Shown piece by piece: positions 1 to 38,773 of a DNA stretch of 38,773 nucleotides. Made by a program: the position numbers and the translations under genes. Origin of the DNA: Opitutales bacterium (GTDB lineage Bacteria; Verrucomicrobiota; Verrucomicrobiia; Opitutales; Oceanipulchritudinaceae); contig JAFIGH010000045.1 of the NCBI GenBank assembly GCA_020831525.1, positions 1-38,773 on the forward strand, written 5' to 3'. The notes beneath the pieces were generated by a model. That model saw nothing but the letters and a program-made list of their open reading frames with translations, was not told the origin of the DNA and did not search any database. Positions within the stretch are counted from its first letter, which is position 1. Every line of letters starts with the position of its first letter.

Positions 1-260
1 GCCGCGCCGGACCAACGGGCGCGGCAAAGCCAGAACGGGAATTTCGGGGGACACAAAGGAGCATTACGTCGCCTACCCTGCCCCCCCGATTTTCAAGTCA
101 AGCATTTTGCCTTGTAAAAGTTTTGCTAAAACAGAGAAACGCGCCGCTGTCCTGCTGTTTATGCGGCCTGCGGCGTGACGGAAAATGAGTTTCGCGCCGC
201 TTCGACGGTGAAAATCCCCTCCTGCGGTGGTGCTTTGCCCGGTACGCGGCAGGCTTCTTT
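1..260. other. Intergenic left edge, no gene supported
   Basis: I see no convincing gene here. Open frames exist on both strands, but their products are arginine-, proline- and alanine-rich, as expected of frames across GC-rich non-coding DNA. A run of seven C's lies near 91-97 and a short AT-richer patch near 98-135. A gene running off the left edge on the minus strand cannot be excluded, because an ATG at position 64 stays open to base 1, but too little of it is visible to judge. Confidence 0.5.
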
Positions 261-282
261 GGGCCGGAGGGTATGGCGGGGT

Positions 283-308
283 CGACGGAGGCGCGGCTCC
301 GTCGCGAC
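283..308 (-). repeat. REP-like hairpin A (GTCG head)
   Basis: Arms CGACGGAG (283-290) and CTCCGTCG (297-304) form a perfect 8-bp stem around a 6-base loop. Read on the minus strand, the stem is preceded by GTCG (revcomp of 305-308), a one-base variant of the GTAG head of copy C. The arms match copy C at 398-419 exactly; only one loop base differs. Confidence 0.6.
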
Positions 309-333
309 GTAGCGAATCTCCCGCGGAGATTCG
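309..333 (+). repeat. REP-like hairpin B (GTAG head)
   Basis: GTAG at 309-312 is directly followed by arm CGAATCTC (313-320), loop CCGCG and arm GAGATTCG (326-333), a perfect 8-bp stem. It points opposite to hairpin A and directly abuts it, so the two heads face each other, as in composite REP elements (BIMEs). Its stem differs from A and C, so it would be a second REP family. Confidence 0.55.
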
Positions 334-397
334 AGGATCGGCCCGCTTGGGAGGCGGCGGGTATTTGTTTGGCAGGCCAACGGCTTTGCCGGCGGGT

Positions 398-423
398 CGA
401 CGGAGGCGGGGCTCCGTCGCTAC
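398..423 (-). repeat. REP-like hairpin C (GTAG head)
   Basis: Arms CGACGGAG (398-405) and CTCCGTCG (412-419) enclose loop GCGGGG. On the minus strand the element begins GTAG (revcomp of 420-423) and runs straight into the stem. A tetranucleotide head next to a palindrome is the known signature of REP sequences bound by RAYT transposases, and a RAYT gene begins at 38593 in this window. Confidence 0.65.
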
Positions 424-491
424 GGGGGGCCTCGGACTTTGTTCGGTGGGCGGCGGACTTGTCCGGGCCGGAGGGTTTGGCCGGGCGGCTT

Positions 492-3400
492 CTACGGTTC
501 GACCAGGCGAACACGCAAACGAAGGAGCAGCGCTGCGGCCTCGCCGGGAATTTTGTAGCTCTGCACGACGGTTTCCGTGCGCCCGTCGCCCACGGGCTCC
601 ACAGACGGTGCGCCTCCGTCCTCGTCCAGCACCGCCCACGTCGTCATGTCGGTGGACCCTTCGAGCACAAGTTCGAGATGACCGTGTTCACTGAGCCGCC
701 CGTGCTCCACGACAAGGACCTCATCGCTGCCTACCTTCTTGATTCGCACCTCCGGAAGCGCGGTCGCGGCATCCTCATACAGCGCCAGTCCGAGGGCATG
801 TTTGAGAAGGTTTTCGAAACCGTCGCCGTCGGCATCCGCAAACGGTCCGCTGACGGAGGCATCGTCCAACTCGCCGAGCGTGAAGTGGCGCGTCCGCCAA
901 GCCGTAAACCCGTCGAAAGGTTCCGCCGGAATACGGATGCCGACGGCGTCCACGCCCGATTGTGTCCGGACCGTCGGGAGAATGCCTCCCGGCACAGTAT
1001 ACACGGAGACGATTTCACCGGAGAGGAGATCCAACTCCTCGATACGGCGGACCCCGAACTTCAGGCCGTTGGGAATGAGGGTTCCCCAGCGGCCGGCACG
1101 GTCCCATACATGGTCTTGATAAAACACGGCGTAGCGACCGTCCACGGGCGAACCGGTCGATTCCACCACCGTCGCGGCAAGCGGACGCCCGCTCCCCGAA
1201 TCCTCATCGTACAAGGCGACTAAGTTTTTTGCCGCGCCCGGGGACTCAGCGTAGAGCGCCGATCCTTCATTCAGGCCGGCGCCGAATGACGTCACCTTCA
1301 CCTCACCCGGTGCCGTGAGGTAGTGAAAATACTCCTCTCCGCCGTCTCCGTCGTTGAGGAGCAAGCGCATGCGGACGGTGTTGCCCGGCGTAAAGCGGGC
1401 ATTGCCGCTGGGCTCCGTGACAAACCACCCGGCGTAGGTTCCGTTTGCGTCTGTCGTGAAAGTCAGGTGCCGCTCTCCAAAATCGCCGGCGCGGAACCGC
1501 GGCGAATCCAGATTGCGGATCCAATCGCTCTGCCGGCCGGTGATGAGAATCGCGTTTCCGGCACCGTTCTGGTCCGGCGGATCCTCCGGCACGACGACGC
1601 GGTTGCCGTAGCGATAGGTCGCCTCCGGTTTCAAGCCCTCGATGCGCAGGCGGAAGGCGAAGGGAACCCGGTCGAGGTTGTCGTTGTTGATGTTCTGGTC
1701 GCCCTGGATGTACCGGGGCATCACCTCTTCGACCACCCGGACGACGTGAAACGGCTGGCTCTGCACCGAATCGAGGCCGTCGCCTGAGACAATAAGCACC
1801 AGTTCGCCCGCGCCATCAACCGCGAGTCCTTCAAAGAGAACCGAGCCCCCCGCCGCGACAGCGGCGTGCGTGCCGTGTAAGACACCGTTGCCCTCCAACG
1901 AAAGGCGCACTTTCCCGTCGAAACCGGTGTCGGTGATGCCGCTGTCATCCACGGCGCGCACAAGAACCGGCGGCAACGGGTCACCGCTCTGGCTCCATTC
2001 GGGCGGCGCCGTTTCGATCACAAGCTCGGAGGCGGCACCCGGCGGCGCGGCCGAAACATGGATATTATCCAAGCGGACCTCCGCCCTCGGCCCTGAATCT
2101 CCGGAAATGTGACAATACTTCCAGCGAAGCTCCAAATACGCCTGACCCGCGGCATCTTCAGGCAACCGCGCCGGGCCGAACACCGCCGTATGCCCTGCCG
2201 CGGCATCGCTTGTATATTCCAACGGCGACCCGTCCGCACCGGGAACATCCGCGAAAGACCCCTCCCCGTTGCGGCGGTATTGCAACCGCATGCCGTACAC
2301 CCGTTCATTGGGGGTAACCGTCTCATTCGTCCACTGCACGTACACATCGTCCACACCGCGTGTATCCAGAAACAGCAGAGCCGATCCGACATATCCGGCG
2401 CCGTCCGCATCCTGGGCATTCGCCGTGTTGATAAAGGAAACGCCTCTGTTTCCCATGCCGTTGATCCGGCTCCGGCTCGTCAGGTTGTACGGCAGCCGCC
2501 AGTATCCGTCCATCGGCGTGGATAGCCGCGGATCGCCTGTTCCTGCTTGTTCAAAAACCATATGGGCGGGCCATGTCCCCGCCGCCGCTTCCGCGCTCCA
2601 GTAGTCGAATTCATACGGCCCCGCAGACAGGTCGAAGGGTTCGAAGGGCGCTTCCATGAAAACCGCCTCCTGAAGGGCACTCCATTCGCCGTCGCGCAAG
2701 ACACGGGCTTTGAGCACAACGGTGCCTTCCATTCCGGCAAGCAGGCTCTCCGGCGGGGCATATGCAACCGCATCGGCCGAAACCGCCGAGGTGCCGCGCT
2801 CCCGCGGGTCCGCTCCGTTCAGGGTATAGTAGACGGTCCCGCCGCCGGGCGCCGTCATTTGTATGCCCTCCGAACCGGCATATCCGCCGTTGCGCGAAAA
2901 CACGGGCGCGTCTGTCGCGGGATAGAGACCCTTCGCCCGGAACTGCTCCACGACAATGGCCGTGCGCTGCGGCAGGTAGGTCTCCAGAATCCAGTCGCGC
3001 ATGTCGCGCCATTGGTCGATGGTCTGCGGCCGCAGGTAGGGTGCCTTACCAAAGTGCTGGTTGCCCCAGCGGGCGGATTCCGCGTAGATCGAAATCTCGA
3101 CATGGTCGGCAAGATCCCGGTAGCGGGGGATCAACTGCTCCGGCGTGAGGAGACCGTCCTCGAAAAGATACCGGTGCACGCGGTCGGCGAAGTCGATCCG
3201 GTACTCGGCAAATTCCTTCAAACGGTAGTGCGGCTTCACGACTCTCGTGTCCTCGATACGCCGTCCGATATCCCGGGGCACTTCAACATCCAAGGGTGAG
3301 CGCGGCATGAGCCCGAGCGTGTCCTCGAAGTCCCAAAGGTAGTATTTGAATCCCGTGCTGTCCGCCGTCTGTTTGCGCCCGAACCAATAGTTGTTGAACA

Positions 3401-5126
3401 CCCAGTCGTAGTTACCGGCCCACATATTAAGGATCATGTAGTCGATGTAATTGTGCTTGTCGAAGTAGACGGGATAGGCCGGGTTTCGTGTGCCGTCGGC
3501 GTTGAGCCCCTGCACCCGCTTGTAGTCTTCAATACCGGACAGCTGCCGCAATTGCCTGTGCATTTCGTCAAGCGCGTCCCGCGTCCCGTTTTTCAACTCG
3601 CCGTCGTGCTTGTGCGAATCCCAGTCCTCCGGCTCGCCGCCGTAGTGCGATGCGGAAAAATGCTGGTTCGGCCGTTCGACAACATTATAGAGCCCCCAGT
3701 AGAGACCGTTGAGGTAAAGGTGCACGAACTTGCCGTGGGGAGAGGTGTGACCCATTTCCAAGTGCAAACGCCGCCCGAATTCGTCACGTGTATATTGCTC
3801 TGTGTCCCGCGCCTGATCCCATGTGTACCCGTCGTTACCACCGCCCCGGAGGACCAAACGGTTGAATTCGTGCGGGGCTCCGGGCACCTTGAAGACATCG
3901 TGCCGCAAGCGGGAGGCGCCGTATTCACCGCGAAACATGAGCCGGAACGAATGCTTCCACGCCACGTCCGGCCGCCGGAACCAACCACCGTGTATGCGCA
4001 GACCGCAGTCGATCTCAAACTCGGTTTCACCGTCGGCTGATACCCATTCCACCGATGCCGGACGTTCCCACTCTTCTCCCCGCTCGCCCGCATTGGCGTA
4101 TATGCCCGTGTCTGTATCAAACAAGTTCGGCAGGCTTGTCGTGACGAATACCGAAGGCAGTGAGCACAGCGCTTCCCGGATCTCGTCTTCGTGCGGTTCC
4201 GTGATACGGCGATCCATTCCGTAGTCGCCATACCGCGTACGACCGCTGCCGGCGCCCCATGTCCAGGTAATCGGAAACCCGTCGGGCCGCTCGGGCTGGG
4301 AAAGCACATCGTCGAGGTAAATATACGTGTGCGTCGTGACGACCGACGGGATCCACCCGTCACGGAAGGCGGCGGCACGGACGGTAACCGAACCGGTGAT
4401 TTCCAACGGCTCCTGGTAGACCGTTCCGCTGTCCGCGGCGGGCGCCGACCCGTCCAACGTGAAGCGGATTTCCGCCCCTTCCGTTTCTGTCGCCAACTCA
4501 AGGACAACCGGCTCCGTTTGGAATCCCCGTTTCACGCTGAATACAGGCCGTGCCGCGAGTTGCGTACCACCGCTGTTCGGCGCGCCCGGCGTCGGCGTCG
4601 TGAAGTATCGGCCTTCTGTGTACGATCCGTCGGGCATCCGCTCGACCCCATACGAGACATCCCGAAGCTGCGGCGGATAGACGGGAGCGTATTCGTACGC
4701 CGCGGTTCCGTCCGGACGAATCAACCCGAGGTACTCGCCATCGGCGCTGAGCCGGAAGTTCGTGTGCAGCTCGGCATCCGCCACGGCGATGTCGAGACCC
4801 GACGCAAAAACGACCAAATACGATGCGGCATTTAGCTGGACCGAAGGAAACGTCCATTGCGTCAGGTCCTCCGCGTCGTCCGTAAGGTGCCACCCGACGA
4901 GATCCACCGGCTCTGTTCCCGGATTGTGGATCTCAATCCAATCCGGCGCAGCGCCGCTCTCGTCGAAGAGAGTTTCGCCGTTGGAGGCCATGAATTCGGT
5001 GATGAGCAGATCTCCTCCGGCACCCGGCGTCCATGTAGCTGCCGCCATACAGAACCACACCGGAATCAGCGCCCGGCGGCATGGTTTACAGCTTTCCCGG
5101 GACGAGCGAACGTATCGATTTGTCAT
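492..5126 (-). CDS. Secreted lamin-tail / CotH-kinase-like multidomain protein
   Basis: A giant exported protein of about 1544 residues. A basic N-terminus and hydrophobic stretch (ALIPVWFCMAAA) suggest a Sec signal. After it come a lamin-tail domain (from about residue 40, LLITEFMASNGE, through IEIHNPG), a chitobiase/hexosaminidase C-terminal-like domain (about 195-275, IRFTLDGSAP), and a CotH-like kinase domain (about 320-610, with LYLNGLYWGLYNVVERPN and YYLWDFEDTLG). Then follow a second chitobiase-C-like domain (TVYYTLNGADP), a jelly-roll-like region (about 880-1080) and a C-terminal module with DADGDGFENLLKHALGL. CotH in Bacillus is an atypical kinase that phosphorylates coat proteins; activity here is inferred from family only. 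ATG at 5126 is preferred; an in-frame GTG lies at 5135. No Shine-Dalgarno is visible. The REP-like block lies directly downstream. Confidence 0.9.
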   Translation of the reverse strand: MTNRYVRSSRESCKPCRRALIPVWFCMAAATWTPGAGGDLLITEFMASNGETLFDESGAAPDWIEIHNPGTEPVDLVGWHLTDDAEDLTQWTFPSVQLNAASYLVVFASGLDIAVADAELHTNFRLSADGEYLGLIRPDGTAAYEYAPVYPPQLRDVSYGVERMPDGSYTEGRYFTTPTPGAPNSGGTQLAARPVFSVKRGFQTEPVVLELATETEGAEIRFTLDGSAPAADSGTVYQEPLEITGSVTVRAAAFRDGWIPSVVTTHTYIYLDDVLSQPERPDGFPITWTWGAGSGRTRYGDYGMDRRITEPHEDEIREALCSLPSVFVTTSLPNLFDTDTGIYANAGERGEEWERPASVEWVSADGETEFEIDCGLRIHGGWFRRPDVAWKHSFRLMFRGEYGASRLRHDVFKVPGAPHEFNRLVLRGGGNDGYTWDQARDTEQYTRDEFGRRLHLEMGHTSPHGKFVHLYLNGLYWGLYNVVERPNQHFSASHYGGEPEDWDSHKHDGELKNGTRDALDEMHRQLRQLSGIEDYKRVQGLNADGTRNPAYPVYFDKHNYIDYMILNMWAGNYDWVFNNYWFGRKQTADSTGFKYYLWDFEDTLGLMPRSPLDVEVPRDIGRRIEDTRVVKPHYRLKEFAEYRIDFADRVHRYLFEDGLLTPEQLIPRYRDLADHVEISIYAESARWGNQHFGKAPYLRPQTIDQWRDMRDWILETYLPQRTAIVVEQFRAKGLYPATDAPVFSRNGGYAGSEGIQMTAPGGGTVYYTLNGADPRERGTSAVSADAVAYAPPESLLAGMEGTVVLKARVLRDGEWSALQEAVFMEAPFEPFDLSAGPYEFDYWSAEAAAGTWPAHMVFEQAGTGDPRLSTPMDGYWRLPYNLTSRSRINGMGNRGVSFINTANAQDADGAGYVGSALLFLDTRGVDDVYVQWTNETVTPNERVYGMRLQYRRNGEGSFADVPGADGSPLEYTSDAAAGHTAVFGPARLPEDAAGQAYLELRWKYCHISGDSGPRAEVRLDNIHVSAAPPGAASELVIETAPPEWSQSGDPLPPVLVRAVDDSGITDTGFDGKVRLSLEGNGVLHGTHAAVAAGGSVLFEGLAVDGAGELVLIVSGDGLDSVQSQPFHVVRVVEEVMPRYIQGDQNINNDNLDRVPFAFRLRIEGLKPEATYRYGNRVVVPEDPPDQNGAGNAILITGRQSDWIRNLDSPRFRAGDFGERHLTFTTDANGTYAGWFVTEPSGNARFTPGNTVRMRLLLNDGDGGEEYFHYLTAPGEVKVTSFGAGLNEGSALYAESPGAAKNLVALYDEDSGSGRPLAATVVESTGSPVDGRYAVFYQDHVWDRAGRWGTLIPNGLKFGVRRIEELDLLSGEIVSVYTVPGGILPTVRTQSGVDAVGIRIPAEPFDGFTAWRTRHFTLGELDDASVSGPFADADGDGFENLLKHALGLALYEDAATALPEVRIKKVGSDEVLVVEHGRLSEHGHLELVLEGSTDMTTWAVLDEDGGAPSVEPVGDGRTETVVQSYKIPGEAAALLLRLRVRLVEP

Positions 5127-5247
5127 GAAATTCACATTGTTGCAAACGCCTCCGGCAGGTGCCCGTCGGGAACCCGACTTGCGGCAAAGTAAGGCATACC
5201 GCCCTCACGGCGCGTTGCCGGAATCCAGATGAGGCAACATCTGTCAA

Positions 5248-7719
5248 TCATTCCTCCACCACAGGTTCGCCGACGATCCGGAAGCCGTAGTCCGCGCGCC
5301 GCAGCGCCGGAGAGTTGTAGTCCCGTGCCGCCGCACGGCAATAGACGGCGGTATTCCTCCACCCGCCGCCGCGCAGAGCGCGGCGGGAGGAGCGGGGCTC
5401 AACCCACGCGCTCCCGTCCGTCGGCGCTCCGCGGTAGCTGCGCTGGCGATGATCCGCGCACCACTCCCATACATTGCCGTGCATGTCGTGCAGACCCCAT
5501 GCGTTGGGCCGCTTTTGCCCGACCGGTTGCGTACCGTACGTTTCGCCTTCGGGATCGCCCGCGTTGTACCCAAACCACATATAGTCGCTGCGCATGCCGG
5601 GAAACTCGTCCGATCCGGTCGGACCGTCTTCACGCCCGTCGCCCGCGGTGAGGGAATCGCCGAAGAAGAATCGCGACGAGGTTCCGGCGCGCGCGGCGTA
5701 TTCCCACTCCGCCTCGCTGGGAAGCCGAAAGACGGCTGTGTCCTGCCCCGTTTCTTTGAGATGCTGGTTGAGCGCCTCGGCGAAATCGTTGGCGTCGTGC
5801 CACGAGGCGAAATAGATGGGATAGTCGTCACCGAGCCCGAACTCCGGAGTGGCCGCCGGGTTGCGGGGCGTGGCCGCGTAGTGGCCGTGGACAGAGTCGT
5901 TCCAATCGCCCATGACGGCGAGCCACTGCTGTTGCGTCACCGGATATCTTCCCATGAGAAAGGGCTGCGCAAGGGTCACCTCCCGCTGCGGTTCCTCGCT
6001 CATGGCACCCTGCGAGCCACGGTAGGCGTCGCTCCCCCGGGAGCCGTGCGGCGAGCCCATGGTGAACGTGCCTGAAGGTATGCGCACCATTTCCAGCGGC
6101 ACGTCGCCCGGGAGCATGAAGGTGACGGTTTCGGCTTCCGGAAGCGGCGGAAATTCATCCGCGGGCGGCGGAGGCGGCGGCAGAAGCACTTCTGCCGTAA
6201 GCGTGTTCACATTGTTGCTTGGATCGGTGTAGTCGACATAGACCGTCGGGTCCGTGCCGTTGAGAAACTCCTCGAGATTCGTGTAGCCACTGCCGTTGCT
6301 GTCCCGCACAGCGAGCGTCGGGTCCGTTGGATCGAATCCGTGCTTGATCGCCCACCAGTCGGGGATGCCGTCGCCCGTCGTGTCGAGCGGCACGGGTCCG
6401 GAGCGGTATTCGGGCCATCCGCCGACATCGTCGGGCGTGTCAATGATTCCATTGCCAAAGGTCGTTTCGCCGCTGCGCACCATCTCAATCACCCGCTCGT
6501 CCATGGCATCGCGGCGCGGCAGCGAGGCACCGCCCCGTTCGAGAATGATCTCATAGGCTTCCCGTGCGGTGCGTTGCTCGATCGGCCAGCCCGGAAACGG
6601 CTCGTTCACACGCGCACGCTCAAGGTCGCCTTCCTCGTAGTTGTCCACCTGGACGCCGCCGTTCCAGTTGTCCCGGGAAACCTCCGGATGCCCCTCGACA
6701 TAGTTTCCTTCGACAAACCATTTTCCGGTGCGCGGAGGTTCGCCGGGGGAATGCAAATTGCGTTTTTGGGCGCGCGCGACACGGTATTGAAGGGGGCCCT
6801 CGCGCGTAGCCGGCCCCGGTTTGTAGTAATTGTTGATGACATTGACGCGCGACATCTCATCGCCTCCGTCCATCGAGCGGTGGCCCCAGTTGAATATCAC
6901 GTTGTTGCGGAAGTCGAAGTCGCCGCTGCGCCCGATGCTCGGCACCCGCGCCGTGTGGGAGGCGAACAGATTGTGGTGAAAGGTGGAGTCGTCACCACCC
7001 CATGTCGATCCGTAGGCATGCGCGTTGATGTCGAGTGCCTCGGCGTTGACGACCCATTGCACCGTGATATTGCGTGCGGATTCGACCACACGCTGCCGCC
7101 CCGCCAGTTCGTAAACGTGTCGGTAGAGCGAAAGGTTTTCGTCCATCCCCCAGCTTACGGAGCAATGGTCGATGATGACATTGCCTTCCGGATTGCCCTG
7201 GATACAGCCGTCGCGGTTTTCGATGTTGCCGCGGCGGAACCGTAGGTAGCGGATGATGACATCGCGCGTATTGATGTCGACGGAATGCCCTGCTATACAG
7301 ACACCGTCGCCCGGCGCGGTCTGCCCCGCCACCGTAATGTACGGATGCTCGATTTCGACGGCGGTCTCGAGCCAAATGACTCCCGCCACCTTGAAGACGA
7401 CCATGCGCGGCCCCTCCGCTTCAAGGGCGGCGCGGAAGCTCCCGGGGCCGGAGTCGTCGAGATTTGTCACGGCTATCGTGCGTCCGCCGCGCCCGCCTTT
7501 GGCAAACATGCCCCCGCCCCATGCCCCGGGAAAGGCGGGCAGCTTCATCTCGAAGCCTTCGGGCAGCGGAGGCTCCGGTCCCGCACCGGTCGCGGTCGGT
7601 GCCGCGACCGCCAAAACGGCTACGGCAAGCATTGAAAGCACAGCGTGCAATGAACTCCGCCATGTGCGCTGCGGCGAACGGATCGAAAGTGGAGAAGCGT
7701 ACGGGGTATGGACTTTCAT
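5248..7719 (-). CDS. Pectate-lyase-like protein fused to an FGE/sulfatase-modifying-type domain
   Basis: An exported protein of about 823 residues. The signal peptide region is hydrophobic (VLSMLAVAVLAVAA). Residues about 50-420 form a right-handed beta-helix of the pectate lyase type, with the opening PAFPGAWGGGMFAKGGRGG and the core IIDHCSVSWGMDENLSLY. A Ca-binding, thrombospondin-3-like linker follows (DTTGDGIPDWW, then DPTDPTL). Residues about 545-820 are a formylglycine-generating-enzyme-like domain (MVRIPSGTFTMGS, FRLPSEAEWEYAARAG, MHGNVWEWCADH, RALRGGGW). Of the paired active-site cysteines of true FGE, only the second is kept (VYCRAAAR); the first position is Asn, so this domain may bind ligand rather than oxidise cysteine. 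The ATG at 7719 is chosen; an in-frame TTG at 7746 is the alternative. It lies 112 bases upstream of the CotH gene on the same strand, so the two may be co-transcribed. Confidence 0.88.
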   Translation of the reverse strand: MKVHTPYASPLSIRSPQRTWRSSLHAVLSMLAVAVLAVAAPTATGAGPEPPLPEGFEMKLPAFPGAWGGGMFAKGGRGGRTIAVTNLDDSGPGSFRAALEAEGPRMVVFKVAGVIWLETAVEIEHPYITVAGQTAPGDGVCIAGHSVDINTRDVIIRYLRFRRGNIENRDGCIQGNPEGNVIIDHCSVSWGMDENLSLYRHVYELAGRQRVVESARNITVQWVVNAEALDINAHAYGSTWGGDDSTFHHNLFASHTARVPSIGRSGDFDFRNNVIFNWGHRSMDGGDEMSRVNVINNYYKPGPATREGPLQYRVARAQKRNLHSPGEPPRTGKWFVEGNYVEGHPEVSRDNWNGGVQVDNYEEGDLERARVNEPFPGWPIEQRTAREAYEIILERGGASLPRRDAMDERVIEMVRSGETTFGNGIIDTPDDVGGWPEYRSGPVPLDTTGDGIPDWWAIKHGFDPTDPTLAVRDSNGSGYTNLEEFLNGTDPTVYVDYTDPSNNVNTLTAEVLLPPPPPPADEFPPLPEAETVTFMLPGDVPLEMVRIPSGTFTMGSPHGSRGSDAYRGSQGAMSEEPQREVTLAQPFLMGRYPVTQQQWLAVMGDWNDSVHGHYAATPRNPAATPEFGLGDDYPIYFASWHDANDFAEALNQHLKETGQDTAVFRLPSEAEWEYAARAGTSSRFFFGDSLTAGDGREDGPTGSDEFPGMRSDYMWFGYNAGDPEGETYGTQPVGQKRPNAWGLHDMHGNVWEWCADHRQRSYRGAPTDGSAWVEPRSSRRALRGGGWRNTAVYCRAAARDYNSPALRRADYGFRIVGEPVVEE

Positions 7720-7830
7720 CGGTTGTAGGGTCGTTATCTTGTTCAACGTGCTTCAGCCCGTGCGGGCCTGCGGATGCGGTTCATTCTCTCCCGGAGCAAT
7801 GAAACATTTCAGTGAAATAATATGTATTTC

Positions 7831-7859
7831 ATGGAATGCTGCAGCGAATGCCCTGTCAA
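7831..7859 (-). promoter_or_regulatory. Weak promoter candidate for the pectate-lyase gene
   Basis: On the minus strand a perfect TTGACA (revcomp of 7854-7859) is followed after 17 bases by TTCCAT (revcomp of 7831-7836), which matches a sigma70 -10 at only three of six positions. The surrounding 7790-7860 stretch is clearly AT-richer than its neighbours. It would leave a leader of roughly 80-110 bases. Confidence 0.22.
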
Positions 7860-7906
7860 TACGAAAGGGTAGACGGGACGGCTTCAGCCGACGGATGCAC
7901 GCCGCC

Positions 7907-7937
7907 GCCCGGCGCAGATTAACTGCGCTCACCGGGC
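7907..7937 (-). terminator. Nested hairpin after the beta-barrel gene
   Basis: Arms GCCCGG (7907-7912) and CCGGGC (7932-7937) enclose an inner stem CGCAG/CTGCG (7913-7917 with 7923-7927) around loop ATTAA, with a 4-base bulge. It lies about 35 bases beyond the stop of the minus-strand gene ending at 7970. There is no T-run on either side, so an intrinsic terminator is not certain. Confidence 0.33.
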
Positions 7938-7969
7938 ACCGCACCGCGAATAGACCGCAACCGCGGACC

Positions 7970-9175
7970 TCAAAACCGATAATCAAGACGCGCGGAGGCA
8001 ATGGTCCGCGTGAACTCACGAGCGGCCACAGCGGGTCCGTCGCGGTCGTCTCGCCCCTCCTCACGGACAAGGTCGAGATTGAGCCGGAGGTTTTCGCCCA
8101 AATCACGTGCCCAGCCTATACCGGCGGAGTAGATCCAGTCCTTCACAAGACTGCCGTCGTATACGAGACCGCGCGCGCCGCCGTGCACCCGGAGTTGTGA
8201 ACCGTCGTCCCACTGCCGGGTGTAGGCGGCTCCGAACGAGCGCACCTCCGAGCTGAGCAGCCCCGTGCTGGCGACGGCTTTGGACATCGAAGCATTGGCG
8301 GTGACTGTATCCTGATCACTGATACGGAGGCGGGCACGCACGTTGACATACCATGCATCGATGGCCGACGGCCCGACAGAGGCTGGATCGTCGTAGCGGT
8401 GAAAGGAAGGACCGGCCTCGGCGTCGAGGGTGAGCGCTTCCGTCGGCGTGCCGGAAAACCCGAGGAACAGGCGGTGGTATTTGTTGGACCGCGTCGTCGG
8501 CCGCCCGCCTTGGTCGCCCTGGTGCTGCCGCCCGCGGTGCCAGCCGACATAGATCTCGCCGCTTTCCAACTCCCGCCCGAGGTCCAGTCCACCCTGCAAA
8601 TCGAACCGGTTGGTCCAGTTGTCATAGCCGGGGACGCCGGTGCGCACGCGCGAATCGAGGTCGAAATACACAAGCGACGCCGAAGGCCGGACAAAGAAAT
8701 CGCCCCGGCGCACCGTACCCTCCACCCGTGTGCGGTTTTGCCACTGGTCGCGGCGTTCGCGCACAAGAGTTGTCGCCCACGCGTTGCGACCGTCGGCAAA
8801 AAGGACTGCGTCGCGCGGCCCCTGCACCCGCGTCGTCGCCGACTGGAGGAGGAACCGCCCGGCCTCGGCATAGCGGAGCGTCACTGTATGGCGGGCGTGG
8901 TCTTCCCCGTTCTCATCCAGAAAAAAGGCCGCCTCGCCCGCGTAGGTGAGCGAGAAGTGCGCGCTCGGTCTCCATTCGACCGTTGGATGCAATCCGAATG
9001 TCCATGAGCCGCGTTTACCCAGTTCACCGACATCCACGCGATAGACATTCGAATCGTAGCCCCCCTCCACCCCCGCGCGCACCGATACCGAGTCGGCGAC
9101 GGCATGAGCGGCGGAGGCCGCAAGCGCCAAGATGCACGCCCCCAGCGTGCCAACGAAAATAGACTTCTTCCTCAT
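7970..9175 (-). CDS. Outer-membrane beta-barrel protein
   Basis: 401 residues. The ATG at 9175 gives a clean signal peptide (MRKKSIFVGTLGACILALAA, then SAAHA as the likely cleavage site). The mature part is a chain of alternating amphipathic strands (VSVRAGVEGGYDSNVYR, FSLTYAGEAAFF, NLRLNLDLVREEG) and ends in DYRF, a terminal aromatic residue typical of BAM-inserted barrels. The N-terminal GYDSNVYR resembles the opening of TonB-independent barrel families seen next to exopolysaccharide genes, but I cannot name a family. Sequence upstream of 9175 lacks stops in frame to a TTG at 9238, but the encoded extension is not signal-like. It lies upstream of the pectate-lyase fusion on the same strand, with a 250-base gap and a candidate terminator between them. 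Confidence 0.8.
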   Translation of the reverse strand: MRKKSIFVGTLGACILALAASAAHAVADSVSVRAGVEGGYDSNVYRVDVGELGKRGSWTFGLHPTVEWRPSAHFSLTYAGEAAFFLDENGEDHARHTVTLRYAEAGRFLLQSATTRVQGPRDAVLFADGRNAWATTLVRERRDQWQNRTRVEGTVRRGDFFVRPSASLVYFDLDSRVRTGVPGYDNWTNRFDLQGGLDLGRELESGEIYVGWHRGRQHQGDQGGRPTTRSNKYHRLFLGFSGTPTEALTLDAEAGPSFHRYDDPASVGPSAIDAWYVNVRARLRISDQDTVTANASMSKAVASTGLLSSEVRSFGAAYTRQWDDGSQLRVHGGARGLVYDGSLVKDWIYSAGIGWARDLGENLRLNLDLVREEGRDDRDGPAVAAREFTRTIASARLDYRF

Positions 9176-9425
9176 TCGACGCGCCAGCGTTCGCCTGAAG
9201 GGCAAGGGGATCAAGTCCCATCCCGGAGCACCCGACAATGAGCGACGCCCTAATGATGCTCAAAAGCGCAGGTGATAATCTTACGAATCCGAGCGCGGAG
9301 AACCCGTGTTACGGTACTGTCCCGGTGCACCGCCTCTCTTCGGCTTCCGATTTTACGCTTGTTTCCATCGCGCCGCGGGCATCGAATCCCGCGTTCCGAC
9401 ATGGCCGTCCGCGGCCGCCGACGTT

Positions 9426-11027
9426 ATGAACCGAAAAACGCTCATCGCCCTTGTCCTTGCTGTAGCGGGATTCATCACCGCCCTGCTGCTGCCCGTTGCC
9501 GACCTGTCGACGGCGGGCCAGATCACGCTCGGGATCTTTCTCTTCGCCGCCGTCTTCTGGGTCCTCGAACCGATCCCGATCTACGCGACGTCGCTCCTCG
9601 TGATCCTCCTCCAGGTGCTCCTCCTCAGCGCGCAGGGTCCGCTCGCACAATATACCGCGCCCGCGACAGTCCAGCCCGTGCGCGTTGAGGCAAACGTGTG
9701 GGAAATCCCGGCAACCGCGCTAACGGACGACGGGAGCGTGCGGGTCCGCCGCAACGGGCGTTTCCAGGCGGTCGCAGTGGACGTGCGCGAGACTGCGGCG
9801 GACACCGTGGCCGTCCGCTCCGCCGAACTCACCGAAGACAGCGCCCTCGCACGGCGCGCCCGCCACTGGCAGGCCGAGTTCAGCCCGCCTTCCTACACCA
9901 TCTTTCTCAACACACTTGCGAGCCCGATCATCATTCTCTTTCTCGGCGGCTTCGTCATGGCCGCGGGCGCCTCCAAATACAGAGTCGACCGCAACCTCAT
10001 CCGGATCATCCTCCGGCCCTTCGGCACGCGGCCCGCGAGCATTATGATCGGGATGATGGTCATCACGGCCCTGCTCTCGGCCTTCATGAGCAACACCGCC
10101 ACGACCGCCATGATGATGGCTGTGGTCCTGCCGATTATCGGTGCCGCGCCCGAGGGCGACCGCTTCCGCATCGGCGTCGCGCTGTGCATTCCCTTCGCCG
10201 CCAACCTCGGCGGCATCGCCACGCCCATCGGCACACCGCCCAACGCCATCGCCCTCGGCGCGCTCGCCCAGCAGGGCGTGAACATTCCCTTTACGACATG
10301 GATGGGCCTCACTGTGCCGCTCGTGGTGCTCATGCTCGTCTTCGTATGGTTTCTCCTCCTGCGGGTTTTCCCGAGCGGCGAAAAGAATCTCGCCCTCGAA
10401 CTGACGGGCACCTTCGAGACCTCTCCCAAAGCATGGGCTCTCTACATTGTCGCCGGCGGAACCATTCTTCTCTGGGTCACCGAAGCCCTGCACGGACTCT
10501 CCAGTAGCCTCGTCGCACTCATACCGGTGGCCCTGCTCACCGCTTTCCAAGTGGTGGAAAAGAAAGAGGTGCGCAACCTTCCATGGGAGGTCCTCTGGCT
10601 CATGGCAGGCGGTCTCGCCCTCGGCGTGGCCATGCGGGAGACGGGTCTTGCCGAGTGGATGGTCGGCATTGTGCCATGGGGCGTTCTCGGCGCGGCGGGT
10701 GCCCTCGCCGTCTTCGGCATCGTCGCCATTCTTCTCTCCAACTTCATTTCCAATACGGTCGCGGCCACGCTCCTCATGCCGCTGGTCATGAGTTTCGTCG
10801 CCTCGGGCATGGCCGAGGGCTTTGCCCTGACCACCGCCGCGCTCACCGTCGCGGTGGGCACCAGCCTTGCCATGGCCCTGCCCGTCTCCACGCCGCCCAA
10901 CGCCATCGCCGTGAGCACGGGCCTGATCCGCACCCCCGATATGGTGAAGATGGGCGTCATCATCGGCACGGTCGGCTATGCCGCCGTCCTCGCCATGGCC
11001 TTCCTTTTCTGGAACCTCATTTTCTAG
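9426..11027 (+). CDS. DASS/SLC13-family carboxylate symporter
   Basis: 533 residues with about 11-12 membrane segments. It belongs to the divalent anion:Na+ symporter family, which imports di- and tricarboxylates or sulfate. Both hallmark SNT repeats are present (MSNTATTAMM near 222 and SNFISNTVAATLL), each followed by its partner loop (GGIATPIGTPPNAIALG near 262-278 and PVSTPPNAIAVS). The family signature WVLEPIPIYATSLL sits at 45-58. Residues about 75-157, between the first hairpin and the FLGGF segment, form a mostly polar insertion (VRVEANVWEIP, VRVRRNGRF) that ordinary DASS members lack. ATG at 9426 places the first hydrophobic segment correctly; an upstream TTG at 9306 adds 40 non-membrane residues. 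It is the first gene of an operon with a receiver protein 19 bases on and a histidine kinase, suggesting that the two-component pair senses or controls this transport. Confidence 0.9.
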   Translation: MNRKTLIALVLAVAGFITALLLPVADLSTAGQITLGIFLFAAVFWVLEPIPIYATSLLVILLQVLLLSAQGPLAQYTAPATVQPVRVEANVWEIPATALTDDGSVRVRRNGRFQAVAVDVRETAADTVAVRSAELTEDSALARRARHWQAEFSPPSYTIFLNTLASPIIILFLGGFVMAAGASKYRVDRNLIRIILRPFGTRPASIMIGMMVITALLSAFMSNTATTAMMMAVVLPIIGAAPEGDRFRIGVALCIPFAANLGGIATPIGTPPNAIALGALAQQGVNIPFTTWMGLTVPLVVLMLVFVWFLLLRVFPSGEKNLALELTGTFETSPKAWALYIVAGGTILLWVTEALHGLSSSLVALIPVALLTAFQVVEKKEVRNLPWEVLWLMAGGLALGVAMRETGLAEWMVGIVPWGVLGAAGALAVFGIVAILLSNFISNTVAATLLMPLVMSFVASGMAEGFALTTAALTVAVGTSLAMALPVSTPPNAIAVSTGLIRTPDMVKMGVIIGTVGYAAVLAMAFLFWNLIF

Positions 11028-11046
11028 CCCCGAACCACCCCGCACC

Positions 11047-11553
11047 ATGCCTGACATCCACATCCTCTGCATCGAAGACGAACCCGATGTGCTCGACGCC
11101 GTCCTGCGCGACCTCGCGCCCTTCGAAGAGAAGTTCACCCTCACCGGTGCGGCCGACGCCGCCGAAGCCCGCGAAATCCTCGAGGGCCTCGACCCGGAAA
11201 ACGATGCCGTCGGCCTCATCTTCTGCGATCACATCATGCCGGGCCAGCGCGGGATCGAACTCCTCATCGCCTTGAAAAAGGAGAATCTCCAGCCGCTGGA
11301 GTACACCCGCAAGGTCCTCTTCACCGGACAGGCCGACCACGCCGACACCATCCAGGCGATCAACGAAGCAGGCATCGACCACTACCTCGCGAAACCGTGG
11401 GAGGCCGACGAACTGCGCGGTCTTGCGCGCAAGCTCCTTACCGAGTTCGTCATCGCTGCCCGCATTCCCCCCCTGCCCTACATGGCGGTCCTCGACGGCG
11501 CGCGGCTCGCCGAGGTCATCCACGACCGCAACGACCTCAATGAAACCGGCTAA
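11047..11553 (+). CDS. Stand-alone response-regulator receiver protein
   Basis: 168 residues. A CheY-like receiver domain occupies about 1-135: acidic pair E10/D11 (CIEDEPD), phosphoacceptor D61 (FCDHIMPG), switch T93 (LFTGQAD) and K116 (YLAKPWE). The remaining ~33 residues contain no DNA-binding, GGDEF or HD-GYP domain, so it probably acts through protein contact. It starts 19 bases after the transporter stop and its last 14 bases overlap the start of the histidine kinase, so the pair is almost certainly translated together. ATG at 11047 is immediately before the first receiver strand; the in-frame upstream extension runs into the transporter gene. Confidence 0.92.
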   Translation: MPDIHILCIEDEPDVLDAVLRDLAPFEEKFTLTGAADAAEAREILEGLDPENDAVGLIFCDHIMPGQRGIELLIALKKENLQPLEYTRKVLFTGQADHADTIQAINEAGIDHYLAKPWEADELRGLARKLLTEFVIAARIPPLPYMAVLDGARLAEVIHDRNDLNETG

Positions 11554-13003
11554 GGACTTTCCGGAAAAGTCCGGCAGCCGCACTCCAGGCCGCGAAAGCC
11601 TCGTCGCGGCCATCGAAAACATCTGCGCAAGCGCCGGGCTGACGAAACAACACATCCACAGGTTCACCTCCGGCGAAGTCATCCTTGGCGAGGGCACCCG
11701 CGGCGGAAAGATCGGCCTCATCCTCGGCGGCACCGCCTCGCTCGTGAAACGCACCGAAGAGGGCGAAACCGTGCATGTCGACACCGTGGGCCGCGGCGAA
11801 ATCATCGGTTTGCTCTCCTACTTCGCCCGCGAAATCAATTTCGTCAGCGTGCATGCCGCCGACGACACCCGTGTTTTTCTCGTCGACTGGGACACTTTCG
11901 ATACACTGCAGGAGGAACATCCCGAACTGGCCGAACCGCTCGGGCACCTTATGCGCGACACGCTCATGGGCCGCTACCGCCGTCTCGTGCGCATCCACCT
12001 CGACGTCGCCCGGCTCAACCAGGAACTCGCCGCCGAGCGCTCCGAACTGCGCGAGACCATCGAGGAACTCGGGCACACCCGCAGCCGTCTCGTTAATCAG
12101 GAAAAACTCGCCATGCTCGGCAAAATCGTCGCCGGTCTCGCGCACGAGTTGAACAACCCCGTCTCCGCCATCGCGCGCAACACCGACTACCTCGCCGAGA
12201 TCCTCCAGCGCCTCGTCGGTCTCGACCCCGGCGATCCCCGCACCCGCTGGTGGGCGCACGGCGGCGACAACCGCACCCTCGACACCCGCGCGCAGCGCGC
12301 CCGCGCCGCCGAGCTGGGCAATCGTTTCCCGAAGGTCTCGCGCAACACCCTGCGGCGCCTCGCCGCCGTCCCCGCCGACCTCGTCGACAACCTCGACGCC
12401 TCGCCCGCCACCGACGACGGCTGGGAAGACTGGCTGCTCCCCTTCGAGGCGGGCCGTTTCCTCCACACTCTGCGCTCCGCTTCCACCCGCATCGCCCGCC
12501 TCGTGCGCAGCCTCAAAAACTACGCCCGCCCCGGACACGAAGCCCTCGAATCCGTCGACGTCGCCACGGGACTGCGCGACACGCTTCTCATTCTCGCCCA
12601 CCACTTCAAGGGGCTCGAAGTCGTCGCCGACATCGGCGAGCTTCCCTACGTCCGCGGCAACGCCGGCGAACTCAACCAAGTCTGGACCAACCTCCTCGTC
12701 AATGCCAGCGAGGCCATGGGCGACAACGGCACCCTTACCCTCCGCGCCGCACACACCGACGGCGAAGTGCGCGTCACTATCGAAGACACCGGCCCCGGCC
12801 TCCCGCAGGAAAAAGTGGATACCATCTTCGAGCCTCACTACACCACGAAAGCCCAGGGCGGCCAGTTCGGCCTCGGCCTAGGCCTCTCCATCGCCCGCGA
12901 GATCGTCCACAAACACGGCGGCACCATCCGCGCCGAAAACCGCCCCGAAGGCGGCGCCCGCTTCACCGTCACGCTCCCGGCGGAAAACGGACGACGCGGG
13001 TAG
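11540..13003 (+). CDS. Cytoplasmic histidine kinase with N-terminal cyclic-nucleotide-binding-type domain
   Basis: 487 residues, no membrane segment. Residues about 30-145 are a cNMP-binding/Crp-type beta-roll (FTSGEVILGEG, GRGEIIGLLSYF). A predicted coiled coil (about 152-190) leads to the H-box GLAHELNNPVSAI with phosphoacceptor H202. About 100 residues (TRWWAHGGDNRTLDTRAQ and onward, many acidic and basic) separate the first dimerisation helix from the second (STRIARLVRSLKNYAR), much longer than a usual hairpin. The ATPase core follows: N-box ELNQVWTNLLVNASEAM, G1 EDTGPGLP, F-box IFEPHYTTK, G2 GLGLGLSIAREIV. The ATG at 11540 overlaps the receiver gene by 14 bases. It probably phosphorylates that receiver. 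The ligand of the beta-roll is unknown; some such domains bind no nucleotide. Confidence 0.92.
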   Translation: MKPAKDFPEKSGSRTPGRESLVAAIENICASAGLTKQHIHRFTSGEVILGEGTRGGKIGLILGGTASLVKRTEEGETVHVDTVGRGEIIGLLSYFAREINFVSVHAADDTRVFLVDWDTFDTLQEEHPELAEPLGHLMRDTLMGRYRRLVRIHLDVARLNQELAAERSELRETIEELGHTRSRLVNQEKLAMLGKIVAGLAHELNNPVSAIARNTDYLAEILQRLVGLDPGDPRTRWWAHGGDNRTLDTRAQRARAAELGNRFPKVSRNTLRRLAAVPADLVDNLDASPATDDGWEDWLLPFEAGRFLHTLRSASTRIARLVRSLKNYARPGHEALESVDVATGLRDTLLILAHHFKGLEVVADIGELPYVRGNAGELNQVWTNLLVNASEAMGDNGTLTLRAAHTDGEVRVTIEDTGPGLPQEKVDTIFEPHYTTKAQGGQFGLGLGLSIAREIVHKHGGTIRAENRPEGGARFTVTLPAENGRRG

Positions 13004-13054
13004 CCCGGCGGGATTGCGATTTTCCGTGACTATTTTTCGGCCTTCGCCTACCGC

Positions 13055-16000
13055 ATGGGCATGCGTTTTCTCTGTCTACTGTCACTCTTCACTGGATTCG
13101 TTGCCACCGGGAGCCTCTCCGCAAATCCGTGGACCCATGCGCTCGCGTTCAACGAGGCCCCGTATTTTGTCCCTGCGGAACCTTTGGACGGCGAGGGACG
13201 CTTCCACATCGCATGGGCGAAGTTCACGGTGCTACCCGCGGTACATCCGGAGGATGAAACGCGGGTCTACTTTCAGGACAGCCGCCAATATCCGTTTCAC
13301 TTCGATTTCGCCCGTGACCACATTCCGGAATTCACGGGAATCTCCCGCGCCGAGTTCGATGCGCAAACACTATACAATACGGGCCGCCGCGCGCTATCCG
13401 GCGCGGTGTTGGCCATTCTTGAGTATTCGGGAGGACCGACAGGGCTTGTTCCGGTGGCCGCCGGAATTCAGTTTGTATCTCAAGATCCATTGGACCGCGA
13501 GTTCGTCGCGAACAGTTTCTACACAGTTCTCTCCGCTTTCGACGACCCCGACAGTATTCCCAGCTACTATTTTCCGACCTTTGAACAGACGGAAGCCGCC
13601 CGGAACGACGGCGAATGGCTGCGCGAACAAGGCATCGAAACAGCCTCGATCCAGCGGTGGTCCAGTCCCGAGGCGGTATACGCCGCAGGGTGGGCCATCG
13701 GCCGTCTCGTCGAAGTTGCCGCAGCGGAAATTCGCGCTGCCTACGCGGACGGCAGTCTGCGCCCTTCCGATGTTCTGCTTACCGACCGGATTCCGGCGGA
13801 AATTCCTTTCGTGGCAGGAGTGATCACCCGGTATCCGGCGACTCCCAATTCCCATGTCGCTCTCCTCGCGCGGTCGTGGAGCATCCCCTTCGTTCATATC
13901 GGCACGGATAGATTCGCCATGAACAGCCTCATCGGAACCGACGTCGCCTTGTCAGCCGTCGAGCCGCAGCGTCCGAGAATCAACCTACGTCCGCTCGATC
14001 CAGACATGGATCCGGCCCTGCTCGAAGAAATCCTCGCCCTCAAAGCACCCCCCGACCTCCGGCTTCCCCCGATGCGGGAAGCGGGAACACTGTGGGTACA
14101 CGTGGACGGAGCCCGCCCCGCTGACATAGACACGATTGGCGGGAAGGCGGCGAATTTCGGCCTGCTGCGGGAGGCGATTCCCGACAACGCCCCCCTCGCC
14201 ATTGCCGTTACATTCGACCTCTGGAAGCAGTTCATGGCGCAACCACTGCCCGGCCGCGGACATTCCCTTGCCGACGAAATCTCGGCACGCCTCGCACCCT
14301 TCGACTCATATCCGCCTGATTTCGCCGCGCTGAACAGCGAACTCGCCTCCATCCGGCGGATGATCCGCAGTGACACCGCCTTTACCGCCGCTCAACAAGA
14401 GGAAATACTCGAGGTGCTCGGCGCGCATTTCGAAGCCCACCGCCGGATCCGCTTCCGCAGCTCGACCAACATGGAAGACAGCGATCACTTCGCAGGCGCG
14501 GGCCTTTACGACAGCTACAGCGGCTGCCTCCTCGACGACCTCGTCCCCCGTACGACCGGTCCCTCCTTTTGCAATCCCGACCGCCCTTCGCAGCAAGGTG
14601 TCTTCCGTGCCATCCGCCGTGTCTTCGCCAGTTTCTACAACGAAAACGCGGCGACGGAGCGCCTGCGCCACGGGATTGACCCGGAATCCGTCGGCATGGC
14701 CGTGCTTGTCCACCACTCCTTTCCCGATGAGATTGAGTTGGCCAACGGGGTAGCGGTGATTGAACCCCGATACGAAGGAGAAACCGTCAGTTCGCTCCGC
14801 TTCACCTTCGTCACACAGAAAGGAGCGGAACCGGTGACCAACCCCACCGGTGATGCCGTCGCAGAAGTTGTTCATACGACGGCTTGGGGCGACCACGACC
14901 CGACCTCCTATCACTTCACACAGCACTCCAACCTTCTTCTCCTCGGCGATTCGAGCGTTATGGAGAGGAACCACGACTACCGCGAGCTTGCAGGCTTGCT
15001 GCGTGCGGTGCGCAGGGCGTTCGTCGAAGCACGTCCCGAACTGAGGGAGCGCCCGCTTGAATTTGAATTCAAAAAGCTGAGTCCCGACGGATCCCTTATC
15101 GTCAAACAGGTGCGCCCGCTCTCCCTCCCGCCGTCGCCGCCGGATGTCCGCTACCTCTTCGCCGGTTCAGTGGAACTCGTCCCCTTTCAAGGCGAAGCGT
15201 CCACCGTCTCCGCAATCCACAGGGCGAAAAGCCGGTGGAATCTCGCACTACCGTCGCAGCGTCTTGAGGCGGAGAAAAGCGGGGAGGCCCGCTTCACCTC
15301 CGTCCGCTACGAGCGGAAAGCCGGCTCGGGCATCCAGACATGGACGACTCCGCTGGAAACATGGCCGGGATACCGCGCCTCCGTAGAAACCCCCGCCCCC
15401 TTCGGCAACGACCGGATCCTGAGGCATTCATGGAACGAAACGGTCGCCGACCTTTCCGCCACGCGCACTCTCGCGGTTACCGTGCCAAGGCGCACCGAGA
15501 TCCCGTGGCTCTATCCGGACGAGTTGACCTTCGAACTCCTCACGGACTATCCGCGCCACCCGGCACCGTGGATACAACACCTACGATGGGATCCCGGCAG
15601 CGATCTCACACAACCGGTCACAGAGCGCGTTCTACTTGTGCGGACGCCGCGTCCGGCAGGCCCCGAAGAAGGGGACCTTGCCCGGCATCGCATGGTTCAG
15701 TATGCCGGAGTCACTGTCGACTCCCGCTTCTACTGGCCGCCCAACCCGTTGGGTTTTGCCAACTACACGGCTCCGCTCGTGGCATGGGAAACAACGCGCA
15801 TCACCGGACTCACGCAGCAACCCTTCGAAGTCACCGCGCCGTTTGCCCAGACCTACCGTCCGAATCACCACAATATCGGCGAGCGCTTCATTTTCGAGCC
15901 GCGGCTCGATCCGGCAGTTGGCCCCGAGGTCATTGCCGAATTGGAAGCACAGGGTATCGCCGCACTCTACGTCCGCTACAACAGCGGGGGCACAGGAATC

Positions 16001-16354
16001 CAATTCATCAATGAAAGCGGTGCGTTGACCGACCCGGTCGAAGCCTACTTCGGGCCGGTGGACTACCCGCTCTTTAGTGAATCTACGGAGTCGGAGTGGC
16101 TCGGACGATTCTTCCCGGCAGCGTTTCCCTTTGTAAAGCATTCGAGCATGGGCTGGTTCTACGTGTGCGGGGGCACTCCGGACGGATTGTGGCTCACCAA
16201 GGTGCCTTCCTCGGGGGGATGGCTCTGGACGAACGCGGACCTCTATCCATTCTTCTTCTCCGCGGACGAAAACGCATGGCTCTACCACTGGCCCGCTGAG
16301 AGCAACCCCGGCTGGTGGTACAGCTACCCCCGGCAGCGCTGGACGCAGGATTGA
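13055..16354 (+). CDS. Secreted PEP-utiliser/PPDK-type ATP-grasp protein, domain order rearranged
   Basis: 1099 residues with a Sec signal peptide (FLCLLSLFTGFVATGSLSA). After an uncharacterised region, residues about 240-285 resemble the swivelling phosphohistidine domain of PEP-utilising enzymes (PATPNSHVALLARSWSIPFV; candidate phospho-His H267). Residues about 345-690 are a pyruvate,phosphate dikinase N-terminal (ATP-grasp) domain: IGGKAANFGLL near 361, FRSSTNMEDSDHFAGAGLYD near 468 and KQVRPL near 683. In classical PPDK, PEP synthase and rifampin phosphotransferase the His domain follows the ATP-grasp; here it precedes it. The last ~400 residues have no assignment and end in a tryptophan/tyrosine-rich module (GWLWTNADLYPFFF, WLYHW, WWYSY) of a style I associate with Verrucomicrobiota surface proteins. 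The substrate is unknown, and export implies little ATP. ATG at 13061 is an alternative start. It lies 51 bases after the kinase gene and may belong to the same transcript. Confidence 0.85.
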   Translation: MGMRFLCLLSLFTGFVATGSLSANPWTHALAFNEAPYFVPAEPLDGEGRFHIAWAKFTVLPAVHPEDETRVYFQDSRQYPFHFDFARDHIPEFTGISRAEFDAQTLYNTGRRALSGAVLAILEYSGGPTGLVPVAAGIQFVSQDPLDREFVANSFYTVLSAFDDPDSIPSYYFPTFEQTEAARNDGEWLREQGIETASIQRWSSPEAVYAAGWAIGRLVEVAAAEIRAAYADGSLRPSDVLLTDRIPAEIPFVAGVITRYPATPNSHVALLARSWSIPFVHIGTDRFAMNSLIGTDVALSAVEPQRPRINLRPLDPDMDPALLEEILALKAPPDLRLPPMREAGTLWVHVDGARPADIDTIGGKAANFGLLREAIPDNAPLAIAVTFDLWKQFMAQPLPGRGHSLADEISARLAPFDSYPPDFAALNSELASIRRMIRSDTAFTAAQQEEILEVLGAHFEAHRRIRFRSSTNMEDSDHFAGAGLYDSYSGCLLDDLVPRTTGPSFCNPDRPSQQGVFRAIRRVFASFYNENAATERLRHGIDPESVGMAVLVHHSFPDEIELANGVAVIEPRYEGETVSSLRFTFVTQKGAEPVTNPTGDAVAEVVHTTAWGDHDPTSYHFTQHSNLLLLGDSSVMERNHDYRELAGLLRAVRRAFVEARPELRERPLEFEFKKLSPDGSLIVKQVRPLSLPPSPPDVRYLFAGSVELVPFQGEASTVSAIHRAKSRWNLALPSQRLEAEKSGEARFTSVRYERKAGSGIQTWTTPLETWPGYRASVETPAPFGNDRILRHSWNETVADLSATRTLAVTVPRRTEIPWLYPDELTFELLTDYPRHPAPWIQHLRWDPGSDLTQPVTERVLLVRTPRPAGPEEGDLARHRMVQYAGVTVDSRFYWPPNPLGFANYTAPLVAWETTRITGLTQQPFEVTAPFAQTYRPNHHNIGERFIFEPRLDPAVGPEVIAELEAQGIAALYVRYNSGGTGIQFINESGALTDPVEAYFGPVDYPLFSESTESEWLGRFFPAAFPFVKHSSMGWFYVCGGTPDGLWLTKVPSSGGWLWTNADLYPFFFSADENAWLYHWPAESNPGWWYSYPRQRWTQD

Positions 16355-16364
16355 CGGCAGCCTC

Positions 16365-16655
16365 TCACTTCCGTCTGCGTCTTTCGGCGGCCCTGTAAAC
16401 GGCGTGGTTTTCCCGCCTGCCCACAGCAATCACGTAGACGGTGACTTCCTCCTTCCGGACCTCGTAAACCATGCGGTAGCCCGAGCTGCGTAGCTTGATC
16501 TTGTAGTAGTCGCTTTGACCGCGGAGCCGGTCCGCGGGAACCACTGGATCCAGCAACCTCTCCCGGAGCTTCTTCTTGAACTGAATCCGGACCGTTTCGC
16601 CCAGTTTGTTCCACTCCTTCAGGGCGGACGGCAGAAACTTCAAGTTATAGCTCAT
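16365..16655 (-). CDS. relE: RelE-family mRNA interferase toxin
   Basis: 96 residues, the usual RelE length. RelE cuts mRNA codons in the ribosomal A site. The catalytic residues of E. coli RelE all appear at the same numbering: K52 and K54 (YKIKLRSSGYR), R61, R81 and Y87 (VGRRENHAVY). The N-terminus (FLPSALKEWNKLGETVR) is also close to the enterobacterial protein. ATG at 16655 overlaps the antitoxin stop by 11 bases; a TTG one codon upstream is possible. The gene ends 10 bases from the convergent secreted-protein gene, with no terminator visible between. Confidence 0.93.
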   Translation of the reverse strand: MSYNLKFLPSALKEWNKLGETVRIQFKKKLRERLLDPVVPADRLRGQSDYYKIKLRSSGYRMVYEVRKEEVTVYVIAVGRRENHAVYRAAERRRRK

Positions 16656-16896
16656 CAAGGGAAACGCTTTTCGCCTTCGCCCTCTCGCCTTTCCGCGCCT
16701 CGACCAGCTCCATCAGTTCGGCGTCTTCCAACCTCTCCAGCATTTCCTCGTACAAGGCCGCCGGAATCAGATAAGCCGTCGGCCGGTTGTGATTGAGGAT
16801 GGCGACCGGCTCGCCTCCGGATTGGTCGAGAAGCTTGCCGGGGTTTTTCTTCAGTTCTGAGACACTCGCGGCATACGGGCTTAATACAGTGTTCAT
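16645..16896 (-). CDS. Phd/YefM-family antitoxin of the RelE module
   Basis: 83 residues. The N-terminal Phd-like DNA-binding fold is clear (ASVSELKKNPGKLLDQ, PVAILNHNRPTAYLIP), followed by a charged helix and tail (YEEMLERLEDAELMELV) that would wrap the toxin. Placed first in the pair and overlapping the toxin by 11 bases, it should be made ahead of the toxin and, with it, repress its own promoter. Pairing a RelE toxin with a Phd-type (not RHH-type RelB) antitoxin is common, as in the YafNO and StbDE types. Confidence 0.92.
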   Translation of the reverse strand: MNTVLSPYAASVSELKKNPGKLLDQSGGEPVAILNHNRPTAYLIPAALYEEMLERLEDAELMELVEARKGERAKAKSVSLDEL

Positions 16897-16904
16897 TTTC
16901 GTAC

Positions 16905-16932
16905 TTTATATCGATCTAACTTAGAGGCTCAA
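16905..16932 (-). promoter_or_regulatory. Promoter of the RelE module
   Basis: On the minus strand TTGAGC (revcomp of 16927-16932) and TATAAA (revcomp of 16905-16910) are separated by 16 bases and match sigma70 boxes at four and five of six positions. The expected transcription start would fall within a few bases of the ATG at 16896, so the mRNA would be nearly leaderless, in agreement with the lack of a Shine-Dalgarno. Confidence 0.5.
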
Positions 16933-17060
16933 GTAAATTCTCTTCTCAAGGCTGGAGAAACAGTCGAATCGAACAGGCGGGGGAAAGCCCTGCGCGCAAT
17001 GGCACCCGGATGCGCCAGGCACACAGCGAATATGGCACATGGTGGATCCGTTCGAACGCC

Positions 17061-17087
17061 GTAGCCGACTGCCGTCCCGGCGGTCGG
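17061..17087 (+). repeat. REP-like hairpin D (GTAG head)
   Basis: GTAG (17061-17064) is followed directly by CCGACTGCCG (17065-17074), loop TCC and CGGCGGTCGG (17078-17087), a 10-bp stem with a single T-G wobble. It has the same head-plus-palindrome layout as hairpins B and C at the left end, but a different stem. It lies in the ~260-base gap between the two toxin-antitoxin modules, where I see no gene. Confidence 0.55.
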
Positions 17088-17157
17088 TCAGGGGCGCGCG
17101 AAGACCTGCAATCTTACGATCCCCCTAATCCGGAGCTGCCACACGGCCCACCGCACC

Positions 17158-17556
17158 TCACCGCTGGCGGATGACCCGCACCGGATACGCCTCGAACCGC
17201 CGGTCCGTTGTAAAGACGGGAACAGCATTCTGCCCCGCCAAGGCAAGGATCATCCGGTCGAAAGGATCCTCGTGCAGCGGCGGAAGGAGTTCCGCCGCGT
17301 TGCAGATTTCCGCTTCAAGCGGGCAAAGGAAGATACGGTGCCGCTCGCAAACGGCCTCGACAAACGCCCCGACGCCTTCCTGTCGGCACGGAAGCTCAAG
17401 CTTTCCGACACGGAGTTTCCGTGCGATTTCCCACACGGTCACCGACAAGACGACGGGTTGCTCCGCGTGCTTCAACTCACGGCGCGCCTTGCGGTCTGTC
17501 CAGCGTCCCGCCGCCAGATCGAGGAGAGCGCAGGTATCGAGCACATGCGTGATCAA
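17158..17556 (-). CDS. PIN-domain (VapC-like) ribonuclease toxin
   Basis: 132 residues if started at the TTG at 17556. PIN domains are Mg-dependent RNases, in VapC toxins often specific for tRNA. The acidic set is visible: D7 (VLDTCALLDLA), E43 (VWEIARKLRVG), D97/D100 (HEDPFDRMILA) and D118 (TTDRRFEAY). The TTG overlaps the antitoxin TGA in the sequence TTGA, a typical coupling arrangement, and begins right before the first strand. An in-frame TTG at 17583 would add nine residues and overlap the antitoxin by 31 bases. Confidence 0.88.
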   Translation of the reverse strand: MITHVLDTCALLDLAAGRWTDRKARRELKHAEQPVVLSVTVWEIARKLRVGKLELPCRQEGVGAFVEAVCERHRIFLCPLEAEICNAAELLPPLHEDPFDRMILALAGQNAVPVFTTDRRFEAYPVRVIRQR

Positions 17557-17780
17557 TCGGTATCCTTCCACTCGGACTCCCAAACGGCCTCATCCGTATA
17601 GGATATGCGGCCCTTCCAACGCGGATCGGGCACCAAGGTGCGCTCTCTCTCCGCACCCACCGGCACGATCCGGAACAACGGACCGTTGCGGCCCCGCCGA
17701 ATGAAAACGGCGTCACCCGCTTCCGCGCGGCGCAGCAGCTTCGAAAGCTGGTTTTTCGCTTCCAATACCGAAGCTTCCAT
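17553..17780 (-). CDS. Phd/YefM-type antitoxin partner of the PIN toxin
   Basis: 75 residues. The N-terminus has the Phd pattern (MEASVLEAKNQLSKLLRRAE, then GDAVFIRRG and PLFRIVPV); the C-terminal tail is short, with aromatic and acidic residues (SYTDEAVWESEWKD), suited to fold onto a toxin. ATG at 17780 matches the family start; the TTG at 17798 adds six residues. Its stop codon overlaps the toxin start. Confidence 0.88.
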   Translation of the reverse strand: MEASVLEAKNQLSKLLRRAEAGDAVFIRRGRNGPLFRIVPVGAERERTLVPDPRWKGRISYTDEAVWESEWKDTD

Positions 17781-17784
17781 GTTG

Positions 17785-17828
17785 GCCAAGCTAGCCAAGT
17801 TGTCGTGCGCGTCAAGGAATTCCCTTGA
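17785..17828 (-). promoter_or_regulatory. Possible operator upstream of the PIN module
   Basis: Directly upstream of the antitoxin ATG, CTTGGC occurs twice on the minus strand (revcomp of 17785-17790 and 17794-17799), one helical-turn-like 9 bases apart. Further upstream is an inverted repeat, TCAAGG (17812-17817) with CCTTGA (17823-17828) around AATTC. Such repeats are where Phd-type antitoxins bind, but no clear -10 box fits. It lies between divergent genes, so it could also affect the membrane-protein gene at 17923. Confidence 0.25.
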
Positions 17829-17922
17829 CTCTACAGATCAGGAAGATTGTCCGGAGGCACACTTGCGGGCGTTTGAGGCCACAGCAAGCCCGCCATCCAC
17901 CGACCCTTTCCGGAGACCCGCC

Positions 17923-19482
17923 ATGCCCGAAGATTTCGCCCCGCAGCAACTGATGCAGGAGATCGCGCACCAGCACTTGTTCAACCAGTTCTGGCTGACG
18001 CTCTTCTTTGTCATTCCCATGGTGCTGGTCGCCCGTGCGGTGGTCGCCGGTTCGCGCTACTCGGCGATCCTCATCATCGTCATTTTCGGGCTGCTCATGG
18101 GCTACCTCCTCGTCGCGACGGGGGTGTCCGAGCCGGGACTGGCCGACTTTCCGATGCTCGGGATGATCGCGCAGGCGACGATCATCGCGCTCGCGGCGTC
18201 GTTCTTCGTCGGGGGCCAGCAGCTGCGCCGCATCCTCGCGGGCATGCGCATTCCGCCCGACGAAAGCGTGGTCTACGCCACCGAGCAGGTGTTTTTCGGC
18301 ACCGGGCGCACGCATGTAATCTTCATTACACGGGCGTTTTTCCTCCTCCTCGGCATGGAGGCCCTCACGCGCGTGATCCTCGGCACCGCGCCGGACACCT
18401 CCCTCGGGCGCTACTACCCGCTCATCGCGTACATGGGGTTGATCATCGCCGTCATCCTCATCGACCACAAGGCGACCATCGCGAACAAGCGGGTCTATCT
18501 GCGCAAAGGCCTCCTCGAGATGCTCGCGCTCGTCGCCGTGCTGATCGTCGGCTACCTCATCGCGGTGTGGGTGCGGCCGCTTGTTGCGCTGCCGCAGATT
18601 TTCTTTGTCATGCTCGTCGCGGCGGGCCTCGGAGCGGTGCTTTACCGGTGGTCACACGGTCCGGCCATCCGCTGCCTCCTCTTCGCGGGCATCCCCGTCG
18701 TCCTCGCCGCCAACTTTGTCGTGGGCGGCTCGCGCATCGGCGAAGCCTTCGGACTCACGGGAATGAACGCCGTTCTCGCCTACGGGTTTTTCGGCCAGGT
18801 GCTGTGGATGTTCGGCGGAATCGCCCTGCTCATGTATTTCGGCCACACGGCGGCGGTGCGCAATGTCGGCCCGGGCATGGCGGGGGCGCTCTCCCACGCC
18901 GGCCTCACCGGTGCGTGCACGGCCGGCGACCTCGGCGACAGCGCCGCCAAGCGCGCGCCCATCATGATCAACATCCCCTTCTTCGGCCACATCTTTGTCT
19001 TTTCCATCCTTGCCGTCAGCGTGGAACGGGGCGGCCTGCTACTCGTCCCGTCGATCATCGTCGCGGTGGTCGGCGCGGGCCTCACCGTGCTCGCCCTGCG
19101 CAACCTGCGCCGCGCCGATAACGACGACGGCCGCGAGGTAAAGGCGCTCATGCAATTCTCCTTCGGCTGGCAGCTCACCGCCGTCTTCGGCGGGCTGCTC
19201 CTCCTCGCCGTATCGAGCATGTCCATCGACAACGCACTCATGGCGACAAGTTCGTCGCTCTCGCACTTCGGTCTCTTCGCCGCCATCCAGGGCGGCATGG
19301 CCGGTGAAGCCGCCGCCGGCATGATCGCCTTTGTCTTTGCCATGCCCTTCCTCGTGCACCCGCTCGTCTTCTTCATGTTCGGCCGCGCCATGGAAAACAA
19401 CGGCGAGATGCCGAAAGCCGCCGTCTACATCCTCGCCGCCATCGGCCTCGTCGGCGTCGCCGCAGGGCTTGTCTTTGCGTGA
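17923..19482 (+). CDS. Polytopic membrane protein of unrecognised family
   Basis: 519 residues with some 12 hydrophobic segments, so an inner-membrane transporter or channel is likely. ATG at 17923 is supported by GGAG at 17912-17915, seven bases upstream, one of few clear Shine-Dalgarno sites here. Segments near residues 85-105 (MIAQATIIALAASFFVGGQQ) and two glycine/alanine-rich re-entrant-like stretches in the second half (GALSHAGLTGACTAGDLGDS and GMAGEAAAGMIAFVF) look functionally important, and the two halves may be distantly repeated. I cannot assign a family; a glutamate-symporter-like (GltS) relation is only a guess. It is divergent from the PIN module and converges with hom 39 bases away. 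Confidence 0.82.
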   Translation: MPEDFAPQQLMQEIAHQHLFNQFWLTLFFVIPMVLVARAVVAGSRYSAILIIVIFGLLMGYLLVATGVSEPGLADFPMLGMIAQATIIALAASFFVGGQQLRRILAGMRIPPDESVVYATEQVFFGTGRTHVIFITRAFFLLLGMEALTRVILGTAPDTSLGRYYPLIAYMGLIIAVILIDHKATIANKRVYLRKGLLEMLALVAVLIVGYLIAVWVRPLVALPQIFFVMLVAAGLGAVLYRWSHGPAIRCLLFAGIPVVLAANFVVGGSRIGEAFGLTGMNAVLAYGFFGQVLWMFGGIALLMYFGHTAAVRNVGPGMAGALSHAGLTGACTAGDLGDSAAKRAPIMINIPFFGHIFVFSILAVSVERGGLLLVPSIIVAVVGAGLTVLALRNLRRADNDDGREVKALMQFSFGWQLTAVFGGLLLLAVSSMSIDNALMATSSSLSHFGLFAAIQGGMAGEAAAGMIAFVFAMPFLVHPLVFFMFGRAMENNGEMPKAAVYILAAIGLVGVAAGLVFA

Positions 19483-19521
19483 AGTCGGCGGCGTTGCCTA
19501 CACCACACCGCGCACCGGGTT

Positions 19522-20841
19522 TTATCGCCCGTTGAGGTCGGGAATGGGCAACACGAGCGGGGGCTGGAGGACGGCGCGGTCTTCGCGCAGGTCGGCGACG
19601 ACGTCGCGGATCTGTTTCTCGCTGGCTTCGTGGGTGGTGAGGACAAGGTGCGCGCGGTCGTCTTCGCGGCCCGGTGTCTGCAGGACGCTTTCGATGCTCA
19701 CTCCGTGCCGGGCGGTGATGGCGGAGACTTCGGCGAGTACACCGGGCCGGTCCATCACACTGAGGCGCAGGTAGTAGGCACGCCGTACTTCGCCAAGGGG
19801 GGCGAAGGCGACCCGCCCCGAAACGAACGTCGGCATGAACGCAGGCACCCCGTGCAGACGGTCGATGGCGGCATCCACAATGTCGCTGATGACGGCGCTC
19901 GCGGTGGCATCCTGTCCTGCGCCGCGGCCAATGTAGATACTCTCGCCCACGACATCGCCGAGGACGGAGACACCGTTGTAGACACCGTCGACCTTGGCGA
20001 GGACGAGGTCTTTGCGCAGAAGCATGGGCTCCACGCAGCAAAAGACTCTTTCGGTATCGAAATCGCGGCAGACCATCGCCACAAGCTTGATGCGGTAGCC
20101 GAGACGATCGGCCCAGTCCATATCGTCGAGCGTCACCTCGCGGATGCCGCGCACGGGCATTTCATCGAGGCCGAACCAGTGCCCGTGGGCGAGATAAGCG
20201 AGTATCACGGCCTTGTGGGCGGCGTCCCATCCATCGAGGTCGAGTGCCTCATCCGCCTCCACATAGCCGAGCCGCCGAGCGTCGGCGACAATCGCTTCGA
20301 AGCCCTGCCGTTCAGCTTCCATGCGGGTGAGGATGTAGTTGCAAGTGCCGTTGAGGATACCGTAGATGAGGGGGAAGCGGTTCGCCACAAGCCCTTCGCG
20401 CAAAGCCTTGATAATGGGAATGCCCCCGGCCACGCTCGCTTCGAAATAGAGACGGGCATCGTTGCACGCGGCCGCCGCGAAAATCTCCTTTCCGTGCTCG
20501 CAGATCAGGGCCTTGTTTGCCGTCACGACCATCTTCCCCGCCTCCAGCGCGGCGAGCGTGGCCTTGAGCGCGACATCCGTGCCGCCCATCAGTTCGCAGA
20601 ACAGGTCGACTTCGGGGTCGGTCGCCACCTCGACAGGGTCGCGGCGCAACTGGTCAGGACGCAACTGCACCTCCCGCGCCCGCGAGGGATCGCGCACCGC
20701 CGCGCAATACAACTCAAGGCGCGCACCGAGCCGCTCTTCGAGCGGACCGCGGTGGCTGTCGAGGTGTTTCCACACTCCCTGCCCGACCACACCCAGACCG
20801 GCGAAACCGATCCGCAAAACTTTCTCGTTGGACGCATTCAT
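19522..20841 (-). CDS. hom: Homoserine dehydrogenase with ACT domain
   Basis: 439 residues, the normal length for the monofunctional enzyme. It reduces aspartate semialdehyde to homoserine with NAD(P)H, the branch to threonine, methionine and isoleucine. The Rossmann motif is at 11-21 (IGFAGLGVVGQ), followed by TANKALICEHG, the substrate region (ASVAGGIPIIKALREG, GILNGTCNYILT) and the catalytic segment DLDGWDAAHKAVILA. A C-terminal ACT domain (YYLRLSVMDRPGVLAEVSA) would mediate feedback by threonine. ATG at 20841 is chosen over an in-frame TTG at 20862. It is the last of three same-strand genes, 79 bases after an unrelated exported-protein gene. Confidence 0.95.
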   Translation of the reverse strand: MNASNEKVLRIGFAGLGVVGQGVWKHLDSHRGPLEERLGARLELYCAAVRDPSRAREVQLRPDQLRRDPVEVATDPEVDLFCELMGGTDVALKATLAALEAGKMVVTANKALICEHGKEIFAAAACNDARLYFEASVAGGIPIIKALREGLVANRFPLIYGILNGTCNYILTRMEAERQGFEAIVADARRLGYVEADEALDLDGWDAAHKAVILAYLAHGHWFGLDEMPVRGIREVTLDDMDWADRLGYRIKLVAMVCRDFDTERVFCCVEPMLLRKDLVLAKVDGVYNGVSVLGDVVGESIYIGRGAGQDATASAVISDIVDAAIDRLHGVPAFMPTFVSGRVAFAPLGEVRRAYYLRLSVMDRPGVLAEVSAITARHGVSIESVLQTPGREDDRAHLVLTTHEASEKQIRDVVADLREDRAVLQPPLVLPIPDLNGR

Positions 20842-20920
20842 GGGCGAAAGAGGGCCAGACAAGCCCGCATGCCCGTCCGCGCCAACATGAAAATCATCCC
20901 GCCCCGCTCGGAAGCCACGG

Positions 20921-21607
20921 CTATTCCATTACGACCCGCAGCCTGAGAAAGAACCGGGAAACATCATCGGCGCTGACGCCGGTGAGGAGGAGGACGCGCT
21001 CGCGCTCCCCGTCCGCACCCGGACCAATCGGATTTTCCGAGTGACTTTCTTCTTCCCACAGCGTGAGATCCTGCGACGTTTCGACGTGAAATCCGACCGC
21101 CGCATCCGTGGAACGCTCCAACTCGATACCCCAGAGCCCGTCATGCACCACTACGGCCGGGGCCGCCTCCGCCGCTGGCGTCATGGGCGGGAGACCGAGG
21201 GCATATTTGAGGAGATTTGTCATGCCGTCGCCGGTCGCAATGTCGCCCGGGCCGCGGCGGCCGGGCGGCGGCTGCTGGTCCGGCGGCAGCGAATCCATCC
21301 ACTCATGAAAGCCACCGTCGGGCTCCACGACGACATCCGGGGCGGTCGTCCAAAACCCCGCTTGCAGGGCAACGGTAGTGCCCGTGGCGGCGGCGGCGGC
21401 GGGCTGGCCGAGCGTACCGTTCAGCGCGTAGCCGCCGCCGCTCCCATACCCGCCGCCACTTGCCACGACCTGGGATTCAATGCGCGTGTCCTGCTCATGC
21501 GCCTGTGCGGCGAGCGCCCACAGAGACATGCACACGAACGCTGATCGACGGCGGGATGCCGCCGCCCTGCATTCGTTTTTACGCGTGAAAGGTGCCCTGT
21601 TGTTCAT
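20921..21607 (-). CDS. Small exported protein coupled to the S74 adhesin-like gene
   Basis: 228 residues. A basic start and short hydrophobic run (AFVCMSLWALAAQAHEQ) indicate a signal peptide. The first mature segment, VVASGGGYGSGGGYALNGTL through GQPAAA and ALQAGFW, is a repeated-glycine motif of a kind I associate with Planctomycetota and Verrucomicrobiota exported proteins. A proline-rich linker leads to a C-terminal module (GDGMTNLLKYALGLPP, then VGFHVETSQDLTLWEEE) that also ends the CotH giant at 492. The ATG at 21607 overlaps the upstream gene stop as ATGA, so the two are translationally coupled. Function is not known; a surface or matrix role beside the adhesin-like partner is an inference. 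Confidence 0.82.
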   Translation of the reverse strand: MNNRAPFTRKNECRAAASRRRSAFVCMSLWALAAQAHEQDTRIESQVVASGGGYGSGGGYALNGTLGQPAAAAATGTTVALQAGFWTTAPDVVVEPDGGFHEWMDSLPPDQQPPPGRRGPGDIATGDGMTNLLKYALGLPPMTPAAEAAPAVVVHDGLWGIELERSTDAAVGFHVETSQDLTLWEEESHSENPIGPGADGERERVLLLTGVSADDVSRFFLRLRVVME

Positions 21608-23970
21608 CGGCTCACCAATTCCGCGGTTTCCAGCCATCCCTCGATCCGCGCAAGACGCGCCTCCAGTTCCTCGTTATCGGCGGCAACTTCCGCAAGTTCT
21701 TCCAACTGCCCGCGCAGTTCCGCGATTTCGGCGGCCTGCGTGTCGATGATCTCCTGCTGTTCGCGGATCGCCTGAACGGCGAGGACGGAAAACGTATCGT
21801 AACTGAGGCTAAGGTATCCATCCTCCTCATGGACAGCGACCGCTTCGGGAAAGACTTTTTCCACTTCCTGTGCCAGAAAGCCAAAGTCACGCTCTTCCGG
21901 GGCACGGGCCATGCGATAGGAAACCGGCTTTAGGGCAAGCACCCGGTCGAGGATGCCATCGAGAGGTTCGATGCCATCCTTCAGTCTTTTGTCCGACCAG
22001 CGGTTGAAGCTGCCGTTCGTCGAGATGAAAGATTGGCTTTCGAACCCTTCAGATCCTTCTGTGACATCCGAGGCGTAAGCAAAGGTCAGCCAGCCTGTGG
22101 TTGCGTCGGTCCCCACCATCCAGGTCCGCCTATTGGATGCCTCCAGGATGAGATGGGAGCGTCCTCCTTCCAAGTGCCTTAGGTGTAGTAAACCTGTCGG
22201 GTGGGGAGTCGAGGTGTTAAGGGTAATTTGATTCTGGAACATGCCCGAACCGGCAACCCTTAACCCGCGCTCGGGAACATCGCCCTCCGCCCAGTTCCCG
22301 CCGACCGCAACCCCCCGGTTGGCGAAAACGCGGAACGCGGTTTGGTTCTCCACATCCAAGCGCAGCAGGTCTGCCGGGCTCTCCCCGGAGGAAATTGCAT
22401 GGACCGTAGCCAGCGGATTTGGGGTATTCACGGCAAGGCGCCTCCCTCCCTCCATGTCCCCGATCATTACATTTCCGCCAGCGACATGGAATGCGCCTGC
22501 GGGCTGGTTGGTATTGATACCGACTCCGCCCGCCGCGCGGATAAGAAACTGGTCGTCCAAGTGGCTCGAAAACTCGGGCCCGGAGCTGTCGGCCCAGACA
22601 AAAGCCCCGTCATGGGCGGCGGTGGCGAAGCGTCCTGCGGCGAGACTGTAATCGCCGGAGGCAGTGTTGTCCTCGCCCCCGGGGACGGTGGCGGCTGTTC
22701 CCGCGGCGGTGTTTTCCCGCCCCCCGCCGACAAACGAAAGAACTCCTTCGGCGATGTTTTCACGCCCGCCCGCGACTGCGGACTCTCTTTCGGTCGCCTG
22801 GTTGCGCTCGCCCCCGGCGACGGTGGCACGCCTTCCGGTCGCCTCGTTGCGGTCGCCCCCGCCAACGGTCGCGTAGCTATCCGTTGCCTGGTTGAGGAAT
22901 CCGCCTGCGACGGTTGCGTAATCTCCGGAGGCCAAATTGTTTCCGCCGCCTCCGACGGCGGCGAGAAAGCCGCCGGCGGTGTTGTCCGAGCCCCCTCCGA
23001 CGACCGACCTGTCGCCGTCCGCGCTATTTCCGAAACCACCGGAAACCGTGGCACCGTAAACCGGCCCGTCCGCGGTGTTCGACGGGCTTCCAAGAAAGAT
23101 GTTGGGCCTGAATTCGGAATTTCCTGTCGCCGGCTCCACGCGCAGAACCGGTTCGCTGCCTAAGCTGAACTCAAGCGGCTCCGAATCCGTCGCCGGAATC
23201 CGGATCCCCTCGCCGCGGAGCGCATCGGCGAGCGCGTTATCGGCAAACGCATCCGCGGACAGCCCGCCGTCACTCACCGTATGTGCCCGCGATGCGTGCA
23301 TGGCATAAGGCACGGCACTGAGTTCGAAATCCGGCTGCAGCTGCTCAAAACCCGATCCGCCGTCGAACCAAACCCGCAGAAAGGCAGGGGCGTCTCCGAG
23401 GCTTCCGGGGTCCATGGGCTCCGTCCCGCCGGACCCCAAAAGGACGGAGAAGATGCCGTCCCGTACTTCAAGGGGCACATAGGTGTCCGGCGGAGCGCCG
23501 CCTTCACTGCTGCCGTCGTGGCTCCACAGCGTCCGCATGGTGGCCGGGGGCGGGCTCTCAATCGTGACCGCGGGCGGACTCGGGAGATTGCCGCCTCCCG
23601 CGTATGTCACATCAACGGAGACGACCTCGCCCCCGTCGACCTCGGCGATTGCCTCCGCAACGATGTTTCCCCGGACAGAAATCTCCACCGCAGGCGCCTC
23701 GGTGTAGCCGTTGCCTTTGTCGTCGATAATAATCTCAGTGACAAATCCATTGGAAATCACGGCGCTTGCCTCAGCCGTCCGGACGTTTTCCGTACCGTCG
23801 TCAACCAAGGCGAACTGGAAGAGTCCTGTGCCGTCGAAAGGCTCGCCGTCCACGGTGACGCTTCCCTGGTAGTGGATGGCAGGGGGCACAGCGGCAATGA
23901 GGCCGGAGGCCGTGAAGAACGCCGCAAGCGAAACGGCGCACGATATCTTGATTAGGTTTGTTTTCTGCAT
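21604..23970 (-). CDS. Trimeric-adhesin-like protein with peptidase S74 chaperone domain
   Basis: 788 residues with a signal peptide (SCAVSLAAFFTASGLIAA). Residues about 305-450 hold ten copies of a 15-residue repeat (pattern xVxGGxxNxAxGxxx) like the head repeats of YadA-type adhesins, then HDGAFVWADSS. Near residue 655 begins a peptidase S74 intramolecular chaperone (SDKRLKDGIEPLDGILDRV, FGFLAQEVEKVFPEAV, YLSLSYDTFSVLAVQAI), known from phage tail spikes, where it helps a trimer fold and then cuts itself off with a Ser-Lys dyad; the Ser and Lys of SDKRLKD are kept. A coiled coil (EIAELRGQLEELAEV) closes the protein. No YadA membrane anchor is present. The ATG at 23970 is selected because it starts the signal peptide. 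Confidence 0.88.
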   Translation of the reverse strand: MQKTNLIKISCAVSLAAFFTASGLIAAVPPAIHYQGSVTVDGEPFDGTGLFQFALVDDGTENVRTAEASAVISNGFVTEIIIDDKGNGYTEAPAVEISVRGNIVAEAIAEVDGGEVVSVDVTYAGGGNLPSPPAVTIESPPPATMRTLWSHDGSSEGGAPPDTYVPLEVRDGIFSVLLGSGGTEPMDPGSLGDAPAFLRVWFDGGSGFEQLQPDFELSAVPYAMHASRAHTVSDGGLSADAFADNALADALRGEGIRIPATDSEPLEFSLGSEPVLRVEPATGNSEFRPNIFLGSPSNTADGPVYGATVSGGFGNSADGDRSVVGGGSDNTAGGFLAAVGGGGNNLASGDYATVAGGFLNQATDSYATVGGGDRNEATGRRATVAGGERNQATERESAVAGGRENIAEGVLSFVGGGRENTAAGTAATVPGGEDNTASGDYSLAAGRFATAAHDGAFVWADSSGPEFSSHLDDQFLIRAAGGVGINTNQPAGAFHVAGGNVMIGDMEGGRRLAVNTPNPLATVHAISSGESPADLLRLDVENQTAFRVFANRGVAVGGNWAEGDVPERGLRVAGSGMFQNQITLNTSTPHPTGLLHLRHLEGGRSHLILEASNRRTWMVGTDATTGWLTFAYASDVTEGSEGFESQSFISTNGSFNRWSDKRLKDGIEPLDGILDRVLALKPVSYRMARAPEERDFGFLAQEVEKVFPEAVAVHEEDGYLSLSYDTFSVLAVQAIREQQEIIDTQAAEIAELRGQLEELAEVAADNEELEARLARIEGWLETAELVSR
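22625..23050. repeat. Coding tandem repeat, 45-base unit, about ten copies
   Basis: This stretch within the S74 gene encodes roughly ten degenerate 15-residue units, for example TVAGGFLNQATDSYA, TVGGGDRNEATGRRA and AVAGGRENIAEGVLS. The units are diverged at DNA level but keep GG, N and A positions, so selection acts on the protein fold. Copy number might vary between strains. Confidence 0.8.
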
Positions 23971-24279
23971 GGCATAGCAGGATTGGATTTTTCCTTTGAT
24001 TCCCCGGCCATGGACGACAGCGCGAACAACGCGCGACGCGCGCCGGAAAACCGGCGGAAGATGCGTCTCGTCCAACCGTGGAAAGAATTATTTCTAACGA
24101 CGATAAGGAGAACTGAAACGAAAGCGGAGCCGATGCAAGATTTTTCTGGAACTCCTCTCAAAAACATGAAAACGCCGGAGTCCGACGTGGGGTTTAACAA
24201 AAAACCACCGTAGCTGAACCGAAGTCGACAGCCGGAAAAGGCATTGTCAGCCGCCGCAAGGGGGTCACACTCGCCTCCC
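23971..24279. other. Divergent intergenic region between S74 gene and ABC exporter
   Basis: This 309-base stretch must contain two divergent promoters, but I cannot assign clear -35/-10 pairs. It is AT-richer near 24080-24220. One imperfect hairpin is visible near 24190-24212, where GTGGGGTTT pairs with AAACCAC around an A-rich loop. No reading frame here looks coding: the longest one preceding the exporter is out of pattern for the family. Confidence 0.4.
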
Positions 24280-26007
24280 ATGTGGAAGCAGTGGAAAACG
24301 CTTGTGCCCTACCTGCGTCCGCACCGCAGGGCGTTTGTTATCGCGATGCTGTGCGGGGCGGCGGCGGGGGCGGCGAGCGGTTTCGGCGCGCCATTTTTCA
24401 TGCAACGGGTGTTCGCAGGCTTCTTCGAAGACCAAAGCCTCGACCACAGCCTTGCCTACCAGATCTTCATCGCCAGCCTGCTGCCGGCCATCTTTCTGAT
24501 CCGCGGGGTTTCGCTCTACGCCAATCAGTTTCTCCTCAACCGCGTGGGCCAATCGGTGCTCATGCGTCTGCGGAGAGATCTCTTCGACCACTTGCAACGG
24601 CTCCACCTCGGTTTTTTCGAGCGCGAACGCTCCGGCGATATCGTCGCCCGTCTTGCCGCAGACACGACGCAGATCCAGAACACCGTCATCATCCTCATCA
24701 AGGAGGCAGTCCTGCAGCCCTTCATTTTTCTGGGCGGCCTCGGTTTTCTCATCTTTCTCTCCGCCCGCGAAGCGGACATCGGGTTCCTGTTGCTATTGTT
24801 CGCGATCATCCCGCTGATGATTGTGCCGGTGCGGCTGATCGGGAGGCACCTGCGCCGCCGCGGCCGCCAGATGCAGGACGCTTTCGGTGATGTATCCGAG
24901 GCAATCTCGGAGAATCTCCGCGCCGCCGCGGAGGTGCGGGCGTTCAACCGCGCGGAGCACGAGAGCGCGCGCTTCGACGAACGCCTACGCGCCTACTTCG
25001 CCTACGCGATGAAAATGACCAAGTATTACCTGATGACGCAGCCGCTCATGGAGCTGGTCGCCGTCACAGTGCTGTCCTGCGCGTTTCTCTATGCCTACAA
25101 CCAAGGCTTGGGTTCATCGGTTTTTCTCGCCATGGGCGGCGGGCTCTTCTTCACAGTGGATGCTGTCAAGCGCCTCGCCCGCGCACTCAACGAATGGCAG
25201 CGCACGGAGGGTGCTTTCAACCGCGTCCGCCAGATCATGGATACCGAGCCGATGATCCGCGACCCGGAGGACCCCGTTGCCGCGGGTGCGGTGACGGGCT
25301 CCATTACCTTCCGTGGCGTTTCCTTCACCTACGGCGAACAGACGGCACTCCACAACATTGATCTCTCCATCGACACGGGCACCGTATGCGCCCTCGTCGG
25401 TCCGAGCGGGGCGGGCAAGTCGACCTTCTCCAAGCTCATCCTCCGGTTCTACGATCCGACTGTCGGCAGCGTGCTCCTCGACGGGCACGACCTCCGCTCC
25501 CTGCGCCTCGCCGACCTGCGGGAGCAAATCGCCTACGTACCGCAAAAGCCCACTCTCTTCAACGACACCGTGGCCAATAACATCCGCGTGGGGCGCATGG
25601 ACGCCACCGACGCTGATGTAGAAGCGGCCGCGCGCGCGGCACACGCGCACGAATTCATCGAGGTGCTGCCGGAGGGCTACGCATCGAACGTCGGCGAGGA
25701 CGCCTCCCGCCTTTCCGGCGGACAGCGGCAGCGCCTTGCCCTCGCCCGCGCTTTCCTCCGGTCGGCGCCGGTCCTCATTCTTGATGAGGCCACCTCCGCC
25801 CTCGACTCCGCGAGCGAGGAGAAAATCCGCGACGCGCTCCGGCGCCTTATCCGCAACCGCACTGTGCTCATCGTCGCCCACCGCTTCAGCACGATTGAAC
25901 TGGCCGAGCGCATCCTTGTCTTCGAAGGCGGCCGCGTCGTCGCCGACGGGGACCGCGGCAAAGTTCTCGCCCACCCGGTCTTCCGCGAACTCTCCGACAA
26001 ACAGTAG
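24280..26007 (+). CDS. MsbA-like ABC exporter, fused TMD-NBD
   Basis: 575 residues, the size of half-transporter exporters that act as homodimers on lipids, LPS precursors or drugs. Six membrane segments occupy about 15-300. The ATPase has Walker A near 373 (GPSGAGKSTFSKLI), Q-loop (YVPQKPTLFNDTV), signature near 478 (LSGGQRQRLALARAF), Walker B with catalytic Glu (LILDEATSALDS) and H-loop (IVAHRFSTI). The coupling segment RLHLGFFERERSGDIVARL is typical of MsbA-type proteins. ATG at 24280 is preferred over a TTG at 24244. The substrate cannot be told from sequence. It is followed by a strong terminator and converges with the DUF748 gene. Confidence 0.92.
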   Translation: MWKQWKTLVPYLRPHRRAFVIAMLCGAAAGAASGFGAPFFMQRVFAGFFEDQSLDHSLAYQIFIASLLPAIFLIRGVSLYANQFLLNRVGQSVLMRLRRDLFDHLQRLHLGFFERERSGDIVARLAADTTQIQNTVIILIKEAVLQPFIFLGGLGFLIFLSAREADIGFLLLLFAIIPLMIVPVRLIGRHLRRRGRQMQDAFGDVSEAISENLRAAAEVRAFNRAEHESARFDERLRAYFAYAMKMTKYYLMTQPLMELVAVTVLSCAFLYAYNQGLGSSVFLAMGGGLFFTVDAVKRLARALNEWQRTEGAFNRVRQIMDTEPMIRDPEDPVAAGAVTGSITFRGVSFTYGEQTALHNIDLSIDTGTVCALVGPSGAGKSTFSKLILRFYDPTVGSVLLDGHDLRSLRLADLREQIAYVPQKPTLFNDTVANNIRVGRMDATDADVEAAARAAHAHEFIEVLPEGYASNVGEDASRLSGGQRQRLALARAFLRSAPVLILDEATSALDSASEEKIRDALRRLIRNRTVLIVAHRFSTIELAERILVFEGGRVVADGDRGKVLAHPVFRELSDKQ

Positions 26008-26022
26008 AGTCCGGCCAGCATA

Positions 26023-26049
26023 CGCATGCCGGCGGCACGCGTATTTTTA
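26023..26049 (+). terminator. Intrinsic terminator of the ABC exporter gene
   Basis: Positions 26023-26041 form a stem with arms CGCATGCC and GGCACGCG (one A-C mismatch) around loop GGC. It is followed by TATTTTTA at 26042-26049. The T-run contains the TAA stop (revcomp of 26047-26049) of the convergent DUF748 gene, so the two gene ends share these bases. Confidence 0.7.
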
Positions 26050-28923
26050 CTGTAGTGACAAATTCATGCGCAGACCGCCCTCGCGCACGCACGGCGACGC
26101 GAGGAAAACCCGCTCCGGATCAACGCCTTCCGCGACCAACCGCTCACGAAGGGCACGTCCACGCTCAAGGGCAAGGTCCAGCAGTTCACCGTCGTCCACC
26201 GCTACATCATCGAGCAGACGCTCCTTCATTCGGGATACGTCGGCGTCATCATCAACGCCGGGCGGTTCTTCCTCCGGAAAAGTCTCCGCGTAGAGCCTCC
26301 GGACTGCCTCATCCTCCGGAATAGACTCCGCGTCTCCGACGTCGGCGTGGGCCGCGCGCCGAACCACCGCCGCCAATCTGCGCTGCAGCGCGGATTCCGC
26401 CAGCGCCTCGGTATCGGCGACAGTATCCGCCGCAGGCCTCACCTCCAACTCGAGGGAACGGCGGTCGAGCAATGCCGCGGCGAGGTCCTCTACTTTGGCC
26501 GCTTCCTCGTCGGGGATCGAGGTCGCGCCGGCACTGAAGTCGACGTAGCTCAGCTCCTCGCCCCTGCCGAACGCCGCTCCCAGCAACGAAAACGGCGAGG
26601 TCGCCGCGCGCACGAGGATGTTGGTGACTGCCTGTGCGATGATTCCGCCGATACGGAAATCCGGATCGTTGAGATTTCCGCGGATGGGAAGGTTCAACTC
26701 GATATTGCCGCGTGAATCGCGCATTATCGATACCGCCAGCCGCACGGGCAAGGTCGTCGCATCCGGGCTTTCGATGCGCTCGCCGAGATAAAAATTGCCC
26801 AGCACAACCCGGTTCTCCGCCTCCAGTGAACCGGCCGAGACCCGGTATGCGAGGTCGAGGGACAAGCGCCCGCGGTCAATGCCGTAACCCGCGTAGCGCC
26901 CGCTGTAGGGTGTCACCGTCGTGAGGTCGAAACCGTCGAGACGCACGGTCACATCGGAGAATAGATCCTCCGCGAGGGGGTTGATTTCACCCTGTGCTTC
27001 CAGCGTCGCAGAACGGTCGATACGCGCGTCCATCGCGAAATCCGCCCGCGCAAGGGAATCCGATGAAAGCCCCTCGACCGTCATGTTCAACTGGTCCACC
27101 GTTGTGATGAAAGCCGTCTCCAGCGAGCGGTCTTCAAAGCGCACGGCGCCGGCGCGCACGGCAATATGCGGGACCGACACCCGGAAATCCGGGGAGACGC
27201 CGGGCGCCTCCGGCGGCGGCATCTCCTCCGCGCCGGGAATGGTGTCCGGCTCACCAGCTGCCGGCTTCGCGCGGAGAACCCTTTGCAGATTGGTCATCCC
27301 GTCGGCGTGCATTACGATCTGTGCCCCGGGCTCGCGCAACTCCACGGCTTCGATCTCTACACTGCCCTCGGGATACAGCGCCGTGAAGGGTCCGATTTCA
27401 AGCGATGCAAAGGATACCAATGTCTCAAAACCGGGGACAGACACCGCCTCAAACCCGCGCACCGCGGCACGCCCGCGCGCAGCGGCCACCGGATTGGGCC
27501 CGTCCGTGTCCAGCTCGGCGTCAAGATCGAAGTCGAGTTCGCCTGCGGCAATCGCCGCGTCGGCAAACAAACCCGCGTAGGGGCTGAAGGTGGAAAGCCG
27601 CAGGTCGCGCGTCCCGATCTCCGCCGCCGCACTGAAGGGCACCGGCACAACGGTCCCGCGCAGGTCGACATTGCCGCCGCGCTCCATGCGCAGCGCGGCT
27701 TCAAAGGGCACTTCACGGGCAGGGTTTTCCGTCAAGTCCTCGATCCGCAGGTGTTCGAGACGCGCCGCGACCAACGCCGTGGGCTCGGTGGACAAGTCAA
27801 TCAGGCGGAAAGTCGCGTTGGTCACCCCCAGACGGTCGAGACGGGCCGTGAGCGGCGGAAGTTCGGTATCCGCGCGGCGCGCATCCGCAGGAGCTTCACG
27901 TGCCGCGGCGAACTCTGTCCACAACCGCTCAAGGCGAAGCCGCCCGTCATCGTCGCGCCGCAACGTCGCCGTCAAACCGTCTACATCAAGGGCGGAGGCG
28001 CCCGCCGAGAAGTCGACCGCGTCCAACTCGATCTCCCTCAAGTCGAGACGCGGCAGAAAAAAGAACGGCGTTTCGCCGCCCGGCTCGCGGAGGGCGAGAT
28101 TGCGCATGGAAAAGGCGCCTTCCGTCAATCGGCGCACGGGCTCTTCGTCAAACCGTAGGTCGTATCGAAAATTCACGCCGACCCGACCGCCGATGACCTC
28201 AAACGGAATCAACCCGCTGTAGTAGGGCGCGTAGCGGGTTAATGCGAAGCCGTCAATTCTCAGTCGGCCAGTCGATGCAAGGGGCAGGAGCGAAAAATCG
28301 CCCTCCCACTCCACCGATTCTCCGTCGGGCGACGTCGCCGAAAACGCGTAGGCCGCCGCATCGTCTGTGCGTGTATCCAGCCGCACAAGCGTGAAGTCGA
28401 TCGGTGAAAACGTGAACTCGAAGAACTCGTCCAGCGAGTAGTCCTCGAAAGCCAGTTCACTGTCCCGCACCGAAAAGGAACGCACCACGACCAGCGGCGG
28501 GTCGGCGGCTTCCGCATCCTCTTCCGTTTCGCGGTCCTCAAGTAGATCGGCAAAGGCCGGGCGACCGTCTTCGCCGATGACCACCCGCGCGCGCAGACGG
28601 TCAAACGAGATATCGTCCACTACCCATGCCCGCCCGAAGAACGACCGCCACGAAAGATCCACGGCAAACGCATCCCACCCGAGAAACGCCTCGCCGCCGA
28701 GGTCCCGAAGATCAAACCCCTCGATCCGCAGCCGAAGGCGCAGCGGGTTGAGCGCGACCCGCTCCACGGTCACCTCGCGCCCGGTGGCCTCGGCGATCCG
28801 GCTCTCCATGACCGACCGGACAACTGGCCCGGCGCCGAAGAACCCGGTAAGGATATAGAGCAGAAACAGGGCCGCGAGCACGGGCAGCACCCGGCGGAGG
28901 AGGATTCGCTGGAAACGTGACAT
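26047..28923 (-). CDS. AsmA-like DUF748 envelope protein
   Basis: 958 residues with one N-terminal membrane anchor (VLPVLAALFLLYILTGFF) and a long periplasmic part. The opening (AEATGREVTVERVALNPLRL, LRIEGFDLRD) and the late region (RGNLNDPDFRIGGIIAQAVT, ATSPFSLLGAAFG) are typical of DUF748, related to the AsmA/TamB/YdbH bridge proteins now linked to phospholipid transport across the periplasm. The C-terminus (LERGRALRERLVAEGVDPER) resembles an OmpA-type peptidoglycan-binding end. ATG at 28923 starts just before the membrane segment. It converges with the exporter; a shared role in envelope lipid handling is possible but only inferred. Confidence 0.88.
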   Translation of the reverse strand: MSRFQRILLRRVLPVLAALFLLYILTGFFGAGPVVRSVMESRIAEATGREVTVERVALNPLRLRLRIEGFDLRDLGGEAFLGWDAFAVDLSWRSFFGRAWVVDDISFDRLRARVVIGEDGRPAFADLLEDRETEEDAEAADPPLVVVRSFSVRDSELAFEDYSLDEFFEFTFSPIDFTLVRLDTRTDDAAAYAFSATSPDGESVEWEGDFSLLPLASTGRLRIDGFALTRYAPYYSGLIPFEVIGGRVGVNFRYDLRFDEEPVRRLTEGAFSMRNLALREPGGETPFFFLPRLDLREIELDAVDFSAGASALDVDGLTATLRRDDDGRLRLERLWTEFAAAREAPADARRADTELPPLTARLDRLGVTNATFRLIDLSTEPTALVAARLEHLRIEDLTENPAREVPFEAALRMERGGNVDLRGTVVPVPFSAAAEIGTRDLRLSTFSPYAGLFADAAIAAGELDFDLDAELDTDGPNPVAAARGRAAVRGFEAVSVPGFETLVSFASLEIGPFTALYPEGSVEIEAVELREPGAQIVMHADGMTNLQRVLRAKPAAGEPDTIPGAEEMPPPEAPGVSPDFRVSVPHIAVRAGAVRFEDRSLETAFITTVDQLNMTVEGLSSDSLARADFAMDARIDRSATLEAQGEINPLAEDLFSDVTVRLDGFDLTTVTPYSGRYAGYGIDRGRLSLDLAYRVSAGSLEAENRVVLGNFYLGERIESPDATTLPVRLAVSIMRDSRGNIELNLPIRGNLNDPDFRIGGIIAQAVTNILVRAATSPFSLLGAAFGRGEELSYVDFSAGATSIPDEEAAKVEDLAAALLDRRSLELEVRPAADTVADTEALAESALQRRLAAVVRRAAHADVGDAESIPEDEAVRRLYAETFPEEEPPGVDDDADVSRMKERLLDDVAVDDGELLDLALERGRALRERLVAEGVDPERVFLASPCVREGGLRMNLSLQ

Positions 28924-29004
28924 GGAAATACAAAGGTTGCGGGCGAACAGAACTACATCCGTTGCGCATCGAATGCAATCATTCCCCGCGGCTCCGGCAC
29001 CCGC

Positions 29005-29018
29005 GATTCCATGGAATC
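29005..29018. promoter_or_regulatory. Perfect 14-base palindrome between divergent genes
   Basis: GATTCCATGGAATC is a perfect palindrome in the 140-base region between the divergent DUF748 and oligopeptidase genes, 46 bases before the latter's ATG. It could be an operator for a dimeric regulator. No promoter boxes can be placed with confidence. Confidence 0.3.
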
Positions 29019-29063
29019 CGGTTGCGTTCCCCGGCGACCGGGTAATCGTTCTGCGCTTTCCTC

Positions 29064-31133
29064 ATGGACCATCCGTTTCTTGACCCAGCATTCGAAGTGC
29101 CGTGGTCGCGCCTCGGCGCGTCATCGGTCGAGCCCGACATCACCGAAGCACTGCGGCGCGCGCAGGAGCGCGTCGACGCCGTAAAATCGCAGAATCCGGA
29201 AACGGCGGCCTTCGAGTCCGCCTTCCTCGCCCTCGACGAAGCGACGGAGGAACTCGACCGGGCATGGTCCTACGTGTCCAATCTCGACTCTGTCTGCAAC
29301 AGCCCGGAACTGCGCGCCGCCTACAACAAGATGCTCCCGGCCGTCACCGCCTTTCACACGAAGCTCCCTCTCGACGCCGCGCTTTGGCAGGTGCTCAAGG
29401 CCGCCGCCGGATCGGAGAGCTGCCGACGCTTGCAAGGGCCGGAAAAACGGCTCGTCGAGGAAACCGTCGCCGCCTTCCTGCGCAGCGGCGCCGATCTGGA
29501 CGCCGCCGGAAAGACGCGCATCGAGGAAATCGAGGACGAGCTGGCCGCGAAGACCCAGAAATTCACCGAAAACGAACTCGACTCGACCCACGCCTACGAA
29601 CTTCTCGTCGACGATCCGGACCGCCTTGCCGGTCTGCCGGAGAGCGCACGTGAGGCCGCCCTCGAAAGCGCGCGCAAGAAGGGTCACGGTTCGCCGCGGA
29701 AGCCGGTCTACCGCTTCACCCTGCAGATGCCGTCGCTCCTTCCGGCGATGAAATATCTCGATGACGGAGACCTCCGCCGCGAACTCTGGGAAGCTTCCAT
29801 CGCCGTCGGCGCGAAGGAGCCGCACGACAACACCGCCCTCATCCGCGACATCCTCCGCCTGCGTGCGGAAAAGGCCCGTATCCTCGGATTTCCGCACTTT
29901 CCCGATCTCGTCCTCGAGCGGCGCATGGCAAAAAACGGCCGCGCCGCGCTCGAATTCGTCGAGGATCTCTTCCACAAGACGAAACCCGCCTTTGACGCCG
30001 AGAACGCTGAGCTCGAAGCCTTCCGCGCGGAAGAAACCGGCCAATCCGGTCCGCTCGCCCCTTGGGAGCAGGCCTACTGGGCCGAACGCCTGCGGCGCCA
30101 GCGTTTTGACCTCGATGAAGAGGAAATCCGGCCCTACTTTCCCGTCGGACAGGTGCTCGACGGGCTCTTCGCTATCACCGAGCAGGTCTTCGGCGTGCGC
30201 GTGACCGAGCGCACAGGCGACCGCAAACCCGATGTCTGGCACCCCGACGTCCACTTCTACGATGTCAACGACGCCGCCACCGGCGAACGCCTCGGTGCCT
30301 TCTACGCCGACTGGTTTCCCCGCGAATCCAAACGCGGCGGGGCATGGATGCATGGCCTCGTTGACGGCGAACGCGCCCCTGGCCGCAAACGCACTCCGCA
30401 CCTCGGCCTCATGGCGGGCAACATGTCGCAGCCCTTGGGCGACGCTCCCGCACTCCTGACGCACGACGAGGTCGAAACCGTCTTCCACGAGTTCGGACAC
30501 CTCCTGCACCACCTCCTCGGCGAAGTACCCGTCAAGGCACTCAACGGCACCAACGTCGCATGGGACTGGGTCGAACTGCCCTCCCAGATCATGGAAAACT
30601 GGTGCTGGGAGAAATCGGCGCTCGACCTCTTTGCCCGCCACCACAAGACCGGCGTGCACCTTCCGGAACCGCTCTTTGCGAAGATGCTCGAAGCCCGCAA
30701 CTTTCACGCCGCCCGCGCGCAAATGCGCCAGCTCAGCTTCGCCCGCCTCGACCTCGAACTGCATCTGCACCCCGGACGTTTCCTCGACGGCGACCTCGAC
30801 GCGGCACTTGTCCGCCTCCTCGATGGCTACATGGTCCCCTCCAGCGTTCCGCAGCGCCCCATTGTGCGCCGGTTCAGCCACCTCTTCGGCAGCCCCACGG
30901 GCTACGCCGCCGGCTACTACAGCTACAAATGGGCCGAGGTCCTCGACGCCGACGCTTTCAGCCGCTTCGCCTCCGAGGGTATCCTCAATCCCGCCGTCGG
31001 CCTCGATTTCCGCAATCACGTCCTCAGCCAGGGCAACGCCGAGGACCCCGCCGTCCTCTACCGGCGCTTCATGGGCCGCGACCCCGATCCCGACGCCCTT
31101 CTCCGCCGCCTCGGTCTCCGCACCCCGGCCTGA
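29064..31133 (+). CDS. prlC: M3-family oligopeptidase (oligopeptidase A type)
   Basis: 689 residues, near the 680 of E. coli oligopeptidase A. It is a cytoplasmic zinc peptidase degrading short peptides, including cleaved signal peptides. The zinc site is H475-E476-x-x-H479 in VFHEFGHLLHHLLG, with the third ligand expected in the following helix (LPSQIMENWCWEKSAL). Other family marks are SYVSNLDSVCNSPELR near the start and GYAAGYYSYKWAEVLDAD near the end. ATG at 29064 begins nine bases before a good match to the family N-terminus. There is no clear ribosome-binding site. Confidence 0.94.
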   Translation: MDHPFLDPAFEVPWSRLGASSVEPDITEALRRAQERVDAVKSQNPETAAFESAFLALDEATEELDRAWSYVSNLDSVCNSPELRAAYNKMLPAVTAFHTKLPLDAALWQVLKAAAGSESCRRLQGPEKRLVEETVAAFLRSGADLDAAGKTRIEEIEDELAAKTQKFTENELDSTHAYELLVDDPDRLAGLPESAREAALESARKKGHGSPRKPVYRFTLQMPSLLPAMKYLDDGDLRRELWEASIAVGAKEPHDNTALIRDILRLRAEKARILGFPHFPDLVLERRMAKNGRAALEFVEDLFHKTKPAFDAENAELEAFRAEETGQSGPLAPWEQAYWAERLRRQRFDLDEEEIRPYFPVGQVLDGLFAITEQVFGVRVTERTGDRKPDVWHPDVHFYDVNDAATGERLGAFYADWFPRESKRGGAWMHGLVDGERAPGRKRTPHLGLMAGNMSQPLGDAPALLTHDEVETVFHEFGHLLHHLLGEVPVKALNGTNVAWDWVELPSQIMENWCWEKSALDLFARHHKTGVHLPEPLFAKMLEARNFHAARAQMRQLSFARLDLELHLHPGRFLDGDLDAALVRLLDGYMVPSSVPQRPIVRRFSHLFGSPTGYAAGYYSYKWAEVLDADAFSRFASEGILNPAVGLDFRNHVLSQGNAEDPAVLYRRFMGRDPDPDALLRRLGLRTPA

Positions 31134-31287
31134 GGCACCAAACAAACAGCCATGCTTTGAGACGGTCGGAGGGCCGCCCCGACTCGACCTCCGTGTCCCC
31201 GCCCTGAAGTGGCAGCTCTTTTGCACACCGGGTTGGGGTTCCGCCCCGTGATCCACCCGGCTCGATTCCACCCGCGGCTCCCGCCCC

Positions 31288-31325
31288 GTCAAATCTTTTT
31301 TCTCTGGGAAATTCAACTGTCAACG
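31288..31325 (+). promoter_or_regulatory. Two-box motif upstream of hemF
   Basis: GTCAAAT (31288-31294) and TGTCAACG (31318-31325) lie 94 bases before the hemF start, 30 bases between box starts. The same two boxes with a 31-base offset occur upstream of hemE at 32458-32496. The surrounding 285-base gap (31134-31418) otherwise holds a T-run (31296-31301), an AT-rich patch (31326-31360) and no gene. Confidence 0.35.
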
Positions 31326-31418
31326 ATTATTACCCGTAGATGAAAAATAATTAATCGATCTCCCGTATTTTTACCACGGTCTTGCCCCGGAGGGAGCGGC
31401 GGTCTTGCTTGAACGACT

Positions 31419-32378
31419 GTGAGTGCACACAAAGAATGCCGGAGCGCGACGGTGCGCGAATACCTTGCGGATTTACAGGACCGCCTGCTTAAACGCTTCA
31501 GCGGGATCGATGCCACCGCCGTTCTGCGGCGCGACACCTGGGACCGCCCCGGCGGTGGAGGCGGCGTCTCGGCAGTCCTCGAAGGCGGCGATTTGATCGA
31601 AAAAGGCGGCGTCAACTTTTCCGACGTGCGCGGCGCGGAGCTGCCCCCGGCAGCAACGAGACGCCGCCCGCAACTCGCGGGCCGCCCGTTCCGGGCCATG
31701 GGAGTGAGCGTCGTCGTCCATCCGAGCAACCCTTTTGCCCCGACCGCCCACATGAATGTGCGCTACTTCGAGGCGGGCGGAGACGGCGACGGGGCACCCG
31801 TCTTTTGGTTCGGCGGCGGATTCGACCTCACCCCCATCTACCCGTCGTGGACGGACGCCGTAGCCTGGCACCGCGCCGCAGCGGAAGCCTGCGCGCCACA
31901 CGGCCACGACCTCTACGCCCGCTACAAGGCCGAGTGCGACCGATACTTTTTCCTCCCTCACCGAAACGAGACCCGAGGTGTCGGCGGTCTCTTTTTCGAC
32001 GATGTCAACGAACCCGACTTCGATGGCACCTTCGCCTTCACACGCGCCACGGGCGACACCTTCACACGCATCTACCCCGCCCTCCTGGAGAGGCGCGCGG
32101 GCGATCCCCACACAGACCGCCACCGCCGCTTCCAGCTCTACCGGCGCGGCCGCTACGCGGAATTCAACCTTCTCCACGACCGCGGCACGCTTTTCGGCCT
32201 GCAAAGCGGAGGGCGCACGGAAAGCATCCTTATGTCCCTGCCGCCCCTCGCCCGCTGGGACTACAACTGGACGCCGGAGCAAGGTTCGCACGAGGACGCG
32301 CTCTACCGTTACTTCCTTCACCCGCGCGAGTGGTTGACCGAGGAACGGCCCGCCGGTCTGCCTGACGCCGCGTGGTGA
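31419..32378 (+). CDS. hemF: Oxygen-dependent coproporphyrinogen III oxidase
   Basis: 319 residues. HemF uses O2 to decarboxylate two propionates of coproporphyrinogen III to vinyl groups, giving protoporphyrinogen IX in the cytoplasm. Family marks are clear: WDRPGGGGGVSAVLEGG, EKGGVNFS, FRAMGVSVVVHP, HMNVRYFEAG, FGGGFDLTPIYP and RYAEFNLLHDRGTLFGL with GGRTESILMSLPP. The start is GTG at 31419, as no ATG lies before the first conserved block. It precedes hemE by 240 bases with its own upstream region. Confidence 0.95.
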   Translation: MSAHKECRSATVREYLADLQDRLLKRFSGIDATAVLRRDTWDRPGGGGGVSAVLEGGDLIEKGGVNFSDVRGAELPPAATRRRPQLAGRPFRAMGVSVVVHPSNPFAPTAHMNVRYFEAGGDGDGAPVFWFGGGFDLTPIYPSWTDAVAWHRAAAEACAPHGHDLYARYKAECDRYFFLPHRNETRGVGGLFFDDVNEPDFDGTFAFTRATGDTFTRIYPALLERRAGDPHTDRHRRFQLYRRGRYAEFNLLHDRGTLFGLQSGGRTESILMSLPPLARWDYNWTPEQGSHEDALYRYFLHPREWLTEERPAGLPDAAW

Positions 32379-32436
32379 ATCCAGCCCAGTCAATATTAAC
32401 ATTGCTGATATTCTTCGAACCGCGCCAAACCGACCA

Positions 32437-32451
32437 GCGGGTCCGGCCCGC
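32437..32451 (+). terminator. Weak hairpin after hemF
   Basis: GCGGG (32437-32441) and CCCGC (32447-32451) form a 5-bp stem around TCCGG, about 60 bases after the hemF stop. The T-rich stretch TGTTTGTT follows about 13 bases later, too far for a classical intrinsic terminator. Confidence 0.22.
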
Positions 32452-32457
32452 CGCGCC

Positions 32458-32496
32458 GTCAAATGTTTGTTCCAATGCAACCATTTGTTGTCAACG
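32458..32496 (+). promoter_or_regulatory. Two-box motif upstream of hemE
   Basis: GTCAAAT (32458-32464) and TGTCAACG (32489-32496) recur here as they do before hemF. The second box overlaps TTGTCA, close to a sigma70 -35, and is followed by an AT-rich run with several TTGTTG-type repeats (to about 32527). This could be the hemE-hemN-hemY promoter region; no definite -10 can be fixed. Confidence 0.35.
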
Positions 32497-32618
32497 TCAA
32501 TAAATAACAACCTTGTTGATAATTGTTGCGGTCCGGGAGCGGCGGAGCCGGAGCGGAAAACCTTGCGCGGGGTCGCGTCTGCCCCATGGGATGTGGGCCG
32601 CGCTTTTTATTGAATCCA

Positions 32619-33647
32619 ATGACATCCCGTGAACGCTTTCTTGCCGCCCTTGCCTGCCGTCCGCTGGAGAGGCCCCCTGTATGGATCATGCGGCAGGCCG
32701 GGCGCTATCTGCCGGAATACCGGGCACTGAAGGAGACGCATTCGTTTGTCGAGATGGTGCGCACGCCCGCGCTCGCGGCGGAGGTGACGCTGCAACCTCT
32801 GCGCCGCTTTCCGCTCGATGCGGCGATCCTCTTCAGCGACATTCTCATCATTCCCGAGGCGCTCGGGCAGCCGTATTTTTTCCGTGACGGCGGCGGCATC
32901 GGAATGGAGTACGCTCTCGACAGCGCGGAGCGGATCCGCGCCCTCGACACAACGGGCGTCGCCGAACGGCTCGGTTACGTGCCCGCCGCACTGGAGATTG
33001 TGCGCGGCGAGCTGGCGGGCCGTACAGCGTTGCTCGGATTCGGCGGGTCACCGTGGACATTGGCAACATATATGGTCGAGGGCGGATCGAGCAGCGAGTT
33101 CAGCCGGGCAAAAGCTTTGTATTTCGAGCAACCGGCGCTGTTCGGTGAGCTAATGGAGCGCCTTGTCGAGGCGCTGGCGGCGCTTTTTGCGATGAAGATC
33201 GAGGCCGGTGTCGATGCCATCCAGATCTTCGACTCATGGGGAGCGGCGTGCCCGGGCGCGCACTACGAAGAAATGTCGCTGCGCTGGATCCGCGCGGTAA
33301 TTGAACGCCTTCCCGCCGGATTTCCGGTTATTGTCTACGCCAAGGGGATGGCCCAGCACCACGCCGCACTGGCGGCCACGGGAGCGCGCGCCCTCGGCGT
33401 CGACTGGACAGTCGATCTGCCCGCGCTGCGGGACGCCCTCCCGCAGGATGTGGCCGTGCAGGGAAATCTCGACCCCGTGCTCATGGAACTCGACGCAGAC
33501 GTCGCAGCCCGCGAAACATGTGCCCTGCTCAAGCGCATGGGCAGCCGAACCGGGCACATCCTCAACCTCGGCCACGGCATTACCCCTCGGGCAAAAGTAG
33601 AAAACGTTGCCGCCCTTGTGCAAACTGTGCATAACTACCGCCCATGA
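32619..33647 (+). CDS. hemE: Uroporphyrinogen decarboxylase
   Basis: 342 residues. HemE removes four acetate carboxyls of uroporphyrinogen III to form coproporphyrinogen III. The active-site arginines are in WIMRQAGRYLPEYR (R25, R29), the catalytic Asp is D74 (LFSDILIIPEALG), the Tyr is in SPWTLATYMVEGG and the His in LGHGITPRAKVENV. ATG at 32619 fits the family start; an in-frame ATG at 32586 would add 11 residues. The stop overlaps the hemN start as ATGA, so translation is coupled. Confidence 0.96.
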   Translation: MTSRERFLAALACRPLERPPVWIMRQAGRYLPEYRALKETHSFVEMVRTPALAAEVTLQPLRRFPLDAAILFSDILIIPEALGQPYFFRDGGGIGMEYALDSAERIRALDTTGVAERLGYVPAALEIVRGELAGRTALLGFGGSPWTLATYMVEGGSSSEFSRAKALYFEQPALFGELMERLVEALAALFAMKIEAGVDAIQIFDSWGAACPGAHYEEMSLRWIRAVIERLPAGFPVIVYAKGMAQHHAALAATGARALGVDWTVDLPALRDALPQDVAVQGNLDPVLMELDADVAARETCALLKRMGSRTGHILNLGHGITPRAKVENVAALVQTVHNYRP

Positions 33648-35011
33648 TTTCGACCGTCCCCCGCTTCGACCGCTCGCTCGTGAAGAAGTATGACCGGTCG
33701 GGGCCGCGCTACACGTCGTACCCGACGGCGCTGCAGTTTTCTCCCGCGGCGGATCCGGCGGAACTGCTTGACGACTGCCGCAACACACCGGGGCCGCTCT
33801 CGGTCTATGTGCACCTGCCGTTCTGTGAGAGCCTCTGCTGGTTCTGCGCGTGCACGACGGTGATCACGCTGGACCAAGGCAAGGCAGACGCTTACCTCGA
33901 CCGCCTCGAACGCGAGATCGATCTAATGGATCCGCACCTGCCGTCCGACCGCTCACTCGCGCAGTTGCATCTCGGCGGGGGTTCGCCGAGTTTTCTCTCC
34001 GCGCCGCAAATCGCCCGCCTCGGAAGAATCCTCGGAGCAAGCTTTACGCCCGCGCCCGAACCGGAATTTTCCGCCGAACTCGATCCGCGCACCCTGAACG
34101 AAGAAAAAGTGGACGTCCTGCGTTCCATCGGGTTCACGCGCGCTTCCTTCGGGGTACAGGACGTCAATCCGGAGGTGCAGTTGGCCATCCACCGCGTACA
34201 ACCCGACGCAATGAACCGCAAGGTCCTCGCCTGGGTTCGCGGCGCGGGGTTCGAGTCAGTCAACATCGATCTTGTTTACGGATTGCCGAAACAGACAACG
34301 GCGACCTTTGCCAACACCCTCGACGCCGCCCTCGACTATGCGCCCGACCGCATCGCGCTCTTCAGCTACGCCCATGTGCCGTGGGTGGCGCCCGCCCAGA
34401 AAATCGTCGAACGGTCCGTCCTTCCGTCAGCGGAGGAGAAGCTCGACCTGCTCGAGATGGCTGTGGAGCGCCTTACGGGGGCGGGCTACGTTTTTATCGG
34501 GATGGACCACTTTGCGAAGGCCGACGATCCCCTCGCCATCGCCGCAGCCAACGGCACCCTGCACCGGAACTTCCAGGGATACTCCACACGCGGCGATCTC
34601 AATCTCAGCGCCTTCGGCATGTCGTCCATCTCTCAGAGCGCCCGCGCCTACCGGCAAAACCAGAAGGACCTGCGCGATTATTCCGACGCCGTCGACAACG
34701 GCCGCCTTCCGGTTGCCCGCGGCTACCGGCTCACTCCGCGGGACGAACTGCGCCGGACCGTCATCATGGAGCTGATGTGCCGCTTCCGCCTTGATCTCGA
34801 CAAGGCAGGCGCCGATCACGGCGTCGACGTGCGGGAGGAGTTCGCAGCCGCCCGCAAGAACCTCACACCCATGGAAGAAGACGGTCTCGTGGAGTGGGAT
34901 GGAAACACGCTCGCGGTCACCCCGCCCGGCCGCTTTATCATCCGCAACATCGCCATGGCCTTTGACACCTACGCGCGCCCCGCAGAAAACCGCCACGCCC
35001 GCACAATTTGA
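33644..35011 (+). CDS. hemN: Oxygen-independent coproporphyrinogen III dehydrogenase
   Basis: 455 residues. A radical-SAM enzyme doing the same step as HemF without oxygen. The iron-sulfur cysteines C61, C65 and C68 with the extra C70 lie in CESLCWFCAC, which together with YTSYPTALQF near the start marks true HemN rather than a HemW-type protein. Further signatures are LHLGGGSPSFLS, YGLPKQTTATFANTLD, MDHFAKADDPLAIA and GYSTRGDLNLSAFGMSSIS. It overlaps hemE and hemY by four bases each, so it is the middle gene of a tight operon. Confidence 0.96.
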   Translation: MISTVPRFDRSLVKKYDRSGPRYTSYPTALQFSPAADPAELLDDCRNTPGPLSVYVHLPFCESLCWFCACTTVITLDQGKADAYLDRLEREIDLMDPHLPSDRSLAQLHLGGGSPSFLSAPQIARLGRILGASFTPAPEPEFSAELDPRTLNEEKVDVLRSIGFTRASFGVQDVNPEVQLAIHRVQPDAMNRKVLAWVRGAGFESVNIDLVYGLPKQTTATFANTLDAALDYAPDRIALFSYAHVPWVAPAQKIVERSVLPSAEEKLDLLEMAVERLTGAGYVFIGMDHFAKADDPLAIAAANGTLHRNFQGYSTRGDLNLSAFGMSSISQSARAYRQNQKDLRDYSDAVDNGRLPVARGYRLTPRDELRRTVIMELMCRFRLDLDKAGADHGVDVREEFAAARKNLTPMEEDGLVEWDGNTLAVTPPGRFIIRNIAMAFDTYARPAENRHARTI

Positions 35012-36402
35012 ACCACGCGACACAGCCCACCGAACATCCGAACGAGCGCTCCGTCCTGATCCTTGGCGCGGGCATTGGCGGGCTCACTCTCGCGCACGCG
35101 CTCAAGGCAAGAGGCATTCACTGCGTCGTCCTCGAGCCGGGCCGCGAACCGGGCGGCGTCATCCGCACCGACCGGGTGGGCGGCTGCCTCTTCGAAAAGG
35201 GACCGACCTCGCTGCAGATCAAAGCGCAACGGGTAGAGGGGTTCCTCCGCGGTCTCGCCTGCGCGGACAAGATGCAGGAGGCCAACCCCGCCGCGAACAA
35301 ACGCTACATCGTGAAAGACGGGCATCCCGTCGCCCTTCCCATGTCGCTTGCCGGTGCGCTGACGACACCGGTCTACAGCCTGCGCGACAAACTGCGCCTC
35401 TTGCGCGAACCGTTTGTCAAGCCCTCCGACAAGCGCGACGAAAGCCTCGCGAGCTTCGCCACACGGCGCATGGGGCGGGCCTTCTGCGACTACGGCGTCT
35501 CCGTCCTCGCATCCGGCATTTACGCGGGCGACCCGGACAAGCTCTCAGTGCGGCATGCCTTCCCGAAGGTCTGGAACCTTGAGGCCAATTACGGCTCCCT
35601 TATCCGGGGCGCGCTCAAATTGCGCCGTGAACGCAAGCGGCGGGGAGAGACACCCTTCAAAGCCCGCCTCGTTTCGTATGAAGGGGGACTCCAGACTCTT
35701 TCGGCCGGCATCGCCGAAGAACTCGGCGACACTTTGCGCCTGCGCGCGATCCCGATGCGTATCCGCCAAGTCGGCCGCCGCTGGAACGTCACGTGGACAA
35801 GCCTTGAAGACCGGAGCGAGCATACCTTCACCGAGATCGTCGCCACTTTGCCGGTCCACGACTGGACGGCGCTGCCTGTCGACGAAAATGTGCGCGACCT
35901 CTTCCACTCCTTACCCACCGTTCCCTACGCTCCCCTCACCGTGCTCGGGGTCGCTTACAACAAAGAAGCCGTCGGCCATCCACTCGACGGATTCGGCATG
36001 CTCGTGCCGCTCGTCGAGAAGCGCCGTATCCTCGGCGCCATTTTCAACTCCACGCTATTTTCCGGACGCGCACCCGGCGACCTCGCGACATTCAACGTGT
36101 TCATCGGCGGCGCGACAATGCCGAAGCTCGCCACACAGCCCGACTACGCGCTGCACGAAATCCTTCACCACGAGCTTTCCGCGCTCCTCGGCATCACTGA
36201 AACGCCCGCTCTCATACGCCGCTACGACTGGCCCAAAGCCATTCCCCAGTACAACATCGGGCATGACTTTTTCCTCGACGCTCTCCAACGCGTCGAAAAC
36301 GAACTCCCCGGTTTCCACGCACTCGGAAACTTCCGCGGCGGGCCGGGGCTGAGCGACCGCATCGAACGTGCCTTGGAACTCGCCGACCGCTTGGCGGACT
36401 AA
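35008..36402 (+). CDS. hemY: Protoporphyrinogen oxidase (HemY/HemG-type flavoprotein)
   Basis: 464 residues. It oxidises protoporphyrinogen IX to protoporphyrin IX with FAD; some relatives instead oxidise coproporphyrinogen III. The dinucleotide motif is near 18-32 (LILGAGIGGLTLAHALKARG) followed by VLEPGREPGGVIRT and FEKGPTSLQ. The C-terminus carries the second flavin-binding stretch (HALGNFRGGPGLSDRIERA). The only start near the conserved N-terminus is the TTG at 35008, overlapping the hemN TGA as TTGA. No ferrochelatase follows here, so the last heme step is encoded elsewhere. Confidence 0.93.
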   Translation: MNHATQPTEHPNERSVLILGAGIGGLTLAHALKARGIHCVVLEPGREPGGVIRTDRVGGCLFEKGPTSLQIKAQRVEGFLRGLACADKMQEANPAANKRYIVKDGHPVALPMSLAGALTTPVYSLRDKLRLLREPFVKPSDKRDESLASFATRRMGRAFCDYGVSVLASGIYAGDPDKLSVRHAFPKVWNLEANYGSLIRGALKLRRERKRRGETPFKARLVSYEGGLQTLSAGIAEELGDTLRLRAIPMRIRQVGRRWNVTWTSLEDRSEHTFTEIVATLPVHDWTALPVDENVRDLFHSLPTVPYAPLTVLGVAYNKEAVGHPLDGFGMLVPLVEKRRILGAIFNSTLFSGRAPGDLATFNVFIGGATMPKLATQPDYALHEILHHELSALLGITETPALIRRYDWPKAIPQYNIGHDFFLDALQRVENELPGFHALGNFRGGPGLSDRIERALELADRLAD

Positions 36403-36458
36403 AGCCGCCCGACGGGCCGGGCATGGCAGGAGACGCTTCGCAACAAGCCTGGCAACAG

Positions 36459-36671
36459 CTACTTGTCCTCAATCGTAAAGCCGATCTTGAGACCGACTTG
36501 GAAGTGAGCGACCTTTTGGTCGTCGATATGACCCCGGATTTCCGAAACCTCGAACCAACGCATGTGCTTAACGGATTTTGCCGCGCGGTTCACAGCATTC
36601 GTGATGGCTTCTTCAACCGAAGTGGAAGAGGAGCCGACGATTTCGATTTTCTTGTATATGTGGTCACTCAT
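36459..36671 (-). CDS. Dodecin flavin-binding protein
   Basis: 70 residues, the typical size. Dodecins form hollow dodecamers that store or buffer flavins. The family core is evident: HIYKKIEIVGSSSTSVEEAI, then W39 (MRWFEVSEIRG), the tryptophan that stacks on flavin, and KVAHFQVGLKIGF. ATG at 36671 is fixed by a Shine-Dalgarno six bases upstream; a TTG two codons earlier is unlikely. It converges with hemY. Confidence 0.95.
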   Translation of the reverse strand: MSDHIYKKIEIVGSSSTSVEEAITNAVNRAAKSVKHMRWFEVSEIRGHIDDQKVAHFQVGLKIGFTIEDK

Positions 36672-36677
36672 GATCAA

Positions 36678-36682
36678 TCCTC
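36678..36682 (-). promoter_or_regulatory. Shine-Dalgarno of the dodecin gene
   Basis: GAGGA on the minus strand (revcomp of 36678-36682), six bases before the ATG at 36671. It is one of the few good ribosome-binding sites in the window and decides the dodecin start. Confidence 0.7.
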
Positions 36683-36815
36683 GCGGGTTATGGTTTTATT
36701 TCGTTTCCGGACAAGCGCACCGACGCGACATGCCCCATTGGAAGAAAAGTAGCAAACGATCTGCGCGGTCGTCAAATCAGTCCGCCGTTCCGCCCCGGCT
36801 TTTCGGCGGCGCCGG

Positions 36816-36893
36816 TCAATTGTCGGCAAAGCTTTCGACCGCCCGGACCAAGGCGCGCGCGACGGGGGTGTAAGGTGCCCAGTCGGCGCAACT
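36816..36893 (-). pseudogene. Possible C-terminal remnant of a lost gene
   Basis: The minus strand between a TAG and a TGA stop reads 25 codons whose product (DWAPYTPVARALVRAVESFA, then DN) looks like a helical protein C-terminus with codon choice like the neighbouring genes. There is no start codon and nothing recognisable upstream, so this may be a gene remnant or chance. Confidence 0.2.
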
Positions 36894-36955
36894 CTATTCG
36901 AAATCTTAATTTTATATTTGATCTGCGTAAGGAAATCTAATCAATAAGACAAACC

Positions 36956-38446
36956 ATGGCACTCCCTTTTCCCGAAATAACCGCCGACGAAGCCGCCTCG
37001 CTGATCGAGCACGGCCAAACAATCGGGTTCAGCGGCTTCACCCCCGCCGGCGCCGCAAAAGCCATTCCGCGTGCGATCGCCGACCGCGCCCGCGCCGAAC
37101 ACGCCGCCGGCCGGCCCTTCAAACTCGGGGTCATCACTGGGGCGTCGACCGGTGACAGCCTCGACGGGCATCTTGCGGAGGCCGACGCCGTCGCATGGCG
37201 CACCCCCTACCAGTCCAACGCGGCCATGCGCCGCAACATCAACGAGGGCCGGACGCGCTTTTTCGACATGCACCTCTCGCTCCTGCAACAGTGGGTGCGT
37301 TACGGGTTTCTCGGCAAAGTACACTACGCTATCGTCGAAGCGGCGGAAGTGACCAAGGACGGTGAAATTACCCTCACCACGAGCGTCGGCGCAACAAACA
37401 CCTTCCTCTCCCAAGCCGAGCGAATCCTCTTAGAGGTCAACAGCTTCCACCCCACCGAACTCTACGGACTCCACGACATCTACGAACCCGGCGACCCGCC
37501 CAACCGCCGCGAGATCCCCGTCTTCACCGTGCGCGACCGCTGCGGACGGATGGTCGCCAAGGTCGACCCCCGGCGTATCGCGGGAGTCGTTTTCACAGAC
37601 GAGCCCGATGAAGTAGGCGCCTTCCGCGAGGCCAACGCAGTCACCCGCAAAATCGGCGAGAACGTCGCCTCCTTCCTCGCCGCGGAAATTCATGCGGGAC
37701 GCATTCCGCCGGGATTTCTGCCCATCCAGAGCGGCGTCGGCAACATCGCCAACGCTGTCCTCGGGGCGCTCGGCGAGCACCCGGAAATCCCCCCCTTCGA
37801 GATGTACTCGGAGGTCATCCAGGACAGCGTCATTGAACTCATGGAAAACGAGCGGATCGCCTTTGCAAGCGGTACCTCGCTGACCGTGAGCCAGGAAAAG
37901 CTCACCCAAATCTACCGCGAACTCGATTTCTTCCGCCGCCGCATGCTCTTGCGGCCGCAGGAAATTTCCAACAACCCGGAGATTGTCCGCCGCCTCGGCA
38001 TCATCTCCGTCAATACGGCCATCGAGGTCGATATCTTCGGCAACGTGAACAGCACCCACATTATGGGTAGCAGCATGATGAACGGCATCGGCGGAAGTGG
38101 CGACTTCACGCGCAACGCCTACATCTCGATCTTTACCTGCCCGAGCCTCGCCAAAGGCGGCAAGATTAGTCCCATCGTTCCCCTGTGCAGCCACCTCGAC
38201 CACAGTGAGCACAGCGTCCAGGTGATCGTCACCGAACAAGGCATCGCCGACCTGCGCGGAAAGGATCCGCACGAGCGCGCCACCGAGATTATCGACAAAT
38301 GCGCGCACCCGGAGTTCCGTGACGAACTGCTTGGCTACAGCGCCGACGTCAAGGACGGCCACACCCCGCAAACCCTGGACCGCGCCTACGCCATGCACCA
38401 GAGCTTTCTCGAACGCGGTTCCATGCACGGCGTGCTCTGGAAGTAG
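36956..38446 (+). CDS. Acetyl-CoA hydrolase / succinyl-CoA:acetate CoA-transferase family
   Basis: 496 residues, the length of AarC/Cat1-type class I CoA-transferases, which move CoA between succinate and acetate (or hydrolyse acetyl-CoA). The N-terminal IGFSGFTPAGAAKAIP, the central QSGVGNIANAVLGALGEH and the candidate nucleophile E286 (EMYSEVIQDSVIELM) are present, with SMMNGIGGSGDFTRNAY and VTEQGIADLRGKDPHERA near the end. ATG at 36956 matches the family start; the upstream 60 bases are AT-rich, but no clear promoter boxes or ribosome-binding site are seen. It could serve acetate metabolism or a bypass of succinyl-CoA synthetase in the TCA cycle. Confidence 0.93.
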   Translation: MALPFPEITADEAASLIEHGQTIGFSGFTPAGAAKAIPRAIADRARAEHAAGRPFKLGVITGASTGDSLDGHLAEADAVAWRTPYQSNAAMRRNINEGRTRFFDMHLSLLQQWVRYGFLGKVHYAIVEAAEVTKDGEITLTTSVGATNTFLSQAERILLEVNSFHPTELYGLHDIYEPGDPPNRREIPVFTVRDRCGRMVAKVDPRRIAGVVFTDEPDEVGAFREANAVTRKIGENVASFLAAEIHAGRIPPGFLPIQSGVGNIANAVLGALGEHPEIPPFEMYSEVIQDSVIELMENERIAFASGTSLTVSQEKLTQIYRELDFFRRRMLLRPQEISNNPEIVRRLGIISVNTAIEVDIFGNVNSTHIMGSSMMNGIGGSGDFTRNAYISIFTCPSLAKGGKISPIVPLCSHLDHSEHSVQVIVTEQGIADLRGKDPHERATEIIDKCAHPEFRDELLGYSADVKDGHTPQTLDRAYAMHQSFLERGSMHGVLWK

Positions 38447-38492
38447 ACTGCCCATGGCCACCCGGTCGGACATCCAATAGTGCCCTCAGCCG

Positions 38493-38509
38493 ACAATAAA
38501 TTTTATTGT
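38493..38509. promoter_or_regulatory. AT-rich palindrome before the RAYT gene
   Basis: ACAATAAA (38493-38500) and TTTATTGT (38502-38509) form a perfect 8-bp inverted repeat around one T. It lies about 47 bases after the CoA-transferase stop and 84 before the transposase start, in the most AT-rich part of the window. It might be an operator or a weak terminator; there is no GC stem. Confidence 0.3.
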
Positions 38510-38592
38510 GATTTAAGTAAATGCAATATTATTTCTCATAACTGAATTTTAAGCTTGCGCGGAAGGGTGGTGAAAGGCACAGTCATGAATCC

Positions 38593-38773
38593 ATGAGTTA
38601 CCATTGCAGAGTGAAGACAGCGGCCTATGCGGCGGGCTACCACTGCGTCTGCCGCGTGACACGGCAACTGGGGCTGCTGGGCGGGCCGGAAAGGGACGCG
38701 CTGGCCGCCGCGCTGCGGCGGGCGGCGGCGTTTTCGGGTGTGGAGCTGCTCGCTTACTGTGTGCTCTCCAACC
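38593..38773 (+). CDS. REP-associated tyrosine transposase (RAYT), 5' part only
   Basis: The first 60 codons of an open frame that runs off the right edge. The product has the start of an IS200-like Y1 transposase of the RAYT type: YAAGYHCVCRV, GGPERDALAAALRRAAAFSG, then VELLAYCVLSN. In RAYTs the next residues are usually the metal-binding HxH of the HUH motif, and the window stops exactly before it. RAYTs act on REP palindromes with a tetranucleotide head and are usually single-copy housekeeping-like genes. ATG at 38593 is the only suitable start; an ATG at 38584 hits a stop after three codons. Confidence 0.82.
   Translation, partial: MSYHCRVKTAAYAAGYHCVCRVTRQLGLLGGPERDALAAALRRAAAFSGVELLAYCVLSN

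What the first reader, a model, noticed from the sequence alone, without database searches (positions are those of the whole stretch)
13055..16354. Secreted PPDK-type ATP-grasp protein with the phosphohistidine-like domain in front
The sequence shows a signal peptide, then a swivelling-domain-like segment (NSHVALLARSWSIPF, H267), then a PPDK N-terminal ATP-grasp domain (IGGKAANFGLL, FRSSTNMEDSDHFAGAGLYD). Known PEP-utilising enzymes are cytoplasmic and carry the His domain after the ATP-grasp. Reversed order and export suggest an undescribed phosphotransferase or a catalytically repurposed binding protein of the cell surface. The ~400-residue C-terminal part with a W/Y-rich ending is unassigned.
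Basis: partly seen in the sequence, partly recalled or inferred. Interest (0 to 1): 0.68.

Follow-up and report, generated by a model that had tools for sequence, protein, structure and literature searches.

The report
Exported dikinase with histidine domain first
A bacterial protein built like the enzymes that charge a histidine with phosphate from ATP, but with its parts in reversed order and a signal for leaving the cell interior, turns out to belong to a large, apparently undescribed family found in many bacterial phyla.

Summary
Predicted structure places the ATP-grasp on rifampin phosphotransferase and PEP synthase (Z about 28) and the domain around H267 on a swivel domain (Z 10.5). H267 and the ATP-site Lys, Glu, Gln and Arg are kept in 82 of 82 rows, so a dead binding protein is unlikely. 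A home-made signal rule fires in 60 of 70 relatives (8 of 70 control windows); six rows of one branch lack a signal. The order is not unprecedented: plant glucan, water dikinases share it. Further parts: an N-terminal domain with near-invariant Lys56 and His82 (acceptor site, inferred); in one clade an ATP-grasp insert with a Cys pair (25 of 25 rows); and a C-terminal domain that in two other genomes is the next gene, with its own signal-like start. The last ~95 residues are a W/Y-rich tail that recurs at the ends of at least 23 other ORFs of this genome. Best reading: an exported His-first dikinase family, a new variant of a known kind; activity and acceptor untested.

The parts
13055..16354 (+). 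whole gene, 1099-aa exported dikinase-like protein
   Evidence: relatives
13055..13123 (+). signal peptide (residues 1-23, MGMRFLCLLSLFTGFVATGSLSA)
   Evidence: direct reading; family-wide signal count
13172..13669 (+). N-terminal domain (about residues 40-205), candidate acceptor-binding domain; K56, H82, G116 near-invariant
   Evidence: no Pfam family in more than one or two members; its profile rang in 4 of 288 genomes, each time inside this protein
13670..14002 (+). swivelling phosphohistidine domain (about residues 206-316)
   Evidence: Z 10.5 to RPH swivel
13853..13855 (+). H267, predicted phosphohistidine, motif TPNSHVALLARSWSIP
   Evidence: 82/82; paired with the PEP synthase His in the weak second domains
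14081..15136 (+). PPDK-type ATP-grasp domain (residues 343-694) with K364, R468, E671, Q685, R687
14522..14590 (+). clade-A insert in the ATP-grasp with invariant C491/C506 pair (candidate disulphide)
   Evidence: 25/25 clade A rows, gap in 57/57 clade B rows
15143..16063 (+). C-terminal beta-rich partner domain (697-1003); invariants GE..HR.K and HHN..E
   Evidence: separate downstream gene in L156 and L057
16070..16351 (+). W/Y-rich C-terminal tail recurring on other proteins of this genome
   Evidence: 25 matches including itself at E<=0.05; 24 of 25 end within 40 residues of the stop
11423..13003 (+). upstream neighbour: cNMP-binding sensor histidine kinase, 51 nt upstream; link not shown to be conserved

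Best explanation
The protein is an exported dikinase of the PPDK / PEP-synthase / RPH / GWD superfamily with the phosphohistidine domain placed before the ATP-grasp. Proposed cycle: the ATP-grasp (343-694) binds ATP and phosphorylates H267 on the swivelling domain, releasing AMP and phosphate; the swivel then carries the phosphoryl group to an acceptor held by the N-terminal domain (K56/H82). In clade A a further secreted beta-rich domain (697-1003) works with it, either fused or as the next gene, perhaps presenting or processing the substrate. Shown here: domain anatomy and order, conserved catalytic residues, signal-like start in most relatives examined, partner-domain fusion and fission, the recurrent tail. 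Inferred: catalysis, the N-domain as acceptor site, an extracytoplasmic acceptor (a surface glycan or a small molecule is my guess), and a supply of ATP outside the cytoplasm.
For: Fold matches. H267, K364, E671, Q685, R687 in 82/82 rows, none of them part of the scan patterns. The PEP synthase alignments pair the GGK Lys and RSS Arg, and in 8a8e also the E and the Q.R of the last strands. Signal-like start 60/70 against 8/70 control windows, 54 against 3 and 44 against 1 at stricter thresholds. Cys pair 25/25; in the window protein the only two Cys outside signal and tail. The C-domain is a separate gene 1 nt (L156) and 6 nt (L057) after the dikinase stop, each with a signal-like N-terminus by reading (L156 confirmed by hhalign, prob 99.8). 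N-domain and swivel also in a Streptomyces protein (hhalign prob 99.4). The host has two further PPDK_N proteins, and 12 of 12 other family genomes have at least one further PPDK_N place in a frame of 796-1217 aa, so the family is additional to them.
Against: No activity is shown. ATP is scarce outside the cytoplasm. Six rows of one branch (L063, L070, L074, L075, L077, L093) have no signal-like start at any threshold, so export is not essential to the chemistry. Cys content does not set signal-bearing clade B rows apart from the signal-less ones (0.22 against 0.17-0.5 per 100 residues). No neighbour shared across the family names the substrate. The rows were picked with two sequence patterns (one RSSTN[MN]ED) and are the best 80 of 496, so degenerate relatives could be missed and R468/SSTN.ED conservation is partly built in. 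The window's PEP-utilizers match is below cut-off and Foldseek alone did not find the swivel match at E<=0.001.
Confidence: 0.6

Rival explanations
1. It is a bacterial glucan, water dikinase: it phosphorylates an alpha-glucan or other extracellular polysaccharide the way GWD phosphorylates starch.
For: Same His-before-ATP-grasp order. On the N-terminal/swivel part, GWD1_pHisD and PEP-utilizers are the only Pfam models hit by more than two members: 14 and 22 of 59 at E<=0.1, best GWD1_pHisD E 4.2e-5.
Against: The GWD1_pHisD scores printed (21.9 and 15.3 bits) are below the 27-bit cut-off and the window protein itself has no hit at E<=0.1. No carbohydrate-binding module hit in the window protein. 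GWD sequences could not be fetched for a tree.
Confidence: 0.15
2. The protein is a non-catalytic exported nucleotide- or ligand-binding protein.
For: Extracytoplasmic ATP is scarce; surface-type extra domains occur in relatives (cadherin in L101, LTD in L059).
Against: Phosphohistidine and ATP-site residues in 82/82 rows from ten phylum-level groups by record title.
Confidence: 0.12
3. The dikinase runs the other way: it takes phosphoryl groups from phosphorylated extracellular compounds (nutrient or phosphate scavenging), or uses water as final acceptor.
For: PPDK runs in both directions in different organisms (start of the PMC5371819 abstract); an exported enzyme may meet phospho-compounds more often than ATP (inference).
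Against: No shared neighbour or fused domain pointing to phosphate scavenging was seen.
Confidence: 0.13

Closest known systems
alpha-glucan, water dikinase GWD / phosphoglucan, water dikinase PWD (plants)
   Same: phosphohistidine domain precedes a C-terminal PPDK-like nucleotide-binding domain; weak GWD1_pHisD similarity in 14 of 59 members
   Different: GWD1 and GWD3 are chloroplast proteins with N-terminal CBM45/CBM20 modules, not found here; this family has its own N-domain and mostly a bacterial export signal
rifampin phosphotransferase RPH and two-component phenolic dikinases (HpeHI, CreHI, PpsAB)
   Same: top structural matches for both ATP-grasp and swivel
   Different: RPH has ATP-grasp first and its His near the C-terminus; no match of its acceptor domain to the N-domain was seen; cytoplasmic (recalled)
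PEP synthase (pyruvate, water dikinase) and PPDK
   Same: ATP-grasp and swivel folds, ATP-site residues
   Different: order ATP-grasp, His, pyruvate domain; the window protein scores 40.3 bits against a 598-bit equivalog cut-off
Streptomyces plasmid 'PEP/pyruvate-binding domain-containing protein' (P0002, NZ_CP109451.1)
   Same: same N-domain, swivel and ATP-grasp order
   Different: no signal peptide by reading; lies between an ATP-grasp protein gene and an MFS transporter gene in two strains

Membership tests
PPDK_N ATP-grasp superfamily | PF01326 above gathering score and ATP-grasp fold | tested here: met
   60.6 vs 27 bits; Z 28.1 to RPH
PPDK_N ATP-grasp superfamily | ATP-site residues intact | tested here: met
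   K364, E671, Q685, R687 82/82; R468 82/82 but partly selected by the scan pattern
PEP-utilising phosphohistidine enzymes | swivelling domain with catalytic His | tested here: met
   Z 10.5 to RPH swivel, H267 82/82; PF00391 match of the window protein below cut-off
PEP synthase / PPDK | ATP-grasp, then His, then pyruvate/PEP domain | tested here: not met
   order reversed; no PEP-binding domain model at E<=0.1; NCBIfam cut-offs not reached
Rifampin phosphotransferase | NF041857 cut-off 999 bits, His near C-terminus | tested here: not met
   30.5 bits; His at 267 of 1099
Glucan, water dikinase | phosphohistidine domain before nucleotide-binding domain | tested here: met
   GWD order from passages
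Glucan, water dikinase | GWD1_pHisD above cut-off | tested here: not met
   window protein no hit at E<=0.1; 14/59 members hit at E<=0.1; highest score printed 21.9 of 27 bits
Glucan, water dikinase | starch-binding module and glucan phosphorylation | not testable with these tools
   no CBM model hit; activity needs a bench assay
Dikinase by mechanism | ATP to AMP with phosphohistidine intermediate | not testable with these tools
   bench assay needed

The most novel reading that the evidence does not exclude
A widespread class of bacterial dikinases works outside the cytoplasm: an exported, His-first enzyme uses extracytoplasmic ATP to load a histidine and phosphorylate surface or environmental molecules, with a novel acceptor domain and, in one clade, a novel secreted partner domain.
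Probability: 0.35. Interest if true: 0.82.

Novelty: new variant of a known kind. Interest (0 to 1): 0.6.

Why it matters
Phosphohistidine dikinases are known as enzymes of the cytoplasm or plastid (recalled for most). A conserved, catalytically intact-looking, mostly exported family in ten phylum-level groups would extend this chemistry to the cell envelope, raise the question of where ATP comes from there, and offers two uncharacterised domains with sharp invariant residues that can be tested directly.

Tried and rejected
Viral contigs and phages gave no match. Gene neighbourhoods: clustering 645 neighbour ORFs from 80 loci and the window gave no neighbour shared across the family; the largest cluster (13 ORFs in 11 loci; the two members tested are ABC transporters) and the others (at most 6 loci) do not span it. 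The first signal-peptide control was mis-set (only the last 110 residues before the conserved block were scanned: 14 of 74 against 0) and was replaced. An earlier, more permissive pass gave 65 signal, 9 none and 6 truncated of 80, with some picks that read as spurious (L067, L100, L109). No general signal-peptide predictor was on hand. The N-domain has no Pfam family (scattered hits in one or two of 59 members) and only chance-level PDB sequence hits (E 0.41 and worse); the fold searches barely tested it, so absence of a known fold is not shown. The C-domain had no Pfam match in 17 members and no PDB sequence match; its fold was not searched alone. GWD1_pHisD in the own genome and 14 control genomes rang nowhere, which shows nothing either way. 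Alignments used 59 of 82 rows (A2, A3), 17 of 22 (A4), 30 of 56 (A5). In one search the partial hits in G258 and G122 (E about 1e-12) were not examined. In the swivel search, pyruvate kinase (Z 9.1-9.5) and a small archaeal protein (Z 9.3) tie with the leading rows and MccF-like proteins score Z 6.3-7.5; I set these aside as sharing a common arrangement, because sequence motif and Pfam point to the phosphohistidine domain.

Full report
What is there. The ORF 13055-16354 (+) encodes 1099 residues. Pfam gives PPDK_N at 359-568 (60.6 bits, cut-off 27) and a sub-threshold PEP-utilizers match at 248-280. NCBIfam's best match is PEP synthase, far below its equivalog cut-off (40.3 of 598 bits). The genome has two other PPDK_N proteins (open frames 908 and 931 aa), so this is not its only PPDK-type protein.

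Structure. An AlphaFold model from a 59-row alignment has mean pLDDT 82, pTM 0.80. Residues 343-694 match RPH (5hv1, Z 28.1, 296 residues, 2.8 A) and PEP synthase (2ols, Z 27.6). A second model of residues 23-345 (pLDDT 89.8, pTM 0.69) places protein residues 200-315 on the RPH swivel domain (Z 10.5, 98 residues, 2.3 A); the seven top rows are RPH or PTS enzyme I, a pyruvate kinase follows at Z 9.5 (tied), and PPDK appears from rank 14. Foldseek alone gave no hit at E<=0.001 for this second model, so the swivel assignment rests on the aligner's second look plus sequence.

Family. With the window protein and L011 there are 82 rows. H267, K364, E671, Q685 and R687 are in 82/82; R468 and the SSTN.ED motif too, but the latter was a scan pattern. 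Against PEP synthases the profile pairs the GGK lysine and the RSS arginine, and in 8a8e also the E and Q.R of the last strands. By record title the rows fall in ten phylum-level groups, in two sides separated by a 100/100 branch: clade A (25 rows, 19 labelled Verrucomicrobiota, with an extra C-domain) and clade B (57 rows, many ending right after the ATP-grasp). The records are mostly metagenome bins, so single placements are unsure. In a phylum sample 6 of 288 genomes had a match, the host included, so the gene is sparse there.

Export. A simple rule (hydrophobic stretch, charge, cleavage or lipobox pattern, any start codon) fires before the conserved block in 60 of 70 rows with a closed 5' end against 8 of 70 internal windows of up to the same length; 54 against 3 and 44 against 1 at stricter settings. 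Six rows from Solirubrobacteraceae and Myxococcota (L063, L070, L074, L075, L077, L093) fail at every setting and lie in one well-supported group of nine rows, which also holds rows that pass, L069 and L081. Independent support for clade A: a short insert in the ATP-grasp carries a Cys pair in 25 of 25 rows and is a gap in 57 of 57 clade B rows; in the window protein these are the only cysteines outside signal and tail. Within clade B, Cys content does not separate signal-bearing from signal-less rows.

N-terminal domain. About 165 residues before the swivel are conserved in both clades: K56 75/77, H82 78/78, G116 79/80. No Pfam family covers it. In 288 genomes its profile rang in 4, each time in this protein. 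By analogy with RPH and HpeHI, whose further domain binds the acceptor (passages of PMC4844700 and PMC12167813), I infer it is the acceptor site. A Streptomyces plasmid protein without a signal shares N-domain and swivel (prob 99.4) and lies between an ATP-grasp protein gene and an MFS transporter gene in two strains, which suggests small-molecule work in that branch.

C-terminal part. Residues 697-1003 are a beta-rich domain in clade A with invariant GE..HR.K and HHN..E motifs. The first motif is in the same ORF in 22 of 24 clade A loci; L043 is cut by the contig end, and in L057 it lies in the next ORF. In L156 (G267) and L057 the domain is encoded by the next gene, starting 1 and 6 bases after the dikinase stop, with a hydrophobic, signal-like start of its own; L057's copy is cut by the contig end (L156 by hhalign prob 99.8). 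Fusion in most clade A loci and paired genes with separate signals in two is good evidence that the two parts work together outside the cytoplasm. In 387 genomes the C-domain profile rang in 2, both with the dikinase.

Tail. The last ~95 residues match 24 other places in the genome at E<=0.05. Counting the window protein, 24 of 25 matches end within 40 residues of a stop codon; the exception, L149, has an in-frame stop. By reading the pattern is HGWLY..W..LGWLWT..YPW.Y..W.Y..WFYD, and it recurs in other genomes of the order. It is in the same-genus relatives but not in the other closed clade A C-termini printed. It looks like a lineage-specific surface or sorting tail; its function is unknown.

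Comparison. The reversed order is shared with plant GWD: His992 in potato (passage of PMC12892837) and a C-terminal PPDK-like nucleotide-binding domain in cassava GWDs (passage of PMC5575247). GWD1_pHisD hits 14 of 59 members at E<=0.1, the highest score printed being 21.9 of 27 bits, so it resembles a GWD in layout without being shown to be one. Papers were seen as search listings and passages only; searches listed none that by title or start of abstract describes this family.

Verdict. An exported, catalytically intact-looking His-first dikinase family; the chemistry and substrate remain untested.

Noticed in passing
window 16070-16351 and 24 other places in the genome: A W/Y-rich C-terminal tail of about 90 residues recurs at the ends of otherwise different ORFs in this genome and in other genomes of the order; possible sorting or surface tail. 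No Pfam model covered it in the window protein.
   Followed up: partly
L009 / L037 (SKLD01000549.1): The same-genus copy lies on a 4.17 kb contig whose ends overlap by 118 identical bases, as if the gene plus a spacer with a 153-bp tandem repeat (3.6 copies) were a tandem array or a circle.
   Followed up: partly
window 492-5135 (-): Large CotH kinase protein with LTD, chitobiase C-terminal and Fn3-associated domains, a second kinase-like protein in the same window.
   Followed up: no
window 16365-16896 and 17158-17798 (-): Two adjacent toxin-antitoxin-like pairs: ParE with Phd/YefM, and PIN with a weak Phd/YefM match.
   Followed up: partly
window 9720-11219 (-) and 7970-9238 (-): Two long ORFs without a Pfam match at E<=0.1.
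   Followed up: no
L128, L129 (Streptomyces plasmids): Trio of ATP-grasp protein, signal-less relative of this dikinase and MFS transporter in both strains: a possible small-molecule pathway that could reveal the acceptor.
   Followed up: partly
L059: A planctomycete member has a Lamin Tail Domain match at residues 494-576, between the swivel and the PPDK_N match.
   Followed up: no
G430 and G431 (genomes of L058 and L050): Besides the clade A protein and a PPDK-like match these genomes show a third PPDK_N place (frames 588 and 878 aa) that may be a clade B paralogue.
   Followed up: no
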